Positions 1 to 64,000 of a DNA stretch of 64,000 bases are shown in pieces. Every line of letters starts with the position of its first letter. Position 1 is the stretch's first letter. The stretch lies in the NCBI RefSeq assembly GCF_011761565.1, contig NZ_JAASRM010000001.1:2604139-2668138 (forward strand). The letters are read 5' to 3'. This DNA comes from Rhizomicrobium palustre (GTDB taxonomy: Bacteria > Pseudomonadota > Alphaproteobacteria > Micropepsales > Micropepsaceae). The position numbers and the translations under genes are program-made. Below the pieces are notes generated by a model. It had not been told where the DNA came from. It saw only the letters and a list, made by a program, of their open reading frames with translations, and did not search any database.

Positions 1-7
1 GTCGGCC

Positions 8-334
8 ATGCTGTTTGGCTTTGGGGTCTGCGTGTTTTTCTATACCGGCAGTGCCCTTGCTTACGCAGATGAGATGTTCGACACGGCGCCAACCCGCATC
101 GTCTCCACCGTGGTGGTCGATCATCACGTGAACCATGGCCGCAGCACCAGCTACACGGTGTCTGTGGCGCCATGGCGAGCTGGTGGAGGCGCCACTGATT
201 TTTCCGTTACCAGCGCCGAATATCTCGCCTGGGGCCTCGGCGCGACAGTATGCGTTCGGGAGGGTAAGGGCGCGCTGGGCTGGGCTTGGGTCAAGCTAAA
301 GAGCTGCCGGTCGGGCGGTGTGCATGATTCCTAA
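8..334 (+). CDS. Membrane-anchored hypothetical protein, probably 5'-truncated
   Basis: About 108 residues are visible. The first ATG is seven bases from the window edge and the frame stays open upstream, so the true start may lie outside. The N-terminal part (about residues 1-20) is a hydrophobic segment that could be a membrane span or signal. It is followed by a polar domain of about 85 residues with a Cys near its C-terminus and an HGRSTSYTV segment, a pattern seen in small alphaproteobacterial periplasmic-domain proteins. I recognise no enzymatic motif. Function unknown. Confidence 0.55.
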   Translation: MLFGFGVCVFFYTGSALAYADEMFDTAPTRIVSTVVVDHHVNHGRSTSYTVSVAPWRAGGGATDFSVTSAEYLAWGLGATVCVREGKGALGWAWVKLKSCRSGGVHDS

Positions 335-431
335 CATAGCGGTTCTCTGTCATAAATTAATCCTGTGCCCTCCCGCCGCTATCTTGACCTTACGGGCAAA
401 AACCTGGACCGTCCTGAATGTGACATGACGG

Positions 432-1733
432 TTGGGGTACTGTTTGTCTGCATCGGGCGGTGGGGACCCGCGTATTTTCAATATCCGGCAAGCGGCTTTG
501 GGGGCGGCTGCCGCGGGCAGGCTGGACGAAGCTGCGCGGCTTTGGGATCAGCTTTTACGCCTGTTTCCTAATCATCCCGAAGCCCTGCATTTCATGGCCC
601 AGCGCGCGCTGCAAAAGGGCGACGCCAAAACTGCGCGGGGTTTGCTGGAAACTGCGGTGCGAGCCGCGCCGCGCGATCCGGTACTGCATCTCGCCTTGGC
701 CTATGCCTGCCGCGTCCTTGGCGATGATGGGGCGGAGATGGAGGCGCTCACCGGCGCGCTGATCGCCGATCCTTATTGCTATCCCGCGCTGCTCGCCAAA
801 GCTGCCGCCTTTTCCCGCCATGGGCTGAAGCGCCAAGCCGCGCGGCTTTACAAGGATGCGCTTGCCATTGTGCCGCCCGACGAACGGCTCTCGCCGCAAC
901 TGCGCGAAGAGGTGGCTGTGGCGCGCGCCGCCGTACGCGCGAATATGGAGTCGCTGGATAGCTTTCTCGCTAACCGTCTGGGCGCGCTGAACGAACGCTT
1001 CAGCGCCGCGCAAACCGCCCGCGTGCTCGAGGCGAAAGAGGCCATGATCGGGCGGACGCGCATTTATGCCTCGGAAGCGAGCCTCTACCGCGTGCCGGGG
1101 CTGCCCGCAGTGCCCTTCTTTGATCGTAGCTTCTTTCCGTGGATGGAGGCGCTGGAGGCGCAGACCGACATTATCCGTGACGAGCTCGTGGCGCTTCTGG
1201 ATACGCGCGGTGACGACTTCGCGCCCTACCTCAATTACCCCGCCGGCGCGCCGCTGGAGCAATGGAAAGAGCTCAACCGCTCCCCTCGCTGGACCACCCT
1301 TTACCTCTTCAAGGATGGAGCGCCCGTGGAGGAGCATTGCGCGTTGTGCCCGCTGACCGCTGCCGCGCTGGACCAGGTGCCGCTCGCCGTCATCCCAGGT
1401 GCCGAGCCCACCGCGATGTTTTCCGCGCTGGAGCCGCACACCACCATCCCGGCCCACACCGGCATCACCAATGCGCGCGCGGTGGTGCATCTGCCATTGA
1501 TCCTGCCGGGCGACTGCCGCTTCCGTGTGGGGAATGAAACCCGCCCCTGGAAAATGGGCGAGGCCTGGGCATTCGACGACAGTATTGAGCATGAGGCCGT
1601 CAACGGCTCGGGCGAACGCCGCGTCATCCTCATTTTCAACGTGTGGAATCCCTATCTCTCTGAGGTCGAGCGCGACTACGCGGCAGCGTTGATTTCGGGA
1701 TACTACGCCTATCTGGCGGAGGAGGGGGCCTAG
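432..1733 (+). CDS. TPR-repeat aspartyl/asparaginyl beta-hydroxylase family protein
   Basis: The N-terminal ~160 residues are alpha-helical TPR-like repeats (alternating Ala/Leu pattern, LFPNHPEAL). The C-terminal ~200 residues match the 2-oxoglutarate/Fe(II)-dependent Asp/Asn hydroxylase fold. An HTGITN motif (His about 342) and an EHE motif (His about 387) are spaced 45 residues apart, as in the two-histidine AspH family, with an RxVxH segment between them. The family hydroxylates Asp or Asn side chains; the substrate here is unknown. The start is uncertain: an in-frame stop lies at 426-428, so only TTG codons at 432 or 444 can begin this frame before the repeats. No signal peptide is seen, so it is probably cytoplasmic. 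Confidence 0.85.
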   Translation: MGYCLSASGGGDPRIFNIRQAALGAAAAGRLDEAARLWDQLLRLFPNHPEALHFMAQRALQKGDAKTARGLLETAVRAAPRDPVLHLALAYACRVLGDDGAEMEALTGALIADPYCYPALLAKAAAFSRHGLKRQAARLYKDALAIVPPDERLSPQLREEVAVARAAVRANMESLDSFLANRLGALNERFSAAQTARVLEAKEAMIGRTRIYASEASLYRVPGLPAVPFFDRSFFPWMEALEAQTDIIRDELVALLDTRGDDFAPYLNYPAGAPLEQWKELNRSPRWTTLYLFKDGAPVEEHCALCPLTAAALDQVPLAVIPGAEPTAMFSALEPHTTIPAHTGITNARAVVHLPLILPGDCRFRVGNETRPWKMGEAWAFDDSIEHEAVNGSGERRVILIFNVWNPYLSEVERDYAAALISGYYAYLAEEGA

Positions 1734-1796
1734 CTTTTCCCTTCCCATCCTGGCCCCTCCTGCTATGAGAGGGGGTGTCTTTCAGAGTTTTGCTGA

Positions 1797-2057
1797 ATGG
1801 AATCGCCGTTGATTTCCGCCGTGGGGCTGGTTGCCGCCTTCTGCACCACCCTGGCCTATGTCCCGCAGGTCTGGCGGATCTGGAAAACACGCTCCACGGC
1901 CGACATTTCCCTCGGCATGTTCGCGCTGATGAATTTCGGCGTCGCCTTGTGGCTGGTCTACGGGATCGCCATCGGAAGCTGGCCGGTCGCCATCGCCAAT
2001 GGGGCGACTTTGGTGTTGGCGGGGGCCATCCTGGTTTTGAAACTCAAGCACGGCTGA
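1797..2057 (+). CDS. SemiSWEET-type PQ-loop sugar transporter
   Basis: This 86-residue protein has three predicted membrane helices and the PQ-loop signature YVPQVWRIWKTRSTADIS. That is one triple-helix bundle, as in bacterial SemiSWEETs, which dimerise to make a sugar uniporter in the inner membrane. Length and layout fit the family (85-100 residues). The ATG at 1797 is favoured because it directly precedes the first hydrophobic helix. It stands alone between the hydroxylase and the rubrerythrin gene. The actual substrate (glucose, sucrose or other) cannot be told from sequence. Confidence 0.88.
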   Translation: MESPLISAVGLVAAFCTTLAYVPQVWRIWKTRSTADISLGMFALMNFGVALWLVYGIAIGSWPVAIANGATLVLAGAILVLKLKHG

Positions 2058-2126
2058 GCCAATTTGACGTCTGTCGGCGCAGGGCAAGCGCTGCCACCTT
2101 GCATTGTTCCAATGTGAGGAAAATAG

Positions 2127-2627
2127 ATGTCGACCAAAGGCAATCTGAAGACGGCGTTTGCGGGCGAGAGCCAAGCGAACCAGAAATATCTCGCTTACGC
2201 TGAAAAGGCGACGCGCGATGGCTATCCCGTGGTGGCCAAGCTCTTTCGCGCCGTGGCCGCGGCTGAAGCCATTCATGCCCGCAATCATCTGAAGGCGCTC
2301 GAAGGCATCAAGACGACGCTCGAAAACCTCACCGATGCGCAAGGCGGCGAGGATTACGAGATCACCGAGATGTACCCCCCGATGATCGCGGCGGCGGAAG
2401 CAGAAGGCGATAAGCGCGCTTCCCGCTCCATGCATTACGCCCTCGAAGTCGAGAAGGTGCATTACGAGCTTTATGGCACCGCCATTGCCGCGGTGACCGA
2501 AGGCAAGGACCTCGGCAATGTGACCGCGCATGTCTGCCCGATCTGCGGCCACACCGTGCTTGGCGACGCCCCCGATAACTGCCCCGTCTGCGGCTGCGCC
2601 GGCAAAAGCTATATCGAGATCGCGTAA
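2127..2627 (+). CDS. Rubrerythrin
   Basis: A 166-residue protein with an N-terminal ferritin-like diiron domain (GESQANQKY, then EAIHARNH, and a second Glu/His helix around residues 95-130). It ends in a rubredoxin-like domain with two CxxCG knuckles (CPICGHTVLG and CPVCGCAG). Rubrerythrins reduce hydrogen peroxide in the cytoplasm, taking electrons through the rubredoxin iron. Length is close to the usual ~190, so the linker is short. An AGGAAA sequence lies 5' of the ATG. It converges on poxB, with a GC-rich hairpin between. Confidence 0.92.
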   Translation: MSTKGNLKTAFAGESQANQKYLAYAEKATRDGYPVVAKLFRAVAAAEAIHARNHLKALEGIKTTLENLTDAQGGEDYEITEMYPPMIAAAEAEGDKRASRSMHYALEVEKVHYELYGTAIAAVTEGKDLGNVTAHVCPICGHTVLGDAPDNCPVCGCAGKSYIEIA

Positions 2628-2635
2628 GGGCGGTT

Positions 2636-2660
2636 GCCCCCGCCGGTTCAAAGCGGGGGC
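2636..2660. terminator. Hairpin between convergent rubrerythrin and poxB genes
   Basis: An inverted repeat with 8-base arms (GCCCCCGC at 2636-2643 and GCGGGGGC at 2653-2660) fills the 39-bp gap between two convergent genes. There is no T-tract, so it may be a weak bidirectional terminator or simply a stable mRNA end. Confidence 0.5.
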
Positions 2661-2666
2661 CGTCAC

Positions 2667-4388
2667 TCACCGCCAGTTGGTTTTGGCGAGTTCGACCAGC
2701 TCGTTGCCTTTGCCGTTGATGATCGCGCGCATCATGTAGAGGCTGAAGCCTTTGGCTTGTTCCAGGGTGATCTGCGGCGGAATGGCGAGTTCCTGTTTCG
2801 CGGTCATGACATCGACCAGGACCGGCCCCGGATGGGCGAGGGCCTCGTCGAGCGCGGCGGGCAGAAGTTTCGCATCTTCCACGCGCAGCGCCTTGATGCC
2901 GATAGCCTCGGCCACTTTGGTGAAGTCTGGACTGTTGAGGTCGGTATCGTCGGAGATATAGCCGCCCGCCTTCATTTCCATCGCCACGAAGCCAAGGCTA
3001 CGATTGTGGAAGATGACGATCTTCACCGGCAGATCGAGCTGGCGCAGCGATAGGATATCGCCCATCAGCATGGCAAAACCGCCATCGCCGCACATCGCGA
3101 TGACTTGGCGGTCCGGTGCGACAGCTTGCGCGCCGATGGCTTGGCACATGGCATTGGCCATCGAGCCGTGATTGAACGAGCCGATCAGCCGCCGCTTGCC
3201 GTTCATTTTCAGATAGCGCGCCGCCCACACCGTCGGGGTGCCGACATCGCAGGTAAAGATGGCATCCTCGCTGGCTTTCTCGCTGATCAGCTTTGCCAGA
3301 TATTGCGGATGAATCTGCCCGATCTCGCTTTTCTCCGTGGCGAGGTCGTCGAGGTCTTTGCGCGCCTTGGTATAGTGGTCCAGAGCGGTGGCAATGAAGC
3401 GGCTGTCGTCTTTGGCTTTCAGCTTGGGCAGAAGCGCTTCGATCGTCGCTTTCACATCGCCGATGATGCCGAGATCGACCTGGGTATGCGCACCCAAAGC
3501 TTCCGGCCGCACATCGATCTGCGCGATCTTGGCCTTGCCGGGATAAAAGGCGCGATAAGGAAAGGCCGAGCCCAATATAAGAAGTGTGTCGGCAGCTTCC
3601 ATGGCGTGATAGCCGGAAGAAAATCCGATCAGCCCGGTCATGCCGACATCATGGGGGTTATCCCATTCGACATGTTCCTTGCCGCGCAGCGCATGCACGA
3701 TAGGGGCCTTCAAGGTTTCAGCAAGGCGCAGCACCTCGTCATGCGCGCCTGCGCAGCCCGCACCGCAGAGAAGCGTGGTCTTGCTCGAGGCGTTCAGCAT
3801 CGCCGCCAGCGCGTCGAGATCTTGTGTTGGAGGCAGGGTGATGCCCGGCTCGGGCGTATTCCAGCGCACTTCGATCTCGCCCGGCATGTCTTTCAGCGCG
3901 ACGTCGCCGGGCAGCACGATCACCGCGACGCCTTTTTTCAGGATGGCGGTACGCATGGCGATTTCCAGGACGCGCGGCATCTGTTCCGGGTTGGAAATCA
4001 GCTCGCAATAGACGCTGCATTCGCGAAACAGCTCTTGCGGATGGGTTTCCTGGAAATACCCCGAGCCGATTTCCGCCGAAGGAATGTGAGCGGCTATCGC
4101 CAGCACCGGCACATGGCTGCGATTGCAATCGTAAAGCCCGTTGATGAGATGCAGATTGCCCGGCCCGCAGGAACCCGCGCAGACTGCGAGCTTGCCCGTC
4201 AAATGCGCCTCGGCGCCCGCAGCGAAGGCAGCCACTTCCTCATGCCGCGTGCCCATCCAGCGGATTTTCTGCTGGCGGTGCAGGCTGTCGGAAAGTCCGT
4301 TCAGAGAGTCGCCCGTAACGCCCCAAATGCGTTCGACACCCGCCGCAGAAAGATGACGGGCGATATAATAAGCAATGCTTTCGGCCAT
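2667..4388 (-). CDS. poxB: Pyruvate dehydrogenase (quinone), thiamine-dependent
   Basis: A 573-residue thiamine-diphosphate enzyme, essentially the length of E. coli PoxB (572). It has the N-terminal TPP domain with catalytic Glu in TRHEEVAAF, a central FAD domain, and the C-terminal TPP-binding [11 protein letters not shown]...HN motif. The C-terminal tail [14 protein letters not shown]...AKTNW closely resembles the PoxB tail that binds membrane lipid, which separates it from acetolactate synthases. It should oxidise pyruvate to acetate and CO2 and pass electrons to ubiquinone at the inner membrane. The next gene on this strand is a flavoprotein 177 bp upstream. Confidence 0.92.
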
Positions 4389-4564
4389 GATGGGTCACCT
4401 GGATCGCGCTGTGAACATCCTGAACGCATATCCTTCCCGCAGCGCCGAACTTATCTAGAACGATTTCGGCGTCTTTATCGCTGTTACGCCCGCGCGCAGG
4501 CTCGCTGCAACAAAAGAGGCTGCATGGCTGCCGTGCGGCTGAGGTATCGCTCGCGACGCGGAAG

Positions 4565-6208
4565 TTACGCGGGAACCGCCTGTTGCGCGGCGAGGTAAGA
4601 ATGAAGCTGCGCCACCACTTGCGCGCCTTCGCCCACCGCGGCTGCAACGCGCTTGACGGAACCCGAGCGGACATCGCCAATCGCAAAGATGCCGGGAATA
4701 TTGGTTTCCAGCGGGCGCGCCGCATCGCTGGCAAAATCATCGGTGGCAATGAAACCTTTTTCACAAAGCTTCAGCCCCGAAGCACCCAGCCAATCGGTAT
4801 TGGGATCGGCGCCGATGAATAAAAAGAGATGGCGCATTTCGTGGCGGCTTTCTTCGCCGTCGCCATCGCGCCAGCGCACGGCCTGCAAAATCCCGTTCTC
4901 GCCTTCCAGCGCGGTGATTTCCGTCTTGGTCAAGACTTCGATATTGGGCTGGGCGGCGATGCGATCAATCAGATAACGCGACATGGTGGCTTCAAGTCCG
5001 CGCCGCGCCAAAAGCCAGACCTTCTTGGCATTGGCGGCAAGATAGACCGCCGCTTGTCCCGCCGAGTTCCCGGCCCCCACAAGCGCGACCTCTTGGGCCG
5101 AACACAGCTTGGCTTCCAAAGGCGAGGCCCAATAATGCACCGATGTGCCGTCAAAGCCGCTCAAATTATTGAGGCCAAGGCTTCGATAACGTGCGCCTGT
5201 GGCGATGATGATGGCGCGGGCGCGCAAGATCTCGTCATTGGCAAGATGCAAGGTGAAGCCGTCCTCTTCGCGCGATAGCCTCTGCACTTCGTCGGGGATA
5301 GCCATTTCGACGCCGAATTTTTGCGCCTGATTGAAGGCGCGCGCCATAAGCGCCATGCCCGAGATGCCGGTGGGAAAGCCGAGATAATTCTCGATCCGCG
5401 CCGAAGCGCCTGCCTGTCCGCCAAAGGATCGGCAATCCAGTACAATGGCTGATAGGCCTTCGGAACCGGCATACACCGCTGCGGCCAATCCGGCTGGCCC
5501 CGCGCCCACAATCGCGACATCGTAGAGCCGGTTGGGGTCGATCGCGCGCACCAAGCCGATGCAGCGCGCGAGCTGGTCTTCACTCGGATTATGCAAGATA
5601 TCGCCACTGGGGCAGATCACCAGCGGCCACTCGTCTTCCGGCACGCCTTCCAGCATGGTGCGCGCGCTGGCATCGTTCTCGGGATCGAGGCGTTGGTGGG
5701 GATGGCCATTGCGCGAAAGAAATCCCTGTAGCCGCAACACGCCGCCATTTTCTGCCGGGCCCACGATCACCGGTCCGCCGACGCCATCTTCCAATAACCC
5801 TACGCGGCGCAAGATGAGCGCGCGCATGATGCGTTCGCCAAGTTCGGCCTCGCTGACCAGGACATGGCGCAGCCTCTCGGAGTTCAGCACCAGGACCTTG
5901 GTATCGCCTTCCGCTTGGGCATCCACCAGAAAGGGCCGCCCGGAAAGCTGTGAGATTTCGCCGGAAAAAGAGCCCGGATCGTGAATGGCGATAGGGCCTT
6001 CATGGCCTTGTCCGGTCACCACCACGCGGCCGGATTTGATTACAAAAGCCGCATCGCCTTTCTCGCCCGCGCGCGCCAGATACTCGCCATCGCGATAAAG
6101 CCGCTCCTCGCCGAAGCGCTCCAGGGTTGCGATTTCCGATGCGGTAAAAACCGGAAACATCTGGGCGTGGCGCGTATCGCGAACACTGACCAAGCTGGCC
6201 TCCTTCAA
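4565..6208 (-). CDS. Cyclic-nucleotide-binding / thioredoxin-reductase-like flavoprotein fusion
   Basis: A 547-residue fusion. Residues ~15-130 are a CRP-type cyclic-nucleotide-binding barrel (GEYLARAGEKGD, PGSFSGEISQLSGRP). Residues ~135-225 look like a thioredoxin/glutaredoxin-fold linker domain. Residues ~228-545 are a class II thioredoxin reductase-like module with FAD motif GAGPAGLAAAVYA and NADPH motif GAGNSAGQAA. The redox-active CxxC of thioredoxin reductase is absent: the equivalent region reads DCRSFGGQAG. The protein therefore cannot reduce thioredoxin by the usual route. Its partner and ligand are unknown. Related three-part proteins are known as 'cNMP-binding FAD-dependent oxidoreductases' without a firm function. 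It is divergent from nothing and may be read alone. Confidence 0.85.
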   Translation of the reverse strand: MKEASLVSVRDTRHAQMFPVFTASEIATLERFGEERLYRDGEYLARAGEKGDAAFVIKSGRVVVTGQGHEGPIAIHDPGSFSGEISQLSGRPFLVDAQAEGDTKVLVLNSERLRHVLVSEAELGERIMRALILRRVGLLEDGVGGPVIVGPAENGGVLRLQGFLSRNGHPHQRLDPENDASARTMLEGVPEDEWPLVICPSGDILHNPSEDQLARCIGLVRAIDPNRLYDVAIVGAGPAGLAAAVYAGSEGLSAIVLDCRSFGGQAGASARIENYLGFPTGISGMALMARAFNQAQKFGVEMAIPDEVQRLSREEDGFTLHLANDEILRARAIIIATGARYRSLGLNNLSGFDGTSVHYWASPLEAKLCSAQEVALVGAGNSAGQAAVYLAANAKKVWLLARRGLEATMSRYLIDRIAAQPNIEVLTKTEITALEGENGILQAVRWRDGDGEESRHEMRHLFLFIGADPNTDWLGASGLKLCEKGFIATDDFASDAARPLETNIPGIFAIGDVRSGSVKRVAAAVGEGAQVVAQLHSYLAAQQAVPA

Positions 6209-6329
6209 GCGAGTTCAGCTTCAGTATGGTGCGGTGCGCGCGAATGTACACAGACGGAATTGCTTGCCGTAACGATATGTGGTGCAAATAAATGCGGGTT
6301 TCATACAAGCACGTGAAATTGTGCTGCGC

Positions 6330-7232
6330 CTACCGCTTCTTGCCGAGCTGTTTGGCAAGAAAATCACCCATCGCGGTGACGCGTTGCGGTTTGGGGCCTC
6401 CGGGCGGGGTCAGCCAATAGACCGCGCCTTCCGGCAACGACCACTCAGGCAGCAAAATCTCGACCTCTTTTTTGGCGATGGCTTCGCGGGCGATGAATTC
6501 CGGCAAAATCCCCACGCCGATGCCGCCTAAGATCGAAGGCAGCATCGCCTCGCCATTATTGACGCGTAGCGGCCCGCTTGGGCGTACGCTTGCCACTTCG
6601 CCGTTCTTTTTCTTGAACTGCCACACGCCTTGGCGCAGCTGATAGGAATAGGTCAGTGCCTTATGCTCGCTCAAATGCATGGGATGTTTTGGCCGCCCAT
6701 GCTCTTTCAGATAGGCGGGCGCCGCCAAGAGATAGAGCGGCATGCCGCAAAGCCGCTTTGCCATCAGCGAGGAATCCGGCAGGGCCGCAATGCGGATCGC
6801 CGCGTCAAACCCATCGCCCACGATATCGACGAGATCATCGGAGAGATGCAGATCGACCTGCACTTCGGGATATTCACGAAAGAAGAGGGGCAAGAGCGGC
6901 GCCACATGCATCACGCCAAAGCTCATCGGCACAGCGATGCGAAGCAGCCCTCGCGGCGTCTGGCTTTGCGACAGGGCTTCGCTTTCGGCGGCTTCGCCTT
7001 CGGCCAGCATGGCGCTGGCGCGGGCCAAAAGCCGCTGTCCCGCTTCGGTGAGGGCAAGCTTTCTTGAGGTGCGATTGAACAGGCTCGCCCCCAGCCGCTG
7101 TTCCAGCCGCGTCACCGCTTTGGAGACCGTGGGTTTGGACATTTTCAGCTCGCCGGCGGCGCGCACAAAGCTTTGGAATTCCGCGACTTTAGCGAAAACA
7201 GCGAGAGCTTCGAAATCGGGCAGGGTGGCCAT
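6330..7232 (-). CDS. LysR-family transcriptional regulator, divergent from pirin
   Basis: A 300-residue LysR-type protein. The N-terminal winged helix-turn-helix (FEALAVFAKVAEFQSF...KPTVSKAVTRLEQRLG) is followed by the effector-binding domain. The start at 7232 is chosen over an ATG at 7274 because MATLPDFEAL matches the usual LysR N-terminus. The 7274 start would add 14 residues encoded in the palindromic promoter region. It is divergent from pirin/wrbA with 133 bp between starts, the classic layout for a LysR gene controlling its neighbour. The effector is unknown. Confidence 0.9.
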   Translation of the reverse strand: MATLPDFEALAVFAKVAEFQSFVRAAGELKMSKPTVSKAVTRLEQRLGASLFNRTSRKLALTEAGQRLLARASAMLAEGEAAESEALSQSQTPRGLLRIAVPMSFGVMHVAPLLPLFFREYPEVQVDLHLSDDLVDIVGDGFDAAIRIAALPDSSLMAKRLCGMPLYLLAAPAYLKEHGRPKHPMHLSEHKALTYSYQLRQGVWQFKKKNGEVASVRPSGPLRVNNGEAMLPSILGGIGVGILPEFIAREAIAKKEVEILLPEWSLPEGAVYWLTPPGGPKPQRVTAMGDFLAKQLGKKR

Positions 7233-7256
7233 GGCGAATCTTCGAGTGAATAGAAG

Positions 7257-7280
7257 GAAACAATGGGTTTCCATTGTTTC
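7257..7280. promoter_or_regulatory. Perfect inverted repeat in the lysR/pirin divergent promoter
   Basis: Arms GAAACAATGG (7257-7266) and CCATTGTTTC (7271-7280) are perfectly complementary, separated by four bases. The site lies 25 bp upstream of the LysR start and 86 bp upstream of pirin. It is a natural candidate operator for the adjacent LysR protein, although the spacing differs from the minimal T-N11-A box. Binding is inferred only from position and symmetry. Confidence 0.6.
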
Positions 7281-7365
7281 TATTTCTATTCGCCCCCCGG
7301 ATCAATAACTCTTGGCGGCAGAAAGAGGGCGGCCCCAACAAAGTGCGAGCCGCCAGGAGTATCAG

Positions 7366-8109
7366 ATGAGCGATACCAACACTATCGACACCAAAACCAT
7401 TGAAGCCAAAACCATCGAAGTGCGGCCCTTCAATTCTCTCGGTGGCGCGGACCATGGCTGGCTGAAGGCCAAGCACCACTTCTCCTTCGCCGATTACCAT
7501 GATCCCAAGCGGGAGCAGTGGGGCGCCTTGCGCGTCTGGAACGACGACGAGATCGCGCCGAACACCGGCTTTCCTCCGCATCCCCATGCGAACATGGAGA
7601 TCATCACCTATGTGCGCGATGGCGCCATCACCCATCAGGATTCGATGGGCAATAAGGGCCGCACCGTAGCCGGTGACGTGCAGGTGATGAGCGCAGGCAC
7701 GGGCGTGCGCCATGCCGAGTATAATCTCGAGCAGGAGCTGACGCGGATTTTCCAGATCTGGATCTTCCCGCGCGAACGCGGCGGTGCGCCGGCCTGGGGC
7801 TCCAAGCCTTTCCCTAAAGGTGACCGTTCGGGCCGTTTCGTCACCCTCGCTTCGGGCTTTGCTGAAGATACCGAGGCGCTTCCAATCCGTGCCGATGCCC
7901 GTGTTTTAGGTGCTACACTCAAAACTGGCGAAAGCGTTCAATACAGCCTCGGCAAAGGCCGTCATGCCTATCTGGTTCTGGCCAAAGGTGCGGTCGAGGT
8001 CGATGGCGTGAAGGTCAATGCCCGTGACGGTGCCGCGATTACCGGCGTGGAAAGCTTCACGGTAACGGCAAGCGATGAAGCCGAAATCGTGCTGGTCGAT
8101 TCTCTCTAA
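7366..8109 (+). CDS. Pirin family protein
   Basis: A 247-residue bicupin. The N-terminal cupin carries the metal-binding pirin signature GFPPHPHANMEIITYV with His residues and Glu, followed by HQDSMGN and GTGVRHAEYN. The ATG at 7366 is chosen because CAGGAG lies just upstream; an earlier in-frame start at 7312 has no such site. An odd repeat marks the N-terminus: TIDTKTIEAKTIEV. Bacterial pirins can have quercetinase activity or act as redox-linked regulators; which applies here cannot be told. It precedes wrbA by 41 bp, so the two are probably co-transcribed. Confidence 0.92.
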   Translation: MSDTNTIDTKTIEAKTIEVRPFNSLGGADHGWLKAKHHFSFADYHDPKREQWGALRVWNDDEIAPNTGFPPHPHANMEIITYVRDGAITHQDSMGNKGRTVAGDVQVMSAGTGVRHAEYNLEQELTRIFQIWIFPRERGGAPAWGSKPFPKGDRSGRFVTLASGFAEDTEALPIRADARVLGATLKTGESVQYSLGKGRHAYLVLAKGAVEVDGVKVNARDGAAITGVESFTVTASDEAEIVLVDSL

Positions 8110-8150
8110 CCCTTATTCGCCCCTAACTCTTAAAGCTAAGGAGTAGTGTG

Positions 8151-8750
8151 ATGCCCAAAGTCCTGGTCCTGTATTATTCGTCCTACGGTCATATCGAAAG
8201 CATGGCCAAAGCGGTCGCCGAAGGCGCGCGTGAGGTTGGTGCTGAGGTCGATATCAAGCGCGTGCCGGAATTGGTGCCGCCTGAAATCGCTGCCAAGGCC
8301 CATTTCAAGCTCGATCAAGAAGCGCCCGTCGCCAAGGTCGAGGAGCTGGCCGATTACGATGCGATCATTGTCGGCACCGGCACCCGCTTTGGCCGCATGT
8401 CGTCTCAGATGGCGAATTTCTTGGACCAGGCCGGCGGGCTGTGGGCGCGTGGCGCGCTCAATGGCAAGGTCGGTGGCGCTTTTACCTCCACCGCAACCCA
8501 GCATGGCGGTCAGGAAACCACGCTCTTTACGATCATTACAAACTTGCTTCATTTCGGCATGGTGATCGTGGGGCTGGATTACGGCCATGCGGGTCAGATG
8601 ACCCTCGATGAGATCACGGGCGGCTCGCCTTATGGCGCCTCCACCATCGCGGGCGGGGATGGCTCGCGTCAGCCCTCCGCGAATGAACTAACCGGCGCGC
8701 GGTATCAGGGCCGTAAGATCGCCGAAGTCGCCAAGAAGCTGCACGGCTGA
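8151..8750 (+). CDS. wrbA: NAD(P)H:quinone oxidoreductase, WrbA type
   Basis: A 199-residue flavodoxin-like protein. The FMN phosphate loop [12 protein letters not shown] is at the N-terminus, [19 protein letters not shown] is at residues ~76-94, and [14 protein letters not shown] follows, all typical of WrbA. The enzyme reduces quinones by two electrons, avoiding semiquinone radicals. AAGGAG at 8138-8143 supports the ATG at 8151 rather than the GTG at 8148. It follows pirin in a likely operon, consistent with a quinone or oxidative stress response controlled by the divergent LysR protein. Confidence 0.94.
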
Positions 8751-8765
8751 GGTGTGGTTGAGTTT

Positions 8766-8835
8766 GTCATGGCCGGGTTCCCGAGCCTTGCCTCCATCCC
8801 CCTCCGGGAGTGCGAGGTTGGAGCCCGGTCATGAC
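8766..8835. repeat. Extragenic imperfect inverted repeat (GTCATGGCCGGG type)
   Basis: The left arm starts GTCATGGCCGGGTTCC and the right arm ends GGAGCCCGGTCATGAC, giving a 70-bp imperfect palindrome 15 bp after wrbA. The same arm motif recurs at 31717-31825, so this is a dispersed extragenic repeat of the REP type common in alphaproteobacteria. Confidence 0.7.
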
Positions 8836-8944
8836 GCTCTAACGAGGGCAGGCGGACGTCCTGCTTAAACACGCGCCACGGGATTTTTGAGGGTCTTCGC
8901 GGTGCAATCGGACTCTCTCGCGGCAAGTTTGTATTTGCTTCAAA

Positions 8945-8979
8945 AAAGGGCGCTCCAGAGCGGGGCGCCCTTTGCTTTT
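8945..8979 (+). terminator. Rho-independent terminator downstream of wrbA
   Basis: Stem AAAGGGCGC (8945-8953) pairs perfectly with GCGCCCTTT (8965-8973) across an 11-base loop and is followed by GCTTTT. It lies 195 bp after wrbA, beyond the extragenic repeat. Confidence 0.7.
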
Positions 8980-9100
8980 GTGGCGGTCCATTACACGGGC
9001 GATATTTTCCGACCTTTGATGCAGGTAAGCCACACTGCTTGTTGCGGTAACGGCAACGGCTTTAGGCGTTTTGTTGCGCGTATTTTAGGCAGATGTCAAA

Positions 9101-9121
9101 ACTGCGGCAGCCTGCCGCAGT
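9101..9121. promoter_or_regulatory. 21-bp perfect palindrome
   Basis: ACTGCGGCAG (9101-9110) and CTGCCGCAGT (9112-9121) are exact inverted arms around one central base. There is no T-tract and no adjacent gene end, so an operator is more likely than a terminator. The binding protein is unknown. Confidence 0.45.
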
Positions 9122-9242
9122 GCCACCACAAATCTATTACAAAACAATGACGTATACGATGTTCGCAAATGCCTGGGCGCGCAGCAGCTCAGCAAAGTGA
9201 TCAAATTTTAGCACCGCAATCGCATCCCATTCAGGCTATAAA

Positions 9243-9275
9243 ATAGTTATATGATAGCTATTTGATAGTTATATT
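9243..9275. repeat. Three tandem 11-bp AT-rich units upstream of a TonB receptor
   Basis: The units read ATAGTTATATG, ATAGCTATTTG and ATAGTTATATT, so the period is 11 bp, about one turn of the helix. They sit about 145-175 bp upstream of the receptor start in an AT-rich patch. Helically phased repeats like this usually serve a cooperatively binding regulator or bend the DNA. Function is inferred. Confidence 0.6.
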
Positions 9276-9418
9276 ATTGCAATGGTGAAATAGTGTTTTG
9301 CCCGACTCCTCCACGCACCCGGCATCATTACCGCAAGCCCAACCTTGCCACGTTTGGCGGCATGTCTACGCCGCGAGCAGGGGGGAGGCATTGCCGTTAC
9401 TGATCAAGGGGGTATCCC

Positions 9419-12322
9419 GTGTTGCATAAAGACGTACGCTTTCGCTCCTCTCTATTCGTCGGGGCCAGCGCCTTTGCGCTCCTGGCAGTCGCGACTGCGG
9501 CTGGCGCCCAGCAGACGACCGAAACGGTGACCGTCACCGGTTCGCGTATTCCGCGCGCCAACCTCGAAGCGCCGACCGCCGTCACGACCATTTCGTCGGA
9601 AGTCCTGCAGATGTCCGGCACGGTCAACGTGTCCGACATGCTGCGCTCGGTCCCGAGCTTCGGTGTCTCCGGCATCACGGCGACCAACTCCAACTTCGCC
9701 ACCGCGGGCGCTGGTATCAGCACCCTGGAACTGCGCAACCTCGGTGAAAAGCGCACCCTCGTGCTCGTCAACGGCCGCCGCTGGGTGGCTGGCGTTGCTG
9801 GTACGAGCGCGGTTGACTTCAATACCGTGCCGACCGACCTGATCGACCGCGTGGACGTGATCACCGGCGGTGCTTCGGCCATGTACGGGTCTGACGCCCT
9901 CGCTGGCGTTATCAACGTCATCCTGAAGACCGACTATGAAGGCATGGCCGCTGACTTCCAGACCGGCCGCACCGAGTATGACGACGAAGTGCAGTACAAG
10001 GCCCATGTGATGTTCGGCGGCAATTTCGCCAACAATAAGGGTAACCTCGTTCTGTCGGCCACCTGGTCGCGCAATGAAGGCGCCTGGGCGAAGAACCGCG
10101 CCAACCTCGCCACCGACCTTTTGGTCAGCGGCGGCAAGTCGAGCTATAGCGACTACGGCTATTTCGCGATCCCGTCGACCGGCAAGGCTTACACGGTCTC
10201 CAGCGGCACCGGCGCCACCGGCACTGTGTCTGCCTGGTCTTCGAGCAAATATGGCTTCGACCGTCAGCCCTACCGCGCCATCGAAACACCGGTTGATCGC
10301 CTCGTGCTGTCGACCAATGGCCACTACAATGTGAGCCAGAATTTCCAGCTCTATATGGAAACGACCTTCGCCAACACCAAGTCGGCGGCCAATATCGAGC
10401 CCTATCCGCATGCCAGCGCGGATCTTGATGGCACCGAGAACGATCTGATGGGCGTTTCCATCGACAATCCCTATATGCCTCAGGCTCTGCGTGACGCCGT
10501 TGTCGCCGCTGGCGACAATTATGTTACCTATCGCCGCCGTTTGGCCGAGTTCGGGCCCCGCCACTACGATGCCAATCGCGACCTTTATCGTCTCGTGATC
10601 GGCGCCAAGGGCACCGTATTCAACGACTTCAACTGGGATACCTATTTCGATTGGGGCCACACCCTCGATACCCAGAACGGTACCGGCCAAGTCAATATCC
10701 CGAATATGCGCGAAGCCCTTAACGCGCGCGTTGCTACGGCGGCGGATATCACCGCTGGTGCCACGGTTGGCGGCGCGCCAGCTAAGGTCGGCGATATCAT
10801 CTGCTCAAACTACTATACCTGGACTTCCAAAGAAGGCTGCGCCCCGATCAATATCTTCGGTAAGGGTGCGGTTAGCCCGGCTGCCCTTAAGTACGTGACA
10901 GCTCCGGCCAGCCGTACCGCCAATATTGACCAGCAGGTCCTCGGCGCGTCGATCGAAGGCCCTGTGGCCACGCTCCCGGCTGGTGATCTGCATGTCGTCG
11001 GCGGCTTCGAATATCGCCGTGAATTCGCTTCTGACGTTCCGGATGCGCTGTCCCAGTCGGGCCAGAACGCCGGCAACAAAGAGCCGGAAACCCGCGGTAG
11101 CTACAATGTGATCGAGTTCTTCGGCGAAACGGAAATCCCGGTCCTGAAGAACGAGTTCCTGGCGAAAGAACTGACGGTTGGCGGCGCTGTCCGCTGGTCG
11201 CAGTATGGCGCCCAGGGTTCGACCACGGTCACCAACGCCTATACCGGCCGTGTCCAGTGGAAGCCGGTCGACGATCTGCTCTTCCGCGGCCAGTATGCGA
11301 AGGCCGTCCGCGTCGCGAACATCAACGAACTGTTCGCACCTGGCGGTGAGGATTTCTCGTCGGTTGACGATCGTTGCTATTCCGAACCGCTGAAGCCTGT
11401 GGGTAAGCAGAATCCTCAGGTCATCGCCAACTGCGCGAAAGACCCGGTCGTCAAGGCGCGTACCGCCGCGAATGGTTCTTTTGATCTCACTCTGGCGGAG
11501 CGTCAGGGTACAGGCGGCTTGTCCGGTGCGGGTAACAAGAACCTCACGCCTGAACGGTCTGACACCTGGACCGTCGGCGCGGTGTTCAATCACGACTTCG
11601 GTAGCGCTGGTGCACTCGAATTCTCGGTCGATTACTTCAACATCGACATCGAGAACGTGATCACCACGGTTGGCCGCCAGCAGGCGATCAATCAGTGCTA
11701 TGAGGCTGCGAGCTACCCGAACACGTTCTGCACTCTGTTCACGCGTAAGGCGACCGGCCCGACCAATCTCCAGGGCGCGATCACTGCGGTCAACACCGGC
11801 TACTTCAATCAGGGTTATCTGAAGGAAGGCGGCTTCGACTTCGCGATCAACTACAATGTCGATCTGAACGAATTCGATTGGCTGAAGAGCGCCCTTGGCG
11901 GCGTGGATGTCGGTCAGATCAATTCCCGCTTGAACTGGACCTACACCAATAACTACTCCGATCAGTCCTTTGGTACGGTCACCAACGACAATGGCTTCAT
12001 CGGCGCCCCCAAGCACAAGGCACAGCTCGGTTTCATTTATGAGAACGGCCCTGTGACCCTGCAGTGGGAAACCGACTTCCAGAGCCGCGTCTATGTTGCC
12101 CCGGGCGAGCTCACCTCGATCCGTCCGTACTACCTGCACAACCTCTCGGGTTCCTATCAGATTACCGAGCAAGTGCAGCTCTTCGGCGGTATCAACAACC
12201 TCCTCAACATCCGCGCTCCGTTCGTCCCGAACGCCTACGCGACCACCGGCACGACCACCTCTGCCGATGTGTATGATGCGATCGGCCGCCGCTTCTTCGT
12301 CGGCGCCCGTCTCAAGATGTAA
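9419..12322 (+). CDS. Large TonB-dependent outer-membrane receptor
   Basis: A 967-residue receptor. A signal peptide ends about residue 30 (AGAQQ). A plug domain follows (TVTVTGSRIPRANLEAPTAV, LVNGRRW, VDVITGGASAMYGSDALAGVIN) and then a long beta-barrel finishing in the aromatic-rich GRRFFVGARLKM. This plug style is typical of Caulobacter- and Sphingomonas-type receptors for carbohydrates or peptides, but the ligand is not identifiable. The GTG start at 9419 is supported by AAGGGGG six bases upstream. The gene has its own long upstream region and a strong terminator, so it is probably monocistronic. Confidence 0.9.
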   Translation: MLHKDVRFRSSLFVGASAFALLAVATAAGAQQTTETVTVTGSRIPRANLEAPTAVTTISSEVLQMSGTVNVSDMLRSVPSFGVSGITATNSNFATAGAGISTLELRNLGEKRTLVLVNGRRWVAGVAGTSAVDFNTVPTDLIDRVDVITGGASAMYGSDALAGVINVILKTDYEGMAADFQTGRTEYDDEVQYKAHVMFGGNFANNKGNLVLSATWSRNEGAWAKNRANLATDLLVSGGKSSYSDYGYFAIPSTGKAYTVSSGTGATGTVSAWSSSKYGFDRQPYRAIETPVDRLVLSTNGHYNVSQNFQLYMETTFANTKSAANIEPYPHASADLDGTENDLMGVSIDNPYMPQALRDAVVAAGDNYVTYRRRLAEFGPRHYDANRDLYRLVIGAKGTVFNDFNWDTYFDWGHTLDTQNGTGQVNIPNMREALNARVATAADITAGATVGGAPAKVGDIICSNYYTWTSKEGCAPINIFGKGAVSPAALKYVTAPASRTANIDQQVLGASIEGPVATLPAGDLHVVGGFEYRREFASDVPDALSQSGQNAGNKEPETRGSYNVIEFFGETEIPVLKNEFLAKELTVGGAVRWSQYGAQGSTTVTNAYTGRVQWKPVDDLLFRGQYAKAVRVANINELFAPGGEDFSSVDDRCYSEPLKPVGKQNPQVIANCAKDPVVKARTAANGSFDLTLAERQGTGGLSGAGNKNLTPERSDTWTVGAVFNHDFGSAGALEFSVDYFNIDIENVITTVGRQQAINQCYEAASYPNTFCTLFTRKATGPTNLQGAITAVNTGYFNQGYLKEGGFDFAINYNVDLNEFDWLKSALGGVDVGQINSRLNWTYTNNYSDQSFGTVTNDNGFIGAPKHKAQLGFIYENGPVTLQWETDFQSRVYVAPGELTSIRPYYLHNLSGSYQITEQVQLFGGINNLLNIRAPFVPNAYATTGTTTSADVYDAIGRRFFVGARLKM

Positions 12323-12344
12323 TCGGTTGTGGATTTCTGAAATC

Positions 12345-12375
12345 AGCGGCGGGCCAAAAGCCCGCCGCTTTTTTT
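12345..12375 (+). terminator. Rho-independent terminator of the TonB receptor gene
   Basis: A perfect 10-bp stem (AGCGGCGGGC / GCCCGCCGCT) with a 5-base loop is followed by a run of seven T. It lies 23 bp after the receptor stop codon. Confidence 0.93.
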
Positions 12376-12424
12376 GTGCGGCCGGTGAGAACGATACTGA
12401 CAGCGAAGCGAAAAAACGCTGCTA

Positions 12425-12766
12425 TCAGGCCGTTTCTTGCGTGTTGTCGATGATGGTTTTGAGCTTGGCGAGCACAGCTTGGCCGGCTTCGGTCAGATAG
12501 ACGAGGCGGCGGCGGCCGTCTGTCGGATGGCGCACCGTTTCGAGAAGGGCGCCTTGATCGGGCTGGGCGAGGGCGTCGACGGTCCGCGAGACCATGGATT
12601 CGCCGAGCCCGCAGGCAAAGACGAGGTCCTTGATGGAGAGGCCCTCATTTTCACAGACGGATAGAAATACAATAACGCTCTCCAGCCGGAGAGCAGGGCA
12701 GGTCGTGGATAGCGCGTTAATCGCTTGTCGCAGCCGCGTGGCGGCACAAGGGTTGTTCTCTTCCAC
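12425..12766 (-). CDS. MarR-like winged-helix transcriptional regulator
   Basis: A 113-residue protein with the MarR winged-helix pattern: a recognition helix region (LSIKDLVFACGLGESMVSRTVDAL) and the wing (RHPTDGRRRLVYLTEAGQAVLAKL). It is shorter than typical MarR proteins (~140), mainly at the N-terminal dimerisation helix. It lies 11 bp downstream of a small conserved gene on the same strand, so the two are likely one operon. The ligand and target are unknown. Confidence 0.82.
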   Translation of the reverse strand: MEENNPCAATRLRQAINALSTTCPALRLESVIVFLSVCENEGLSIKDLVFACGLGESMVSRTVDALAQPDQGALLETVRHPTDGRRRLVYLTEAGQAVLAKLKTIIDNTQETA

Positions 12767-12777
12767 CGGTCAAGGTC

Positions 12778-13005
12778 TCATCCGACCTTGGTCTGGCGTA
12801 CGCCTACGGGGCGCAGCCGCTGGGGGCCCGATACGACATTGCCGCTGTCGGGACGACGCTCGCGCCTTTCGCGAATGATCATCTCGGCATTGGGATATTC
12901 GCTCTTCAGGCTTTCGACGAAGCGCGCGAGCTTGTTCTGGTGCTCCGCAGCCTCCACGAAATCCTCCGCCGAGATGTCGATGGTGATCTGGGCCCGAAGT
13001 CTCAT
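12778..13005 (-). CDS. Small conserved-looking protein upstream of the MarR gene
   Basis: A 75-residue soluble protein, MRLRAQITIDISAED..., with a beta strand, a helix with alternating acid and base (EHQNKLARFVESLKSEYP) and a basic tail. The ATG at 13005 is preferred to upstream starts because the extra 42 residues (rich in Arg, Tyr and Cys) do not look like protein. I do not recognise the family. Its position directly ahead of a MarR-type regulator suggests they are co-transcribed. Confidence 0.6.
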   Translation of the reverse strand: MRLRAQITIDISAEDFVEAAEHQNKLARFVESLKSEYPNAEMIIRERRERRPDSGNVVSGPQRLRPVGVRQTKVG

Positions 13006-13429
13006 CAGTCTGCGCCTCCACCGCGCAACGATCTCATAACTGCATATGTAGTGAGCAATTTTGTAAATGCTGCTCTCACAGCTCGGAGTTTGATATACAA
13101 AATTGCCAGTACGTCTCTGTGTAAACCACATACCTCAGCGCTACGAGTTCAAATTTCCTTTACTGCAGACGGCCTGAGGTAGTTATTTTCTCGGAAAACG
13201 CGAATTCCTTGTGTAGAATTGTAGAAGACATCTAATTCGCTCGAGTTTCCTCGCAATTATCTACAGACAAAGTGTGGAGAAATTGCCGAAATTCTGGTCA
13301 GGCTTGATCAATGTTGTGTCAGCCACCAGCGGCGGGGATTGTCCGAAGGCTGTGCGACTCAAATCCGCCGCGCTTGTCGTAACGCCCGTTTGCGTTTATT
13401 CCTGCCCCACCCTTTGGACACATAACTCC
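13006..13429. other. 424-bp intergenic region between divergent genes
   Basis: This stretch separates the small gene/MarR operon (minus strand) from secF (plus strand) and must hold both promoters. The middle (13040-13260) is AT-richer. I see no RNA gene, no terminator and no secD remnant. The open frame upstream of the secF ATG does not resemble SecF. Confidence 0.6.
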
Positions 13430-14377
13430 ATGCCTCTGCTGCGATTTATCCCGGAAGCCACCAATATCAACTTCATTGGCGCGCGCTATGTCGCCTTTGC
13501 CATTGATGGGCTGCTGCTGCTGGCTGCGGTCGTTTCGATCGCCTGGCATGGTTTTAACCTGGGTTTGGACTTCACTGGTGGTGTCCAGGTGCAGGCCAAA
13601 GCGCCCTATACGATCTCGACCGACCAGGCGGGGCAGATCCGCGATCAGATTTCGACCCTGCATTTTAATGATCAGCGGGTTCAGACGGTCAGCGGCGGTG
13701 TCTGCGCCACTCCGGCCTATTCCTGCGTCATGATCCGCGTTCAGCCCAAGGCTGGCCAGGATTACAACGCCGCCGCCCAGGCGATCAAAAACAAGCTCGG
13801 GCCGAGCTATCAGTTTCCCTCGACCGAGGTGATCAGCGCGGCGGTTTCCGCCGAACTCCTGCATGCCGGTATTCTGGCCTCGATTCTCGCGGTTATCTGT
13901 ATCGCCCTCTGGGTGGCCTTCCGCTTTGAATGGCAATACGGCATCAGCGCCGCCTTCGCGACCGGCCATGACGTCTTCGTCACCGCAGGGCTTTTCTCGC
14001 TGCTGCACCTCGATTTCAACCTGACCTCGATCGCTGCGCTCCTGACCCTCGCAGGCTATTCGATCAACGACACGGTGGTGGTGTTCGACCGTCTGCGCGA
14101 GAACCGGCGCAAGTATAAGCGCATGCCGCTCGCCGATCTCATCAACCTCTCGACCAACCAGATGCTGACGCGAACGATCCTGACCTCGGTCTCCACCGCG
14201 CTCTCGATCATTCCGCTCTATTTCTTCGTGCCCGCGCTGGAAGAATTCACCGGCTCGATCCTGTTCGGCATTCTGGTCGGCACCTTCTCCTCGATCTACG
14301 TCGCTGCCGCGCTGCTGCTCTATCTGCCCAAGCCCGCTGGCGCCATCGAGGACAAGCCGGTGCCCGCGCAGGCCTGA
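13430..14377 (+). CDS. secF: Protein translocase subunit SecF
   Basis: A 315-residue SecF. The first membrane helix precedes GLDFTGGVQVQ, the family D1 motif. A periplasmic P1-like domain follows (residues ~45-130), then five helices with AGYSINDTVVVFDRLRENRRKYK, the D4 signature. SecF works with SecD in the inner membrane, using proton motive force to finish protein export. The ATG at 13430 starts a normal SecF N-terminus (MPLLRFIPEATNINF). The unusual point is context: no secD or yajC is adjacent, although secDF are nearly always together. It ends in a strong terminator shared with eipA. Confidence 0.93.
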   Translation: MPLLRFIPEATNINFIGARYVAFAIDGLLLLAAVVSIAWHGFNLGLDFTGGVQVQAKAPYTISTDQAGQIRDQISTLHFNDQRVQTVSGGVCATPAYSCVMIRVQPKAGQDYNAAAQAIKNKLGPSYQFPSTEVISAAVSAELLHAGILASILAVICIALWVAFRFEWQYGISAAFATGHDVFVTAGLFSLLHLDFNLTSIAALLTLAGYSINDTVVVFDRLRENRRKYKRMPLADLINLSTNQMLTRTILTSVSTALSIIPLYFFVPALEEFTGSILFGILVGTFSSIYVAAALLLYLPKPAGAIEDKPVPAQA

Positions 14378-14401
14378 TCCTGTCGCTCTGCCAAAAGATA
14401 A

Positions 14402-14429
14402 GGGGCCCGGCGAACCGGGCCCCTTTTTT
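14402..14429 (+). terminator. Rho-independent terminator after secF
   Basis: Stem GGGGCCCGG / CCGGGCCCC closes a CGAA tetraloop and is followed by six T. It lies 24 bp after secF and 22 bp after the end of the convergent eipA gene, and could serve both. Confidence 0.93.
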
Positions 14430-14451
14430 GTATGCGATGGGTGTAGCGCGC

Positions 14452-15027
14452 CTAGAAGGGGAACCAGTCCCGCTTCTCGGTGTATTCCTGGTATTGCGCG
14501 TTCACGCCTGCGCGCAGGCCGACGCCGGTGCGCATGGGAGCAAGCGTGACGCCACCCGAGCGCATATAGAGAACGCCGATCCCGGCGATGAAATAGTAAG
14601 AGCCTTCCACGCCTGGGAAGCGCTGATAGAGGCGCTCTTCGCGCTTCAGGTTATAGACCAGGGTGAAAACCTTGGAGGCATTGCCGCCGACATCGAAGCC
14701 GACAGACGGCCCGCGCCAATAGGTTTTCTTCGGCTCATGGTTCTTGCGGATCAGCCAGCCGGAGCCATAGCGCAGGCCCACCACGAAAGCGCCCGAACCT
14801 TCATCGCCCTTGATATAAGCATCGGGGCGGCCCTGGTCGCGGAAGACGCGCTGCACGGCCTTGGCGACGCTTTCCGTGGCGATGCCAAAAAAGTCCGCTG
14901 CAGAGCGGGTGATTTCGTTTTCGGTAAAGGTATCGTCATCGCCCGATTCATCGGCCAATGCGGGAACGGTGATAAGCCCGGTAGCACCAGAGGCCAACGC
15001 CCCCAAAATCAGCTCTCGCCTTTTCAT
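14452..15027 (-). CDS. eipA: DUF1134 (EipA-like) periplasmic envelope protein
   Basis: A 191-residue exported protein. MKRRELILGALASGATG begins a Tat- or Sec-type signal ending at ALA-DE. The mature part matches the DUF1134 pattern: DFFGIATESVAKAVQRVF, then GSGAFVVGLRYGSG, RGPSVGFDVGGNASKVFTLVYNL and GVEGSYYFIAGIGVLY. Brucella EipA, a member of this family, is needed for cell-envelope integrity. The family is largely confined to alphaproteobacteria, which supports the taxonomic call. It converges with secF. Confidence 0.88.
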   Translation of the reverse strand: MKRRELILGALASGATGLITVPALADESGDDDTFTENEITRSAADFFGIATESVAKAVQRVFRDQGRPDAYIKGDEGSGAFVVGLRYGSGWLIRKNHEPKKTYWRGPSVGFDVGGNASKVFTLVYNLKREERLYQRFPGVEGSYYFIAGIGVLYMRSGGVTLAPMRTGVGLRAGVNAQYQEYTEKRDWFPF

Positions 15028-15241
15028 CGGCTACTCCCTTTGAATAAAACTGCCGCCTCGCAAAACTTCTACTCGAAACGGGCGAATCGATTTGCGGTTA
15101 TCCTCCCCCAAAATCTGGGGTTTCGCTATGCCGCCGCCAACCGGCCCGCTACGACTGAAACGGCCAATTTTGGCAACTCGGTGGTGGACCTGTGCGTTTG
15201 ACGTTGAGGGAAGCCATTAAATCCCCGTCATGCGGAGCGCT

Positions 15242-15529
15242 ATGCAGGAAAAGCCCATCAGAACCGAGTCCGGCACGCCTAAGGCCTTTAGTCCCCCTGT
15301 GAGCAAAAAGGGGCTCGGCAGGGCAGGCTGGGTCGCAATGGTTGCGCTCGCACTCATTCTCGCGGGAGCGGTTCTGTATGCCGTCGATACGTCAGAGCAA
15401 CTCGGCCCGGTGCCGATGAGCCTTTCCGGCTGGCTATTTCTCAGCCTCGGCGTTCTGCTGACCTTGGCCGTTGGCATCGGCTTGATGGCGCTTATGTTTT
15501 ATTCGAGCCGGCATAATTTCGACCGCTGA
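15242..15529 (+). CDS. Small two-helix membrane protein
   Basis: A 95-residue protein with a basic, Pro-rich N-terminus (~30 residues, likely cytoplasmic) and two hydrophobic helices (WVAMVALALILAGAVLYAV and FLSLGVLLTLAVGIGLMALMF). The tail SSRHNFDR is short. The ATG at 15242 has GGAG four bases upstream; an in-frame ATG at 15230 is the alternative. I do not recognise the family. It sits before bacteriohemerythrin with 106 bp between, so co-transcription is uncertain. Confidence 0.7.
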   Translation: MQEKPIRTESGTPKAFSPPVSKKGLGRAGWVAMVALALILAGAVLYAVDTSEQLGPVPMSLSGWLFLSLGVLLTLAVGIGLMALMFYSSRHNFDR

Positions 15530-15635
15530 GGAGAGGCGACACCAAAGGACGCAGGGGGAGAAACTTTCCCGGAGCGTTCATTCTCCTTTCACGAGTAAGG
15601 CCTTAACTGCTCGTGATAACAAGTGTAAGAAATAC

Positions 15636-16040
15636 ATGCCATTGATGCAATTCAATGATAAATGGCTCGTGGGCGTCGCTGAGCTGGATAGCCAGCACGA
15701 AATCCTGCTCGCCACCATCAACAAACTCTACGGCATCGCCTTGCGGCGCGAGGCCATCGCGGCACTCGATGGGCTAGTTGACGATCTGGCTTCCTATGTC
15801 GATCTGCATTGCGCCTATGAGGAAAAGCTCTTCACGGAAGCCGACTACCCTGGGGCCGTTCGTCATAAAGGTGAACATGACAAGTTGCGCCGTCACATCG
15901 CGCAATTTGCAGCGCGCCCGGACAAGGATCTCTGCCTCGCGCTCGATCTTTTGCATGTGTTGAAACAATGGCTGACCGACCACATCATGCGAGAGGATAA
16001 GGCTGCCTGCGCCTATCTGAACACGCGTGGAAATTTCTAG
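15636..16040 (+). CDS. Bacteriohemerythrin
   Basis: A 134-residue four-helix protein carrying the oxygen-binding diiron pattern: W-x(n)-ELDSQH in the first helix, HCAYEEKLF in the second, HKGEHDKLRRH in the third, and WLTDHIMREDKAA in the fourth. All expected His/Glu/Asp ligands are present. Single-domain hemerythrins bind O2 reversibly and may deliver or scavenge it in the cytoplasm. No partner gene is adjacent. The small membrane protein upstream is on the same strand. Confidence 0.93.
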   Translation: MPLMQFNDKWLVGVAELDSQHEILLATINKLYGIALRREAIAALDGLVDDLASYVDLHCAYEEKLFTEADYPGAVRHKGEHDKLRRHIAQFAARPDKDLCLALDLLHVLKQWLTDHIMREDKAACAYLNTRGNF

Positions 16041-16114
16041 CCCTCTGGTGCCTCTGCTTGCGGTTTGCCCATACGATGCACTAGCTTTGCGCCTGATGGG
16101 AAACAGGAGTGCGC

Positions 16115-17134
16115 GTGGAAACTGTCACCGAATATGTGTCGGGTGATCTTATCCAGGCTGCCGCGCGCGAAAGCCGCGATCTACAAGCGCCGAATCCGTT
16201 CATTTATTGGTGCGATCTCGTGGCGTCTGTCAGCATCGGCTACGGCGCGCTTGCCGTACTGATACTGTCGGAACCGCCATTGCTGAAGCTTGGCGCGGGC
16301 GTTGTTGCAGTGCTGGCGCTTTATCGCTGCATTAGTTTCATTCACGAACTAACGCATATCAAAGCTGGGGCCTTGCCCGGGTTTCGCATCGCCTGGAATC
16401 TTCTCATCGGCGTGCCGCTGCTTTTGCCGTCCTTTCTCTATGAAGGTGTGCATAGCCTGCATCACGCCAAGACACGCTATGGCACCGAAGAAGATCCTGA
16501 ATACCTGCCGCTCGCCCATATGGGGCCGTTCAGTGTCCCGCTATTTCTCCTGGTCTCGCTTTTGGCGCCGCTCGCCTTGCTCTTGCGCTTTGCGATCCTC
16601 GCGCCGCTCAGCCTTGTCGTGCCTGGTCTTCGCAAGATCGTCGTGGCGCAGGCTTCCGCGATGACGATCTCGCCGACTTTCAAACGAAAGCCGCCAGAAG
16701 GGCGTGATTGGATTTTCTGGGAAGCCGCGGCCTCGCTTTGGGCCATCACGGCGATCACGCTTGCGGTCACTGGCGTCATCGCGCCCAGCCAATGGATAGT
16801 GCTGCTGGGCGTTGTGTCTGCCGTCGCCTTCCTCAATCAACTGCGCACGCTGGTCGCCCATCTTTGGGAGAATGACGGCGGGCAGATGACCATCACTGCG
16901 CAATATCTCGACAGCGTGAATGTGCCGGGCGGCTTTCTGCCGGAGCTCTGGGCGCCGGTGGGCTTGCGCTATCACGCGCTGCACCATCTCTTGCCCGGCA
17001 TTCCCTATCACGCACTGCCAAAAGCGCATCGTAGGCTCATCGCGGCGCTGCCTGACGGTTCGGAGTATCACCGCGCCAATTACGCGGGGCTCTTGCGTCT
17101 CACTTGGCGCCTAATGCGGGCCGGGTGGCGGTAA
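16115..17134 (+). CDS. Membrane fatty acid desaturase family protein
   Basis: A 339-residue integral membrane diiron protein with four to five hydrophobic helices and three histidine boxes: HELTH (~residue 78), HSLHH (~115) and HALHH (~290). These bind the two irons in fatty-acid desaturases and related hydroxylases. An additional HLWEND segment precedes the third box. GTG at 16115 is preferred over GTG at 16109 because AGGAG ends at 16109. The substrate may be an acyl lipid or a carotenoid; that cannot be resolved from sequence. It converges on cysQ. Confidence 0.86.
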   Translation: METVTEYVSGDLIQAAARESRDLQAPNPFIYWCDLVASVSIGYGALAVLILSEPPLLKLGAGVVAVLALYRCISFIHELTHIKAGALPGFRIAWNLLIGVPLLLPSFLYEGVHSLHHAKTRYGTEEDPEYLPLAHMGPFSVPLFLLVSLLAPLALLLRFAILAPLSLVVPGLRKIVVAQASAMTISPTFKRKPPEGRDWIFWEAAASLWAITAITLAVTGVIAPSQWIVLLGVVSAVAFLNQLRTLVAHLWENDGGQMTITAQYLDSVNVPGGFLPELWAPVGLRYHALHHLLPGIPYHALPKAHRRLIAALPDGSEYHRANYAGLLRLTWRLMRAGWR

Positions 17135-17283
17135 TCTGGCCGGCAGATGAAATCGCCTCTGCCGCGCTTGGCGCAGAGCCCGCGCCTTCCCATATGAGAA
17201 AGGCTGTTTGACCGCGCCGGGAAATGAGCCGCCTTCCTCCCATCCTTAAGGGGGGAAATCACTCGAACAATTATATTGCACGC

Positions 17284-17315
17284 ATCGCCATCTGGTTTTC
17301 GCAAGGCGATTTTTG
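17284..17315 (+). terminator. Possible terminator after the desaturase gene
   Basis: ATCGCC and GGCGAT pair over a 15-base loop, followed by five T. It lies 150 bp after the desaturase stop. A second small hairpin (17334-17348, CCGGGA/TCCCGG) with a T-rich tail follows. Both are weak. Confidence 0.35.
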
Positions 17316-17377
17316 AGTGAACACAATAGCTTACCGGGAAAATCCCGGATTTGTTTTCAACTTTTTTGAATCCGGCT

Positions 17378-18175
17378 TCAGAGCCCTTTGGCGATGAAAT
17401 GCGGGTTCGCGAAGCCTGGCTTGCCATAGAGGAAGGGCTTGCCTTCCACCGTCGTGACCGCGCCGCCTGCGGCCGCAAGCACGGCATGGCCCGCCGCCGT
17501 ATCCCATTCCATGGTGCGGCCATGGCGGGGATAGATATCCGCTTCGCCCGCCGCGATCAGGCAGAATTTCAGCGAGGAACCTGCCACCACGAAATTCTTG
17601 ATCTGATAGGCGCCAAGATATTCGGCGGTCTTGCCGTCGTTATGAGAGCGGGAGATGGCGGCCACCAGCCCATCCTTGCCGGGCTGACGCACGGTGATGG
17701 GATGGGCTTCGGCGAAGTCCGGCGCGCCGCCGGGCGGGCAGGTCATGGCGAAGGCGCCCGAAAGGCTCTCGCCGAAGAAGATGCGCTCCTTGGCCGGGGC
17801 ATAAACCACGCCGCGCACGGGCTTGCCTTCCACGATTTCGGCGATATTGACCGTGAACTCGCCATTCTTGTTGACGAACTCCTTGGTGCCGTCGAGGGGA
17901 TCGACCAGGAAGAACCGCTTGCCCACTTTCGGGGTCCGTCCTGCCGCCACTTCTTCTTCGGCCACCACCGGCACGTCGGGGGCGAGCTGGGCCAGCCGTT
18001 TCAGGATAAAGCGCTCGGCATCCACGTCCGCGGCCGTCACCGGCGACATGTCCTCTTTGCGGGTCGCCGTGATCTCGTCGGTGTAGTGCTCCAGGATGAT
18101 GGCCCCGGCGTCATAGGCGATGCGGGCGAGCGCCCGGAGCATGGGTGAAGAGGCGTGGGCGTGATTATCGGTCAT
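17378..18175 (-). CDS. cysQ: 3'(2'),5'-bisphosphate nucleotidase (CysQ type)
   Basis: A 265-residue inositol-monophosphatase superfamily enzyme. It carries the metal-binding acidic cluster AEEEVAAG, the signature VDPLDGTKEFV and the C-terminal EWDTAAGHAVL. The GTKEF variant and length point to CysQ rather than inositol phosphatase. CysQ removes 3'-phosphoadenosine 5'-phosphate formed in sulfate assimilation. The ATG at 18175 overlaps the stop of the upstream DUF3553 gene as ATGA, so translation is coupled. A longer open frame to 18319 lies over that gene and is rejected. Confidence 0.9.
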   Translation of the reverse strand: MTDNHAHASSPMLRALARIAYDAGAIILEHYTDEITATRKEDMSPVTAADVDAERFILKRLAQLAPDVPVVAEEEVAAGRTPKVGKRFFLVDPLDGTKEFVNKNGEFTVNIAEIVEGKPVRGVVYAPAKERIFFGESLSGAFAMTCPPGGAPDFAEAHPITVRQPGKDGLVAAISRSHNDGKTAEYLGAYQIKNFVVAGSSLKFCLIAAGEADIYPRHGRTMEWDTAAGHAVLAAAGGAVTTVEGKPFLYGKPGFANPHFIAKGL

Positions 18176-18387
18176 GGTGTCTCCTCGCCTAAGTGTAACC
18201 CGTCTGCGGGGGAGAGTTCGAGGGGGCTGACATCGGTATGGATCACCTGTTTGCCCCCATGCTCGAAATTCACAGTCACTTTGGTCCCCACCACCGACTG
18301 GACTTGACCGGTTCCCCATGCCGGTGCCGCAGGCAGCCGAACCCAGTCGCCGGGGGCCAGAAACACGGGGGGCAAATTCGAACCCAT
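18172..18387 (-). CDS. DUF3553 domain protein, coupled to cysQ
   Basis: A 71-residue protein matching DUF3553: an SH3-like beta-barrel with PGDWVRLPAAPAWGTGQVQSV and GTKVTVNFEHGGKQVI. Proteins of this kind, common in alphaproteobacteria, resemble the CarD/KOW-type small barrel, but a function is not established. It overlaps cysQ by four bases (ATGA). Its start codon overlaps a CtrA-type site shared with divergent chpT. Confidence 0.8.
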   Translation of the reverse strand: MGSNLPPVFLAPGDWVRLPAAPAWGTGQVQSVVGTKVTVNFEHGGKQVIHTDVSPLELSPADGLHLGEETP

Positions 18388-18401
18388 TAAGCTTTCCTTA
18401 A
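18387..18401. promoter_or_regulatory. CtrA-type binding site TTAA-N7-TTAA upstream of chpT
   Basis: TTAAGCTTTCCTTAA fits the full CtrA consensus exactly. It lies 51 bp upstream of the chpT start and overlaps the ATG of the divergent DUF3553 gene. ChpT phosphorylates CtrA in Caulobacter, so a site here would close a feedback loop. The match is seen directly; binding is inferred. Confidence 0.65.
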
Positions 18402-18451
18402 GCGGTAAAGGGGACGATAACCATTTCTAAACCCCGACAACCAGGGCTACC

Positions 18452-19060
18452 ATGAACGATATCGAATTCTCCGCTTTTCTCGTCAGCCGGGTCTGCCACG
18501 ACCTCGTTGGGCCCCTAGGCGCCGTCGTCAACGGCTTGGAAGTGCTGGAAGATGAACGCGATGCCGCCATGCGGGCCGATGCCCTGAAGATCGTGACTTC
18601 GAGCGCGGCCCAGGCTTTGGCGCGGTTGCAATTCATGCGTATAGCCTTCGGCGCGGCGGGCTCGGCGGGGGCCGAACTCGACCTCGGCGAAGTCGGGCGG
18701 CTGGTCACGGGCCTGCTCTCGGGCGGGCGTCTCAGCGTGGAATGGGAGCCCTCCCATGCCCATTGGCCGAAGGATTGGGCCAAGCTTCTGATGAATGCGG
18801 CGCTGATCGCGGCCGATTGCCTGCCGCGTGGTGGGCTGATCCGCATCTCCACCCCCGAAGGAGCCCCAGGCTTCACCATTACCGCGGAAGGCACCGGCGT
18901 GCGCATATCGGAAGATGTCGCAAAGGCTCTGCACGGCGAGGCCTTGGAGCCGGATGCGCGCGGGGTGCAGCCGATCCTGACCTATCGTCTTGCCCGGGGC
19001 GTCAATGCCGGCCTGACCATCACGCTGAAAGAAGGCTTCGTGGAAATCGTTGCCGGCTAA
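18452..19060 (+). CDS. chpT: Histidine phosphotransferase ChpT
   Basis: A 202-residue protein. The N-terminal helix carries the phospho-accepting His in SRVCHDLVGPLGAVVNGLE (His16). It is followed by a degenerate kinase-like ATP-domain fold (LLMNAALIAADCLPRGG) without the ATP-binding motifs, which is the ChpT architecture. In Caulobacter, ChpT passes phosphate from the hybrid kinase CckA to CtrA and CpdR, controlling the cell cycle and motility. The next two genes, a single receiver domain and a CheR methyltransferase, run in the same direction. Confidence 0.92.
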   Translation: MNDIEFSAFLVSRVCHDLVGPLGAVVNGLEVLEDERDAAMRADALKIVTSSAAQALARLQFMRIAFGAAGSAGAELDLGEVGRLVTGLLSGGRLSVEWEPSHAHWPKDWAKLLMNAALIAADCLPRGGLIRISTPEGAPGFTITAEGTGVRISEDVAKALHGEALEPDARGVQPILTYRLARGVNAGLTITLKEGFVEIVAG

Positions 19061-19132
19061 AGCAAGTTTAGACTTTAAGTTCGCCTCAAGCTAATGGCAG
19101 CCGCGAAGCGAATTTAAAGTCCGATGCTTTAG
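19057..19132. repeat. Long imperfect hairpin between chpT and the receiver gene
   Basis: Two nested inverted arms: CTAAAGCA (19057-19064) pairs with TGCTTTAG (19125-19132), and GACTTTAAGTTCGC (19071-19084) pairs with GCGAATTTAAAGTC (19108-19121) with one mismatch. There is no T-run. It may stabilise or process the mRNA, or be a mobile palindrome. Confidence 0.6.
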
Positions 19133-19200
19133 GGGCCGGAATAAAGCGGCCATTTACTTTCACGCGCTAGGTTCGGTTCAGTAAGGGATTGGCTTGTTCT

Positions 19201-19566
19201 ATGAAAACCTGCCTCGTGGTCGATGATAGCCGTGTGATCCGTAAGGTCGCTTGCGCGATTCTGAAGGAACTGTCGTTTGAGACCGAGGAAGCCGAGAATG
19301 GTGCGCAGGCGCTTGTTGCCTGCCGCCGTCAGATGCCCGATGTGATCCTGGTCGATTGGCAGATGCCGTCGATGAGCGGCGTCGAATTTTTGCGCGCCTT
19401 GAATCACGAGATTTTCGGCCGCCGTCCGGCGGTGTTGTTCTGCACCACCGAGAATGATCCGGCCAATATCAGCGAAGCCGTCAACGCAGGCGCTGGCGAC
19501 TATATCGTGAAGCCCTATGACCGGAAAATACTGGCGACCAAGCTCGCGGAAATGGGGCTTGTCTAA
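19201..19566 (+). CDS. Single-domain response regulator (CheY-like)
   Basis: A 121-residue receiver domain with the acidic pair D8-D9, phosphorylation site Asp52 (LVDWQMPSMSG), Thr in CTTEND and Lys104 (YIVKPYD). There is no output domain. It sits between chpT and cheR, ending six bases before cheR, so it may receive phosphate from ChpT or a chemotaxis kinase. The ATG at 19201 is chosen; a TTG at 19189 directly abuts AAGGGA and is less likely. Confidence 0.9.
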   Translation: MKTCLVVDDSRVIRKVACAILKELSFETEEAENGAQALVACRRQMPDVILVDWQMPSMSGVEFLRALNHEIFGRRPAVLFCTTENDPANISEAVNAGAGDYIVKPYDRKILATKLAEMGLV

Positions 19567-19571
19567 TCACC

Positions 19572-20411
19572 ATGAACGGGGCTGATCTCGCTTATCTCGC
19601 CAATGTCCTGCGCCGCCGTACCGGCATTGTGCTGGCTGAGAAAAAGACCAGCATGATCGAAACGCGGCTGGCGCCGGTGATCCGCCGCTTCGGCTTTCGC
19701 GATGCCGGCTCGCTTCTGAAGGAACTGCATTACGGTCACGAGGCGCTTGTGCAGGCGGTGATCGAGGCGATGACCACCAACGATTCGGCCTTCTTCCGCG
19801 ACCGCCGCACCTTCGAGGAATTTCGCGATATCGTTCTGCCCAATTTGATGGAAGAGCGGGCCGAGACCAAGCAGCTCCGCATCTGGTGCGCGGCGTGCGC
19901 GGCCGGGCAGGAGCCATATTCCATCGCCATGCTTTTGGATGATGTCGGCCTCATCGAACAAGGTTGGCAGATCACGCTGATCGCGACCGACATCAATACC
20001 GAGATGGTGGCGCGCGCCCAGGAAGGCGTCTATTCGCAGATTGAAGTGCAGCGTGGCCTTCCCATCCGCCGCCTCGCCAGCCACTTCACCAAGGAAGACG
20101 AGCGCTGGCGCATCTCCGACAAGCTGCGGCGGATGGTGAACTTCCGCACCTTTAATCTGCTTGATTCATTCGGCTGGTTGCCGGATTGCGACGTCGTCTT
20201 CTGCCGCAATGTGCTGATGTATTTCGAACCCAAGACGCGGTTCTCGGTGCTCGATCGCATCAGCGAGATATTGGCGCCGGATGGTGCCTTGCTGGTCGGA
20301 CCTGCCGAGTCGCTCGTGGGCTACGAACTCGGCTATGTTCCGGCCGAGCATGCGCCAGGCCTGTTCTATCGAACCCGGCCTGTGCCGTTCCGGCGCCGTA
20401 TCGCGGGCTAG
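19572..20411 (+). CDS. cheR: Chemotaxis protein methyltransferase CheR
   Basis: A 279-residue SAM-dependent methyltransferase. It has the all-helical N-domain (residues 1-75), TTNDSAFFRD, the SAM site WCAACAAGQEPYSIAM and FCRNVLMYFEPKTR, all hallmarks of CheR. It should methylate glutamates on chemoreceptors. No receptors or cheA/cheW are adjacent. The link to chpT and a receiver suggests a role in the cell-cycle/motility circuit rather than a complete chemotaxis cluster. Confidence 0.93.
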   Translation: MNGADLAYLANVLRRRTGIVLAEKKTSMIETRLAPVIRRFGFRDAGSLLKELHYGHEALVQAVIEAMTTNDSAFFRDRRTFEEFRDIVLPNLMEERAETKQLRIWCAACAAGQEPYSIAMLLDDVGLIEQGWQITLIATDINTEMVARAQEGVYSQIEVQRGLPIRRLASHFTKEDERWRISDKLRRMVNFRTFNLLDSFGWLPDCDVVFCRNVLMYFEPKTRFSVLDRISEILAPDGALLVGPAESLVGYELGYVPAEHAPGLFYRTRPVPFRRRIAG

Positions 20412-20435
20412 CGCGCGTCCCTTAAGAACGCGCGC
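20411..20435. terminator. Hairpin between convergent cheR and btuB
   Basis: GCGCGCGT (20411-20418) and ACGCGCGC (20428-20435) form an 8-bp perfect stem with a 9-base loop in the 36-bp gap between convergent genes. There is no T-tract. Confidence 0.5.
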
Positions 20436-20447
20436 CACCCTATATCA

Positions 20448-22316
20448 TCAGATTTTCGCGCGAATACCTGCCGTGAAGGTGCGCCCGATGGTGCCGTAGC
20501 CACCGGTCAGTTCATCACGGTTATCCGTCACGTTCTCAACCCGCCCGAACAGTTCGAGACCCTTGGCCAGGCTGTAGTTGGCGAAGAAGCCGAGTTCAGC
20601 GCGATCCTTGAGCTTGGTGAAGTGGCCGGCATCGTCGAAGCGGCTGCCGACATAGGTCAGCGAGGTGCCGAGCGACAGATCGCTGAGTGCCTGCCAGGTG
20701 AGCGTGCCGCTCACGCTATCATGCGGGCGGCGCGCCAGTTGCAGGCGGGTGATCTGGTTGAGGTTGGTGAGGTTGGTGTAGCTGAGGCTGGCCTTCAGGC
20801 CCTCCACGATCTCGCCAGAGGCTTCCACTTCGATGCCCTTCGCCAGCGAACGCGCTACGTTGTAGTAATAGCCGCCTTCATTGGCGCGCAGCGAGCAGGC
20901 GGTGGAGGTAACGCCCCAGCAGGAGAAGAAATCGATCTGGTTGGTCGTGGCGCGCGAGAAATAGGTCGCCGAAACCACCCAGCCGCCGACGGCCTGATCG
21001 ATGCCCGCTTCCCAGCCCGTCGCCAGTTCCGGCTTCAGCTGGGTCACCGGGTTGGAGTAGGGCGAATAGAGCTGATACAGCGCCGGGGCCTTGAAGCCGT
21101 CGCCGATATTGGCGCGCAGCGTGGTGCCTTCCGCCAGTTGATAGGCGACATTGGCCTTGTAAGAGGTGTGATCGCCGAACTGGCTATTATGGCTGTAGCG
21201 GGTGCCGACCGTAACCGTCAGGTTCGAGAGCGGAGAAACCTGAAGCTGGCCATAGACGCCATCGACGCGCACCGCACCGCCGATCGCTGCCGCATCATAC
21301 TGGCCCTTCTGGGCGAAGCTGGTGCGTTCATGCTCATAGCCGAAGGTAACGACATCGGTCTGGTTCAGCTTATAGCCGCCCTGATATTCGATGCTGGTGG
21401 TGCCGCCTTTGCCGTAGAAATCCTGCACGGTGTCAAAGGTCTTGCGGTCGCTGTCGCTGCGGCTGATGGACAGACGATTGGTGAAACGACCGTTCAAGAA
21501 ATCGCCATTCACGCCGCCATAGAGCGCCAGAAGTTCATTGGTGCCGTATTGATGCGTATCGGCAAGGGTGTAGTTCGGCGGCGGGAAGCCATCGAAGCTG
21601 TCACGCGCACGGGTGTAATAGACGCGCGCGTCAACGCTCACTTCCTCAGTCGCGTGCCAGCGCAGATTGCCGGTGGCGCCGAAGTGATGATAGCCGTCCG
21701 CTTCCGAATTGCCATTGCGGCTGTCGGCAGCCGAGACGCTGTTGGTAGTGTAGAAATTCGCTGCCGCGCCGAAATCAAGCGTGGAATAGCTGCCCCTGGC
21801 CGCGGCGTTCACATGCACGGTGTCGAGCGAACCGGCTTCCGCCGTCAGCGTCGCCTTGTTTTCTCCGCCACGCGCGGTGACGAGGCTGATGACGCCGCCG
21901 ATGGCATCGCTGCCATACAGCGTCGATTGCGGGCCGCGCAGCACTTCCACGCGCTCAAGACCATTGGCGAGCACGTCACCCATCAAGGCCTGGCCGGTCG
22001 GGGCAGAGGGATCATTGATGCGCACGCCATCCACGAGCACCACGGACTGGCCGACTTCGGCGCCACGCAGCAGGACCGAGGTGGTCTGGCCGACACCGCC
22101 ATTGCGGATCACGGTCACGCCCGGCGCGGTCGCCAGAGCGTCCGACAGAATGACGGTTTGACGGGCTTCAAGATCGGATGCGCTGATCACCGAAATGCTG
22201 GCGCCGGTGACGGCGGCAGGCTCGGGCGTGCGTGTGGCACTGACGACGATGGTTTCAGCGCCCGCAGCCGAGGCAAGGCTCATCACAGCAGCGGATGATA
22301 AAAGTAGTTTACGCAT
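20448..22316 (-). CDS. btuB: Vitamin B12 TonB-dependent receptor BtuB
   Basis: A 622-residue outer-membrane receptor. The signal peptide ends about residue 20 (AAGA-ET), followed by a TonB-box-like TIVVSAT, plug motifs (LVDGVRINDPSAP, VEVLRGPQSTLYGSDAIGGVI) and a beta-barrel ending in the aromatic C-terminal strand. Length equals typical BtuB (~614). The ATG at 22316 is fixed by CAGGAGAA four bases upstream. Its leader contains a well-formed cobalamin riboswitch, which identifies the substrate as a corrinoid more firmly than the protein alone. Confidence 0.93.
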   Translation of the reverse strand: MRKLLLSSAAVMSLASAAGAETIVVSATRTPEPAAVTGASISVISASDLEARQTVILSDALATAPGVTVIRNGGVGQTTSVLLRGAEVGQSVVLVDGVRINDPSAPTGQALMGDVLANGLERVEVLRGPQSTLYGSDAIGGVISLVTARGGENKATLTAEAGSLDTVHVNAAARGSYSTLDFGAAANFYTTNSVSAADSRNGNSEADGYHHFGATGNLRWHATEEVSVDARVYYTRARDSFDGFPPPNYTLADTHQYGTNELLALYGGVNGDFLNGRFTNRLSISRSDSDRKTFDTVQDFYGKGGTTSIEYQGGYKLNQTDVVTFGYEHERTSFAQKGQYDAAAIGGAVRVDGVYGQLQVSPLSNLTVTVGTRYSHNSQFGDHTSYKANVAYQLAEGTTLRANIGDGFKAPALYQLYSPYSNPVTQLKPELATGWEAGIDQAVGGWVVSATYFSRATTNQIDFFSCWGVTSTACSLRANEGGYYYNVARSLAKGIEVEASGEIVEGLKASLSYTNLTNLNQITRLQLARRPHDSVSGTLTWQALSDLSLGTSLTYVGSRFDDAGHFTKLKDRAELGFFANYSLAKGLELFGRVENVTDNRDELTGGYGTIGRTFTAGIRAKI

Positions 22317-22469
22317 GACGTTCTCCTGGTTTGCGCCAAGAGCCGGCACGCGGGATATCCCGCATGAACTCCAAAGATGGATCATACTTCCCGCGACGAC
22401 TCCAATACTGTCGTCGCGACGGTTTCCCCCGCAGTTTTCGGCGCACCCCGGCCGGAAACAGGACGACAG

Positions 22470-22612
22470 CATCAGGCAGGTCTCCTGGCTTTCCGGGTCT
22501 TCGTCCGCTTCCGCCTTCCCGGGATATCCCAGTGGCGTTTGGAAGCGTTCTCGCCGGGCACAGTTGCGGGGGCAGCCGCTTTCGCGTTCCCTAAACCTGA
22601 CACCTGGGGCAC
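22470..22612 (-). promoter_or_regulatory. Cobalamin riboswitch controlling btuB
   Basis: Read on the minus strand, the hallmark B12-box elements appear in order: GGGAA, GCTGCCCCCGCAACTGT, then CCACTGGG, GGGAAGGC and finally GCCAGGAGACCTGCC. All core motifs of the AdoCbl aptamer are intact. The aptamer ends about 155 bases before the btuB start, leaving room for an expression platform. It should switch btuB off when cobalamin is plentiful. Confidence 0.95.
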
Positions 22613-22693
22613 TGCTAGACCGCTTTTGGCCCTGGGGTCAACCGCCGGACGTAGACGTCCGAAAATGGCCAGACGAGGCGTGTCTTTTGCGCC

Positions 22694-24163
22694 ATGATGG
22701 CCGCCATGGATATGCCACCTTTCGACATCTGCTACCGGGCCTTGGCGAGCCGCGATGCGCGCTTCGACGGACGTTTGTTTGTGGCGATTACGTCTACCGG
22801 CATCTACTGCCGCCCGATCTGCCCGGCCCGCACCGCAAAGCCAGAGAATTGCCGCTTCTTTCCGAGTGCTGCTGCCGCTCAAGAAGCAGGCTTTCGTCCC
22901 TGCCTGCGCTGTCGCCCGGAAATCTCGCCCGATGCTGCTGCCTGGCGCGGGACCTCCAATACCGTATCGCGCGCGCTTGCGCTGATCGCCGAAGGTCATT
23001 TGGATAGTGAGGCGAATATCGCAGAACTCGCCGACAGGCTTGGTGTTGGCGAACGCCAATTGCGCCGTTTGTTCGAGAAACATCTCGGCGCCTCACCGGT
23101 GGTCGTGGCGCAGACACGCCGTATCCTTTTCGCCAAGCAGCTTATTCAAGACACTGCTCTATCAATGAGCGAAATCGCGGAAGCCTCAGGCTTCGGCTCT
23201 GTCCGGCGTTTCAATGATGCGTTCCGCAAACTCTATGGCAAAAGCCCAAGCGAGCTTAGGGCGCGCAAAGCCGCGATAGGTGCGATCACCGTCAAGCTCG
23301 GCTATCGCGCGCCTTATGATTGGGATCAGATGATCGCGTTTTTGGGCGGGCGTGCGGTAGATGGTGTCGAGATCGCCGAGCCCTCGCGCTACGCCCGCAC
23401 CATCTCGCTTCATGGGCATATGGGTGCCATCGAGGTGCGGCCAGGGAAGGGGCATCTTGTTGCAGCTATCCGCTTCGCCGAGCCGCGCCACTTGCTCGCG
23501 ATTGTTGGGCGGTTGCGGCGCCTCTTCGATCTTGATGCGGATGTTGCCGCTATCGGCGCGCATCTTTCGGCGGATGCCCATCTCGCGCCGCTGATCGCCA
23601 AACGGCCGGGTTTGCGCACGCCGGGCACTTGGGACGCGTTCGAACTTGCCGTGCGCGCCATTCTTGGTCAGCAGGTGAGCGTGGCTGCGGCGCGCAAACT
23701 GGCCTGCAAGCTGGTGGCGCTGACCTCTCCCATACTGACGCCCGACATCACAGGCGACGAGCGGCTGAAGGCGATCTTTCCAGACGCCGTGCGCCTCGCC
23801 GCGGCCGATCTTTCCAGCTTCGGCATGCCCAACGCCCGAAAGAAGGCATTATCCGCATTGGCCGATGCGGCGAACGCCGATCCGCGTCTTCTGGATGTGC
23901 ACGGCGCCTTCGAAACCGTCATCGCGCGGCTCACGCAGTTGCCGGGCTTCGGTCCGTGGACGGCGCAGTACTGGGCCCTACGCGCGCTGCGCGACAGCGA
24001 TGCCTTTCCCGCCGCGGACCTCGCGCTTCTCAGGGCGATGGAGGAAGGTGGTGCGCGGCCAGCGCCCTCCGCCCTATTAGCGCGGGCGGAGAATTGGCGG
24101 CCCTGGCGGGCCTATGCCGCCCAGCATCTTTGGGCTCAGGATGCAGACCGTGCTTTATCATGA
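22694..24163 (+). CDS. Ada/AraC/AlkA fusion: alkylation-response DNA glycosylase
   Basis: A 489-residue fusion with three parts. Residues ~10-85 are the Ada zinc/methylphosphotriester domain with all four Cys (39, 43, 70, 73). Residues ~85-185 are an AraC-type double helix-turn-helix (ADRLGVGERQLRRLF, FGSVRRFNDAFRKLYG). Residues ~195-489 are AlkA: an N-terminal TBP-like domain, then the HhH-GPD motif LPGFGPWTAQYWALR with a catalytic Asp in PAADLALLR. It should sense methylated DNA, activate repair genes and excise 3-methyladenine. The ATG at 22694 is followed by others at 22697, 22706 and 22712. ogt overlaps its end. Confidence 0.92.
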   Translation: MMAAMDMPPFDICYRALASRDARFDGRLFVAITSTGIYCRPICPARTAKPENCRFFPSAAAAQEAGFRPCLRCRPEISPDAAAWRGTSNTVSRALALIAEGHLDSEANIAELADRLGVGERQLRRLFEKHLGASPVVVAQTRRILFAKQLIQDTALSMSEIAEASGFGSVRRFNDAFRKLYGKSPSELRARKAAIGAITVKLGYRAPYDWDQMIAFLGGRAVDGVEIAEPSRYARTISLHGHMGAIEVRPGKGHLVAAIRFAEPRHLLAIVGRLRRLFDLDADVAAIGAHLSADAHLAPLIAKRPGLRTPGTWDAFELAVRAILGQQVSVAAARKLACKLVALTSPILTPDITGDERLKAIFPDAVRLAAADLSSFGMPNARKKALSALADAANADPRLLDVHGAFETVIARLTQLPGFGPWTAQYWALRALRDSDAFPAADLALLRAMEEGGARPAPSALLARAENWRPWRAYAAQHLWAQDADRALS

Positions 24164-24662
24164 CGCCTTCGACACGCCTTTAGGCCCATCCCACCTCGTT
24201 TGCGATCAAGAGGGGCGCTTGCTTCTCTTTGGTTGGTATGAGGGCGCGCGCTGGCAAAAAGCCTTTTCCGGCGGCGACATCATGGACCAACCCAACCCCT
24301 TCGGCCTGCGCGATGCCTTCACGGCCTATTTCGCCGGAGAGGTGACGCGGCTCGACAGGCTCGCCATCGGGGTGCGCGGCACCGATTTTCAGATGGAGGT
24401 TTGGCAAGCCCTGCGCACCATTCCCGCGGGCCAGACCCTAAGCTATGGCGCGCTCGCCCAGCGAATCGGTAAAGCGAATGCGGTGCGCGCTGTGGGGCTC
24501 GCCAATGGCGCCAATCCCATCGCGCTCGCGGTCCCTTGTCATCGTGTTATCGGCAGCAGCGGGTCTCTGACCGGTTATGGCGGTGGACTCGAACGCAAGC
24601 GATGGCTGTTGAGACATGAAGCACAATTCACAGGCATTGGTCTATTTGCACAAAAACTGTAA
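24141..24662 (+). CDS. ogt: Methylated-DNA-protein-cysteine methyltransferase
   Basis: A 173-residue O6-alkylguanine transferase. The active-site PCHRVI carries the methyl-acceptor Cys. The helix-turn-helix region TDFQMEVWQALRTIPAGQTLSYGALA and the Asn hinge (GLANGANP) precede it. The start at 24141 overlaps the glycosylase gene by 23 bp and is chosen because MQTVLYHDAFDTPLG gives the expected N-terminus; an ATG at 24114 is possible. It repairs O6-methylguanine stoichiometrically and forms an operon with the Ada-AlkA sensor. Confidence 0.93.
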   Translation: MQTVLYHDAFDTPLGPSHLVCDQEGRLLLFGWYEGARWQKAFSGGDIMDQPNPFGLRDAFTAYFAGEVTRLDRLAIGVRGTDFQMEVWQALRTIPAGQTLSYGALAQRIGKANAVRAVGLANGANPIALAVPCHRVIGSSGSLTGYGGGLERKRWLLRHEAQFTGIGLFAQKL

Positions 24663-24674
24663 TCCCGCTTACAC

Positions 24675-24696
24675 GATTAACCGCTAGCGGTTAATC
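24675..24696. promoter_or_regulatory. 22-bp perfect palindrome upstream of phoR
   Basis: The site, centred on TTAACCGCTAGCGGTTAA with flanking GA/TC, is a gapless perfect palindrome 12 bp after ogt and 83 bp before phoR. With no loop it is a poor terminator, so an operator is more likely. The binder is unknown. Confidence 0.5.
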
Positions 24697-24778
24697 CTTA
24701 TGCGTCCCTCTGTCATTTAGCCGCGCAATTGGCCATCACCGTTACCGAACCGTCGCAGTTCATGGCCAAATTGCGTCT

Positions 24779-26107
24779 ATGATATCGGAAAACGCGAATC
24801 GATATGCGGTGTACGGAATGGCTAAGGATGCCGCCGTTTGGATCACGCTCCGGCGTGTGTTTTGGGCCGTGGCAGCCTCGCTGCTTATCGGGGCGATCAT
24901 CTATGCCTATTTCGGTTCGCATATTCTGATCGGGTGTGCGGTCGTAGTGGCCGCAGCGGCATTGTCGGCGGGGATCGGCGAACGTCAGCCGCCCAAGACA
25001 GTGGTGGAAGTGCCCGCCCAGAATGATCTGCATGTCCTGCCGCCCCTGTCGCGGGAGATGCTGGAGCGGCTCCCCGATCCCTTGATGCTGGTCAATGGCG
25101 GCGACCGGGTGTTCTTCGCCAACCGCGCCATGCGCGACGTGATTGGTGTCGGTATTGAGCGCAAGCATATCTCTGCCGTGTTGCGCAATCCGTCGATTCT
25201 CGAGGCGCTCGCCCGCACCAGCCAGACCGGCGAGCCCGGCTCGGTGGATTTTGTCGTCCGCGTTCCGATTGAGCGCAATTATCAAGCCTTTACTGCCCGC
25301 GTTTCAACGGAACCTTCGATCATCATGCTTCTGATGCACGATCTGACCTCGATTAAGCGCACGGAGCAGATGCGCGTGGATTTCATCGCCAACGCCAGCC
25401 ACGAGTTGCGCACCCCGCTGGCCGCGGTGGCGGGCTTTATCGAGACGTTGAAGGGGCCTGCGCGCGACGATGAAGAGGCGCGCGAAAAGTTCCTCGACAT
25501 CATGGCGGTCGAGGCTGAGCGCATGCGCCGCCTGATCGAAGACCTTCTCTCGCTTACCCGTATCGAGCTCAACGAGCACGTTCCGCCGCGCGGGGAGGTG
25601 GCCTTAGAGGAGGTCATCCGGCAAGCTTCGGCGGCGCTCTCGCCGCTCGCCAAGGCCGATGGAATCAGCATCGTTGTGGAGGCCGCGCCCGATCTTCCGC
25701 GTATCAGCGGCGAGCGCGACGAGCTTGTGCAGCTCTTCCAGAACCTTATCCACAACGCGATCAAATATGGCCGCGAGCGGGGCGAGGTGAAAATCGCGCT
25801 GAAGCAGCAGGCCGCGACCGGCCGACGGGGGCCCGAGGCTTTCGTGATCGCCAGCGTCAAGGATGATGGCGAAGGCATTCCGGCGGAGGCGATTCCGCGC
25901 CTGACGGAGCGCTTTTACCGGGTAGATGTGAAGCGCAGCCGGGAGCGCGGCGGTACGGGGCTTGGGCTTGCCATCGTCAAGCACATCGTCAACCGGCACA
26001 ACGGCAAGATGCAAATTGAGAGTCGTGTGGGCGAAGGATCGACGTTTACCATCACCCTTCCGGCCCTAAAAAAGCAGACAGATGCGTCTGTCACGGAACT
26101 GTTATAA
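24779..26107 (+). CDS. phoR: Phosphate-sensing histidine kinase PhoR
   Basis: A 442-residue sensor kinase with two closely spaced membrane helices near the N-terminus (residues ~22-65) and no large periplasmic domain. A PAS domain follows (~95-190), then HisKA with phospho-His208 (ASHELRTPLAAVAGF) and HATPase with NLIHNAIKYG, DDGEGIP and GGTGLGLAIV. This is the PhoR layout: phosphate state is sensed through the transporter and PhoU, not directly. The ATG at 24779 is used; MAKDAAV at 24818 is an alternative. phoU follows after 66 bp, with a PHO box overlapping the phoR stop. Confidence 0.92.
   Translation: MISENANRYAVYGMAKDAAVWITLRRVFWAVAASLLIGAIIYAYFGSHILIGCAVVVAAAALSAGIGERQPPKTVVEVPAQNDLHVLPPLSREMLERLPDPLMLVNGGDRVFFANRAMRDVIGVGIERKHISAVLRNPSILEALARTSQTGEPGSVDFVVRVPIERNYQAFTARVSTEPSIIMLLMHDLTSIKRTEQMRVDFIANASHELRTPLAAVAGFIETLKGPARDDEEAREKFLDIMAVEAERMRRLIEDLLSLTRIELNEHVPPRGEVALEEVIRQASAALSPLAKADGISIVVEAAPDLPRISGERDELVQLFQNLIHNAIKYGRERGEVKIALKQQAATGRRGPEAFVIASVKDDGEGIPAEAIPRLTERFYRVDVKRSRERGGTGLGLAIVKHIVNRHNGKMQIESRVGEGSTFTITLPALKKQTDASVTELL
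26088..26105 (+). promoter_or_regulatory. PHO box at the end of phoR, upstream of phoU-phoB
   Basis: CTGTCACGGAACTGTTAT contains two 7-base direct repeats (CTGTCAC and CTGTTAT) separated by four bases, the layout of the PhoB-binding PHO box. It overlaps the phoR stop codon and lies 69 bp before the phoU start. This suggests an internal PhoB-activated promoter for phoU-phoB. Confidence 0.6.
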
Positions 26108-26173
26108 AAACATCGCATACCGATTGCGTTGTCGGTGTGAATGGTGTCGGCAACGAGGAAGTGGGCAGGCGTC

Positions 26174-26890
26174 ATGGCGGAACATACCGTAAAGTCCTTC
26201 ACCGAGCAGCTCGAGGCTCTTGCATCGTCTGTCGCCCAAATGGGCGGGCTGGCCGAGGCGCAGCTTGCGGACTCGATTGATTCCATCGCCAAGCGCGATA
26301 CCGCGCGGGCTGAACAGGTTGTTGGTTCTGATCGCAAGATCGATGAGCTGCAGCAGGTTATCGAAGAACATGCGCTGAAGGTTCTGGCGCTGCGCCAGCC
26401 GATGGCGGTCGATCTGCGCGAAACCCTCGCCGCGATCAAGATTGCGGGCGAACTTGAACGCATCGGCGACCTCGCCAAGAACATCGCCAAGCGCGCTATC
26501 GTCCTCAATCGTGAACCGCCGATTCGTCTGGCGCAGAGCCTGGCGCGTATGGGCGGGCAGGCGCTCGCCCAGCTCAAGCTGGTGCTGGATGCCTATTCGG
26601 ATCGCGACGCCGACACCGCCGAGCAGGTCTGGAAGCAGGACGGCGAAATCGATGAGATGTACAACAGCCTTTTCCGCGAGCTCCTCACCTACATGATGGA
26701 AGACCCGCGCACGATCGGCCTGTGCACGCATTTCCTCTTCATCGCCAAGAATATCGAACGTACGGGCGATCACTGCACCAACATCGCCGAAGTCGTTTAT
26801 CACATGGTCACGGGTGGCCATCTCGCCATCGATCGTCCCAAAAGCGATCTGACCGCGACCACTGCTATCCGCATTGAAAAGAAGGATTAA
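26174..26890 (+). CDS. phoU: Phosphate signalling complex protein PhoU
   Basis: A 238-residue all-helical protein with two PhoU repeats, each with the E/DxxxD metal-binding pattern (ELERIGDLAKNIAKRA and NIERTGDHCTNIAEVV). PhoU links the phosphate transporter to PhoR and shuts down the kinase when phosphate is ample. The ATG at 26174 (MAEHTVKSF) gives the family N-terminus; an ORF from 26141 would add 11 unlikely residues. It lies three bases before phoB. Usually pstSCAB precedes phoU, but here phoR does. Confidence 0.93.
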   Translation: MAEHTVKSFTEQLEALASSVAQMGGLAEAQLADSIDSIAKRDTARAEQVVGSDRKIDELQQVIEEHALKVLALRQPMAVDLRETLAAIKIAGELERIGDLAKNIAKRAIVLNREPPIRLAQSLARMGGQALAQLKLVLDAYSDRDADTAEQVWKQDGEIDEMYNSLFRELLTYMMEDPRTIGLCTHFLFIAKNIERTGDHCTNIAEVVYHMVTGGHLAIDRPKSDLTATTAIRIEKKD

Positions 26891-26893
26891 GCC

Positions 26894-27595
26894 ATGAAGC
26901 CGTCGGTGCTCGTTGCCGAGGACGAAAGCGCCCTTGTCACCCTGCTCCGATACAATCTGGAGCGCGAGGGATACCGGGTGTTGGAAGCGATGGATGGCGA
27001 GGAAGCCCTCCTGGTCGCTGCAGAAGAGAAGCCGGACCTCGTTCTCCTCGATTGGATGCTGCCGCAATTATCGGGGATCGAGGTCTGCCGCCGTCTGCGC
27101 AGCCGCCAGGAAACCCGCAATGTGCCGATCATCATGCTGACGGCGCGCGGCGAGGAAACCGACCGCATCCGTGGGCTTGATACCGGCGCGGACGATTATC
27201 TCACCAAGCCCTTCTCGATGATGGAGCTTCTGGCGCGGCTGCGCGCTGTGATGCGTCGCATCCGTCCCAGCCTGGCTGAAGACGTCGTCACTGTCGGTGA
27301 TATCGAAATGGATCGCGCCGCGCATCGTGTGCGCCGTGCGGGCAAGGAAGTTCATCTCGGTCCGACTGAGTACAAGCTGCTCGATCATCTCATCCAGCAT
27401 CCGGGCCGCGTCTTCTCGCGCGAGCAGCTTTTGGATGCGGTGTGGGGCTCGGATGTCTATGTCGAGGCGCGCACGGTGGACGTCCATGTCGGGCGTCTGC
27501 GCAAGGCCCTCAATATCGATGGCACGGCTGATCCGATCCGCACGGTGCGCTCGGCCGGCTACGCGCTGGAAGATACGCCCGCAGCAGCCGCCTAA
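26894..27595 (+). CDS. phoB: Phosphate regulon response regulator PhoB
   Basis: A 233-residue OmpR/PhoB-family regulator. The receiver has acidic residues E9/D10, phospho-Asp53 (LLDWMLPQLSG) and Lys105 (YLTKPFS). A winged-helix effector follows (LGPTEYKLLDHLIQHPGRVFSREQLLDAVWG, RTVDVHVGRLRKAL). PhoB binds PHO boxes to activate phosphate-starvation genes. It ends the phoR-phoU-phoB run and is convergent with a small gene and gcrA. Confidence 0.95.
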   Translation: MKPSVLVAEDESALVTLLRYNLEREGYRVLEAMDGEEALLVAAEEKPDLVLLDWMLPQLSGIEVCRRLRSRQETRNVPIIMLTARGEETDRIRGLDTGADDYLTKPFSMMELLARLRAVMRRIRPSLAEDVVTVGDIEMDRAAHRVRRAGKEVHLGPTEYKLLDHLIQHPGRVFSREQLLDAVWGSDVYVEARTVDVHVGRLRKALNIDGTADPIRTVRSAGYALEDTPAAAA

Positions 27596-27633
27596 AGGCG
27601 GGGCGGGCGCTTGTCGCGAAGCTAAGGTCGCGC

Positions 27634-27789
27634 TTAGCCGCAAACCTTATGCACATAGGTGCCGCGCAGGAGGTTCCGCAGCGGATCCACCGGCAGCGGC
27701 TCAGCCTTAACCACAGGCTTCTTCTCCGCGCCTTTGGGGGCCGCGCTGACGGGTACGGTCTTCTTGGTCTTTTTCGGAGCATTTTTCAT
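27634..27789 (-). CDS. Tiny lysine-rich protein downstream of gcrA
   Basis: A 51-residue open frame starting MKNAPKKTKKTVPVSAAP and ending LLRGTYVHKVCG. The N-terminal half is Lys/Pro/Ala-rich and probably disordered; the C-terminal half is better structured. It lies 57 bp downstream of gcrA on the same strand. Its codon use fits the region. I do not recognise the family. It may be a real small nucleic-acid-binding protein, but only comparative evidence could settle it. Confidence 0.5.
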   Translation of the reverse strand: MKNAPKKTKKTVPVSAAPKGAEKKPVVKAEPLPVDPLRNLLRGTYVHKVCG

Positions 27790-27846
27790 GCGCGCGAGAC
27801 TATCACATCTCGCGCGCTATGTTTGCGGAATTTCTCCGCTCGTCTT

Positions 27847-28296
27847 TTAGCTCGCGATCTTGTCGCGGCGCTGCTGCTGCGGCTGGTAGGCCTTGCGGGC
27901 ATGCGCTTCGCAATAAGGCGAGCCGTTCTTCGGCTTGCGGCCGCAGAAGTGGAACTCGTTGTCGGAAGGATCGCCGATCGGCCAGCGGCACATACGGTCG
28001 TTGATCGTCAGCACGGTGGCGAAGTTGCCGTCGTCGAGCTGCAGCGGATCTTCTTCCACGATCGGCGCCGGGGGGATGTGCGGGCGGATATTGACCCGCG
28101 GCGTCACCGGCAGGCGCGGGCGTTCCACGCGCGAGGGGGAAGCACGGCCCGCCAGGCCGAGTCTGTGAACTTTGCCGATCACGGCGTTGCGGGTCACCCC
28201 GCCCAGGGCGCGGGCGATCTGGCTGGCGGACAGCCCCTCTGTCCAGAGGCTCTTCAGCTGTTCAACCCGGTCATCCGTCCAATTGGCCTGCGTCAT
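27847..28296 (-). CDS. gcrA: Cell-cycle regulator GcrA
   Basis: A 149-residue GcrA. The N-terminal helix-turn-helix is canonical (WTDDRVEQLKSLWTEGLSAS, GGVTRNAVIGKVHRLGLAGR). A Pro-rich linker leads to the C-terminal domain that binds sigma70 (CRWPIGDP, FHFCGRKP, SPYCEAHARKAY). GcrA binds RNA polymerase and, at GANTC sites methylated by CcrM, promotes cell-cycle transcription. The ATG at 28296 (MTQANWTDD) is the family start. The upstream region has three GANTC sites and a DnaA box. Confidence 0.94.
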   Translation of the reverse strand: MTQANWTDDRVEQLKSLWTEGLSASQIARALGGVTRNAVIGKVHRLGLAGRASPSRVERPRLPVTPRVNIRPHIPPAPIVEEDPLQLDDGNFATVLTINDRMCRWPIGDPSDNEFHFCGRKPKNGSPYCEAHARKAYQPQQQRRDKIAS

Positions 28297-28390
28297 GCGG
28301 CACTCCTTTCGGCCATCTGCCACCACCTATCGTAGCGGCTGATCTTGGCCGCACAAGGCATGGGGCTTAACCACTAGGTGTTCGTCCACA

Positions 28391-28444
28391 GAATCCGACT
28401 CGGCCTGCAAAAGCTCCTGTGGGCAAAAAATATTTGTGCGATTC
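28391..28444. promoter_or_regulatory. Three GANTC (CcrM) sites in the gcrA-argD intergenic region
   Basis: GAATC (28391-28395), GACTC (28397-28401) and GATTC (28440-28444) lie 95-150 bp upstream of gcrA. In Caulobacter, GANTC methylation state controls cell-cycle promoters together with GcrA. The sites are seen directly; their use is inferred. Confidence 0.5.
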
Positions 28445-28525
28445 CAACGACGTGCGTGCCCTTGGGGCGCCTTGCGACGTGACTTTGCTTGTGACGGGGA
28501 ACCAAAGCAGTTAAAGCCCCTCGTC

Positions 28526-28534
28526 TTATCCACA
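28526..28534. promoter_or_regulatory. DnaA box between gcrA and argD
   Basis: TTATCCACA matches the DnaA consensus exactly. It lies 25 bp before argD and 230 bp upstream of gcrA. DnaA activates gcrA in Caulobacter, but the distance to gcrA and proximity to argD make the target uncertain. Confidence 0.45.
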
Positions 28535-28558
28535 AATCTCGTAACCTTGGAGGTCAAC

Positions 28559-29743
28559 GTGTTCCCGTCATTGCTGCCAACCTACAATCGGACGGAAGTC
28601 GCTTTCGTCCGGGGCGAAGGGCCTTACCTTTTCGCCGAGGATGGGCAGCGATATCTCGATTTCACGGCGGGAATTGCGGTCAACGCCTTCGGTCATGCCA
28701 ATCCCCGGCTGGTCGCCGCGCTCACTGAGCAGGCGGGCAAGCTTTGGCACACCTCGAACCTCTTCCGCGTGCCCGGGCAGGAGGCGCTGTCCAAGCGACT
28801 CACCGAGGTAACCTTCGCCGACACCTGCTTCTTCACCAATTCTGGTGTGGAAGCCTGCGAACTCGCCTGGAAGATGGCGCGCCGCTACCAGTTCGTCAGC
28901 GGCCATCCGGAGAAGTTCCGGATTATCTGCTTCGAAGGCGCTTTCCATGGCCGTACCATGGCTGCCATCGCGGCCGGCGGTAATCCCAAATACCTCGAAG
29001 GCTTCGGCCCCAAGGTGGAAGGTTTCGACACCATTCCGCCGGGCGATATCGAAGCTGTGAAGGCGGCCATCGGTCCCGAAACCGCCGCCATCCTCATCGA
29101 GCCCATCCAGGGCGAGGGCGGCGTGCGCGTTCTGACCAGCGAATATCTGAAGGGCCTGCGCAAGCTTTGCGACGATAACGGCTTGCTTCTGATTTTCGAC
29201 GAAGTGCAGTGCGGCGTCGGCCGTACCGGCAAGCTCTTTGCCTATGAATGGCACGGCATCACGCCGGATATCATGCCGATTGCCAAAGCGATTGGCGGCG
29301 GCTTCCCCGTTGGCGCCTGCCTTGCCACCGCTGAAGCGGCCAAGGGCATGACGGCGGGCACCCACGGCACGACCTATGGCGGCAATCCGCTCGCCATGGC
29401 GGTTGCTAAGGAAGCGCTTGAAATGGTGCTGGAACCCGATTTCCTGCCCCATGTCGTCAAGATCGCCAATTACCTGCAGCAGCAGCTTGGCCAGCTTCTC
29501 GCCGACCATCCTACCGTGTTCGAAGAAGTGCGTGGGCAGGGTTTGCTCCTCGGCCTCAAGATGAAAGTGCCGAACACCGAGTTCGTCGCTGTGGCGCGCA
29601 AAGAGCAGCATCTCTTGCTGGTTGGGGCTGGCGACAACGTCATCCGCCTCCTGCCGCCGCTGATCATCGAGGAAGCCCACGTCCGCGAGGCCGTGGAAAA
29701 GCTCTCCGCCGCCGCCAAAACATTTGAATCCAACGCGAAATGA
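28559..29743 (+). CDS. argD: Acetylornithine aminotransferase
   Basis: A 394-residue class III aminotransferase. It has the N-terminal [28 protein letters not shown] and [18 protein letters not shown] motifs, and the PLP-lysine region [14 protein letters not shown]. It makes N-acetylornithine from the semialdehyde in arginine synthesis. The start is a GTG at 28559 with GGAGGT four bases upstream; the longer frame from 28436 is Arg-rich non-family sequence. Its stop overlaps the ATG of argF, showing coupled translation and fixing ArgD over AstC/GabT-like paralogues. Confidence 0.93.
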
Positions 29744-30678
29744 GCCGCGCCATGAAGACCGACTTCATTGATATCGCCGACCACGATGCTGCCAGCCTCC
29801 GGGCCATTCTGAACGACGCAAAGTCCCGCAAGGATGCGCGCAAGGGCTTGCCCAAGGGCGTTCCCGATGCCGATAAGCCGCTCGAGGGCCGCATTCTTGC
29901 GATGATCTTCGACAAGCAGTCTACCCGCACCCGCATCTCTTTCGATGTCGGCATGCGCCAGCTCGGCGGCACCACCATCATGCTGACCGGCAGCCAGATG
30001 CAGCTCGCTCGTGAAGAAACCATCGCCGATACGGCCCGCGTGCTCTCGCGCTATGTCGATGTGGTGATGATCCGTTTGCTCGACCATGAAATGGTGATGG
30101 ATCTCGCGGCCAACTGCACCGCGCCGGTGATCAACGGCCTGACCAAACTTTCCCATCCCTGTCAGGTGATGGCCGATATTCTGACCTTTGAGGAGAAGTT
30201 CGGTTCCATCCAAGGCCGCACCGTGGCCTGGAGCGGCGACGCCAATAACGTCTGCACCTCCTGGATTCACGCCGCCGCCAAGCTCGACTTTACCTTGCGC
30301 GTCGCCGCCCCGCCGGAACTTCAGTCCCGTCCGGCTCTGCGCGACTGGGTGCACAAGGTTGGTGCCAAGGTCGAATTCGGCAGCGATGCCGAAGCCGCGG
30401 TGGAAGGGGCCGATTGCGTCGTTTCCGATGCCTGGGTGTCGATGGGCGATGAGGATTCCACCAAGCGCCACAACCTGCTCAAACCCTTCCAGGTCAATTC
30501 CAAGCTGATGGCCCGCGCCAATAAGGACGCGCTCTTCATGCACTGCCTGCCGGCCCATCGCGGCGAGGAAGTGACCGATGACGTGATCGATGGTCCGCAA
30601 AGCGCGGTCTGGGACGAGGCGGAAAACCGCCTGCATGTCCAGAAGTCGATCATGGCCTGGACGCTGGGCGCGATCTGA
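29740..30678 (+). CDS. argF: Ornithine carbamoyltransferase
   Basis: A 312-residue anabolic OTCase. The carbamoyl-phosphate motif STRTR, the HPCQ motif and the ornithine-binding [10 protein letters not shown] are all present, as is DAWVSMGDE (SMG loop). It condenses ornithine with carbamoyl phosphate to citrulline in the cytoplasm. It overlaps argD by four bases (ATGA). A second start at 29752 gives [10 protein letters not shown], closer to some homologues. A GC-rich hairpin follows the gene. Confidence 0.95.
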
Positions 30679-30700
30679 TCGGTCCCATACGGTAACATTC

Positions 30701-30730
30701 CGGGCGGCAGGCTGATAGGCTTGCCGCCCG
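30701..30730 (+). terminator. Hairpin after argF
   Basis: CGGGCGGCAG pairs with the later CTTGCCGCCCG across a ~9-base loop. There is no clear T-run. It lies 22 bp after the argF stop and 66 bp before hslO. Confidence 0.5.
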
Positions 30731-30796
30731 TGCCGTTTAGGGCCCCCGGCGCCCCCGCGTTGAATTTTGGCTTCGAACCCCTATATCCCTCGGATC

Positions 30797-31699
30797 ATGG
30801 AAAACTATATCAACGCCCCGGCAGGCGATTTCGTGCTGCCTTTCGATGTAGTCGGCGCTGGCATTCGCGGCCGGCTGGTGCGGCTCGACGCGACGTCGGC
30901 GCGCGCGCTCAGCGTGCATGCTTTGCCGGAAGCCGCTGCGCGTGTGGCGGGCGAGGTGCTGGCCCTCTCGGTGCTGCTCGGCACTGCGTTGAAGCTCGAC
31001 GGGCGGCTGACGGCACAGACCAAATCCGATGGCCCGCTCGATCTTGTCGCCGCCGATTACTATGGCGCGACCGAGGACAAGCCCAAAGGCGTGCGCGCCT
31101 ATGCCCGTTATGATGCGAACGCCGAACTTGGCGAGAAGCCGCTTTTCGCGGCGCTGGCGGGCGAGGGTTCGCTCGCCATCACCATCGAGCCTTTGCGCGG
31201 CGGCCAGACTTATCAAGGCATCGTGCCGCTCTCGCCCAAGGGTATCGCAGTGTCGGCGGAAACCTATTTCGAGCAGTCCGAACAGCTTCCGACGCTGATC
31301 CGCCTCGCGGCGGCGCCGGTGTTTCATGCCGGTGCGAAGGAACCCACATGGCGCGTCGGCGGCTTGATGCTTCAGGCGACCCCGGGCGTTGCGCGCGGCG
31401 AGGATGATTGGGATCGTCTCGCGGCCTTGGCGGGATCGGTGGAAGATGTCGAACTCCTCGACACTGCGCTCTCCGCCGAGACCTTGCTGTGGCGTCTCTT
31501 CAATCAGGAAGAAGTGCGTGTGCAGCCCGCCGAGGAAATCGCCTTCCGTTGCGATTGCTCGGGCGAACGCATCGCCGCCGTGCTGCAATCCTATACCGAG
31601 GAAGAACGCTCCGGCCTCGCCGACCCCGATGGTGTCATCCGCGCCAAATGCGAATTCTGCGGCACGGTGCACGAGATCGGAAAAGCGACGGTTTCATAA
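30797..31699 (+). CDS. hslO: Redox-regulated chaperone Hsp33
   Basis: A 300-residue Hsp33. The N-terminal chaperone domain includes AYARYDAN and YQGIVPLSP. The C-terminal zinc switch has CDC and CEFC separated by 30 residues, matching the CxC-x(27-32)-CxxC rule. Oxidation releases zinc and activates holdase activity against aggregating proteins in the cytoplasm. The ATG at 30797 (MENYINAPAGD) is preferred to a TTG at 30767. It is convergent with folE across an extragenic repeat. Confidence 0.94.
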   Translation: MENYINAPAGDFVLPFDVVGAGIRGRLVRLDATSARALSVHALPEAAARVAGEVLALSVLLGTALKLDGRLTAQTKSDGPLDLVAADYYGATEDKPKGVRAYARYDANAELGEKPLFAALAGEGSLAITIEPLRGGQTYQGIVPLSPKGIAVSAETYFEQSEQLPTLIRLAAAPVFHAGAKEPTWRVGGLMLQATPGVARGEDDWDRLAALAGSVEDVELLDTALSAETLLWRLFNQEEVRVQPAEEIAFRCDCSGERIAAVLQSYTEEERSGLADPDGVIRAKCEFCGTVHEIGKATVS

Positions 31700-31716
31700 G
31701 GCGCGCTTTTCCTGAG

Positions 31717-31825
31717 CCGTCATGGCCGGGCTCCGACCCGGCCATCCAGTCTCTAAACCAAGATACTATCTAATTTGCGCTGCTGTGTGGCGTCCAAATG
31801 GATGGCCGGTGCCCGGCCATGACGG
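31717..31825. repeat. Nested extragenic inverted repeat between hslO and folE
   Basis: Outer arms CCGTCATGGCCGGGC (31717-31731) and GCCCGGCCATGACGG (31811-31825) are exact. Inner arms CCGGCCATCCA and TGGATGGCCGG nest inside them. It fills the convergent gap of two genes and belongs to the same family as the repeat after wrbA. It is a dispersed REP-like element. Confidence 0.75.
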
Positions 31826-31831
31826 GACACA

Positions 31832-32446
31832 TTACCCTTCGTGCTTATTCACCGGGTTGCCGATGACGTGGAAGAACTCGCGCCGCGTCGCCGGGTTGGT
31901 GCGGAAATGTCCGTGCACGGCGCTCGTCACCATGGTCACGCCGGGCTTATGCACGCCGCGGGTCGTCATGCATTGATGGGTGGCTTCGATCACCACCGCG
32001 ACGCCCTTGGGTTCCAAGACGCGTTGAATGCAATCGGCGATCTGGGCGTTCATGGTTTCCTGCACCTGGAAACGGCGCGCGAAAACATCCACCACACGGG
32101 CAAGCTTTGAGATGCCGACCACGCGATTGTTCGGCATATAGCCGATATGGGCGCGGCCGATGATCGGAGCCATGTGATGCTCGCAATGGCTCTCGAAGCG
32201 GATGTCCTTCAAGACGACCATGTCGTCATAGCCTTCCACCTCTTCAAAGGTGCGGCTGAGATAGTCCGCCGGATCTTCGTTATAACCCGAGAACCAATCC
32301 TCATAGGCGCGAGCGACGCGGGCAGGGGTATCGCGCAAACCCTCGCGGTCTGGATCATCGCCGGACCAGCGTAGAAGCGTGCGGATGGCAGCTTCGGCCT
32401 CTTCACGGCTCGGGCGGGGTTGGTTCAGTTTGCGTTTTTCCGACAT
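31832..32446 (-). CDS. folE: GTP cyclohydrolase I
   Basis: A 204-residue FolE. The zinc and catalytic residues are in [20 protein letters not shown] and [11 protein letters not shown], with RFQVQE and [12 protein letters not shown] between. It converts GTP to 7,8-dihydroneopterin triphosphate, the first step of folate and pterin synthesis. The ATG at 32446 (MSEKRKLNQ) gives a typical N-terminus; an ATG further out at 32500 adds an unlikely basic extension. apaG lies 62 bp upstream on the same strand. Confidence 0.95.
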
Positions 32447-32508
32447 GGCGCGCCTTCTGGGTGTGACCCGCATAACGAAGCGGTCTTCCCCTTGGATCAA
32501 CTTCGATC

Positions 32509-32901
32509 TTAGTGCACTTGGCGCCGCTCGTGCGGACTTTCAAGCAGGAAGGGTGGAATTTCTGCTTCAAAAGCTTCTCCAGACGCCGATTGCATCTGAT
32601 AGCGCCCGACCATGAAGCCTGAGGCGGTCGGCAGCGGGCAGCCGCTGGTATATTGGAAGGTTTGGCCGGGGCCGATCACGGGCTGGGCGCCGACCACGCC
32701 GGGGCCGCGCACTTCCTGAATATGCCCAACTGCATCGGTGATATGCCAATAGCGCGACAAAAGCTGCACGCTCTCGCTGCCGTTGTTTTCGATAATCACC
32801 GTATAGGACCAAAGAAATTGGCCCTCATCCGGATCGGATTGATCTTCCAGGTAAGACGGCTCTACCGCCACCCGGACGCCCCGTGTGACACGCTCGTACA
32901 T
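32509..32901 (-). CDS. apaG: ApaG family protein
   Basis: A 130-residue fibronectin-like beta-sandwich protein. ApaG landmarks are present: [51 protein letters not shown] and [10 protein letters not shown]. The length is that of E. coli ApaG (125). The family is linked to cobalt/magnesium tolerance, but its biochemical role is not settled. The ATG at 32901 is chosen because earlier in-frame starts add a non-conserved extension. metZ lies 83 bp upstream on the same strand. Confidence 0.92.
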
Positions 32902-32984
32902 GGCGCGATTATCACTCGCCGCCTGCTGCTCCCGCAAGTCGTAAGTCGCGGGAGAGGTTAACGACGCCGGCCGCAAAACCCTCG

Positions 32985-34190
32985 CTAGGGAAGGGCTTTT
33001 TGCAGCGCCTGTTCAAGGTCTTCGCAGAGATCTGCGGGATCTTCCAAGCCCACCGAGATGCGCAGCATTCCGTCGCTGATGCCGAGCTGCGCGCGAGCCT
33101 CCGGCGTCATCTTGCAATGCGTCGTGGTCGCCGGATGGGTCATCAGACTCTTGGCGTCGCCGAGATTGTTGGAGATATCGATCAAACGAATGGCTTTCAG
33201 AAGCGCGAATGCCTCTTCCTTGCCGCCATCCAGCGCGAAGGTCACAACGCCGCCGCCGCCCGACATCTGCGCTTTGGCGAGCTCCACCTGCGGGTGATCA
33301 TCGCGGAAGGGATAAAGCACGCGGTTGACGCCCTTCTGCTTGGCCAGGAAATTGGCGACCGCCAGCGCATTTTCGCAATGGGCTTTCATGCGCAGATTCA
33401 AGGTTTCCAGGCTCTTCAAATGCAGCCAGGCATTGAAGGGGCTGATGGTCGGGCCGGTATTGCGCAAGTAAGTCTGCAAATGCTGGCTGAGGAATTCCTC
33501 ATCGCAAAGAATGACACCGCCCATCGCGCGGCCTTGGCCGTCGATATATTTGGTCGAGGAATGCACCACGATATCGGCGCCGAAATCCATCGGGCGCTGC
33601 AAGGCGGGGCTGGCAAAAGCATTGTCCACCACCAGCCGTGCGCCCGCCTTGTGCGCGATCTCGGCAATGGCGCGCAGATCGGCGATGTCGAGGGTCGGAT
33701 TGGCTGGCGTTTCCAGGAAGAAGAATTTGGTGGCTGGCGTCACCGCCTTGCGCCACTGGTCGAGATCGGTGCCGTCCACGATGGTTGAGGTAACGCCGAA
33801 GCGGGCGAGGATGTCTTCCACCACAAAACGGCAGGCTCCGAACATGGCGCGGGCCGCGACGACATGATCACCCACCCGCAAAGCCGAGAGGAACACCGCC
33901 GAAACCGCCGCCATGCCGCTCGCCGTCGCGCGGGCAACCGGGGCGCCTTCAAAGGCGGCCATGCGGGCCTCGAACATCGACACGGTGGGGTTGCCGTAGC
34001 GCGTATAGGTGAAGCCATCCTGCTCGCCCTTGAAGCGGGCTTCAGGCTCTTCCGGGCACTCATAGGCATAGCCAGAGGTCAGAAACAGCGTCTCCGCCGT
34101 CTCCTGAAAACCGGTGCGAAGCTGCCCGCCGCGCACGGCCAGGGTCTGAGGGCGCCAACCTTGGGAGTTCTTATGTGTCGTCATGTCCAT
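32985..34190 (-). CDS. metZ: O-succinylhomoserine sulfhydrylase
   Basis: A 401-residue PLP enzyme of the Cys/Met metabolism family. It has YTRYGNPT, the substrate region ETPANPTLD and VDNAFASP, and the PLP-lysine motif [11 protein letters not shown]. Sequence features ([15 protein letters not shown]) fit MetZ, which makes homocysteine directly from O-succinylhomoserine and sulfide. The start could also be the ATG at 34184. The leader (34191-34303) forms two stable hairpins but does not match a known SAM riboswitch that I can confirm. Confidence 0.9.
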
Positions 34191-34209
34191 GCCTAAAGCG
34201 CAAACGAGA

Positions 34210-34253
34210 CGCCGTAACGGCGCCCGGGCGGGACCATGCGAGCCTTGCCCGAG
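34210..34253 (-). promoter_or_regulatory. Two stable hairpins in the metZ leader
   Basis: On the minus strand a 7-bp stem (34247-34253 with 34223-34229) is followed directly by a 5-bp stem with a 3-base loop (34210-34222). They end ~20 bases before the metZ ATG. Position suggests leader control of methionine synthesis. I could not match the conserved residues of the SAM-II or other SAM riboswitches. No Shine-Dalgarno sequence is clear. Confidence 0.35.
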
Positions 34254-34303
34254 TGGGTCAAGTTCCTTAAAACTACCGGTGAATTTATGTAGCGATTCCA
34301 GCC

Positions 34304-34714
34304 ATGAAGACGATCCATTCGCATGCCGCTCTGGTCTATGTCATGGTGCTGGTCTCAGCCGCCGATGGCGCCATGCACGCCGACGAGCTGGTGATGATGG
34401 ATGCGCTGATCCGCGATTTGCCTGCCTTCAAAGGCTTTGATCGCGATAAATTGCGCGCCACGGTGGAGGATTGCTCAGCCATTCTACAGGATAATGAAGG
34501 GCTTGAGGCCGTTTTGGGGCTGATCAACGAGGCGCTTTCCGATCCCTTGAAGGAAACCGCCTATTGGCTGGCGCTCGAAGTCGCGCTTTCGGACCGCAAG
34601 GTCGTGCTGGAAGAAATCCGGGTCATTGAGACCATCCGGCGCGCCCTTGGCATCGATAAACTGGTCGCCGCCGCGCTCGAGCGCGGGGCCCGTGCAAGGT
34701 ATCAAACCGCGTGA
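34304..34714 (+). CDS. TerB-like tellurite-resistance domain protein
   Basis: A 136-residue helical protein with the TerB signature: an N-terminal AALVYVMVLVSAADGAMHADELVMMDALI helix pair and a mirrored second half (LALEVALSDRKVVLEEIRVIETIRRALG). The conserved acidic residues in both halves fit the TerB metal-binding fold. Function in cells is uncertain. It overlaps sixA by four bases (GTGA), so they are translated together. Confidence 0.78.
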   Translation: MKTIHSHAALVYVMVLVSAADGAMHADELVMMDALIRDLPAFKGFDRDKLRATVEDCSAILQDNEGLEAVLGLINEALSDPLKETAYWLALEVALSDRKVVLEEIRVIETIRRALGIDKLVAAALERGARARYQTA

Positions 34715-35247
34715 AACGTCTCGTCCTCCTGCGGCACGCCAAGGCTGTTCCGCTAGAGGCGGAGCTGGAGGATCATGAGCGTGCCCTGGCCGAGAAGGGC
34801 CGGGACGATATCGCCCATGTCGCCGCGTATTTGAAAGCCGAGGGTGTGCTGCCGGATGTGGTCTTGTGCTCCTCGGCGGCGCGCACCCGCGAAACGCTCG
34901 AAATCGCGCTTGCGGCCTGGGGCTCCACGCCCTCAGTGCATGTTCTCGACGATCTTTACCTCGCCCGCTGGCTGACCATCGTTAACTTGATCCGTCAGGT
35001 GCGCGAGCCGGGTCAGACTCTGCTTGTGGTCGGGCATAATCCGGGGCTGGAGGAATGCGCCCGTCACCTGGCGCTGCCGCCGGGCGATTACCAGACCCGC
35101 AAGCTGCACCAGATTCTGCAAGGTGAATATCCCACTGCGACGGCCTGCGTTTTCCGATTCGAGATCGAGTCGTGGAGTGCGGTGGAACGGTCGGAAGGCG
35201 AGATCGAATACCTCATCCGCCCGCGGGATATTCCTGCGGCAAAGTGA
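34711..35247 (+). CDS. sixA: SixA-type phosphohistidine phosphatase
   Basis: A 178-residue histidine-phosphatase (phosphoglycerate mutase-like) protein. It has the catalytic LLRHAKA (His9) at the N-terminus, SSAARTRET and the second-site VVGHNPGLEE. Length and the RHAKA form match SixA, which removes phosphate from histidine phosphotransfer proteins. GTG at 34711 overlaps the TerB-like stop. The substrate here is unknown. Confidence 0.88.
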   Translation: MKRLVLLRHAKAVPLEAELEDHERALAEKGRDDIAHVAAYLKAEGVLPDVVLCSSAARTRETLEIALAAWGSTPSVHVLDDLYLARWLTIVNLIRQVREPGQTLLVVGHNPGLEECARHLALPPGDYQTRKLHQILQGEYPTATACVFRFEIESWSAVERSEGEIEYLIRPRDIPAAK

Positions 35248-35464
35248 TCAAAAAACACGCAATTCCTGCGGCGTTCTGCGTCACATTCCGCGCATTATCC
35301 CGCTGGAATTAGGCTTTTCTTATCTATGCTCTTTGCGTGCCTATTTGTCCTTATTCGCGACGCAATCGGGAAATTCCTCTTTAAGTTTTTGCCGCTGTAC
35401 TCCCGCACATGCTGGTCATGAAGGCCAGAGTAAGTGGGTAATACAGAAGGTAAGGGGATTTTCC

Positions 35465-35773
35465 GTGACTAAGTTCAAGAGCGTTGTGGCTGGCGTTGCC
35501 GCGTTGACGGCTTTCTCTATGGCAGCTCCTGCGGCTGGCCTCGCCGAGGCTTTCACCAAATGCGTCGACAAGTTCGCCAACCCGAAGACCGAAGCCACCG
35601 TCATGCTGGAATGCAATGCGGCTGACGGTAAAGTGTCCGACTGCAAGGTCGTGGAAAATTCCACCACCGTCGCCGGTTTCGACAAGGCGGCCATCTGCGT
35701 CGCGGACTCTCTGCCGATCGGTTCGAAGACGGGCACCATCCGCGTGCCGGTGAAGTTCAATCCGCGCGGCTAA
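35465..35773 (+). CDS. Small exported TonB C-terminal-like protein
   Basis: A 102-residue protein. A signal peptide covers residues ~1-27 (FKSVVAGVAALTAFSMA, cleavage near GLA-EA). The mature domain has VMLECNAADGKVSDCKVVEN and AGFDKAAICVADSL, a pattern of the TonB C-terminal domain with two to three Cys. Full TonB proteins have a membrane anchor and Pro-rich linker; neither is present, so this is a free periplasmic domain. GTG at 35465 has AAGGGG six bases upstream. No exbB/exbD is adjacent. Confidence 0.75.
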   Translation: MTKFKSVVAGVAALTAFSMAAPAAGLAEAFTKCVDKFANPKTEATVMLECNAADGKVSDCKVVENSTTVAGFDKAAICVADSLPIGSKTGTIRVPVKFNPRG

Positions 35774-35835
35774 GCTGCGCCGCTGGGTCGAGCGTTAAAA
35801 CGAGCTTTGTGATGGGGCGGCGAAAGCCGCCTCAT

Positions 35836-36396
35836 CTATTTTTGGCTGATGTCCGGATGTGCGCTGGCCCGCTCGGCGACAGCCAAAGTTTTCCAGCCGT
35901 AAGCGGTTTCCGGGCAAGCTTCGCCCATCAGTTTGGCGTTGCGTTCCGCCACCAGCTTGCCGCCCATGGCTTCATAGAAAAAGCGGGCGTGATTGCGAGC
36001 ATGGGCCCATATCACGCAGGAACTCATGCCGTCCCGGCGCATCGTCCCGAACGCACCTTTCAGAAGCGCGCGCCCAACCCCTTGGCCAAAATAGGCGGGG
36101 TCGACATAGAGCGTGTAAACTTCCCCATCGAAGCCGAGCACCGTATCGCGCGAGGGTCCGAGGCTCGCCATGCCAATGATGCCATGATGGCTGTCGGCGA
36201 CCAGCACCTTCTCGCGCGCCTGGGCGCGGATGGCGGCCAGCCAGCGTGCTGTTTGGCCCTTCGGCGTCATCGCGCGCAATAATCCATTCGGTAACACGCC
36301 AGGATAAGTGTCGTGCCAGGAGTCGATGTAGACCTGCGCGACATCGGCGGCATCATCCTGCCGCGCCTGCCGGATCTCGAGCGCCAAGTTGCTCAT
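35836..36396 (-). CDS. GNAT family N-acetyltransferase
   Basis: A 186-residue acetyltransferase. The fold shows IRQARQDDAADVAQVYIDSW at the N-terminus, EVYTLYVDPAYFGQGVGRALL (acetyl-CoA pyrophosphate loop, Q-G-V-G-R), and ARNHARFFYEAMGGKLVAER at the C-terminus. The substrate cannot be inferred. It stands alone, facing the exported TonB_C-like gene tail to tail. Confidence 0.9.
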   Translation of the reverse strand: MSNLALEIRQARQDDAADVAQVYIDSWHDTYPGVLPNGLLRAMTPKGQTARWLAAIRAQAREKVLVADSHHGIIGMASLGPSRDTVLGFDGEVYTLYVDPAYFGQGVGRALLKGAFGTMRRDGMSSCVIWAHARNHARFFYEAMGGKLVAERNAKLMGEACPETAYGWKTLAVAERASAHPDISQK

Positions 36397-36968
36397 ATCG
36401 AAAGCTTTGCGCGAAGTTGCGAAGCCCGCAAGAGATTAGCTCAGGTTTTTTGCGTATGTGTCTTTTGGAAAGCAGCTAGCGGAAATCTTATGTGGCCGTT
36501 TGGTTGGCACACATACGCTCGCCAGTACACGCAAAGGTCGCTCCTTGAGGGGTTTTGGCAGTCCGATTGCCGAGGCGCTAAGCGCCGCAAGTAGCTGATG
36601 CCTAAAGGGAAGGCGGATCAACCATCGTGCGGTTTTGCGTGCCGTCAGGGCTTTGACGCACTTTTCAAGTGCGCAAATCAGCGTACACTTGAATTATTCG
36701 CCGTCGAAGCCTGGTGGGTGCTTTGCGCGTTATGTGAACGGCGACAGTTGTTGGGAAGAAGGCGTTGAACAACGCTTGCATGCGCACACGCGCTCGCAGG
36801 CACTGACAGCGCACGACATGTGAAAGGATATTAATCGCGCGGTTAACCCTTGGAACAATTCTAGAATGAGGGAATAATCGCATCGGCTTACAAATACGCA
36901 GACACCGCTTCTGTCTCACGGCGGATGTGTCGTGAGGGTGCCGCGGAAGGAATGGAGAGTTGGTCTCG
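36397..36968. other. 572-bp intergenic region upstream of prkA
   Basis: I see no convincing gene. The region is richer in A+T, with a short hairpin GCACTT/AAGTGC at 36657-36671 and a sigma70-like promoter at 36850-36878. Its length before the prkA stress operon suggests complex control. A 62-residue frame at 36635-36823 has poor protein character. Confidence 0.6.
36850..36878 (+). promoter_or_regulatory. Candidate sigma70 promoter for prkA
   Basis: TTGGAA (36850-36855) and AATAAT (36873-36878) are spaced 17 bp and lie ~90 bp before the prkA ATG. A GGAAC within the first box recalls the EcfG stress-sigma -35, but no matching CGTT -10 follows. Confidence 0.35.
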
Positions 36969-38912
36969 ATGGGTACTCTCGATGTCTTCGACATCTTTTC
37001 TCGCGATTATCAACGCGAACGCGTTGAAGCCATGTCCTTGCGTGACTGGCTGCTTGCGGCACGCGACGACAAAATGCTGTACGCGACACCAGCAGAGCGC
37101 ATGGTGGCCGCGCTTGGCGAACCAGAACTCGTAGATACAGCACAAGATCCGCGTCTCGGGCGGTTGTTCTTCAATCGCACGATCAAGCTCTACAAATCCT
37201 TTGAAGGCTTCTTCGGCATGGAAGACACGATCGAGAGGATCGTGGGCTACTTCAAACATGCTGCGCAAGGGCTCGAAGAAAAGCGCCAGATTCTCTATCT
37301 GCTCGGCCCCGTCGGTGGCGGTAAATCCTCGCTCGCCGAACGCCTCAAAGAGTTGATGGAGAAGTATCCAATCTATGTTTTGAAGGCGGGCGAGGAAATC
37401 AGCCCCGTCTTTGAATCTCCGCTCGGTCTTTTCCGCTCCGAAGAACTAAAGACGTTGCTCGAAGAAAAATACGGCATCGAAAAACATCGTCTCGGCGGGG
37501 TGATGAGCCCCTGGGCGATGAAGCGGCTGGACGAATTCGGCGGCGACATTTCGAAATTCGAAGTCGTGCGGATGTTTCCCTCCAAACTGCGCCAAATCGC
37601 GGTCGCGAAAACCGAGCCGGGCGACGAAAACAATCAGGACATCTCCTCGCTCACCGGCAAGGTCGATATCCGCAAGCTCGAGCATTTCAGCCAGAACGAT
37701 CCGGATGCCTATTCCTTCTCGGGCGGTCTGTGCCGTGCCAATCAGGGCCTGCTTGAGTTCGTCGAAATGTTCAAGGCGCCGATCAAGGTCCTGCATCCGC
37801 TTTTGACGGCGACACAGGAAGGCAATTACGTCGGCACCGAAACGCTGGGCCCGATTCCGTTCTCGGGCATCATCCTGGCGCACTCCAACGAAGCCGAATG
37901 GACCGTCTTCAAGGCCAACCGCAACAACGAAGCCTTCCTCGACCGTATCTGCGTCATCACGGTTCCTTATTGCCTCAGGGTGCATGAGGAAACCCAGATC
38001 TATAAGAAGCTTCTGAAAGGCTCCGAGCTGAACGGTGCGCCGTGCGCGCCAGAAACCTTGGAGATGCTGGCGAAGTTCTGTGTCATGACCCGCCTCAAGG
38101 AGCATGACAATTCGAACCTCACCTCCAAGATGCGCGTCTATGATGGCGAGAAGCTGAAGGACACCGACCCCAAAGCCAAGACTTTGCAGGAATACAAGGA
38201 TCAGGCCGGGGTGGATGAGGGCATGACGGGCATTTCCACCCGCTTTGCCTATAAGGCCCTGTCGGAGACCTTCAACTATGATGTCACGGAGGTCGCCGCC
38301 GATCCGGTGCATCTGATGCATGTGCTCGAGCAGTTCATCCGCCGCGAGCAATATGCCGACGACACCGAGAAGCGCTATCTGGAGTTCATCAAGGCAGAAC
38401 TCTCGCCGCGCTACGCCGAGTTCATCGGCAAGGAAATTCAGAAAGCCTACCTGGAATCCTATGGTGAGTACGGCCAGAACCTATTCGACCGCTATATCTC
38501 CTATGCCGATGCCTGGATCGAAGATCAGGACTTCAAGGATGCCGATACCGGTCAGCTTCTGGATCGCGGCGCGCTCGACAACGAGCTCTCCAAGATCGAA
38601 AAGCCTGCGGGCATTGCCAATCCGAAGGACTTCCGCAACGAGGTGGTGAAATTCGCGCTGCGCTATCGCTCCCAGCACGAAGGCAAAAATCCGCAATGGA
38701 CGGCCTACGAAAAAATCCGTTCCGTTATCGAAAAGCGGATGTTCACCCAGGTTGAAGACCTTCTGCCGGTGATCAGCTTCGAGTCCAAGAAGGACTCGGA
38801 CACGCAGACCAAGCACAACGAATTCGTCAAGCGCATGCTGGCGCGCGGCTACACCGCCCGCCAAGTCCGCCGCCTGGTCGAATGGTACATGCGGGTGAAC
38901 AAGGCTGGGTAA
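36969..38912 (+). CDS. prkA: PrkA/YeaG-family serine protein kinase (AAA+)
   Basis: A 647-residue protein, same length as E. coli YeaG (644). The AAA+ N-terminal part has Walker A GPVGGGKSSLAERL (~residues 113-126), the sensor region PFSGIILAHSNEAEW and DRICVITVPYCLR. The C-terminal PrkA domain (residues ~400-647) ends in the conserved ARGYTARQVRRLVEWY. In enterics, YeaG acts with YeaH in nitrogen and stationary-phase stress; homologues autophosphorylate. GGAGAG nine bases before 36969 fixes the ATG. yeaH and spoVR follow. Confidence 0.94.
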   Translation: MGTLDVFDIFSRDYQRERVEAMSLRDWLLAARDDKMLYATPAERMVAALGEPELVDTAQDPRLGRLFFNRTIKLYKSFEGFFGMEDTIERIVGYFKHAAQGLEEKRQILYLLGPVGGGKSSLAERLKELMEKYPIYVLKAGEEISPVFESPLGLFRSEELKTLLEEKYGIEKHRLGGVMSPWAMKRLDEFGGDISKFEVVRMFPSKLRQIAVAKTEPGDENNQDISSLTGKVDIRKLEHFSQNDPDAYSFSGGLCRANQGLLEFVEMFKAPIKVLHPLLTATQEGNYVGTETLGPIPFSGIILAHSNEAEWTVFKANRNNEAFLDRICVITVPYCLRVHEETQIYKKLLKGSELNGAPCAPETLEMLAKFCVMTRLKEHDNSNLTSKMRVYDGEKLKDTDPKAKTLQEYKDQAGVDEGMTGISTRFAYKALSETFNYDVTEVAADPVHLMHVLEQFIRREQYADDTEKRYLEFIKAELSPRYAEFIGKEIQKAYLESYGEYGQNLFDRYISYADAWIEDQDFKDADTGQLLDRGALDNELSKIEKPAGIANPKDFRNEVVKFALRYRSQHEGKNPQWTAYEKIRSVIEKRMFTQVEDLLPVISFESKKDSDTQTKHNEFVKRMLARGYTARQVRRLVEWYMRVNKAG

Positions 38913-38923
38913 ATTCCACATGA

Positions 38924-39040
38924 TGTCATCCTGGCCAAGCGAACGTAGTGAGCGCGAGCCGGGACCCACTCAGACGTTGTGCAGACTTCCAAGTGGGTCC
39001 CGGGTCTACGCCAGCGTTCGCTGGCTTGCCCGGGATGACA
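38924..39040. repeat. Extragenic palindrome between prkA and yeaH
   Basis: Outer arms TGTCATC...GCCAAGCGAACG and CGTTCGCTGGCTTGCCCGGGATGACA pair imperfectly over 117 bp. Inner arms GGGACCCACT and AGTGGGTCCC are exact. It lies inside the operon just 12 bp after prkA and 12 bp before yeaH, so it would be transcribed. It resembles dispersed alphaproteobacterial GTCATCCCGGGC repeats. Confidence 0.75.
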
Positions 39041-39051
39041 GGGAATATTGA

Positions 39052-40359
39052 ATGACCTATTTCATCGACCGGCGTCTTAATCCCAAAGGCAAGTCGCTTG
39101 GCAATCGCCAGCGCTTCTTGCGCCGTGCCAAGGCGCAAATCCGCGATGCGGTGCAGAAGTCGCTGAAAGACGCCGCCGTCGCCGATATCGGCAAAGAACG
39201 CAAGATCAAGATTTCCACCAAAGGCACCAGGGAGCCGCGTTTCCGTCTTGATCCGAAAGCTGCAGGCGAGCGCGATTTCGTGCTGCCGGGCAATAAGGAG
39301 TACATGCCCGGTGATGAAATCAAGAAGCCGCAAGGTGGCGCGGGCCAAGGCCGTGGCAAGGACGCCTCTGATAGCGGCGAGGGCGAAGACGATTTCGAAT
39401 TCGTCATGAGCCAGGAAGAGGTGCTCGATATCTTCTTCGAAGACCTCGAACTGCCGAACCTGATCCGCACCTCACTCAAGGATACACAAAGCAAGGCCTG
39501 GAAGCGCGCCGGCATTACCACCGCAGGCTCTCCCTCGCAGATAAATCTCGTCCGTACGATGAGGAATGCCCAGGGCCGCCGTCTGGCCTTGCGCCGTCCC
39601 TCTCTGCGCGAAGTCGAGGAGATGGAAAAAGAGCTTGAGGCGCTGGAATGCCGCGAGCCGTCTGAAAGCCTGACCCTTGAAATCATCGCGTTGAAGGAAA
39701 AACTGGCCCGCGCCATTTCCAAGCGCAAATGGGTCGGCTTCATCGATCCGGTCGACGTGCGCTACAACTCCTATACCGAGCAGCCGATCCCGACCAGCCA
39801 GGCGGTGATGTTCTGCCTGATGGACGTGTCGGGCTCGATGGGTGAACGCGAAAAGGACCTCGCCAAGCGCTTTTACATGCTGCTGCATCTCTTCCTGCGC
39901 CGCCGTTATGACAAGGTGGATATCGTCTTCATCCGCCACACCCATGAAGCGCAAGAGGTGGATGAGCAGGAGTTCTTCTATTCGCGCCAATCGGGCGGCA
40001 CGATCGTGTCTACCGCGCTCGACAAGATGCTGGAAATCCAGCGTGAGCGTTACACCACCTCCGATTGGAACATCTATGTCGCCCAGGCTTCGGATGGCTA
40101 CACGCAAAGCGGCGATGCGCGGCGCTGTGTGGAAATGTTGAACGACGACGTGATGCCGCTATGTCAGTATTACGCCTATATCGAAATTCTCGATGAGCGG
40201 GAGATGGAAGTCTTCGCATCCGAGGATTCCGGTGCCGAACTCTGGCGCGCCTATCGCACCGTGGCCGAGGAATGGAAGAACTTCGCCACCAAGCGCATCT
40301 CCAAACCCGCCGACATTTTCCCGGTTTTCCGCGAGCTGTTCAAAAAGGCGGAGGTTTGA
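39052..40359 (+). CDS. yeaH: YeaH/YhbH family protein with von Willebrand A domain
   Basis: A 435-residue DUF444 protein. The N-terminal RRLNPKGKSLGNRQRFLRRAK is the family signature. A charged linker (EDDFEFVMSQEEVLDIFFEDLELPNL) follows. The C-terminal VWA domain has the MIDAS motif DVSGSMG, with FIRHTHEAQEV and SGGTIVSTAL. It is the invariant partner of PrkA and probably its substrate or adaptor. It lies 139 bp after prkA, past an inserted palindrome, and its stop abuts the spoVR ATG. Confidence 0.94.
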   Translation: MTYFIDRRLNPKGKSLGNRQRFLRRAKAQIRDAVQKSLKDAAVADIGKERKIKISTKGTREPRFRLDPKAAGERDFVLPGNKEYMPGDEIKKPQGGAGQGRGKDASDSGEGEDDFEFVMSQEEVLDIFFEDLELPNLIRTSLKDTQSKAWKRAGITTAGSPSQINLVRTMRNAQGRRLALRRPSLREVEEMEKELEALECREPSESLTLEIIALKEKLARAISKRKWVGFIDPVDVRYNSYTEQPIPTSQAVMFCLMDVSGSMGEREKDLAKRFYMLLHLFLRRRYDKVDIVFIRHTHEAQEVDEQEFFYSRQSGGTIVSTALDKMLEIQRERYTTSDWNIYVAQASDGYTQSGDARRCVEMLNDDVMPLCQYYAYIEILDEREMEVFASEDSGAELWRAYRTVAEEWKNFATKRISKPADIFPVFRELFKKAEV

Positions 40360-41844
40360 ATGTCCAAGTTATTGTTTGAAGAAGCCGAATGGGATTTCGC
40401 CACGCTTGATCGCACCTTCAAGGCGATCGAAGATATCGCGCTCAATGATCTGAAGCTCGATGTCTATCCCAATCAGGTCGAAATCATCTCCTCCGAGCAG
40501 ATGCTGGACGCCTATTCCTCCATGGGCATGCCGCTGATGTATAATCATTGGAGCTTCGGCAAGCTCTTCGCCCGTGAAGATGCGATGTATCGCGGCGGCT
40601 ATTCCGGGCTTGCCTATGAGATCGTGATCAATTCCAGCCCCTGTATTTCCTATTTGCTGGAAGAAAACACCATGACGATGCAGGCGCTCGTCATCGCCCA
40701 TGCCGCTTTCGGCCATAACCATTTCTTCAAGAACAACTACCTTTTCAAGCAATGGACCAATGCGGAAGGCATCCTGGATTATCTCGCCTTTGCCAAGCAT
40801 TACATCTCGGCTTGCGAGGAACGTTATGGCCGTGATGAGGTGGAAAGCGTTCTCGACGCCGCCCACGCCTTGATGGAGCAGGGCGTCTTCCGTTATCGCC
40901 GCCCGCCTAAGCCTACTAAGGAGCGCATCCTCGAAAAGCGCCGCCTGCGCGCGGAATACGAAGCCGAAGCCTACAACGAACTTTGGCGCACATTGCCCGC
41001 GGGTATTGAGCCGCCGCATGCGCCGCCGACGCCGGTGGATGAAGATGCCTTCGATGGCGACATCAAGCTGCCGGAAGAAAACCTGCTCTATTTCATCGAG
41101 AAGAACGCGCCTGATCTGCGCGGCTGGCAGCGCGAGATCTTACGCATCGTGCGCAACATGGCACAGTATTTCTATCCCCAGCGCCAGACCAAGGTGATGA
41201 ACGAGGGCTGTGCCACCTTCGTGCATTACACCATCATGAATATGATGTTCGACCGCGGTCTGATCAGCGAAAGCGCGCTTCTCGAATTCCTGCACAGCCA
41301 CACTTCGGTGGTGTTCCAGCCCGAATTCGACGACCGGCGCTATAACGGCCTCAACCCTTATGCGCTTGGCTACGCCATGATGGACGACATCAAGCGCATC
41401 TGCCTGAACCCGACCGATGAGGATCGCGACTGGTTCCCGCATCTGGCGGGGTCAGGGGATTGGATGGGCGCGCTGAAAGACGCCTGGGCCAATTACCGCG
41501 ATGAGAGTTTCATTGAGCAGTATCTCTCACCCAAGCTGATCCGCGATTTCCGGCTTTTCGCGCTGGCGGATAAGGCGGAGGACGGCGCTTATCATGTCGC
41601 GGCCATCCATAATGAGCAGGGCTATCGCAGGGTGCGCAGCTTACTTGCGCGGCAATACGATACCGGCATCGCCGATGCCAATATCCAAGTCATGGGCGCC
41701 GATCTCAAAGGAGATCGCACGCTATTCCTCGAGCACAAAATGCATCGCGGTGTGCCACTGCATCACGCCACCAAGGATCAGGTGGTCGCGCATATCGAGC
41801 GGCTCTGGGGGCACGAGGTCGTGCTCGAGGAAGTCGCTGAATAG
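40360..41844 (+). CDS. spoVR: SpoVR family protein (YcgB-like)
   Basis: A 494-residue SpoVR/YcgB protein: NHWSFGKLFAREDAMYRGGYSGLAYEIVINSSPCISYLLEENT, AAFGHNHFFKNN, NEGCATFVHYTIMNMM and NPYALGYAMMDDIKRI are strongly conserved in the family. Its His/Glu pattern suggests a metal centre. Bacillus SpoVR affects spore cortex; in Gram-negatives it is linked to PrkA-YeaH, with biochemical role unknown. The ATG starts immediately after the yeaH stop. Confidence 0.94.
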   Translation: MSKLLFEEAEWDFATLDRTFKAIEDIALNDLKLDVYPNQVEIISSEQMLDAYSSMGMPLMYNHWSFGKLFAREDAMYRGGYSGLAYEIVINSSPCISYLLEENTMTMQALVIAHAAFGHNHFFKNNYLFKQWTNAEGILDYLAFAKHYISACEERYGRDEVESVLDAAHALMEQGVFRYRRPPKPTKERILEKRRLRAEYEAEAYNELWRTLPAGIEPPHAPPTPVDEDAFDGDIKLPEENLLYFIEKNAPDLRGWQREILRIVRNMAQYFYPQRQTKVMNEGCATFVHYTIMNMMFDRGLISESALLEFLHSHTSVVFQPEFDDRRYNGLNPYALGYAMMDDIKRICLNPTDEDRDWFPHLAGSGDWMGALKDAWANYRDESFIEQYLSPKLIRDFRLFALADKAEDGAYHVAAIHNEQGYRRVRSLLARQYDTGIADANIQVMGADLKGDRTLFLEHKMHRGVPLHHATKDQVVAHIERLWGHEVVLEEVAE

Positions 41845-41847
41845 GGT

Positions 41848-42033
41848 TTATGACGGCGTCTTGGCAGCCGGGGCGCTTTGCGCCGGAGCGGTCGCGACCT
41901 GATCTTCAACCTGGGCCGGGCCCGGGGGCACGAAGAGCGAGGTGTAGACGTAATAGCCGACGCCGAGGAACAGCACCAAAGTGAGGATGATGGCGCCGAT
42001 CGACTTCACGGTTGAGGAGTAGCTTTCGTCCAT
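41848..42033 (-). CDS. 61-residue single-helix membrane protein, downstream of spoVR
   Basis: A short N-terminal tail precedes one membrane helix (IGAIILTLVLFLGVGYYVYTSL). The helix is followed by a Pro/Ala/Gln-rich periplasmic tail (PPGPAQ...APAQSAPAAKTPS). It ends three bases from the spoVR stop, tail to tail. Family unknown; about the same size as the next small membrane gene. Confidence 0.7.
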   Translation of the reverse strand: MDESYSSTVKSIGAIILTLVLFLGVGYYVYTSLFVPPGPAQVEDQVATAPAQSAPAAKTPS

Positions 42034-42186
42034 TGCAAGTCTCCATCCTGGGCTGGGGCGGGGCTCATGAGAGGCCCCTCGTTAACCAGCCACAGTTGGA
42101 GCATATATCTGCCGCATTTGCGCCACAATGGGTTTTGTACGTTATACTGATTTAAGGGGTATGCGATTTGCGCATATCCTGGCTTC

Positions 42187-42206
42187 GAAAACCCCCGAAG
42201 GGGGGA
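42187..42206 (-). terminator. Rho-independent terminator for the second small membrane gene
   Basis: On the minus strand CCCCC-TTCG-GGGGG is followed by TTTT, a short tetraloop terminator. A second hairpin (GCCGGCTTCC...GAAGCCG) lies just ahead of it. Both sit within 30 bp of the gene's stop at 42215. Confidence 0.7.
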
Positions 42207-42214
42207 CGGCTTCT

Positions 42215-42400
42215 TTAGGAAGCCGGCCCTTCGGTCACGATGCCTTCGCCGTGGCGATCGACCTGCGACTGGCTCGTCGTGTCATAGGCAACCTGCGCGC
42301 GGGGGGCGTTCAGGGTGGATTCGAGGTAGGTGACCGCACCACCAAGAACCGCGACCGTAAGAAGAGCCGAACCGAAAAGCTGTTTAAGATTCATAGACAT
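42215..42400 (-). CDS. 61-residue exported or anchored small protein
   Basis: MSMNLKQLFGSALLTVAVL begins with a hydrophobic helix, which may be an uncleaved anchor or a signal peptide. A polar tail follows (TSQSQVDRHGEGIVTEGPAS). GGAG six bases before the ATG at 42400 fixes the start; the longer frame to 42571 is spurious. Same length as the neighbour at 41848-42033 but no clear sequence similarity. Function unknown. Confidence 0.65.
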   Translation of the reverse strand: MSMNLKQLFGSALLTVAVLGGAVTYLESTLNAPRAQVAYDTTSQSQVDRHGEGIVTEGPAS

Positions 42401-42567
42401 GACCCACTCCGTTTTTGTCTCCGTGGCGGTTCCCTTGAACCGCTCTCGTCCGGGACCTGCTAGAGATAGGGTCAGTCCGCCGCAGTACAATGATTCCAAT
42501 GCTGCACCGCAACAGGGACCAGCTATGCGTGCGAAACATAGTTTCAGACCTTGAAAAAGGCCGAGGA

Positions 42568-42600
42568 CCACCTAGTCATAACTTCGCAATAGCTAGGTGG
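42568..42600. terminator. Hairpin downstream of the peptide transporter gene
   Basis: CCACCTAG (42568-42575) and CTAGGTGG (42593-42600) form an exact 8-bp stem with a 17-base loop 29 bp beyond the stop of the convergent-facing transporter gene. There is no T-tract. Confidence 0.4.
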
Positions 42601-42628
42601 CCATTACCTTGGCTTTTCTGGGCCCCGA

Positions 42629-44005
42629 TTACCGTGGGGCCACCAGCTTGCCGAAGAACAGGCGCACCAGGAACAGCACCACCGCCGCGCCCAGCATCAG
42701 GGCGACATGCAGCATCCAGAACTGGCTATCGGGCATGGTGCCCAAAAGCCCGCCCAGGGGGCCGACGATCACGGTGTTGGCAAAGAAGAGGTGCAGATAA
42801 TAGACCGCGATCATGGTGCCGCCGAGCCCTTTGGGCGCCGCGCGGGAGTAGAGTGCCAGGCCGACCGGCAGCACATTGGCAAAGCCAATATCGTTGATGA
42901 CATGGAAGGCGACCGCCCAGCCGAGATGAACCGGGTGATGGGTCGTCGCCACCACGGCAGAGGCGCCCGCCAGGGCCAGCGGCGCGAAGGCGCTGAAGGT
43001 CACGCCGATGGCGATCTTGGTGATCTCATCCGGCTCGACGCGGTGCTTGCCATACCAGCGCCAGAAGGCGATGACGCCGATCATGCTGATGGAGCTGAAA
43101 AGGGCATCGAACGACATCATCCAGCCCGAAGGCACGGTGAAGCCGCCATAGGTCATCTGATAGTTGTTGCCGGACCAGACGAGATAGGCGTTGAAGATCT
43201 GCTGATTGCCGACGACCGAGAAAGCCAGCACCGGCACCAGCGCGACCAGCAGGATCACCGCGCCAAGATCGCGGCCCGAAAGCGGCTCTCGCACTTCTTT
43301 GACGGCGGATTTGACCCGCTCTTTCGGGAAGGTCTTGCGCCCGAAAAGATAGATCACCAGCCCTAAGAGCATGCCGATACCGGCGGCAATGAAGCCGAGA
43401 TGCCAGTCCACCCGCTCGCCTAAGGTGGAGCAGATCAGCGGCGAGACGATCACCGCGAGCTGAATGCCCATGAAATAGATCTGAAAGCCATCAGCGCGGC
43501 GCTTGTCTTCCAGGCTGTAAAGATCGCCCACCTGCGCGGCGATATTGCCCTTGAAGCAGCCGACACCGGCCAAGAGGAAGGCGAGGCCGAACAGGAAGGT
43601 CTGATTGAAGGCGAGGCAGAAGGTGCCCGCCACCATCATCGCCGCGCCGATAGTCACAGTTGCGGTGCGCCCCAGCACGCGGTCTGCGAGCGGCCCGCCA
43701 ATCAGCGGCGTGACATAGACAAGGCCCGCGTAAAGCTGCGAGGTGTAGGAGGCGTAGGCCATCTCGGATTTATGAAACAGCCACGGAATGGCGCCGATCA
43801 GATAATCCAGCGCGTGCTGGAAGGCGGCAAAGCCCCAGACTTGTTCGATATTGCCGGGCTGAAGCAGGTATTTGAAGAGATAGAGCGTCAGAAGCGCCTG
43901 CATGCCGTAATAGCAGAAGCGCTCCCAGAACTCTGAGGCCGCAAGCCAGCCCAATCCGATCGGATGACCAATAAACGCGCGATCGGAAGACGATTGTGGT
44001 GTCAT
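42629..44005 (-). CDS. POT/PTR family proton-dependent oligopeptide transporter
   Basis: A 458-residue MFS protein with 12-14 membrane helices. The POT signature ExxERFxYYG is present as SEFWERFCYYGMQALL, and the second motif GGPLADRVLG and GVGCFKGNIAAQVGDLY follow. It imports di- and tripeptides with protons across the inner membrane. The N-terminus MTPQSSSDRAFIGHP is cytoplasmic. It is read alone; the next gene on this strand is an SDR 112 bp upstream. Confidence 0.93.
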   Translation of the reverse strand: MTPQSSSDRAFIGHPIGLGWLAASEFWERFCYYGMQALLTLYLFKYLLQPGNIEQVWGFAAFQHALDYLIGAIPWLFHKSEMAYASYTSQLYAGLVYVTPLIGGPLADRVLGRTATVTIGAAMMVAGTFCLAFNQTFLFGLAFLLAGVGCFKGNIAAQVGDLYSLEDKRRADGFQIYFMGIQLAVIVSPLICSTLGERVDWHLGFIAAGIGMLLGLVIYLFGRKTFPKERVKSAVKEVREPLSGRDLGAVILLVALVPVLAFSVVGNQQIFNAYLVWSGNNYQMTYGGFTVPSGWMMSFDALFSSISMIGVIAFWRWYGKHRVEPDEITKIAIGVTFSAFAPLALAGASAVVATTHHPVHLGWAVAFHVINDIGFANVLPVGLALYSRAAPKGLGGTMIAVYYLHLFFANTVIVGPLGGLLGTMPDSQFWMLHVALMLGAAVVLFLVRLFFGKLVAPR

Positions 44006-44117
44006 GGCTGGCTTTTTCTAAATCCCCGCGCAATGTCGGAGAAACCGCCGCCCCTGACAAGTCTATAAAGTGAAACGCCCGGCCCAGGCTTTGCGCCCAG
44101 GCCGAGCGATTTACAGT

Positions 44118-44879
44118 TTATGCGAACATCCCGCCGGAGACTTCGATGCGCTGGCCGGTGATCCAGCCTGCATCGGAAAGGATGGCCGCCACCGCGCCGC
44201 CGATATCTTCGGGCAGGCCCGCGCGGCCCATCGCGGTCACGTTTGCGACAAAGCCGTTCAGCTCTTTGTTATCGCGCACGCGCCCGCCGCCGAAATCGGT
44301 CTCGATGGCGCCCGGTGCAATGGTGTTCACCGCGATACGCCGCGGGCCCAATTCCTTGGCAAGATAGCGCGTCAGTACTTCCACGCCGCCTTTCATCGCC
44401 GCATAGGCCGCGTAGCCGGGCAGGCTGAAACGGGCAAGCCCGCTTGAGAGATTCAAAATGCGCCCGCCATCTTCGATTTTCGGCAGCATCGTCTGGGTAA
44501 GGAAGAACACGCCTTTGAAATGGATGTTCATCATCTCATCGAACAAGGCTTCGCTGGTCTCGGCGATGCTGGCATGCATGCCGGTGCCCGCGTTGTTGAT
44601 GAGAAAATCGAAGCGCTCGCGGCCGAACTCGCTTTTCAGCACTTCGCTGAGTTTCGTGGCGAAATCGGCAAAGCTTGTGACCTTACCGGTGTCGAGCTGC
44701 AGCATCACCGCTTTGCCGCCTTCGGCTTTCACCGCCTCCACCGTCGCTTCGGCTTCGGTCTTGTTGCTGTGATAGGTGCCGATGATCGATACGCCTTGGC
44801 GGGCGAGCGCGATGGCCATGGCCCGGCCAAGGCCGCGGCTGGCACCAGTGATAAGGGCGATTTTGGAAGTCTCGGACAT
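44118..44879 (-). CDS. Short-chain dehydrogenase/reductase (SDR)
   Basis: A 253-residue classical SDR. It has the NAD(P)-binding TGASRGLG at the N-terminus, the NNAG motif, the catalytic Ser in LNLSSG and the YAAYAAMKGG (YxxxK) pair. The C-terminal ITGQRIEVSGGMF is typical. The enzyme reduces or oxidises a small carbonyl compound; the substrate is unknown. The ATG at 44879 (MSETSKIALITG) has AGGAG upstream. It is divergent from a LysR gene with 98 bp between, its likely regulator. Confidence 0.92.
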   Translation of the reverse strand: MSETSKIALITGASRGLGRAMAIALARQGVSIIGTYHSNKTEAEATVEAVKAEGGKAVMLQLDTGKVTSFADFATKLSEVLKSEFGRERFDFLINNAGTGMHASIAETSEALFDEMMNIHFKGVFFLTQTMLPKIEDGGRILNLSSGLARFSLPGYAAYAAMKGGVEVLTRYLAKELGPRRIAVNTIAPGAIETDFGGGRVRDNKELNGFVANVTAMGRAGLPEDIGGAVAAILSDAGWITGQRIEVSGGMFA

Positions 44880-44977
44880 GTAAGGCTCCTCGAATTGGCT
44901 TCGAGGGCGAAGATAGATATTCCAGAAATTCCAACAATCTGGCAAAATTCCGAAACACTATTTGGATTTTCAGAATA

Positions 44978-45868
44978 ATGGACCGTCTGGAAGCGATGCA
45001 GATCTTCGCCCGTGTGGTGGAACGGACGAGCTTCTCCGTGGCTGCGCGCGATCTCAGCCTGCCGCCCTCCAAGGTGACCGAGGCCGTCAAGCAGCTTGAA
45101 ACCCGCCTGGGCGTGCGCCTGATCGAGCGCACCACCCGCGCCATGCGCCCCACCCAAGATGGCGAAGCTTATTATCGCCGCTGCCGCGAAATCTTAAACG
45201 AGGTCGAAGATGCGGAAGGCGCCTTTCGCGGCGCCAAACCCAAAGGCGTGGTGCGGCTGGATGTGCAAGGCGCGCTGGCGCGGCGCTTTCTCTTCGATAG
45301 CCTGCCGGAATTCTTCGCCGCTTATCCCGGCATCGAACTCATCATTACCGAGACGGATCGCTTCGTCGATCCGTTGCGCGAAGGCATCGATTGCGTGCTG
45401 CGCGCAGGCCCGGTGCGCGATGGCGATTACGTTGCCCGCCCGCTGATGCAATTGCCTGAAGTGACCTGCTGCTCACCCGAGTACATCGCGCGCTATGGCA
45501 TGCCCGAACGCTGGGATCGTTTAGAGGGCCATCGCATGGTGGGTTATCGCTCTTCGGCGACGGGCGCGGTCTTGCCGCTGGAATTCATGGTGGATGGCGA
45601 ATTGAAAACCGTGATGCTGCCGTCCACGCTCACCGTCGATGGTGCTGAAAGCTACAGCCGCGCCGCCGCGCTGGGCCTCGGCCTTATCCAAGTGCCGCGC
45701 TATTCCAAGGAAGACGCGATTGCGCGCGGCGAGCTTGTTGCGGTCTTGGAAGACACCCCGCCATCACCCACACCGGCTTCGCTCCTCTACCCCTCCGGCC
45801 GTCTCCTCTCCCCGCGCGTGCGCGCGGTGATCGAATGGGTGACGGAAGAGTTTCGGTATGGGCAGTGA
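44978..45868 (+). CDS. LysR-family transcriptional regulator, divergent from SDR
   Basis: A 296-residue LysR protein. The N-terminal helix-turn-helix (MDRLEAMQIFARVVERTSFSVAARDL...SKVTEAVKQLETRLGVRLIERTTRAM) has the standard start, and the C-terminal substrate-binding domain follows. The arrangement with the SDR suggests it controls that gene. A close LysR type (CrgA-like) often governs small oxidoreductases. Confidence 0.92.
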   Translation: MDRLEAMQIFARVVERTSFSVAARDLSLPPSKVTEAVKQLETRLGVRLIERTTRAMRPTQDGEAYYRRCREILNEVEDAEGAFRGAKPKGVVRLDVQGALARRFLFDSLPEFFAAYPGIELIITETDRFVDPLREGIDCVLRAGPVRDGDYVARPLMQLPEVTCCSPEYIARYGMPERWDRLEGHRMVGYRSSATGAVLPLEFMVDGELKTVMLPSTLTVDGAESYSRAAALGLGLIQVPRYSKEDAIARGELVAVLEDTPPSPTPASLLYPSGRLLSPRVRAVIEWVTEEFRYGQ

Positions 45869-45948
45869 GGGGTGTCCGTCTGACTAATTTCCGCCGATTT
45901 CGGACACTGCGCATTTTACCCTCCCGGCTTTCCTGTCACACTGCCTGC

Positions 45949-46914
45949 ATGACCCGCCGCATTGCCTTTATTGGTTATGATAAGATCACCAGCTTGGACC
46001 TGATCGGGCCGATGGAGGCTTTTGCCGTCGCCAATGAGTTTGGCGGGCGGCACGCCTATGAGCTCAGTGTTCTCAGCGCCAAGGGAGATGTCTTTCGCGG
46101 CGAGAATGGGGTGCGCTTTTGCGCCGATGCTGGTTTTGCTGCGGCCCCTGCCTTGGATACGCTGATTGTACCGGGCGGCTCAGGGCTGCGCGACACGGCT
46201 ATCTCGGCTCCAGTGGTGGCATTCTTGAAGAAGCGGGCCGCGAATACGCGCCGGGTGGCGTCGATCTGCACCGGGCTTTTTGCCTTGGCCGAAGCGGGGC
46301 TGATGAAGAAGCGGCGCGCCACGACGCACTGGCGCTATGCGGCTCTGATTGCCCAGAGCTTTCCTGATATTCGCCTCGATGCTGATGCCATTTATGTGCG
46401 GGACGGAAAGTATTTTTCCTCGGCAGGTATTTCGGCGGGAATAGATTTGGCGCTGGCGCTGATCGCGGATGATCTAGGTGACAATGTTTCTCTCGCTGTG
46501 GCACGGGAGTTGGTGGTCTATTTCAGACGGCCGGGCGGACAGTCGCAATTTTCCGAGCCGCTGCAATTTCAAAGCCGCGGGCATGATCGCTTCTCCGACC
46601 TCACGGCCTGGATCGTGAGGAACCTTCATGCGGACCTTTCGGTTGAGGTGCTGGCCGCACGAGCTAGGCTTGGCGCACGTCATTTTTCACGGTTATTCGC
46701 TGCGCAATTCGGAATGCCGCCCGCCCGGTATATCGAACGCTTAAGGCTTGATGAGGCGCGCCAGCGCTTGTCGGCGACACGTCAAAGCATAGAGGCGGTA
46801 TCGGTTGCGGTTGGATATGCCAGCCCTGATGCTTTCCGGCGTGCCTTCGAACGGCATTTTGGAGTTGGGCCGCTGTCCTATCGCAAAACCGTTGCCTTGA
46901 AACGGCGGGAATAG
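45949..46914 (+). CDS. GlxA-type regulator: DJ-1/PfpI domain plus AraC domain
   Basis: A 321-residue protein. The N-terminal ~190 residues are a class I glutamine-amidotransferase/DJ-1-like domain (FIGYDKITSLDLIGPMEAF, IVPGGSG, ASICTGLFALAEAG). The C-terminal ~110 residues are an AraC double helix-turn-helix (GARHFSRLFAAQFGMPPARYIERLRLDEARQRL; GYASPDAFRRAFERHFG). The nucleophile-elbow Cys in ICTG is present. GlxA-like regulators govern amine or choline-type catabolism, but no such genes are adjacent. ATG at 45949 is the family start. Confidence 0.9.
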   Translation: MTRRIAFIGYDKITSLDLIGPMEAFAVANEFGGRHAYELSVLSAKGDVFRGENGVRFCADAGFAAAPALDTLIVPGGSGLRDTAISAPVVAFLKKRAANTRRVASICTGLFALAEAGLMKKRRATTHWRYAALIAQSFPDIRLDADAIYVRDGKYFSSAGISAGIDLALALIADDLGDNVSLAVARELVVYFRRPGGQSQFSEPLQFQSRGHDRFSDLTAWIVRNLHADLSVEVLAARARLGARHFSRLFAAQFGMPPARYIERLRLDEARQRLSATRQSIEAVSVAVGYASPDAFRRAFERHFGVGPLSYRKTVALKRRE

Positions 46915-47004
46915 GGGCCGAAGGGCTCCTCAGTCATCCCTTGGGTTGAATGCATCGCTTGGCGCGTCCGAGCTTGCAGTTGCTTGTCTGAAAGAGAGGA
47001 TAGG

Positions 47005-48213
47005 ATGCGTAAGATAGTATTTCTTCTGCTCGCCGGGGCTGCGATAATCGCGCAATCTGGTGCACAATCCGCCAGCGCACTGCGTGCTCTGCCAGGCGCG
47101 GAAGCCGCGCTTGTTCAGAGCAACTGGTTTTGGGCGGGCGGCCAAATTCTGTCACTCGCGATTCCGGCTCTGGTTTTGTTTTCAGGTTTGGGCGCGCGGC
47201 TGCGGCACTGGGCAGCTTTCCTCGCACGGGGTAATTGGTATGGCACGATCACGCTGATGGCCGTGTTTTTTCTGGCCCTCAACGCAGTGCTGGTTCTGCC
47301 TTATGATGTTTGGCATCGCTATGCTGTGAGGTCGTCCTTTCCTGGGGCGGGTTGGTGGATCGGTGAGGGTATTGGGTTTCTGGTGCGCTGTGTCGCGGCC
47401 GCTTTGTTTTACTGGCTTCCCTATCTCTTGATTGCCCGCAGCCCTAAATACTGGTGGGCATATGCCGCTGCGGCTTCGATTCCGGCTACCTTTATCGCGC
47501 TTATTGTTTTGCCGGTTTGGGTCGATCCATTGACGACCTCCTATAAGCCGCTCGCCGATCAAAATCTCTATACCGAAATCGAGAGCATGTCGGCGCGTTG
47601 CAGGGTGGCGCACATTCCCGTTTTCGTGGGCGGCAACGATACCACCGTGGTTGGCCTCGGGCCGACGAGCCGCATCATTCTTGGAACGGATTTGCTGCGC
47701 GGCCCTAAGGATCAGCTGATTTTTACCGTCGGTCACGAGCTCAAACATTATCTTCTGGGCGACAACTACAAGAGTATTTTGGTGATCTTTGCCATTCTGC
47801 TGCTCGGCTTTTATCTCACCCATGTGCTTGGCAACGCTTTGATCGCCCGCTTTCACGCCCGCTTCGGTTTTTCCGAACTCTCCGACCCGGCATCTTTGCC
47901 GCTCGGGATTTTCATCCTCACGCTCTCATGGCTTTGCGCTTTGCCGCTGTTCAACGCCTATGGCCGCCATATTGAGTTCGAAGCCGATCGGTTCGGGCTG
48001 GAGCTGACCCACGAAAACCATGGTCTCGCCCAGTTGGAGCTGGATGCCATCTCTATGGGCGATGTGCCCGATTGGGGCCCTTTTTTCCGCATCTTCCGGG
48101 CGACCCATCCTACCGACGGCGAACGCATCCGCTTCGCCAATAGCTATAGGCCATGGGCGCGCGGCGAAAGGCCGGTTTACGCGGATGTGTGTAAGCAGCC
48201 GCCTGCGCAATAA
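47005..48213 (+). CDS. M48 family (Ste24-like) membrane metallopeptidase
   Basis: A 402-residue integral membrane protein with about seven helices. The zinc motif HELKH sits in FTVGHELKHYLLGD, and the third ligand Glu in EFEADRFGLEL. The layout with an N-terminal helix bundle, a soluble peptidase domain and C-terminal helices matches M48 CAAX-type proteases. It likely cleaves membrane or exported proteins. ATG at 47005 is supported by GAGAGGA upstream. The ORF ahead to 46984 adds residues with no family match. Confidence 0.88.
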   Translation: MRKIVFLLLAGAAIIAQSGAQSASALRALPGAEAALVQSNWFWAGGQILSLAIPALVLFSGLGARLRHWAAFLARGNWYGTITLMAVFFLALNAVLVLPYDVWHRYAVRSSFPGAGWWIGEGIGFLVRCVAAALFYWLPYLLIARSPKYWWAYAAAASIPATFIALIVLPVWVDPLTTSYKPLADQNLYTEIESMSARCRVAHIPVFVGGNDTTVVGLGPTSRIILGTDLLRGPKDQLIFTVGHELKHYLLGDNYKSILVIFAILLLGFYLTHVLGNALIARFHARFGFSELSDPASLPLGIFILTLSWLCALPLFNAYGRHIEFEADRFGLELTHENHGLAQLELDAISMGDVPDWGPFFRIFRATHPTDGERIRFANSYRPWARGERPVYADVCKQPPAQ

Positions 48214-48249
48214 TGGAAGATCAGTTAAGAGGGGGCGAGGGAGCGTCCC

Positions 48250-48640
48250 CTCCTATAGCTCTCACTCTCAATCCTTTCCGCCGTCTGTCGCAAAGCTTAA
48301 ATCCCCCTCCGACACTTGAAGATCGCGCTTCCGCTTCCCACCTCAAATAAAGCTGTTTGAAAGATGGAGTGGCTTGGCAACACAAGCGGAAGGCGGGCCT
48401 TCGCGGGGCGCGTGATCCGCAGACGCGCGACATATACAGGGCTTTGATGCGTGCTCGCGCACGTTCTTGTCCTGCTCGGGAGGCATTGATGTGAAGAGCA
48501 GAGACGACGCGGCTTGTGGGAAGGTGAAGGTGTCCGTTGAGCGCACACACGCTCGCTGCTCGCCATAGCCTTCAGGGGGCACCCATCAAAGCGGACTGGC
48601 TACGCGGAATGTTACGCGAAACCGAGCCCGCTTTGCGCGT
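48250..48640 (-). repeat. ~400-bp repeat, copy A (inverted relative to copy B)
   Basis: Starts one base beyond the acyltransferase stop (48642) and reads in that gene's direction. A 94-bp core (48384-48477) is 92/94 identical to the reverse complement of copy B (55834-55927). It carries three predicted hairpins, one with a GCGA tetraloop. A further stem CAAAGCGG/CCGCTTTG (48587-48594 / 48628-48635) is at the gene-proximal end. Open frames within are probably incidental. It occupies most of the 428-bp gap 48214-48641. Confidence 0.8.
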
Positions 48641-48641
48641 A

Positions 48642-49859
48642 TTACCGCGCGGGCTTCAACAATCTTCCCCTCAGCCAGGCATTGGCCGGCTTTTCGACGC
48701 CGTAATACAAGAGCGCGCCCCAGCCAATGCAGAGCAGCACCAGCAGCACCGGTTCTCCCCACCAGGCCAGCTCGGCAAAGCGATGGCCGAAGATCAGCGT
48801 GTCATCCGGCGGATACCAGCGCTGTTCGAAATAGCGGATAAGCTGCAGCCAAAAGGTCTGGCCCATATAGATCGCGTAAGACCATTCGCCGAGGCGCAAG
48901 GGCAGTTTGGTGGATAGGCCGCGCGCCAGAAATCCCTTGTCAAAGGCGAGCACGAAAATCAGCACATAGAGCGCGGTGGCGAACCAGAGATCGCGCACCG
49001 TATGCGACCAGCCATTGCGATAGGTCGCCCAGAAGAGATAGGCGAGGGCCACTGCCTGCAGCGCCGAGAAAACCCAAGCGGGAAGCTTGTCGGCGCCCAC
49101 TTTCTTGGCATCGCGAAAGAGCACCGCCATGCCAACGCCGACCGCGAAGCCCGCCATGCCGCGGAACATGCCATCGCGATAGGTGATGTCGAGGCCGTGA
49201 TGACTGTTGAGGGCGAGAAGGGTCAGCCAGGAAAGGCCGAAGCCGATCAGCGCCACGCCCATCCACCAGCGCCCGCGCGCCAGAACAAGATAGATCGGAA
49301 AAAGCAGGCAGAGCAGGAACTCGACCGAGACGAACCACGACGCGCCATTCCAAGTCAGCCAGGGAAACAGATTCCAGCCTTGCACCAGGAACAGGCTCGC
49401 CACAAAGCTCGGCCAGGTGTTAATCGGCGGCCAAGGCTGGTGATAGATCGAGAGATATCCGCCGAGATAGGAAAGCTGGTTCAGCGTCCACATCAAAAGC
49501 AGCATCGAAATCAGGGTGACGAGATGCACCGGGTAAAGCCGGGAAAGGCGTGCCTTCAGGAATGGCAGGATCGCTGTGCCACGCAGAAACTCGCCCACGC
49601 GCGCGCCATAGACATGCACCAGGATAAAGCCGGAGAGGGCGAAGAAGAACTCCACCCAGAGATAGCCGCGGCTGACGGCAAGGTCGAACCATTTGGCGCA
49701 GCCGAAAAAGGAATGGAGCCAATCGATCTGGCACTGAGGCGTATCGACGCCGCGATAGCCATGCCCCTCGCAGAAATGGAACAGCACCAGGATCAGCGGC
49801 GGGAAGGCGCGCGCGCCCGACAGGGCTTTGATCTCGGCGGGGCGGTGTTTTTCGCTCAT
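48642..49859 (-). CDS. Acyltransferase 3 family membrane protein
   Basis: A 405-residue inner-membrane protein with about ten helices. The N-terminal EIKALSGARAFPPLILVLFHF is the acyltransferase-3 (OafA/YrhL) start, with the catalytic His in LFHF. WFVSVEFLLCLLFPIYL and YAIYMGQTFW are later signatures. It probably acetylates or succinylates a surface polysaccharide or glycan. ATG at 49859 (MSEKHRPAEIK) is chosen over 49916. Its stop is followed directly by repeat copy A. Confidence 0.88.
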   Translation of the reverse strand: MSEKHRPAEIKALSGARAFPPLILVLFHFCEGHGYRGVDTPQCQIDWLHSFFGCAKWFDLAVSRGYLWVEFFFALSGFILVHVYGARVGEFLRGTAILPFLKARLSRLYPVHLVTLISMLLLMWTLNQLSYLGGYLSIYHQPWPPINTWPSFVASLFLVQGWNLFPWLTWNGASWFVSVEFLLCLLFPIYLVLARGRWWMGVALIGFGLSWLTLLALNSHHGLDITYRDGMFRGMAGFAVGVGMAVLFRDAKKVGADKLPAWVFSALQAVALAYLFWATYRNGWSHTVRDLWFATALYVLIFVLAFDKGFLARGLSTKLPLRLGEWSYAIYMGQTFWLQLIRYFEQRWYPPDDTLIFGHRFAELAWWGEPVLLVLLCIGWGALLYYGVEKPANAWLRGRLLKPAR

Positions 49860-50014
49860 CGGCGGGAAGGCTCCGGAAAAGGCGGCAACCCTGACGTCTG
49901 GCGGCCAATATCTCAAGCGGTCTCTGCGCGGAAATTGGGCAGGAGAGGTGCATTGACCGCGCGCTATTCCCCAGCAAATAGTTGCGGCGGTATTCGCAAG
50001 GGGTGGACGGCATT

Positions 50015-51274
50015 ATGGATTTTGGGGGCCTGCATCTGCAATCCCTGCTGGGGATCGCGACCATTCTGGCGCTGGCCTGGCTCTTCTCGGAGAACCGCCG
50101 GGCTTTTCCGGTCCGCACCGTGTTGGCCGGGCTCGCCATGCAAGTCGCCCTGGCGCTGCTCTTGCTGAAAGTGCCGCTGGCGCGCGATACGCTCTTTGCC
50201 CTCAACGGGCTGGTGGCGGCGTTGACCGAGGCGACCAAGACCGGCACCTCTTTTGTCTTCGGTTATCTCGGCCAAGGCGATGCGCCCTTTACCATCACCC
50301 AGCCCAACGCCTTCATCAATTTCGCCTTCGGCGTTCTGCCCATCATCATCGTGATCTCGGCGCTGTCGGCCCTGCTCTGGCATTGGCGCATTCTGGCGCT
50401 CCTGGTGAAGGGTATCGCGGTGGTGCTGCGCCGGTTTCTCGGCATCGGCGGCGCGGTCGGCCTTGGCGGTGCGTCGACGGTCTTCCTCGGCAATGTCGAA
50501 GGGCTGCTGGTGATCCGGCCCTATCTTGCCAAGCTTAACCGCTCTGAGCTGTTCATTGTGTTTACGGTCGGCATGAGCGTGGTGGCGGGCACGGTATTTG
50601 TGCTCTATGCGACGATTCTGAAGCCGGTCCTGCCGGGCGCGCTCGGCCATATCCTGATCGCGTCGATCATGTCGCTGTTCGGCGCCATCGTGGTGGCCCG
50701 GATCATGGTGCCTGGGGAAGCCGCGACCGATACGGTCTCGGAAAGCGAGATGAAATACCGCTCCAGCATGGATGCGGTCTCGCATGGTACGGAAGTGGGA
50801 CTTCGCATTTGGCTGCAGATCATCGCCATGCTGATAGTCGTCACCGCGCTGGTGGCGATGGCCAATATGATCCTCGCCAACGCTCCGCATGTTTTCGGCG
50901 CGCCCTTGACGCTGCAGCGTTTGCTCGGCTGGGTCTTTGCGCCGGTAGTCTGGCTTTATGGCGTGCCTTGGAGCGAGGCGGTGACAGCGGGCAGTCTGCT
51001 CGGCACTAAGACCATCCTCAACGAGCTGGTGGCTTATATCGATCTCACCAAACTGCCCGCGGGTGCGCTTGATCCGCGCTCCACCCTGATCGTGGTCTAT
51101 GCCATGTGCGGCTTCGCCAACTTCTCGTCCGTCGGCATCGTCATCGCTGGCATGAGTGCGCTGGAACCCGGCCGCCGCGATGAAGTGGTGCCGCTGGTGA
51201 TGCGTTCGTTGCTCGCAGGCACCATGGCCAGCGGCCTCACCGGGTGCATGATCGGCCTGCTCCCGGTGACGTGA
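50015..51274 (+). CDS. Concentrative nucleoside transporter (CNT/NupC family)
   Basis: A 419-residue membrane protein. CNT landmarks are LLGIATILALAWLFSENRRA, FAFGVLPIIIVISALSALLWHW, GTKTILNELVAYIDL and YAMCGFANFSSVGIVIAGMSAL. It imports nucleosides with Na+ or H+. One oddity: the substrate-binding segment, usually GxTEAPLLIRPYL-like, reads FLGNVEGLLVIRPYL, which has lost the usual Gln/Thr and Pro. Substrate range may therefore differ. ATG at 50015 fits the family start. Confidence 0.9.
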   Translation: MDFGGLHLQSLLGIATILALAWLFSENRRAFPVRTVLAGLAMQVALALLLLKVPLARDTLFALNGLVAALTEATKTGTSFVFGYLGQGDAPFTITQPNAFINFAFGVLPIIIVISALSALLWHWRILALLVKGIAVVLRRFLGIGGAVGLGGASTVFLGNVEGLLVIRPYLAKLNRSELFIVFTVGMSVVAGTVFVLYATILKPVLPGALGHILIASIMSLFGAIVVARIMVPGEAATDTVSESEMKYRSSMDAVSHGTEVGLRIWLQIIAMLIVVTALVAMANMILANAPHVFGAPLTLQRLLGWVFAPVVWLYGVPWSEAVTAGSLLGTKTILNELVAYIDLTKLPAGALDPRSTLIVVYAMCGFANFSSVGIVIAGMSALEPGRRDEVVPLVMRSLLAGTMASGLTGCMIGLLPVT

Positions 51275-51286
51275 AGCTGCAAAGGC

Positions 51287-51943
51287 TTAGTGCGTGTGGG
51301 TTTCGAAGGCGGGGAACAGGATGTTGTTCTCCAGGTGAATGTGGGTCATCAGATCGTCGGCGAATTTGATCAGACCCGCATTCAACGCCCGCCAGGTGGG
51401 GCAGGCGCCTTCCGGGGCGGGGATCGCGAAAGGCTCAATCGCTTTTAGCTGATCACCCGCCTCGATATGCTCGGCACGCATGACCGCGATGGGGTGATGG
51501 ATGAAGGGGTTGCCGCCCGCCTGCATCATCGGGAACAGCACCTGTTCTTCCTTCTGCATATGCGCGTCGAGTTCGTCGGTCAGGCGCTGCAGCTTTTCGG
51601 CCAACCCGTTCGGCGCATCGGGGCGGGCGCCATGCACCGCTTCCACGCGCTTGGCGAGGCGGATCAGTTCCGGCAGCTCACGGCGATGGACATCGTGAAA
51701 GCGCGTCAGGATATGGGCGATCAGCGCGCCGGTTTCGCGCGGCGCCTCGTCATTTGAAGGGGCAATGGCGGCGAGTTCGGCGGCGATGCTGGCAGCATCC
51801 AGCCCCTTGGCAGAGGCCGCCTCGGCCAGCGAAACCGCTCCGCCACAGCAGAAATCGAGCTTATATTTGCGGAACACGGCGGTAGCGCCGGGAATTTCCG
51901 TGGCAAGATGGCTGAGCGTCTGGGTCTGATATGCGCCGGTCAT
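51287..51943 (-). CDS. ytfE: Iron-sulfur cluster repair diiron protein (YtfE/RIC/ScdA)
   Basis: A 218-residue protein. The N-terminal ScdA domain has DFCCGG and the C-terminal hemerythrin-like domain has the ligands H-x-VHRREL, HMQKEEQVLFP, RAEHIEAGDQL and HIHLENNILFP. The protein repairs iron-sulfur clusters damaged by nitric oxide or oxidants. The full set of His/Glu ligands is present. A palindrome 48 bp upstream of its start (51991-52007) is the natural operator candidate. The uracil-DNA glycosylase gene is divergent. Confidence 0.92.
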   Translation of the reverse strand: MTGAYQTQTLSHLATEIPGATAVFRKYKLDFCCGGAVSLAEAASAKGLDAASIAAELAAIAPSNDEAPRETGALIAHILTRFHDVHRRELPELIRLAKRVEAVHGARPDAPNGLAEKLQRLTDELDAHMQKEEQVLFPMMQAGGNPFIHHPIAVMRAEHIEAGDQLKAIEPFAIPAPEGACPTWRALNAGLIKFADDLMTHIHLENNILFPAFETHTH

Positions 51944-51990
51944 GTCGGTGCTCTCTTTCCTGAATTCCCGAGCAGGGTGGAAGGATTAAG

Positions 51991-52007
51991 TGGTATATGC
52001 AATACCA
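51991..52007. promoter_or_regulatory. Palindrome TGGTAT-N5-ATACCA between ytfE and a glycosylase gene
   Basis: TGGTATATGCAATACCA has exact 6-base arms around five bases. It is 48 bp before ytfE and 43 bp before the glycosylase ATG. Rrf2-type regulators such as NsrR or IscR commonly control ytfE through AT-rich palindromes. The regulator is inferred. Confidence 0.55.
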
Positions 52008-52049
52008 GATTAAACCGTGCGGCAATCTGCGCTAAACCCTGAAGGGAAC

Positions 52050-52652
52050 ATGGACAAAGACCTCGACAGCCTGCTTGCTGAAATCCGTGCCTGCCGGATC
52101 TGCGAAAAGCACCTTCAATATGGCGCTCGCCCGGTCATTCACGCCAGCGCCAAGGCGCGTATCTGCATCATCGCGCAAGCGCCCGGTATACGGGTGCATG
52201 AGACGGGCATTTCCTTCAACGATCCTTCCGGTGATCGTTTGCGTGAATGGATGGGGATCGATCGCGACGTCTTCTATGACGAAAGCAAAATCGCCATCAT
52301 CGGTATGGGCTTTTGTTTTCCCGGCTATGACGCCCATGGCGGAGATTTGCCGCCTCGCAAGGAATGCGCTGAGGCATGGCAGGCACGGCTATTCGCAACC
52401 CTGCCGAAATTCGACCTCACCCTGTTGATCGGCAGCTATGCTTTCAATTGGCATCTGAAAGGCCGCACCAAGAAAACCGTTTCGGAGACGGTGGCGGCGT
52501 GGCGGGAGTATACGCCCGGCATCATCCCGTTGCCGCATCCCTCCTGGCGCAACAACTCCTGGCTCAAGAAGAACCCGTGGTTTGCGGCGGAGCTTTTGCC
52601 CTATCTGCGCCGCCGGGTGAAAAAAGCCCTCAATGTTTCTTCGCCGGGCTGA
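52050..52652 (+). CDS. Family 4-type uracil-DNA glycosylase with iron-sulfur cysteines
   Basis: A 200-residue protein with the UDG motif 1 IIAQAPGIRVHE and motif 3 PLPHPSW. Four cysteines at 15, 18, 89 and 106 match the spacing of the [4Fe-4S] ligands in family 4 UDG (Thermus: 14, 17, 85, 101). It likely removes uracil from DNA. The ATG at 52050 follows AAGGGA by only two bases; a GTG at 52017 is an alternative. It overlaps the 3' end of the convergent esterase gene by 23 bp. Confidence 0.85.
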   Translation: MDKDLDSLLAEIRACRICEKHLQYGARPVIHASAKARICIIAQAPGIRVHETGISFNDPSGDRLREWMGIDRDVFYDESKIAIIGMGFCFPGYDAHGGDLPPRKECAEAWQARLFATLPKFDLTLLIGSYAFNWHLKGRTKKTVSETVAAWREYTPGIIPLPHPSWRNNSWLKKNPWFAAELLPYLRRRVKKALNVSSPG

Positions 52653-54648
52653 TGGCCATCTCGAAGGGCACTGCGGGCAGGCCGTCGGAATTGACCAGAT
52701 TGCAGAGCGGGCTATCGGCCCAGCAGAAGCGTACGCTGGTGGCTTTGGGATATTTGGCAGCATCCAGCTTCACGCTATTGCCAGTGACGAAACCATCGAC
52801 AAAACCGCATTGGCTTTTGGCATCGCAGAGGCTGAAGCCGACGGCGCGGTCCCATTCACGCGCCTCCAACCCCTTCGCGGCATGATCGAAGGTGATGGTC
52901 ACGGTCTTGCCTTTGCGGCTGATGGAGGAAGGTTCGGGGCTTTGGGCGACGATGTCCTGGCCATAGATGAATTTGCGTGCCAGCAAGGAAAGGCGGCGTC
53001 CCACCTCTTGTTTTGCTGCAGGATGGATCACATCAGGCGAACCAAGATCGATGGTCACCGCAAGCCCGGTATTGGGTACGGTATCCACCACGCGGCGCTG
53101 CACTTCGCGCAATGCCGCCCAATTGGAGGCCTCCGGTTTAGCGGTGGCCGGGCCAAAGCTCGTCAATTGCACGATATAGAACGGCATTTCAGCGCCAAAA
53201 CGCACGCGCCAATCGGCAATCATCGCACGCAAGAGCCGGTCATATTCCTTGGGCTGCCCGGCATCGGTTTCGCCTTGATACCAAAGCGTGCCGCGTATTT
53301 GCGTCGACCCCAAAGGCAGGATCATGCCGTTATAGAGGGTTGAGACTCCGAACTGATTATACCAGGGCATCCAAGGCTCGCCGCCGCTGGTCTTGGCAGA
53401 TGCTTTCCAGTGCCAGGGACCGTTCAGCGCGATGCTCTTTCCGTCATTGGTCTTCAGGCTCATCTTTTCACCCGGCCAGGCCGGGCCTGCACCAGCTTGA
53501 ATAGCTATGGCGATGTTATTCTGCCCTGCATGCAGCACACCCGGCTCGATCTTATAGTTGCGGTTCTTGTCATAAGCATGGGCCGCACCCACCAAGCTGC
53601 CATTCACAAAGGTGAGGTCTTCGGAATCGATTGGGCCGAGGCTCAGCGTGGCCGCAGCTTGCGCCTCAGCTTCGGTCAACGTGATGGTCTTGCGCAGCCA
53701 GGTGATGCCGTTGAAGGTTTTCAGCTCCGGCACATTCCATAAGCGCCAGGTGCCGGTGACATCGTGGCTCGCCCAGCCTGAATCATCAAACCCTGGGTCG
53801 CTATAGGCTTTCACATTGGGATCATGCGCGTCGAACCAGGCCCGCGCGATGTCGCGCCATTTTTCTTCCGCAGCCTTGGGATCCTTGGCATAGGTCTTGG
53901 CGATCTCAAGCCGCTCTTCATAGCCGCCGATCTCTTTCAGCTTGTCATTGCTGATCCAGGCTTGGATCGCTGCGCCGCCCCAGGCATCTTCGATCAACCC
54001 CACCGCCACGCCGGCCACGGGCTGAATGTTGGCGCCGAAATAATAACAGACGGCTGAGAAGTCCTTTGCTGTCTCGGGCGTGGTCACCGCCCAGCTTGCA
54101 TCAGCGCCAAAGCTTTCGCGCGGCATGGGGCTCGAAAAGCGCTGCACGTGAAATAAGCGCAGCTTCGGATTCTGCGCGGCCCTCAGCTCGCTATCGTAAT
54201 TGGTGGCAAGGCGCAGCGGCATTTCCATATTGGATTGGCCTGAGCAGAGATAGACATCACCGATCATGATGTCTTTCACGGTCTGGGTTTCACCCGCGGT
54301 GCTGGTCGCTGCAATCGTGTAGGGTCCGCCAGCTTTCATTGCCGCAAAGCGTACCTCCCAGCGACCGGCCTCATCTGCGGTGGCGCTGGCCTTCTCGCCA
54401 GCGAAAGTCACGGCCACGGTTGCGCCGGGTGCGGTCTTACCCCAGATCGGAACGGGCTTATCCCGCTGCAGCACGGCATGGTCCTGGAAGGTGGTGTAAA
54501 GCAGGGTCAGGGGCCGGGGCGGGAAAACGTCCTTGTCCTTCACTACCGCGACGACAGGCGAGGGCGACATCAACGGGGGAATGGAGATCGAGCTGCAAGC
54601 CGAAAGCATGAAGGCCGCGCCGAGCACTGCCAGGGCAGACTTGTCCAT
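52630..54648 (-). CDS. Sialate O-acetylesterase-like lipoprotein (SGNH fold)
   Basis: A 672-residue exported protein. The N-terminus is a lipoprotein signal (FMLSACSS lipobox). The esterase part has catalytic Ser in CSGQSNMEMP, then a galactose-binding-like insert (residues ~290-420) and DLGSPDVIHPAAK with the Asp/His pair. The family deacetylates sialic acids or O-acetylated polysaccharides such as xylan. ATG at 54648 is the family start; an ORF to 54729 lies across the divergent gene. It overlaps the UDG gene tail by 23 bp. Confidence 0.86.
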   Translation of the reverse strand: MDKSALAVLGAAFMLSACSSISIPPLMSPSPVVAVVKDKDVFPPRPLTLLYTTFQDHAVLQRDKPVPIWGKTAPGATVAVTFAGEKASATADEAGRWEVRFAAMKAGGPYTIAATSTAGETQTVKDIMIGDVYLCSGQSNMEMPLRLATNYDSELRAAQNPKLRLFHVQRFSSPMPRESFGADASWAVTTPETAKDFSAVCYYFGANIQPVAGVAVGLIEDAWGGAAIQAWISNDKLKEIGGYEERLEIAKTYAKDPKAAEEKWRDIARAWFDAHDPNVKAYSDPGFDDSGWASHDVTGTWRLWNVPELKTFNGITWLRKTITLTEAEAQAAATLSLGPIDSEDLTFVNGSLVGAAHAYDKNRNYKIEPGVLHAGQNNIAIAIQAGAGPAWPGEKMSLKTNDGKSIALNGPWHWKASAKTSGGEPWMPWYNQFGVSTLYNGMILPLGSTQIRGTLWYQGETDAGQPKEYDRLLRAMIADWRVRFGAEMPFYIVQLTSFGPATAKPEASNWAALREVQRRVVDTVPNTGLAVTIDLGSPDVIHPAAKQEVGRRLSLLARKFIYGQDIVAQSPEPSSISRKGKTVTITFDHAAKGLEAREWDRAVGFSLCDAKSQCGFVDGFVTGNSVKLDAAKYPKATSVRFCWADSPLCNLVNSDGLPAVPFEMAISPAKKH

Positions 54649-54712
54649 TCCGCGTTCCCCTCTAAACTTGATCTTCTTATTTGCGTCGCGATTTAATACC
54701 GGGGGCTCTCCG

Positions 54713-55651
54713 ATGGCCAGATTGGCCACCTACCTTCTCTGCGTCATTGTGGCGTTTTCGCTGCAATCTTGTGCGCCCGTGACCGCGCCCATGGGATTGG
54801 AGCAGGCGTCCCCGATTTTACATGAAGATTTTTTCACGACCAGCGACGGTCTTTCCTTGCCCTATCGCCATTGGGACGCGGCCAAACCAAAGGCCATCAT
54901 CGTGGCCCTGCATGGCATGAGCGATTATTCGCGCGCCTTCGAGATGCCGGGGCCTTATTGGGCGAGCGAAGGCATCACCACCTATGCGTATGATCAAAGG
55001 AGCTTTGGTAAATCGCCCAACCCCGGAGACTGGCCGGGCGCGCAAGCAATGCGCCAGGATTTTTGTGATTTCATCGAGGCGGTGCGCGCGCGCCATCCCG
55101 GGGTGCCGGTCTTCGGTCTCGGCGAAAGCATGGGCGGGGCGGTGGTGCTCACCTCTCTCACACAGAATCATCAGCCACATTTGGATGGCGTGATCCTGGT
55201 CGCGCCTGCGGTGTGGTCGCGCTCCGATATGCCGTTTTACTATCGCGTGGCGCTATGGCTCACAGCGCATACATTTCCCGCGATGACCGTTTCCGGCAAG
55301 GGGCTGAAAATCTGGCCATCTGATAACATCGAAATGCTGCGCCAGAATGCGCGCGATCCTCTGTTCCAGAAACAAACCCGCGCCGATGCGGTGTGGGGTC
55401 TTGTCAATTTGATGGACGAAGCGCGCAAGGCACCGCTTGCGCTAAAATCCACACCGCCGATGTTAGTGGTCTATGGCGAGAAGGATCAAATCATTCCACG
55501 CGCGCCCACCGAAGCGGTGGTGAAAGAACTGGGCGCCCGCGCCGAGGTGCATGTCTATCCCAAAGGCTATCACATGCTGCTGCGCGATCTTTCCGGTAAA
55601 ATTGTTTGGAAAGACATCGAGGCCTTCGTGGAAAAGACCAGCGCGAAATAA
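54713..55651 (+). CDS. Alpha/beta-hydrolase lipoprotein (monoacylglycerol-lipase-like)
   Basis: A 312-residue alpha/beta-hydrolase. A lipoprotein signal ends at LQSCAP. The catalytic motif GESMGG (Ser), Asp in VVYGEKDQIIP and His in GYHMLLRD form the triad. HG at LHGMSDYSRAF is the oxyanion loop. It should hydrolyse lipid or small esters at the outer or inner membrane face. ATG at 54713 is preferred to 54533. Divergent from the esterase by 64 bp. Copy B of the long repeat begins at its stop codon. Confidence 0.86.
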   Translation: MARLATYLLCVIVAFSLQSCAPVTAPMGLEQASPILHEDFFTTSDGLSLPYRHWDAAKPKAIIVALHGMSDYSRAFEMPGPYWASEGITTYAYDQRSFGKSPNPGDWPGAQAMRQDFCDFIEAVRARHPGVPVFGLGESMGGAVVLTSLTQNHQPHLDGVILVAPAVWSRSDMPFYYRVALWLTAHTFPAMTVSGKGLKIWPSDNIEMLRQNARDPLFQKQTRADAVWGLVNLMDEARKAPLALKSTPPMLVVYGEKDQIIPRAPTEAVVKELGARAEVHVYPKGYHMLLRDLSGKIVWKDIEAFVEKTSAK

Positions 55652-56062
55652 ATATGCGCAAAGCGGGCTTGGCGAACAAGTCCGCTTTGATGGGGGCCCC
55701 CTCAGGCTACGGCGAGCAACGAGCGTTGTGATCAGACAGCGCTCAACAGACACCTTTGCCTTACCACGGACCGCTTCGCCTCTGCTCATTTGCGATTCAT
55801 GCGCCAGTGCGGGCACGATCCCAGCTACGGCTTGAGCAGGACGAGAACGTGCGCGAGCACGCATCAAAGCCCTGTATATGTCGCGCGTTTGCGGATCACG
55901 CGCCCCGCGAAGGCCCGCCTTCCGCTTGGCTCGCCAAGCATCTCCATCTTTCAAACAACTCAATTTGATTTGGGAAGCGATCACGCGACCTTCAAGGCTC
56001 TGGCGCGCGATTTAAGCCGCGCGACAGAAGACGGAAAGGATTGCGGGTGAGAATTGGAGGTG
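55650..56062 (+). repeat. ~400-bp repeat, copy B
   Basis: Begins at the stop of the hydrolase gene, in the gene's direction, mirroring copy A at the acyltransferase. The core (55834-55927) folds as three hairpins: CGTGC-GCGA-GCACG at 55848-55861, GCGCGT/ACGCGC at 55883-55903 and GAAGGC-CC-GCCTTC at 55909-55922. Only two of 94 positions differ from copy A (55843 and 55889), both outside the stems. A stem CAAAGCGG/CCGCTTTG (55659-55666 / 55682-55689) opens the element. No coding gene is proposed here or up to 56182. Confidence 0.8.
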
Positions 56063-56182
56063 GGTGAGCTGCCCGTTAGCTGCTGGCCTACTTGGCGCTG
56101 AACTAGACTGAATCACTAGGTGCGGCTACTCGGTAATATTGATACTGTCTTATAAATTCTAGCGAACGGCATTGGGGGTGCT

Positions 56183-56653
56183 ATGAGCGAACTACCCAAA
56201 AATGAGCGCATATATTTAGAGCATAGAAGAATGCTAACCGACAATGACCTCGGGGCTCAGATTGTTGAAGTCGCTTGTATTTTGAACTCTAAAACGTCGG
56301 CACTGCTCACGCACGTTTCAATTATGATAGCCGTGGCTATCGCTCTATTCAGCTATTTTTCTTCGAGTAAATCAGCATCTCTCGTGGTGGATATTGTTCT
56401 GATTTCGGAGATTGTTGCGTATTTGGTGATATCGCTATTCTGTCTGTTCTCAATAACGATGAGCGGAGGTGGAGAGGGTGAGCTAAGTCTCGATAAGCTC
56501 ATTCAAAGGAGGTCGCGGATTCTTTCGTCTCGAAGGCGTAATTACAAAATCGCGCTTTATGGCACGATCATTGCGACATACGTTTTAGTTTCTACTCTTC
56601 TGTATGAGATAGCGAGCAGGTGTAATTGGATAGGAATTTTTAAGTTACCGTAG
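56183..56653 (+). CDS. Orphan three-helix membrane protein of AT-rich composition
   Basis: A 156-residue protein with three hydrophobic segments (HVSIMIAVAIALFSYF, VDIVLISEIVAYLVISLFCLF, ALYGTIIATYVLVSTLLY) and a basic cytoplasmic loop (IQRRSRILSSRRRNYK). It uses codons rare in the neighbours (ATA, TTA, AGG, AGA) and is clearly AT-richer, suggesting horizontal transfer. It lies just after repeat copy B. Family unknown. Confidence 0.75.
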   Translation: MSELPKNERIYLEHRRMLTDNDLGAQIVEVACILNSKTSALLTHVSIMIAVAIALFSYFSSSKSASLVVDIVLISEIVAYLVISLFCLFSITMSGGGEGELSLDKLIQRRSRILSSRRRNYKIALYGTIIATYVLVSTLLYEIASRCNWIGIFKLP

Positions 56654-56846
56654 GCATGGCTTGTCGGCTGGCCTATTTTGCATATTTCACGGGGGCGCTG
56701 GACGTATCGCAAGGGTTCAGCGTCAAGTGAGAGACGCTCCAGTCATCCGCATTGGAACAGCCAAACTGGGTCGCCCGCAATTGCGGACGATGACAGGACT
56801 ATTGAACACACATGCGGTGCCACATCCACAAGGATGGTGAAGCCCT

Positions 56847-59108
56847 TTAAGGCTTCACCGTACTCGCGTTGATATGCACCTTGGCGACGGCGGCTTGTTC
56901 GGCGGAGGAGCTGCCGATGCGTACGACGTAATCGCCATCGGCGACGCGCCAGAGATTGGCATCGCTATCGAACATGGCCAGAAGGCGCGGATCGGTTTTC
57001 AGGGTGATGTGCTTCACATCGCCTGCGCCAAGCTCCACTTTGGCAAAGCCGACCAGACGCACCGCGCCATAAGGCGGCTTCACATAGACCTGCGCTACAG
57101 CCTTGCCCGTGCGCGTGCCGGTGTTCTTCACATCGAAGCTGACGGTCAGGCCATTGCCGCCTTGGGCATTCAGGCCGCTATAGCCAAAGCTGGTATAAGA
57201 AAGCCCATGGCCGAAAGCAAAAAGCGGCGGCAGTTTTTGATCCTCAAACCAGCGATAGCCGACCTTGGAACCTTCGTTATAGATCACGTCATAGGCCGTC
57301 GGCGTGCCGTTGGTCCAGGTGATGCGATTATCCGGGCGCTGACCCGTAATGATGGGATGGGCAAGCTGGCTTTCAGTGATAGGAAACGTCACTGGCAAAT
57401 GGCCCGACGGGTTGACCTCGCCGAAGAGCACGCGCGCGATAGCCGCGCCGCCGCGATTACCCGCATACCAGGCCTCCACGATGCCATCCACCTTATCGGC
57501 CCACGGCATGGTCACCGGCCCGCCGGTCTCCAGCACAACAATGGTATGGGGATTGGCTGCTGCCACCGCCGCGATCAGATCGTTCTGATTGCCGGGCAGG
57601 GAAAGGTCGATCACATCAGCGCCCTCATGCATATGCTGATGGGCAAACACGACGGCGACATCGGATTTCTTGGCGAGCGCGACGGCTTGCTCGATATCCT
57701 CGCCTGAGGCGTAGTCCACCGCACTGCCGCGCGCCGATAATTTTTTGATTTCATCCAGCGGGGCGTTGGCGTGGAACACCACGGTTTCCTGCGGCAAGGT
57801 CCAGACCTGTCCACCGAATTGTTTGGTGCCGCCGCCGATGCGCACTTCCATCGCCTTGGAATGGCCGATGCCGAGCACTTGCGAGGAGCCGCCGCCCGAA
57901 GGCACGCCAAGATCGGCATGGGCGCCAATCACCGCGATTTTCTGGCGCTTGGTTTCCGAAAGCGGCAGCAGGGATTTTTCGTTTTTGAGAAGAACGATGC
58001 CGTCTTCGGCATTGGCTTGCGCGATGCCAAGGTCAGCCTCGATATCGACGGGGCCTTTCACCGGCGGCTTATCGAAAAGACCTTTGGCAAACATCGCGCG
58101 CAAAATACGATGTACCATGTCATGCAGGCGGGAAGCCGGCACCTGACCTTTGGCAACGGCATCCTTCAGGGCTTTGCCGAAATAATCCGCGCGGTCCGAG
58201 CCATTGGAGGATTCCTGATCCAGGCCATTGATCGCGGCCTGCACGGTGGAATGCACCGCGCCCCAATCGGACATCACAAAGCCCTTATAAGCCCAATCGC
58301 CTTTCAGGACTTCGCTGAGAAGATAGTGGCTTTCGCAGGCATAGACATTGTTGATGCGGTTATAAGCGCACATCACCGAGCCGGGATCGCCTTTCTCGAT
58401 GGCGAGCTCGAAAGCCAGAAGATCGCTCTCGCGCGCATCGGAATCGGAAATATTCGCGCTCATCACCGTGCGCGCGGTTTCCTGGGCATTGAGGGCATAG
58501 TGTTTGATGGTGGAGATCATGCCCTGACTTTGGATGCCGCGAATGCTTTCGCCCACGATCATGCCCGCAAGCCACGGGTCTTCACCGGCATATTCGAAGG
58601 TGCGCCCGCCGCGTGGCTCGCGCGCCAGATTGATGCCGCCCGCCAAGAGCACGTTATAGCCTTTGGCGCGCGCTTCCTTGGCGATCATGGCGCCGCCTTG
58701 GAAGGCCATATCCGGGTTCCAGGTCGCGGCCGTCAAAATAGAAGCGGGCAGGGCGGTGGAGGTATCGCCAGGGCGCATATTGCCACCATTGGCGACGCCC
58801 AAGCTCGCGTCTGTTTCCGCTAAGGCCGGCACACCGAGGCGCGGAATGCCCGGAACATAGCCCGCGCTCACCGGAAGGGCGGCTTTCAGCTCCGGGGTCA
58901 ACGGTTTGCGATGGCCGGGCTGATAAGCGACACCCAAGACGCCATCGACCAGCACCAATTCCTCATCGCGGGTCATTTTGGCCTGAACCAGATCAGCGCG
59001 CGCATCCGGGGAAAGCGAGGTATTCATCCAGGGTGGGGTATTCTCGGCCCCGGCTCCAACCGCCAGAAATGCCAAGGCGGACACCGCACACAACTTGAAA
59101 CGCATCAC
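56847..59108 (-). CDS. Glycoside hydrolase family 3 beta-glucosidase
   Basis: A 753-residue exported enzyme. The signal peptide ends about residue 21 (AVGAGA-EN). The GH3 N-domain has TIKHYALNAQET and the nucleophile motif FVMSDWGAVHS. The C-domain has LLKNEKSLLPL and the acid/base region, ending in a fibronectin-like domain (KNTGTRTGKAVAQVYV). It likely cleaves beta-glucosides or related oligosaccharides in the periplasm. It is read alone toward the orphan membrane gene. A minor inverted GTCATCCGC repeat lies between (56730-56800). Confidence 0.92.
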   Translation of the reverse strand: MMRFKLCAVSALAFLAVGAGAENTPPWMNTSLSPDARADLVQAKMTRDEELVLVDGVLGVAYQPGHRKPLTPELKAALPVSAGYVPGIPRLGVPALAETDASLGVANGGNMRPGDTSTALPASILTAATWNPDMAFQGGAMIAKEARAKGYNVLLAGGINLAREPRGGRTFEYAGEDPWLAGMIVGESIRGIQSQGMISTIKHYALNAQETARTVMSANISDSDARESDLLAFELAIEKGDPGSVMCAYNRINNVYACESHYLLSEVLKGDWAYKGFVMSDWGAVHSTVQAAINGLDQESSNGSDRADYFGKALKDAVAKGQVPASRLHDMVHRILRAMFAKGLFDKPPVKGPVDIEADLGIAQANAEDGIVLLKNEKSLLPLSETKRQKIAVIGAHADLGVPSGGGSSQVLGIGHSKAMEVRIGGGTKQFGGQVWTLPQETVVFHANAPLDEIKKLSARGSAVDYASGEDIEQAVALAKKSDVAVVFAHQHMHEGADVIDLSLPGNQNDLIAAVAAANPHTIVVLETGGPVTMPWADKVDGIVEAWYAGNRGGAAIARVLFGEVNPSGHLPVTFPITESQLAHPIITGQRPDNRITWTNGTPTAYDVIYNEGSKVGYRWFEDQKLPPLFAFGHGLSYTSFGYSGLNAQGGNGLTVSFDVKNTGTRTGKAVAQVYVKPPYGAVRLVGFAKVELGAGDVKHITLKTDPRLLAMFDSDANLWRVADGDYVVRIGSSSAEQAAVAKVHINASTVKP

Positions 59109-59248
59109 GAAAAATCCCTTCCCCAGATGAGGTGCGGATTATCCTGACGTAGATGTCGTTATGAAAGTCTCGATTTCGCGACAGATGGGCTTACGTAATT
59201 GTCGCGACAAATCCGACCGGTCTCCATCTCTTGCTGAACGGCAAAAGA

Positions 59249-59323
59249 TGGTGGGCGATGCAGGGATTGAACCTGCGACCCCACCCGTGTGAAGGGTGTG
59301 CTCTCCCGCTGAGCTAATCGCCC
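59249..59323 (-). tRNA. tRNA-Val (anticodon CAC)
   Basis: On the minus strand the gene starts GGGCGATTAGCTCAGCGGGA and ends with an encoded CCA. The acceptor stem GGGCGAT pairs with ATCGCCC. The anticodon loop TTCACAC gives anticodon CAC, reading GUG. The T-arm contains the GGTTCAATCC pattern. Length is 75 bases. Confidence 0.97.
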
Positions 59324-59446
59324 GGGCCGATGGTGCGGTCGCGGCCAGGGGCCGGATCGCGTCGGGAGGGGTGCGTATAAAGCCTTGTTCCCCGCCGCGC
59401 AAGCGGCAAATCCGCCGAATTTTGAGGGGGATGGCCCCTTTTCGGC

Positions 59447-60112
59447 CTAAAGCCCCAATAGCGCCTTACCGGCGGCTGCAATCTCGGAAAACTGGTCTAC
59501 CACCGTATCGGCGCCAAGCATCGTCGCGGGTTCCTGGGTGTAGCCATAGGAGACCAGCACCACCGGGGCGCCTGCCGCGCGGGCGGTTTCGACGTCGGTG
59601 CGGCTGTCGCCGACCATCACCGCAGGCCCGCCGCCCAACTCAGCCACGATTTCCGGGAAAAGCCGGGGGTCTGGCTTCATATAAGGGCGGTGACCCTGGC
59701 CCCAAATGGCGCCGAAATGGCCCGAAAGCCCAAGCTCATCGAGGAGAGCCAGGGTGGGGGCATGGGGCTTGTTGGTCAGCACGCCGAGCGCGAATCCTTC
59801 TGCTTTCAAGGCGCTAAGCGTTTCGGGCACGCCGAGATAAGGGCGGCTCGCGGCGGCGACATGGCTTCCGTAATCTTTCAGGAAGGCGCGATAGAGCATC
59901 TCGGTCTCGAAGCCGGAAATCTCCTCGCCGGTCATGGCGAAGGCCCTCTCAATAAGCTTCTTGGCGCCGTGCCCGACAATGCGGCGCAGCTCCTCTTCCC
60001 CTAAGGCCCGTCGCTGCTCGCGCCCCAAGAGCCAATTGATGCTTGTCAGAAGGTCGGGCGCGGTATCCACCAGCGTGCCGTCGAGATCGAAGATGAAAAG
60101 TGCTTTAGCCAT
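59447..60112 (-). CDS. gph: Phosphoglycolate phosphatase
   Basis: A 221-residue HAD hydrolase. Motif I is FDLDGTLVDTAPDL (nucleophile Asp), motif II is VLTNKPH, motif III is the Lys in MKPDPR, and motif IV is MVGDSRTDVETARAAG. The helical cap is short. Gph clears 2-phosphoglycolate arising from DNA-repair or photorespiration-type reactions. It is divergent from glmU with 61 bp between. Confidence 0.92.
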   Translation of the reverse strand: MAKALFIFDLDGTLVDTAPDLLTSINWLLGREQRRALGEEELRRIVGHGAKKLIERAFAMTGEEISGFETEMLYRAFLKDYGSHVAAASRPYLGVPETLSALKAEGFALGVLTNKPHAPTLALLDELGLSGHFGAIWGQGHRPYMKPDPRLFPEIVAELGGGPAVMVGDSRTDVETARAAGAPVVLVSYGYTQEPATMLGADTVVDQFSEIAAAGKALLGL

Positions 60113-60173
60113 GGCAACATCATGCAGTAAAACGTCACTTTACCGATAACGGGTCGGGAGCTATCCAACAAGT

Positions 60174-61514
60174 ATGGCACGCGCTGGTATTATTTTAGCC
60201 GCAGGCATGGGCACCCGGATGAAATCCGCAAAGCCCAAGGTGATGCATGAAGTGGCCGGGCTTTCCATGCTCGGGCATGTGATCAAGGCCATGCGCGGCG
60301 CGGGCGTAGACCGCATCGTGGTGGTTACCCATAAGCTTGGCGATGCCGTTCGCACCTATGCCGCGAGTTTGGGCGCCGAAAGCGTGATCCAGGATCCGCA
60401 GCTTGGCACCGGCCACGCCGCCGCGTGTGCTGCATCCGCGCTCGCAGATTTTCCTGGCACGCTGATCATCGCCTATGGCGATATGCCCTTGGTGACGGCC
60501 GACACGTTCACGCGCTCTTTCGAAGCCCAGGCTCAATACGGCATGTCGATCGTCGCATTCACGCCCGCTGATCCCGGCGCCTATGGCCGCATGATCCGCG
60601 ATAGTGAGGGCCTGCTCGAGCGCATCGTCGAATTCAAAGACGCCAATGCAGATGAAAAAGCCGTGCGGCTGTGCAATGCAGGCATCATGGCGGCGGATGC
60701 CAAACAGTTCTTCGGTTGGGCAGGTAAGCTCGACAACAACAACGCGCAAAAAGAATACTATCTCACCGATGTGCCCGCATTGGCGCGCAAGGATGGCGTG
60801 CGCTGCTTGATCGTCGAATCCGACGAAGCCGAGATGATGGGCGTCAACAGCCGCATTGAGCTCGCGCGCGCGGAAAACTTGATGCAGCAGCGTTTGCGGG
60901 CCAAGGCGCTCGGCGATGCGGTCGGGCTGATCGCGCCGGAGACGGTGCATTTCTGTCATGATACGGTGCTTGAGGCTGACTGCCTGATCGAACCTTATGT
61001 GGTGTTCGGGCCGGGCGTGACGGTGCGTTCGGGCGCCCATATCCGTGCCTTCAGCCATCTTGAAGGGGCTGTTGTTTCGGGCGGCGCGATTGTCGGGCCT
61101 TATGCGCGGCTGCGCCCCGGTACAATGGTGGAAGAAAACGTCCATATCGGCAATTTCGTCGAGCTGAAGAACACCAAGATCGAGAAGGGCGCCAAGGCGA
61201 ACCATCTTACGTATCTGGGGGACGCGCGGGTCGGCGCGGGCGCCAATATCGGCTGCGGTACCATCACCTGCAATTACGACGGCTTTCTCAAGCATCACAC
61301 CGATATCGGCGCGGGCGCCTTCATCGGCTCCGACACCTCTTTGGTGGCACCGGTCAGTGTCGGCGATGGTGCCATTACCGGCGCGGGATCGGTGATCACG
61401 CGGGATGTGCCCGCCAACAGCCTGGCGGTGACGCGGGCCGAGCAGAAAAACCTGCCGGAATGGGCGGAAAGTTTTCGCGCGCGTAAGAAAGCCGAAAAGG
61501 CTGCCAAGAAATAA
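60174..61514 (+). CDS. glmU: Bifunctional UDP-GlcNAc pyrophosphorylase / GlcN-1-P acetyltransferase
   Basis: A 446-residue GlmU. The N-terminal uridyltransferase has LAAGMGTRMKS and GDMPLV. The C-terminal left-handed beta-helix has hexapeptide repeats (SGAHIRAFSHLEGAVV, GNFVELKNTKIEKGAKANHLTYLGD, GCGTITCNYDG). It makes UDP-GlcNAc from glucosamine-1-phosphate in the cytoplasm. It is 35 bp ahead of glmS in a clear operon. Confidence 0.97.
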   Translation: MARAGIILAAGMGTRMKSAKPKVMHEVAGLSMLGHVIKAMRGAGVDRIVVVTHKLGDAVRTYAASLGAESVIQDPQLGTGHAAACAASALADFPGTLIIAYGDMPLVTADTFTRSFEAQAQYGMSIVAFTPADPGAYGRMIRDSEGLLERIVEFKDANADEKAVRLCNAGIMAADAKQFFGWAGKLDNNNAQKEYYLTDVPALARKDGVRCLIVESDEAEMMGVNSRIELARAENLMQQRLRAKALGDAVGLIAPETVHFCHDTVLEADCLIEPYVVFGPGVTVRSGAHIRAFSHLEGAVVSGGAIVGPYARLRPGTMVEENVHIGNFVELKNTKIEKGAKANHLTYLGDARVGAGANIGCGTITCNYDGFLKHHTDIGAGAFIGSDTSLVAPVSVGDGAITGAGSVITRDVPANSLAVTRAEQKNLPEWAESFRARKKAEKAAKK

Positions 61515-61549
61515 TCACTGCGGCGCAGGGCGCATCGAAGGAGACGAAT

Positions 61550-63379
61550 ATGTGCGGAATCGTTGGCATTGCCGGTACCCGTGACTGCGCCGGTCAGATC
61601 CTCGATGCGCTTCGGCGCCTGGAATATCGCGGCTATGACTCGGCGGGCATCGCGACCCTGGTGTCGGGCCAGATCGATCGCCGCCGCGCCATCGGCAAGC
61701 TTTCTGCACTCGATCTCGTCATCAAGGATCGTCCGCTCCCCGGTCATACCGGCATCGGCCATACCCGCTGGGCTACGCATGGCAAGCCGTCGGAAGCCAA
61801 TGCCCATCCGCATGCGACCAGCAAGGTTGCCGTGGTGCATAACGGCATTATCGAAAACTATCGCGAGTTGAAGGCCGAGCTGATCGCCAAGGGCCACCAC
61901 TTCGAATCCGAAACCGATACCGAAGTCTGCGCTCATCTCGTCACCGCCTATATGGATGATGGGCTTTCCGCGGAATCCGCTGCCAAGAAAGCGATCCGTC
62001 GTTTGCACGGCGCTTATGCGCTGGCCATGATCTTCAGGGGCGAAGAGGGGCTTCTCATCGGCGCCCGCATGGGCAGCCCGCTCGCCGTTGGTTATGGCGA
62101 CAAGGAAGCCTATCTCGGCTCGGACGCTTTCGCGCTCGCGCCTTTCACCAATCGCGTCTCCTATCTGGATGACGGCGATGTGGTGGTGATCCGTGGCAAC
62201 GCGGTGACGATTTATGACTCCGCTGATCGCCCCGCCAATCGCGAGGTGAAGATCACCGCGGCTTCTGCCGGTCTGGTCGATAAGGGCGGCCACAGCCATT
62301 ACATGGCCAAGGAAATCCACGAGCAGCCCGAAGTCATCGCCCATACGCTCGCTTATTACATTGATCCGGCCAAGCCGGCGGTGCGCGAGCGCGATGTGAA
62401 GCTTGCGAAAGCGTTTGCCGAAGCGACCAGCCTCACGGTGTCGGCCTGCGGCACCGCGTTTTACGCGGGCATGATCGGCAAATATTGGTTCGAGAAGCTG
62501 GCACGCCTGCCGGTAGAAATCGATGTCGCGTCCGAATTGCGTTATCGCGATCCGGTCTACCCCAAAGGCGGCATGGCGCTCTTCATCTCGCAATCGGGTG
62601 AGACGGCGGACACGCTGGCGGCCTTGCGCGATGCCAAGGCGCATGGCCAGACCACCATCGCCGTTGTGAACGTTCCGGAAAGCTCCATCGCGCGCGAAGC
62701 CGATATCGTGCTGCCGACCTTCGCGGGCCCGGAAATCGGTGTCGCCTCGACCAAGGCCTTCACCTGCCAGCTTGCGGCTTTGGCGCCGCTGGCCATTGCG
62801 GCGGGCAAGGCGCGCGGCTTTGTTGATGAAGCGGCGGAGAAAAAACTCTGCGCAGCCTTGCTGGAAGCGCCCCGCCATATCGTCGAATTCCTGAAGCAGG
62901 AGCCAAAGCTTCGTCAGATCGCGCAAGGCGTCGCCAAGGCGCGGGACGTGCTCTATCTCGGCCGCGGGGCAAACTATCCCCTGGCGCTCGAAGGCGCCCT
63001 GAAGCTCAAGGAGATTTCCTACATCCACGCCGAGGGTTACGCGGCTGGCGAGATGAAGCACGGCCCCATCGCGCTGATCGATGAAAACGTGCCGGTAATC
63101 GTGATTGCGCCGCATGACGCGCTTTACGAAAAAACCGTCTCGAATATGCAGGAAGTAATGGCGCGTGGCGGCAAGGTGCTGCTCATCTCCGACAAAACGG
63201 GGCTGGACGCGGCAGGTGCGCAGGTCTGGAAAGCGGTGGAAGTGCCCGCTGCTGATCCCTTCATCACGCCGCTTCTTTATGCGGTGCCGGTGCAGCTTCT
63301 GGCTTATTACGCAGCCGTGGCCAAAGGCACGGATGTTGATCAGCCGCGCAATCTCGCCAAGTCGGTTACGGTGGAATAG
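61550..63379 (+). CDS. glmS: Glutamine-fructose-6-phosphate aminotransferase
   Basis: A 609-residue GlmS, the length of E. coli GlmS. The N-terminal Cys2 (MCGIVGIAGTRDC) is the glutaminase nucleophile. SIS domains follow with SACGTAFYAG and SQSGETADTLAALRDAKA. The C-terminal NLAKSVTVE tail is typical. It makes glucosamine-6-phosphate, the first step of amino-sugar synthesis, and follows glmU, which acts later in the same pathway. There is no glmS ribozyme. Confidence 0.97.
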   Translation: MCGIVGIAGTRDCAGQILDALRRLEYRGYDSAGIATLVSGQIDRRRAIGKLSALDLVIKDRPLPGHTGIGHTRWATHGKPSEANAHPHATSKVAVVHNGIIENYRELKAELIAKGHHFESETDTEVCAHLVTAYMDDGLSAESAAKKAIRRLHGAYALAMIFRGEEGLLIGARMGSPLAVGYGDKEAYLGSDAFALAPFTNRVSYLDDGDVVVIRGNAVTIYDSADRPANREVKITAASAGLVDKGGHSHYMAKEIHEQPEVIAHTLAYYIDPAKPAVRERDVKLAKAFAEATSLTVSACGTAFYAGMIGKYWFEKLARLPVEIDVASELRYRDPVYPKGGMALFISQSGETADTLAALRDAKAHGQTTIAVVNVPESSIAREADIVLPTFAGPEIGVASTKAFTCQLAALAPLAIAAGKARGFVDEAAEKKLCAALLEAPRHIVEFLKQEPKLRQIAQGVAKARDVLYLGRGANYPLALEGALKLKEISYIHAEGYAAGEMKHGPIALIDENVPVIVIAPHDALYEKTVSNMQEVMARGGKVLLISDKTGLDAAGAQVWKAVEVPAADPFITPLLYAVPVQLLAYYAAVAKGTDVDQPRNLAKSVTVE

Positions 63380-63554
63380 TCCGCCTACGGCCTGAGCGTC
63401 TAAAAGAGCGCCTAAAATCTGTGTACGTAAAATAAGGCAGACTTATACGCGCGTACCTTGGCGCTTGCTTGCAGACGCACTTGCGATTCAACCTAGCATT
63501 GCTTCGCGCTTTGCATTAGAACTCGACCCTTCCGGCAAAGGTTAGGGGGTGCCG

Positions 63555-64000
63555 ATGGTTGAGCCGCGCTTGGAGCATTTGGGGCCGCTCCGGCTTTTTG
63601 GAATTTCGCGCGCACATAATCGGGTGCAAGAGCCCGAGGGAATCTCCTACGGCATCGGCGCGCAATGGAGGGAGATGCGGCGGCACTGCGGGTTCACCTC
63701 CAACTGTGCCTGTATAGGCGTGTTCGGGCGTATGGCCGATGGCGAGACCAAGTTCAATTACTTCTGCGGTGCGCCGCAGATGGCGTTTAGCGGTGCATTG
63801 CCTGATGGGTTGAGCACGCTGGAACTGCCGCTCATGAACTGCGCGGTATTTCCGTATCTAGGCCATGTGCTGGGTCTCGGCGATTTCGTGCATTACATTT
63901 TGCGCGATGGATTGCGCGAGGCGGGTCTTCAAATGGTGCCAAGCGATATAAACACGCCGGAATTTTGCGAGCGTTATGGGGCAGGTTTTGATCCGGGTAC
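63555..64000 (+). CDS. GyrI-like effector-binding domain protein, truncated by window end
   Basis: 149 residues are visible from ATG 63555, starting MVEPRLEHLGPLRLFGISRA, with no stop before the window ends. AGGGGG five bases upstream supports the start. The fold pattern (IGAQWREMRRH, FNYFCGAPQ, YLGHVLGLGDFVHYI) resembles the GyrI-like/AraC effector-binding domain. No helix-turn-helix is visible ahead of it, so it may be a stand-alone binding domain. It is not co-transcribed tightly with glmS (175-bp gap). Confidence 0.7.
   Translation, partial: MVEPRLEHLGPLRLFGISRAHNRVQEPEGISYGIGAQWREMRRHCGFTSNCACIGVFGRMADGETKFNYFCGAPQMAFSGALPDGLSTLELPLMNCAVFPYLGHVLGLGDFVHYILRDGLREAGLQMVPSDINTPEFCERYGAGFDPG

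Follow-up and report, generated by a model that had tools for sequence, protein, structure and literature searches.

Small RNAs that depend on the sigma factor RpoH are known from alphaproteobacteria, for example CcsR and StsR of Rhodobacter, while SOS (LexA)-controlled small RNAs, such as IstR-2, are found in enterobacteria, and untranslated RNAs headed by a boxA occur in rRNA operons and CRISPR arrays. The element described here is present as copies A and B in the window (the whole stretch of Rhizomicrobium palustre DNA analysed, 64,000 nucleotides in length) and as a third copy, C, elsewhere in the same genome. It resembles CcsR and StsR in its predicted stress-sigma promoter, intergenic location and non-coding character, but differs in the length of A, B and C (~300 nt), in a GC-rich hairpin end located where convergent genes end, and in having nothing near threshold in Rfam. 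Furthermore, the feature that unites the Cuckoo/CcsR family of CU-rich small RNAs is a loop of the CCUCCUCCC type, and CCTCC is absent from the bodies of A, B and C. The copies in related genomes share a LexA-type promoter box with RNAs of the IstR-2 type, but the box takes the form GTTC-N7-GTTC, the RNAs belong to a multicopy structured family, many of the promoters are also RpoH-like, and the box is missing from A, B and C. Similarly, a boxA at the RNA start links a wider set of promoters to rRNA operons and CRISPR arrays (the genome's own rrn boxA reads GTTGTTTGACATAG), although here the boxA directly follows a heat-shock-type promoter and is only boxA-like in A, B and C (GCTGTTTGA or GTTGTTTGA). 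Bacterial interspersed repeats, miniature inverted-repeat transposable elements (MITEs) and whalefall-1 are likewise multicopy, intergenic and hairpin-rich, but the A/B/C family has a predicted promoter of its own and a long covarying fold. Whalefall-1-like Rfam matches, all under the gathering score, are situated elsewhere than the copies. The sequence comparisons below indicate that A, B and C are probably stress-promoter-driven genes for structured non-coding RNAs of about 300 nt, transcribed towards the neighbouring convergent gene.

Copies A and B were originally predicted to be a pair of inverted copies of one structured element, and their coordinates and inverted arrangement hold. The inverted repeat 48315-48477/55834-55996 spans 163 nt with 90% complementarity and is the sole one found in the 64-kb window (seed 14, length 30). 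The similarity of A to B is well above chance (E = 2.2e-79; BLAST of B against its own genome), and the genome-wide search that had been proposed as a check brought the number of copies to three, with the full-length copy C located at G000:C1:3964497-3964928 (E = 8.2e-60; 72% identity to B), G000 being the genome from which the window derives. The near-identical A/B core (55834..55928, minus strand) covers 95 nt with two differences, and the substitutions previously noted at 55843 and 55889 were recovered from the sequence. A stretch of A-B identity of that length was reached in 0/5000 shuffles. In the 95 gap-free core columns, defined as those where A and B differ at no more than two positions, A and C differ at 23 (24%) compared with 81 (30%) of the remaining 272 columns, while B and C differ at 21 (22%) and 72 (26%), respectively. 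The 98% identical A/B core is thus not specially conserved in C. It is best read as a gene-conversion patch, the core having presumably been homogenised by conversion between the inverted copies. A GCGA tetraloop, earlier assigned to one of the hairpins of the core, can be formed in A, B and C on the strand first proposed. Seven further copies are aligned in this region, the majority of them with another loop in its place. An exact 22-mer of the core had no match in a genome contig collection from which the own and very near genomes are possibly left out. When B was compared by BLAST with 100 genomes (its own, 59 of the same genus and 40 of the class), the single match outside G000 was one of 27 bp in G015, which lies in seemingly coding sequence and was rejected as a homologue, being read as chance.

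Throughout, the first-proposed strand denotes the sense of the gene adjoining each copy, an acyltransferase gene for A and a hydrolase gene for B, and the opposite strand is plus for A and minus for B. On the opposite strand each copy presents the same predicted order, namely an RpoH-type promoter, a boxA-like start, a folded body of ~300 nt and a terminator-like hairpin with weak U-tracts. The putative RNA gene of copy A (48349..48638, plus strand, ~290 nt) and that of copy B (55656..55962, minus strand, ~307 nt) are identified by homology and covariation, with limits placed from the promoter and hairpin. In copy A, a -35 element CTTGAA (48315..48320) and a -10 element CCCACCT (48337..48343) that resembles those of the hsp20 promoters of this genome precede the boxA-like GCTGTTTGA (48352..48360), a partial match at the presumed RNA 5' end. 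The body closes with a GC-rich hairpin (48588..48634), which corresponds to helix 4 of the 3'-domain alignment A9, a helix of 14 pairs, six of them with two-sided changes. In copy B, the corresponding features on the minus strand are CTTGAA (55991..55996), CCCAAAT (55968..55974), the boxA-like GTTGTTTGA at the presumed 5' end (55951..55959) and a GC-rich hairpin (55660..55689), the last supported by A9. The -35 element of copy C reads CTTGCA rather than CTTGAA. The acyltransferase gene reaches the hairpin of A from the other side with its stop at 48642, as does the hydrolase gene that of B with its stop at 55651.

The promoter assignment derives from a short motif that A, B and C have towards one end and share with a fourth locus, itself partly related. 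With up to three mismatches allowed, the motif has eight occurrences in the own genome (the reversed pattern has none), and it is present in 3/69 genus genomes, the own included. An interpretation of this motif as an RNA loop was superseded by the promoter and boxA on the other strand, where it reads CTTGAA-N16-CCCA followed by a boxA-like sequence; a stem drawn around it by eye (A4) was rejected, as it contained no two-sided changes and shuffles scored equal or higher. The promoter-boxA set comprises 62 loci, of which 59 were measured after exclusion of two misplaced matches and one without a boxA match. The spacer between CTTGAA and CCCA is 16 nt in 47/59 loci and the boxA lies 10 nt past CCCA in 45/59, both tallies including, as printed, at least four mis-anchored loci (L094, L097, L106 and L116). 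A model built from 17 seeds that included A, B and C (R1) matched 18/69 genus genomes at E ≤ 0.05, many of them weakly, and gave 25 matches in G000, some unconvincing. A second model (R2) was built from 46 loci with A, B and C excluded, though those loci had themselves been found via R1. Within 69.5 kb, R2 produced four matches at E ≤ 10: 17166-17222 (7.7e-10), A (48315-48360; 6.3e-9), B (55997-55951; 6.2e-5) and C (1e-4), the last three all opposite to the direction first proposed. The match at 17166..17222 (plus strand) marks a further predicted RpoH-type promoter and boxA, with a different sequence downstream. Among 387 genomes of the class, R2 matched five at E ≤ 0.001; 14 matches fell in the own genome, nearly all of them its own building sequences, while the four genomes outside the genus had one weak match apiece.

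Three instances of CTTGAA-N15-17-CCC(A/C) are present in the window when both strands are counted, and two of these are the promoters of A and B. Both hsp20 loci found in this genome carry comparable elements lacking a boxA (CTTGAA-N16-CCCAC and CTTGAA-N15-CCCAC), which were read by eye because the scripted pattern missed them. The groES locus has, in place of an RpoH-type motif, an element that we liken to CIRCE. On this comparison, A and B have predicted RpoH (sigma-32) promoters of the kind found at the organism's own hsp20 genes, while C deviates (CTTGCA). The RpoH motif of rhizobia is reported as cTTGaa-N16-CgATaT (PMC4167512). Both rrn leaders of the genome carry the boxA given above, and background on this element is available in a further source (PMC4807359). 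Compared with a GCT(C/G)TTTGAC-like boxA, the match of A, B and C to the model reaches GTTTGA only and is partial.

Homologues were sought in 69 genomes of the genus with a sequence-only model of A, B and C (R3; E ≤ 0.01). It yielded 29 matches in 13/69 genomes, three being A, B and C themselves and 26 lying in 12 other genomes. The best matches elsewhere were in G039 (2e-18), G033 (2.8e-18), G007 (4e-12) and G019 (1.7e-9), and these four genomes and G000 have two to six matches each. Eighteen copies were used, namely the three own copies and all 15 R3 matches in those four genomes; the remaining 11 matches (E 3e-4 to 0.0075), spread over eight further genomes, were left out, although some of the retained copies (to E 0.0062) are weaker than some of these. 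The counts exclude L184, L187 and L189, three copies found by a sequence pattern, and L191, which is situated at a contig edge. A 27-base pattern taken from a conserved loop, and not present in A, B or C, has exact matches in 12 stretches among 84,980 species genomes, all in four genomes of the genus (Rhizomicrobium electricum DSM 21034, UBA1301, bin_33 and nzgw541).

The 3'-domain alignment (A9) holds 16 of the 18 copies, with one divergent 3' end and one near-duplicate left out, and the alignment of the 5' part (A10) holds 10, omitting a type that has no alignable 5' part. In the 3' domain, 14/39 pairs show two-sided changes (shuffled mean 9.1; 5/500) and 40 cells are changed on both sides against 13.5 in shuffles (0/500). 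Furthermore, 86.5% of cells are paired compared with 39-49% when partners are slid, a comparison that favours fitted structures because these were derived from the same alignments. The 5' part shows two-sided changes in 13/32 pairs (shuffles 8.2; 9/500) and in 24 cells (shuffles 10.1; 0/500), its pair types not clearly exceeding shuffles (87/500). Compensatory base-pair changes of the kind expected of a structured non-coding RNA are present in both parts. The covariation check suggested at the outset, now run on 16 and 10 aligned sequences, accordingly bears out the notion of a structured RNA. These data support a predicted non-coding RNA family conserved in five genomes of the genus, the own included, with covarying helices and a conserved 3' hairpin. 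The original prediction knew of no such family, and Rfam provides nothing near threshold or over the gathering score for the element (window, B region and 17 loci), the weak matches under the gathering cut-off having been rejected as its identity. Among the matches listed in literature searches on boxA, RpoH or SOS small RNAs and Rhizomicrobium non-coding RNA, titles and abstract openings mention no such element. The family is absent from the libraries searched and is most likely undescribed.

Promoter class varies between the copies, being of the predicted RpoH type in A, B and C and including a LexA box in the copies of relatives. All 15 homologues have a LexA-type box in the promoter, directly after the -35 element (GTTC-N7-GTTC in 14 and GTTC-N7-GTCT in one). 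LexA half-sites are absent from the promoters of A, B and C, and the whole RpoH-boxA set of 62 loci, in which these three are included, is devoid of the box. GTTC-N7-GTTC has a frequency of one per 64 kb in the window and lies upstream of recA in all three genomes checked (G000, G039 and G007); it is the LexA consensus of Caulobacter (PMC12700426). The 15 promoters thus contain a putative LexA/SOS operator like that of recA, and those of A, B and C do not. The -10 element of the homologues is RpoH-like (CCCACATC) in several and sigma-70-like (TATACA) in others, and no boxA was seen in these 15 homologues outside G000. A partly conserved stretch is also observed further upstream of their promoters.

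The genomic distribution of the copies bears on the alternative that survives best, namely that the element is a non-autonomous, MITE-like mobile repeat that inserts beside the point where a convergent gene has its terminator or stop codon, its RNA being incidental. In 14 of the 18 copies, A and B included, no more than 140 nt separate the RNA 3' end from the stop of a convergent gene, a cut-off picked after the distances were known, with genes taken from a crude codon-usage script and the hydrolase gene at B, which the script missed, read separately. The exceptions are C, G019a and G019c, while G019b is at a contig edge. On a coin-flip model, 14/17 copies at a convergent stop gives P = 0.006, a value that overstates the case because several sites are orthologous. 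The earlier statement that each copy begins at a stop codon applies to two of the three own copies, the convergent stop at C being ~399 nt away; a small codirectional ORF is predicted between C and that stop. In keeping with mobility, copies stand beside different genes, the five main genomes hold two to six matches each, and in G007 two copies at different sites are 94.8% identical over 617 bp, with a third, at yet another site, that shares 97.1% identity across 384 bp with one member of that pair. Against it stand the compensatory changes, the conserved promoter and upstream stretch, and the orthology of certain sites across species, G039a corresponding to G033a, and G007d and G019d lying at the same gene. 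G007d is nevertheless 95-97% identical to two G007 copies located elsewhere, and this likeness, together with the A-B patch, suggests gene conversion among family copies. Neither viral contigs (exact 27-base pattern) nor plasmids and phages (blastn with one homologue, L166) produced a match. The suggestion of a mobile palindrome targeting gene ends thus retains its positional bias and its copies at different sites but is at odds with the orthologous sites, and we regard a mobile repeat as an unlikely explanation of the family.

A structured 3'-UTR belonging to the acyltransferase gene at A and the hydrolase gene at B, read in their sense direction as first proposed, is very unlikely. The repeat does start no more than about 5 nt from the stop codon of either gene, and its near-symmetric hairpin could terminate transcription from either side. 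Single folds on that strand exceed shuffles for B (z -2.4) but not for A (0.1) or C (0.0), while on the opposite strand they are not clearly stabler than shuffles for any copy (z A -1.4, B -0.5, C -1.9). When a structure is fitted to the first-proposed strand of the 3' domain, two-sided changes are likewise seen in 16/36 pairs, which slightly reduces confidence in an opposite-strand RNA gene. Column-shuffle z-scores are about equal on both strands (-2.7/-2.8 for A/B/C and -9.9/-10.0 for the 3' domain). As these scores and the two-sided changes are similar on both strands, the direction rests on the wobble cells and the flanks. The opposite strand has 71 GU against 20 AC cells, whereas the structure optimised for the first-proposed strand has 56 GU beside 46 AC; the A/B/C consensus fold is also more favourable on the opposite strand (-83.3 versus -68.9 kcal/mol), with five broken cells versus 13. 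Furthermore, the promoter elements at the far end face away from the sense of the adjoining genes, and C, G019a and G019c have no gene of that sense ending within 140 nt. The order from promoter to 3' hairpin and the wobble asymmetry together favour a gene in its own right, transcribed from the opposite strand, and the direction first proposed is probably wrong. Least probable is a small-protein gene, since the 27-codon open frame common to the cores of A and B is broken in C after 16 codons of unrelated residues from the matching ATG, is interrupted by indels at that place in homologues and lacks an evident ribosome-binding site.

If A, B and C are indeed genes for structured RNAs transcribed from stress promoters, heat shock in this organism, or DNA damage in its relatives, would switch the RNA gene on, and the product would act as a stress-induced regulatory RNA. 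The 3' hairpin would end the RNA and could be of use to the convergent gene as well. The boxA-like sequence at the presumed start of the A, B and C RNAs may recruit NusB/S10, by which the untranslated RNA would be protected from Rho. A more far-reaching proposal, which we put forward as doubtful, is that one Rhizomicrobium branch has a heat-shock regulon comprising roughly 20 untranslated RNAs per genome, each headed by a boxA, and that A, B and C are part of it. Under stress these RNAs would titrate or redirect NusB-S10 and so throttle rRNA antitermination, while in sister species the same structured RNA would be controlled by LexA within the SOS response.

Should the reading of A, B and C as structured RNA genes be correct, Rhizomicrobium would harbor a lineage-restricted, multicopy family of folded RNAs in which control by the SOS or the heat-shock response appears to differ among sister species, a natural experiment in the rewiring of a stress RNA. 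Two convergent transcription units may share a single hairpin, an arrangement that can be mistaken for a 3'-UTR. The presence at many loci of a heat-shock-type promoter directly followed by an rRNA-type boxA further raises the question of antitermination beyond rRNA operons.

Past boxA, five of the loci that carry an RpoH-type promoter followed by a boxA-like sequence (L072, L075, L087, L094 and L114) share a repeated module, consisting of a C-rich stretch and then a CGACAAACAATGATCAAG-like sequence, which lies at most ~330 nt beyond the promoter. An RpoH-type promoter-boxA element also occurs on the plus strand of the window (17166-17222), flanked by genes for a fatty-acid desaturase (16109-17134; PF00487) and an inositol-monophosphatase family protein (17378-18175; PF00459); its downstream sequence differs from that of the candidate RNA gene copies.

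Palindromes at L025 (817-873) and L036 (1556-1609) match the Rfam family whalefall-1 below its gathering score. The palindrome at L021 (984-1183) resembles that of L025 and interrupts one promoter-boxA unit, the gene upstream of which we take to be ftsZ-like.

The window further contains a minus-strand cobalamin riboswitch (22458-22615; RF00174; 86.6 bits) and a LexA-type box (GAAC-N7-GAAC; 4447-4461), located ~60 nt upstream of a predicted minus-strand gene (2667-4388).

Codirectional genes start ~220-570 nt downstream of six of the promoter-boxA elements and, judging from their sequences, are presumably ppc (L101, L114 and L124; three genomes), prfB (L091 and L109; two genomes) and ruvC (L073). 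The elements preceding these genes may possibly represent stress leaders.
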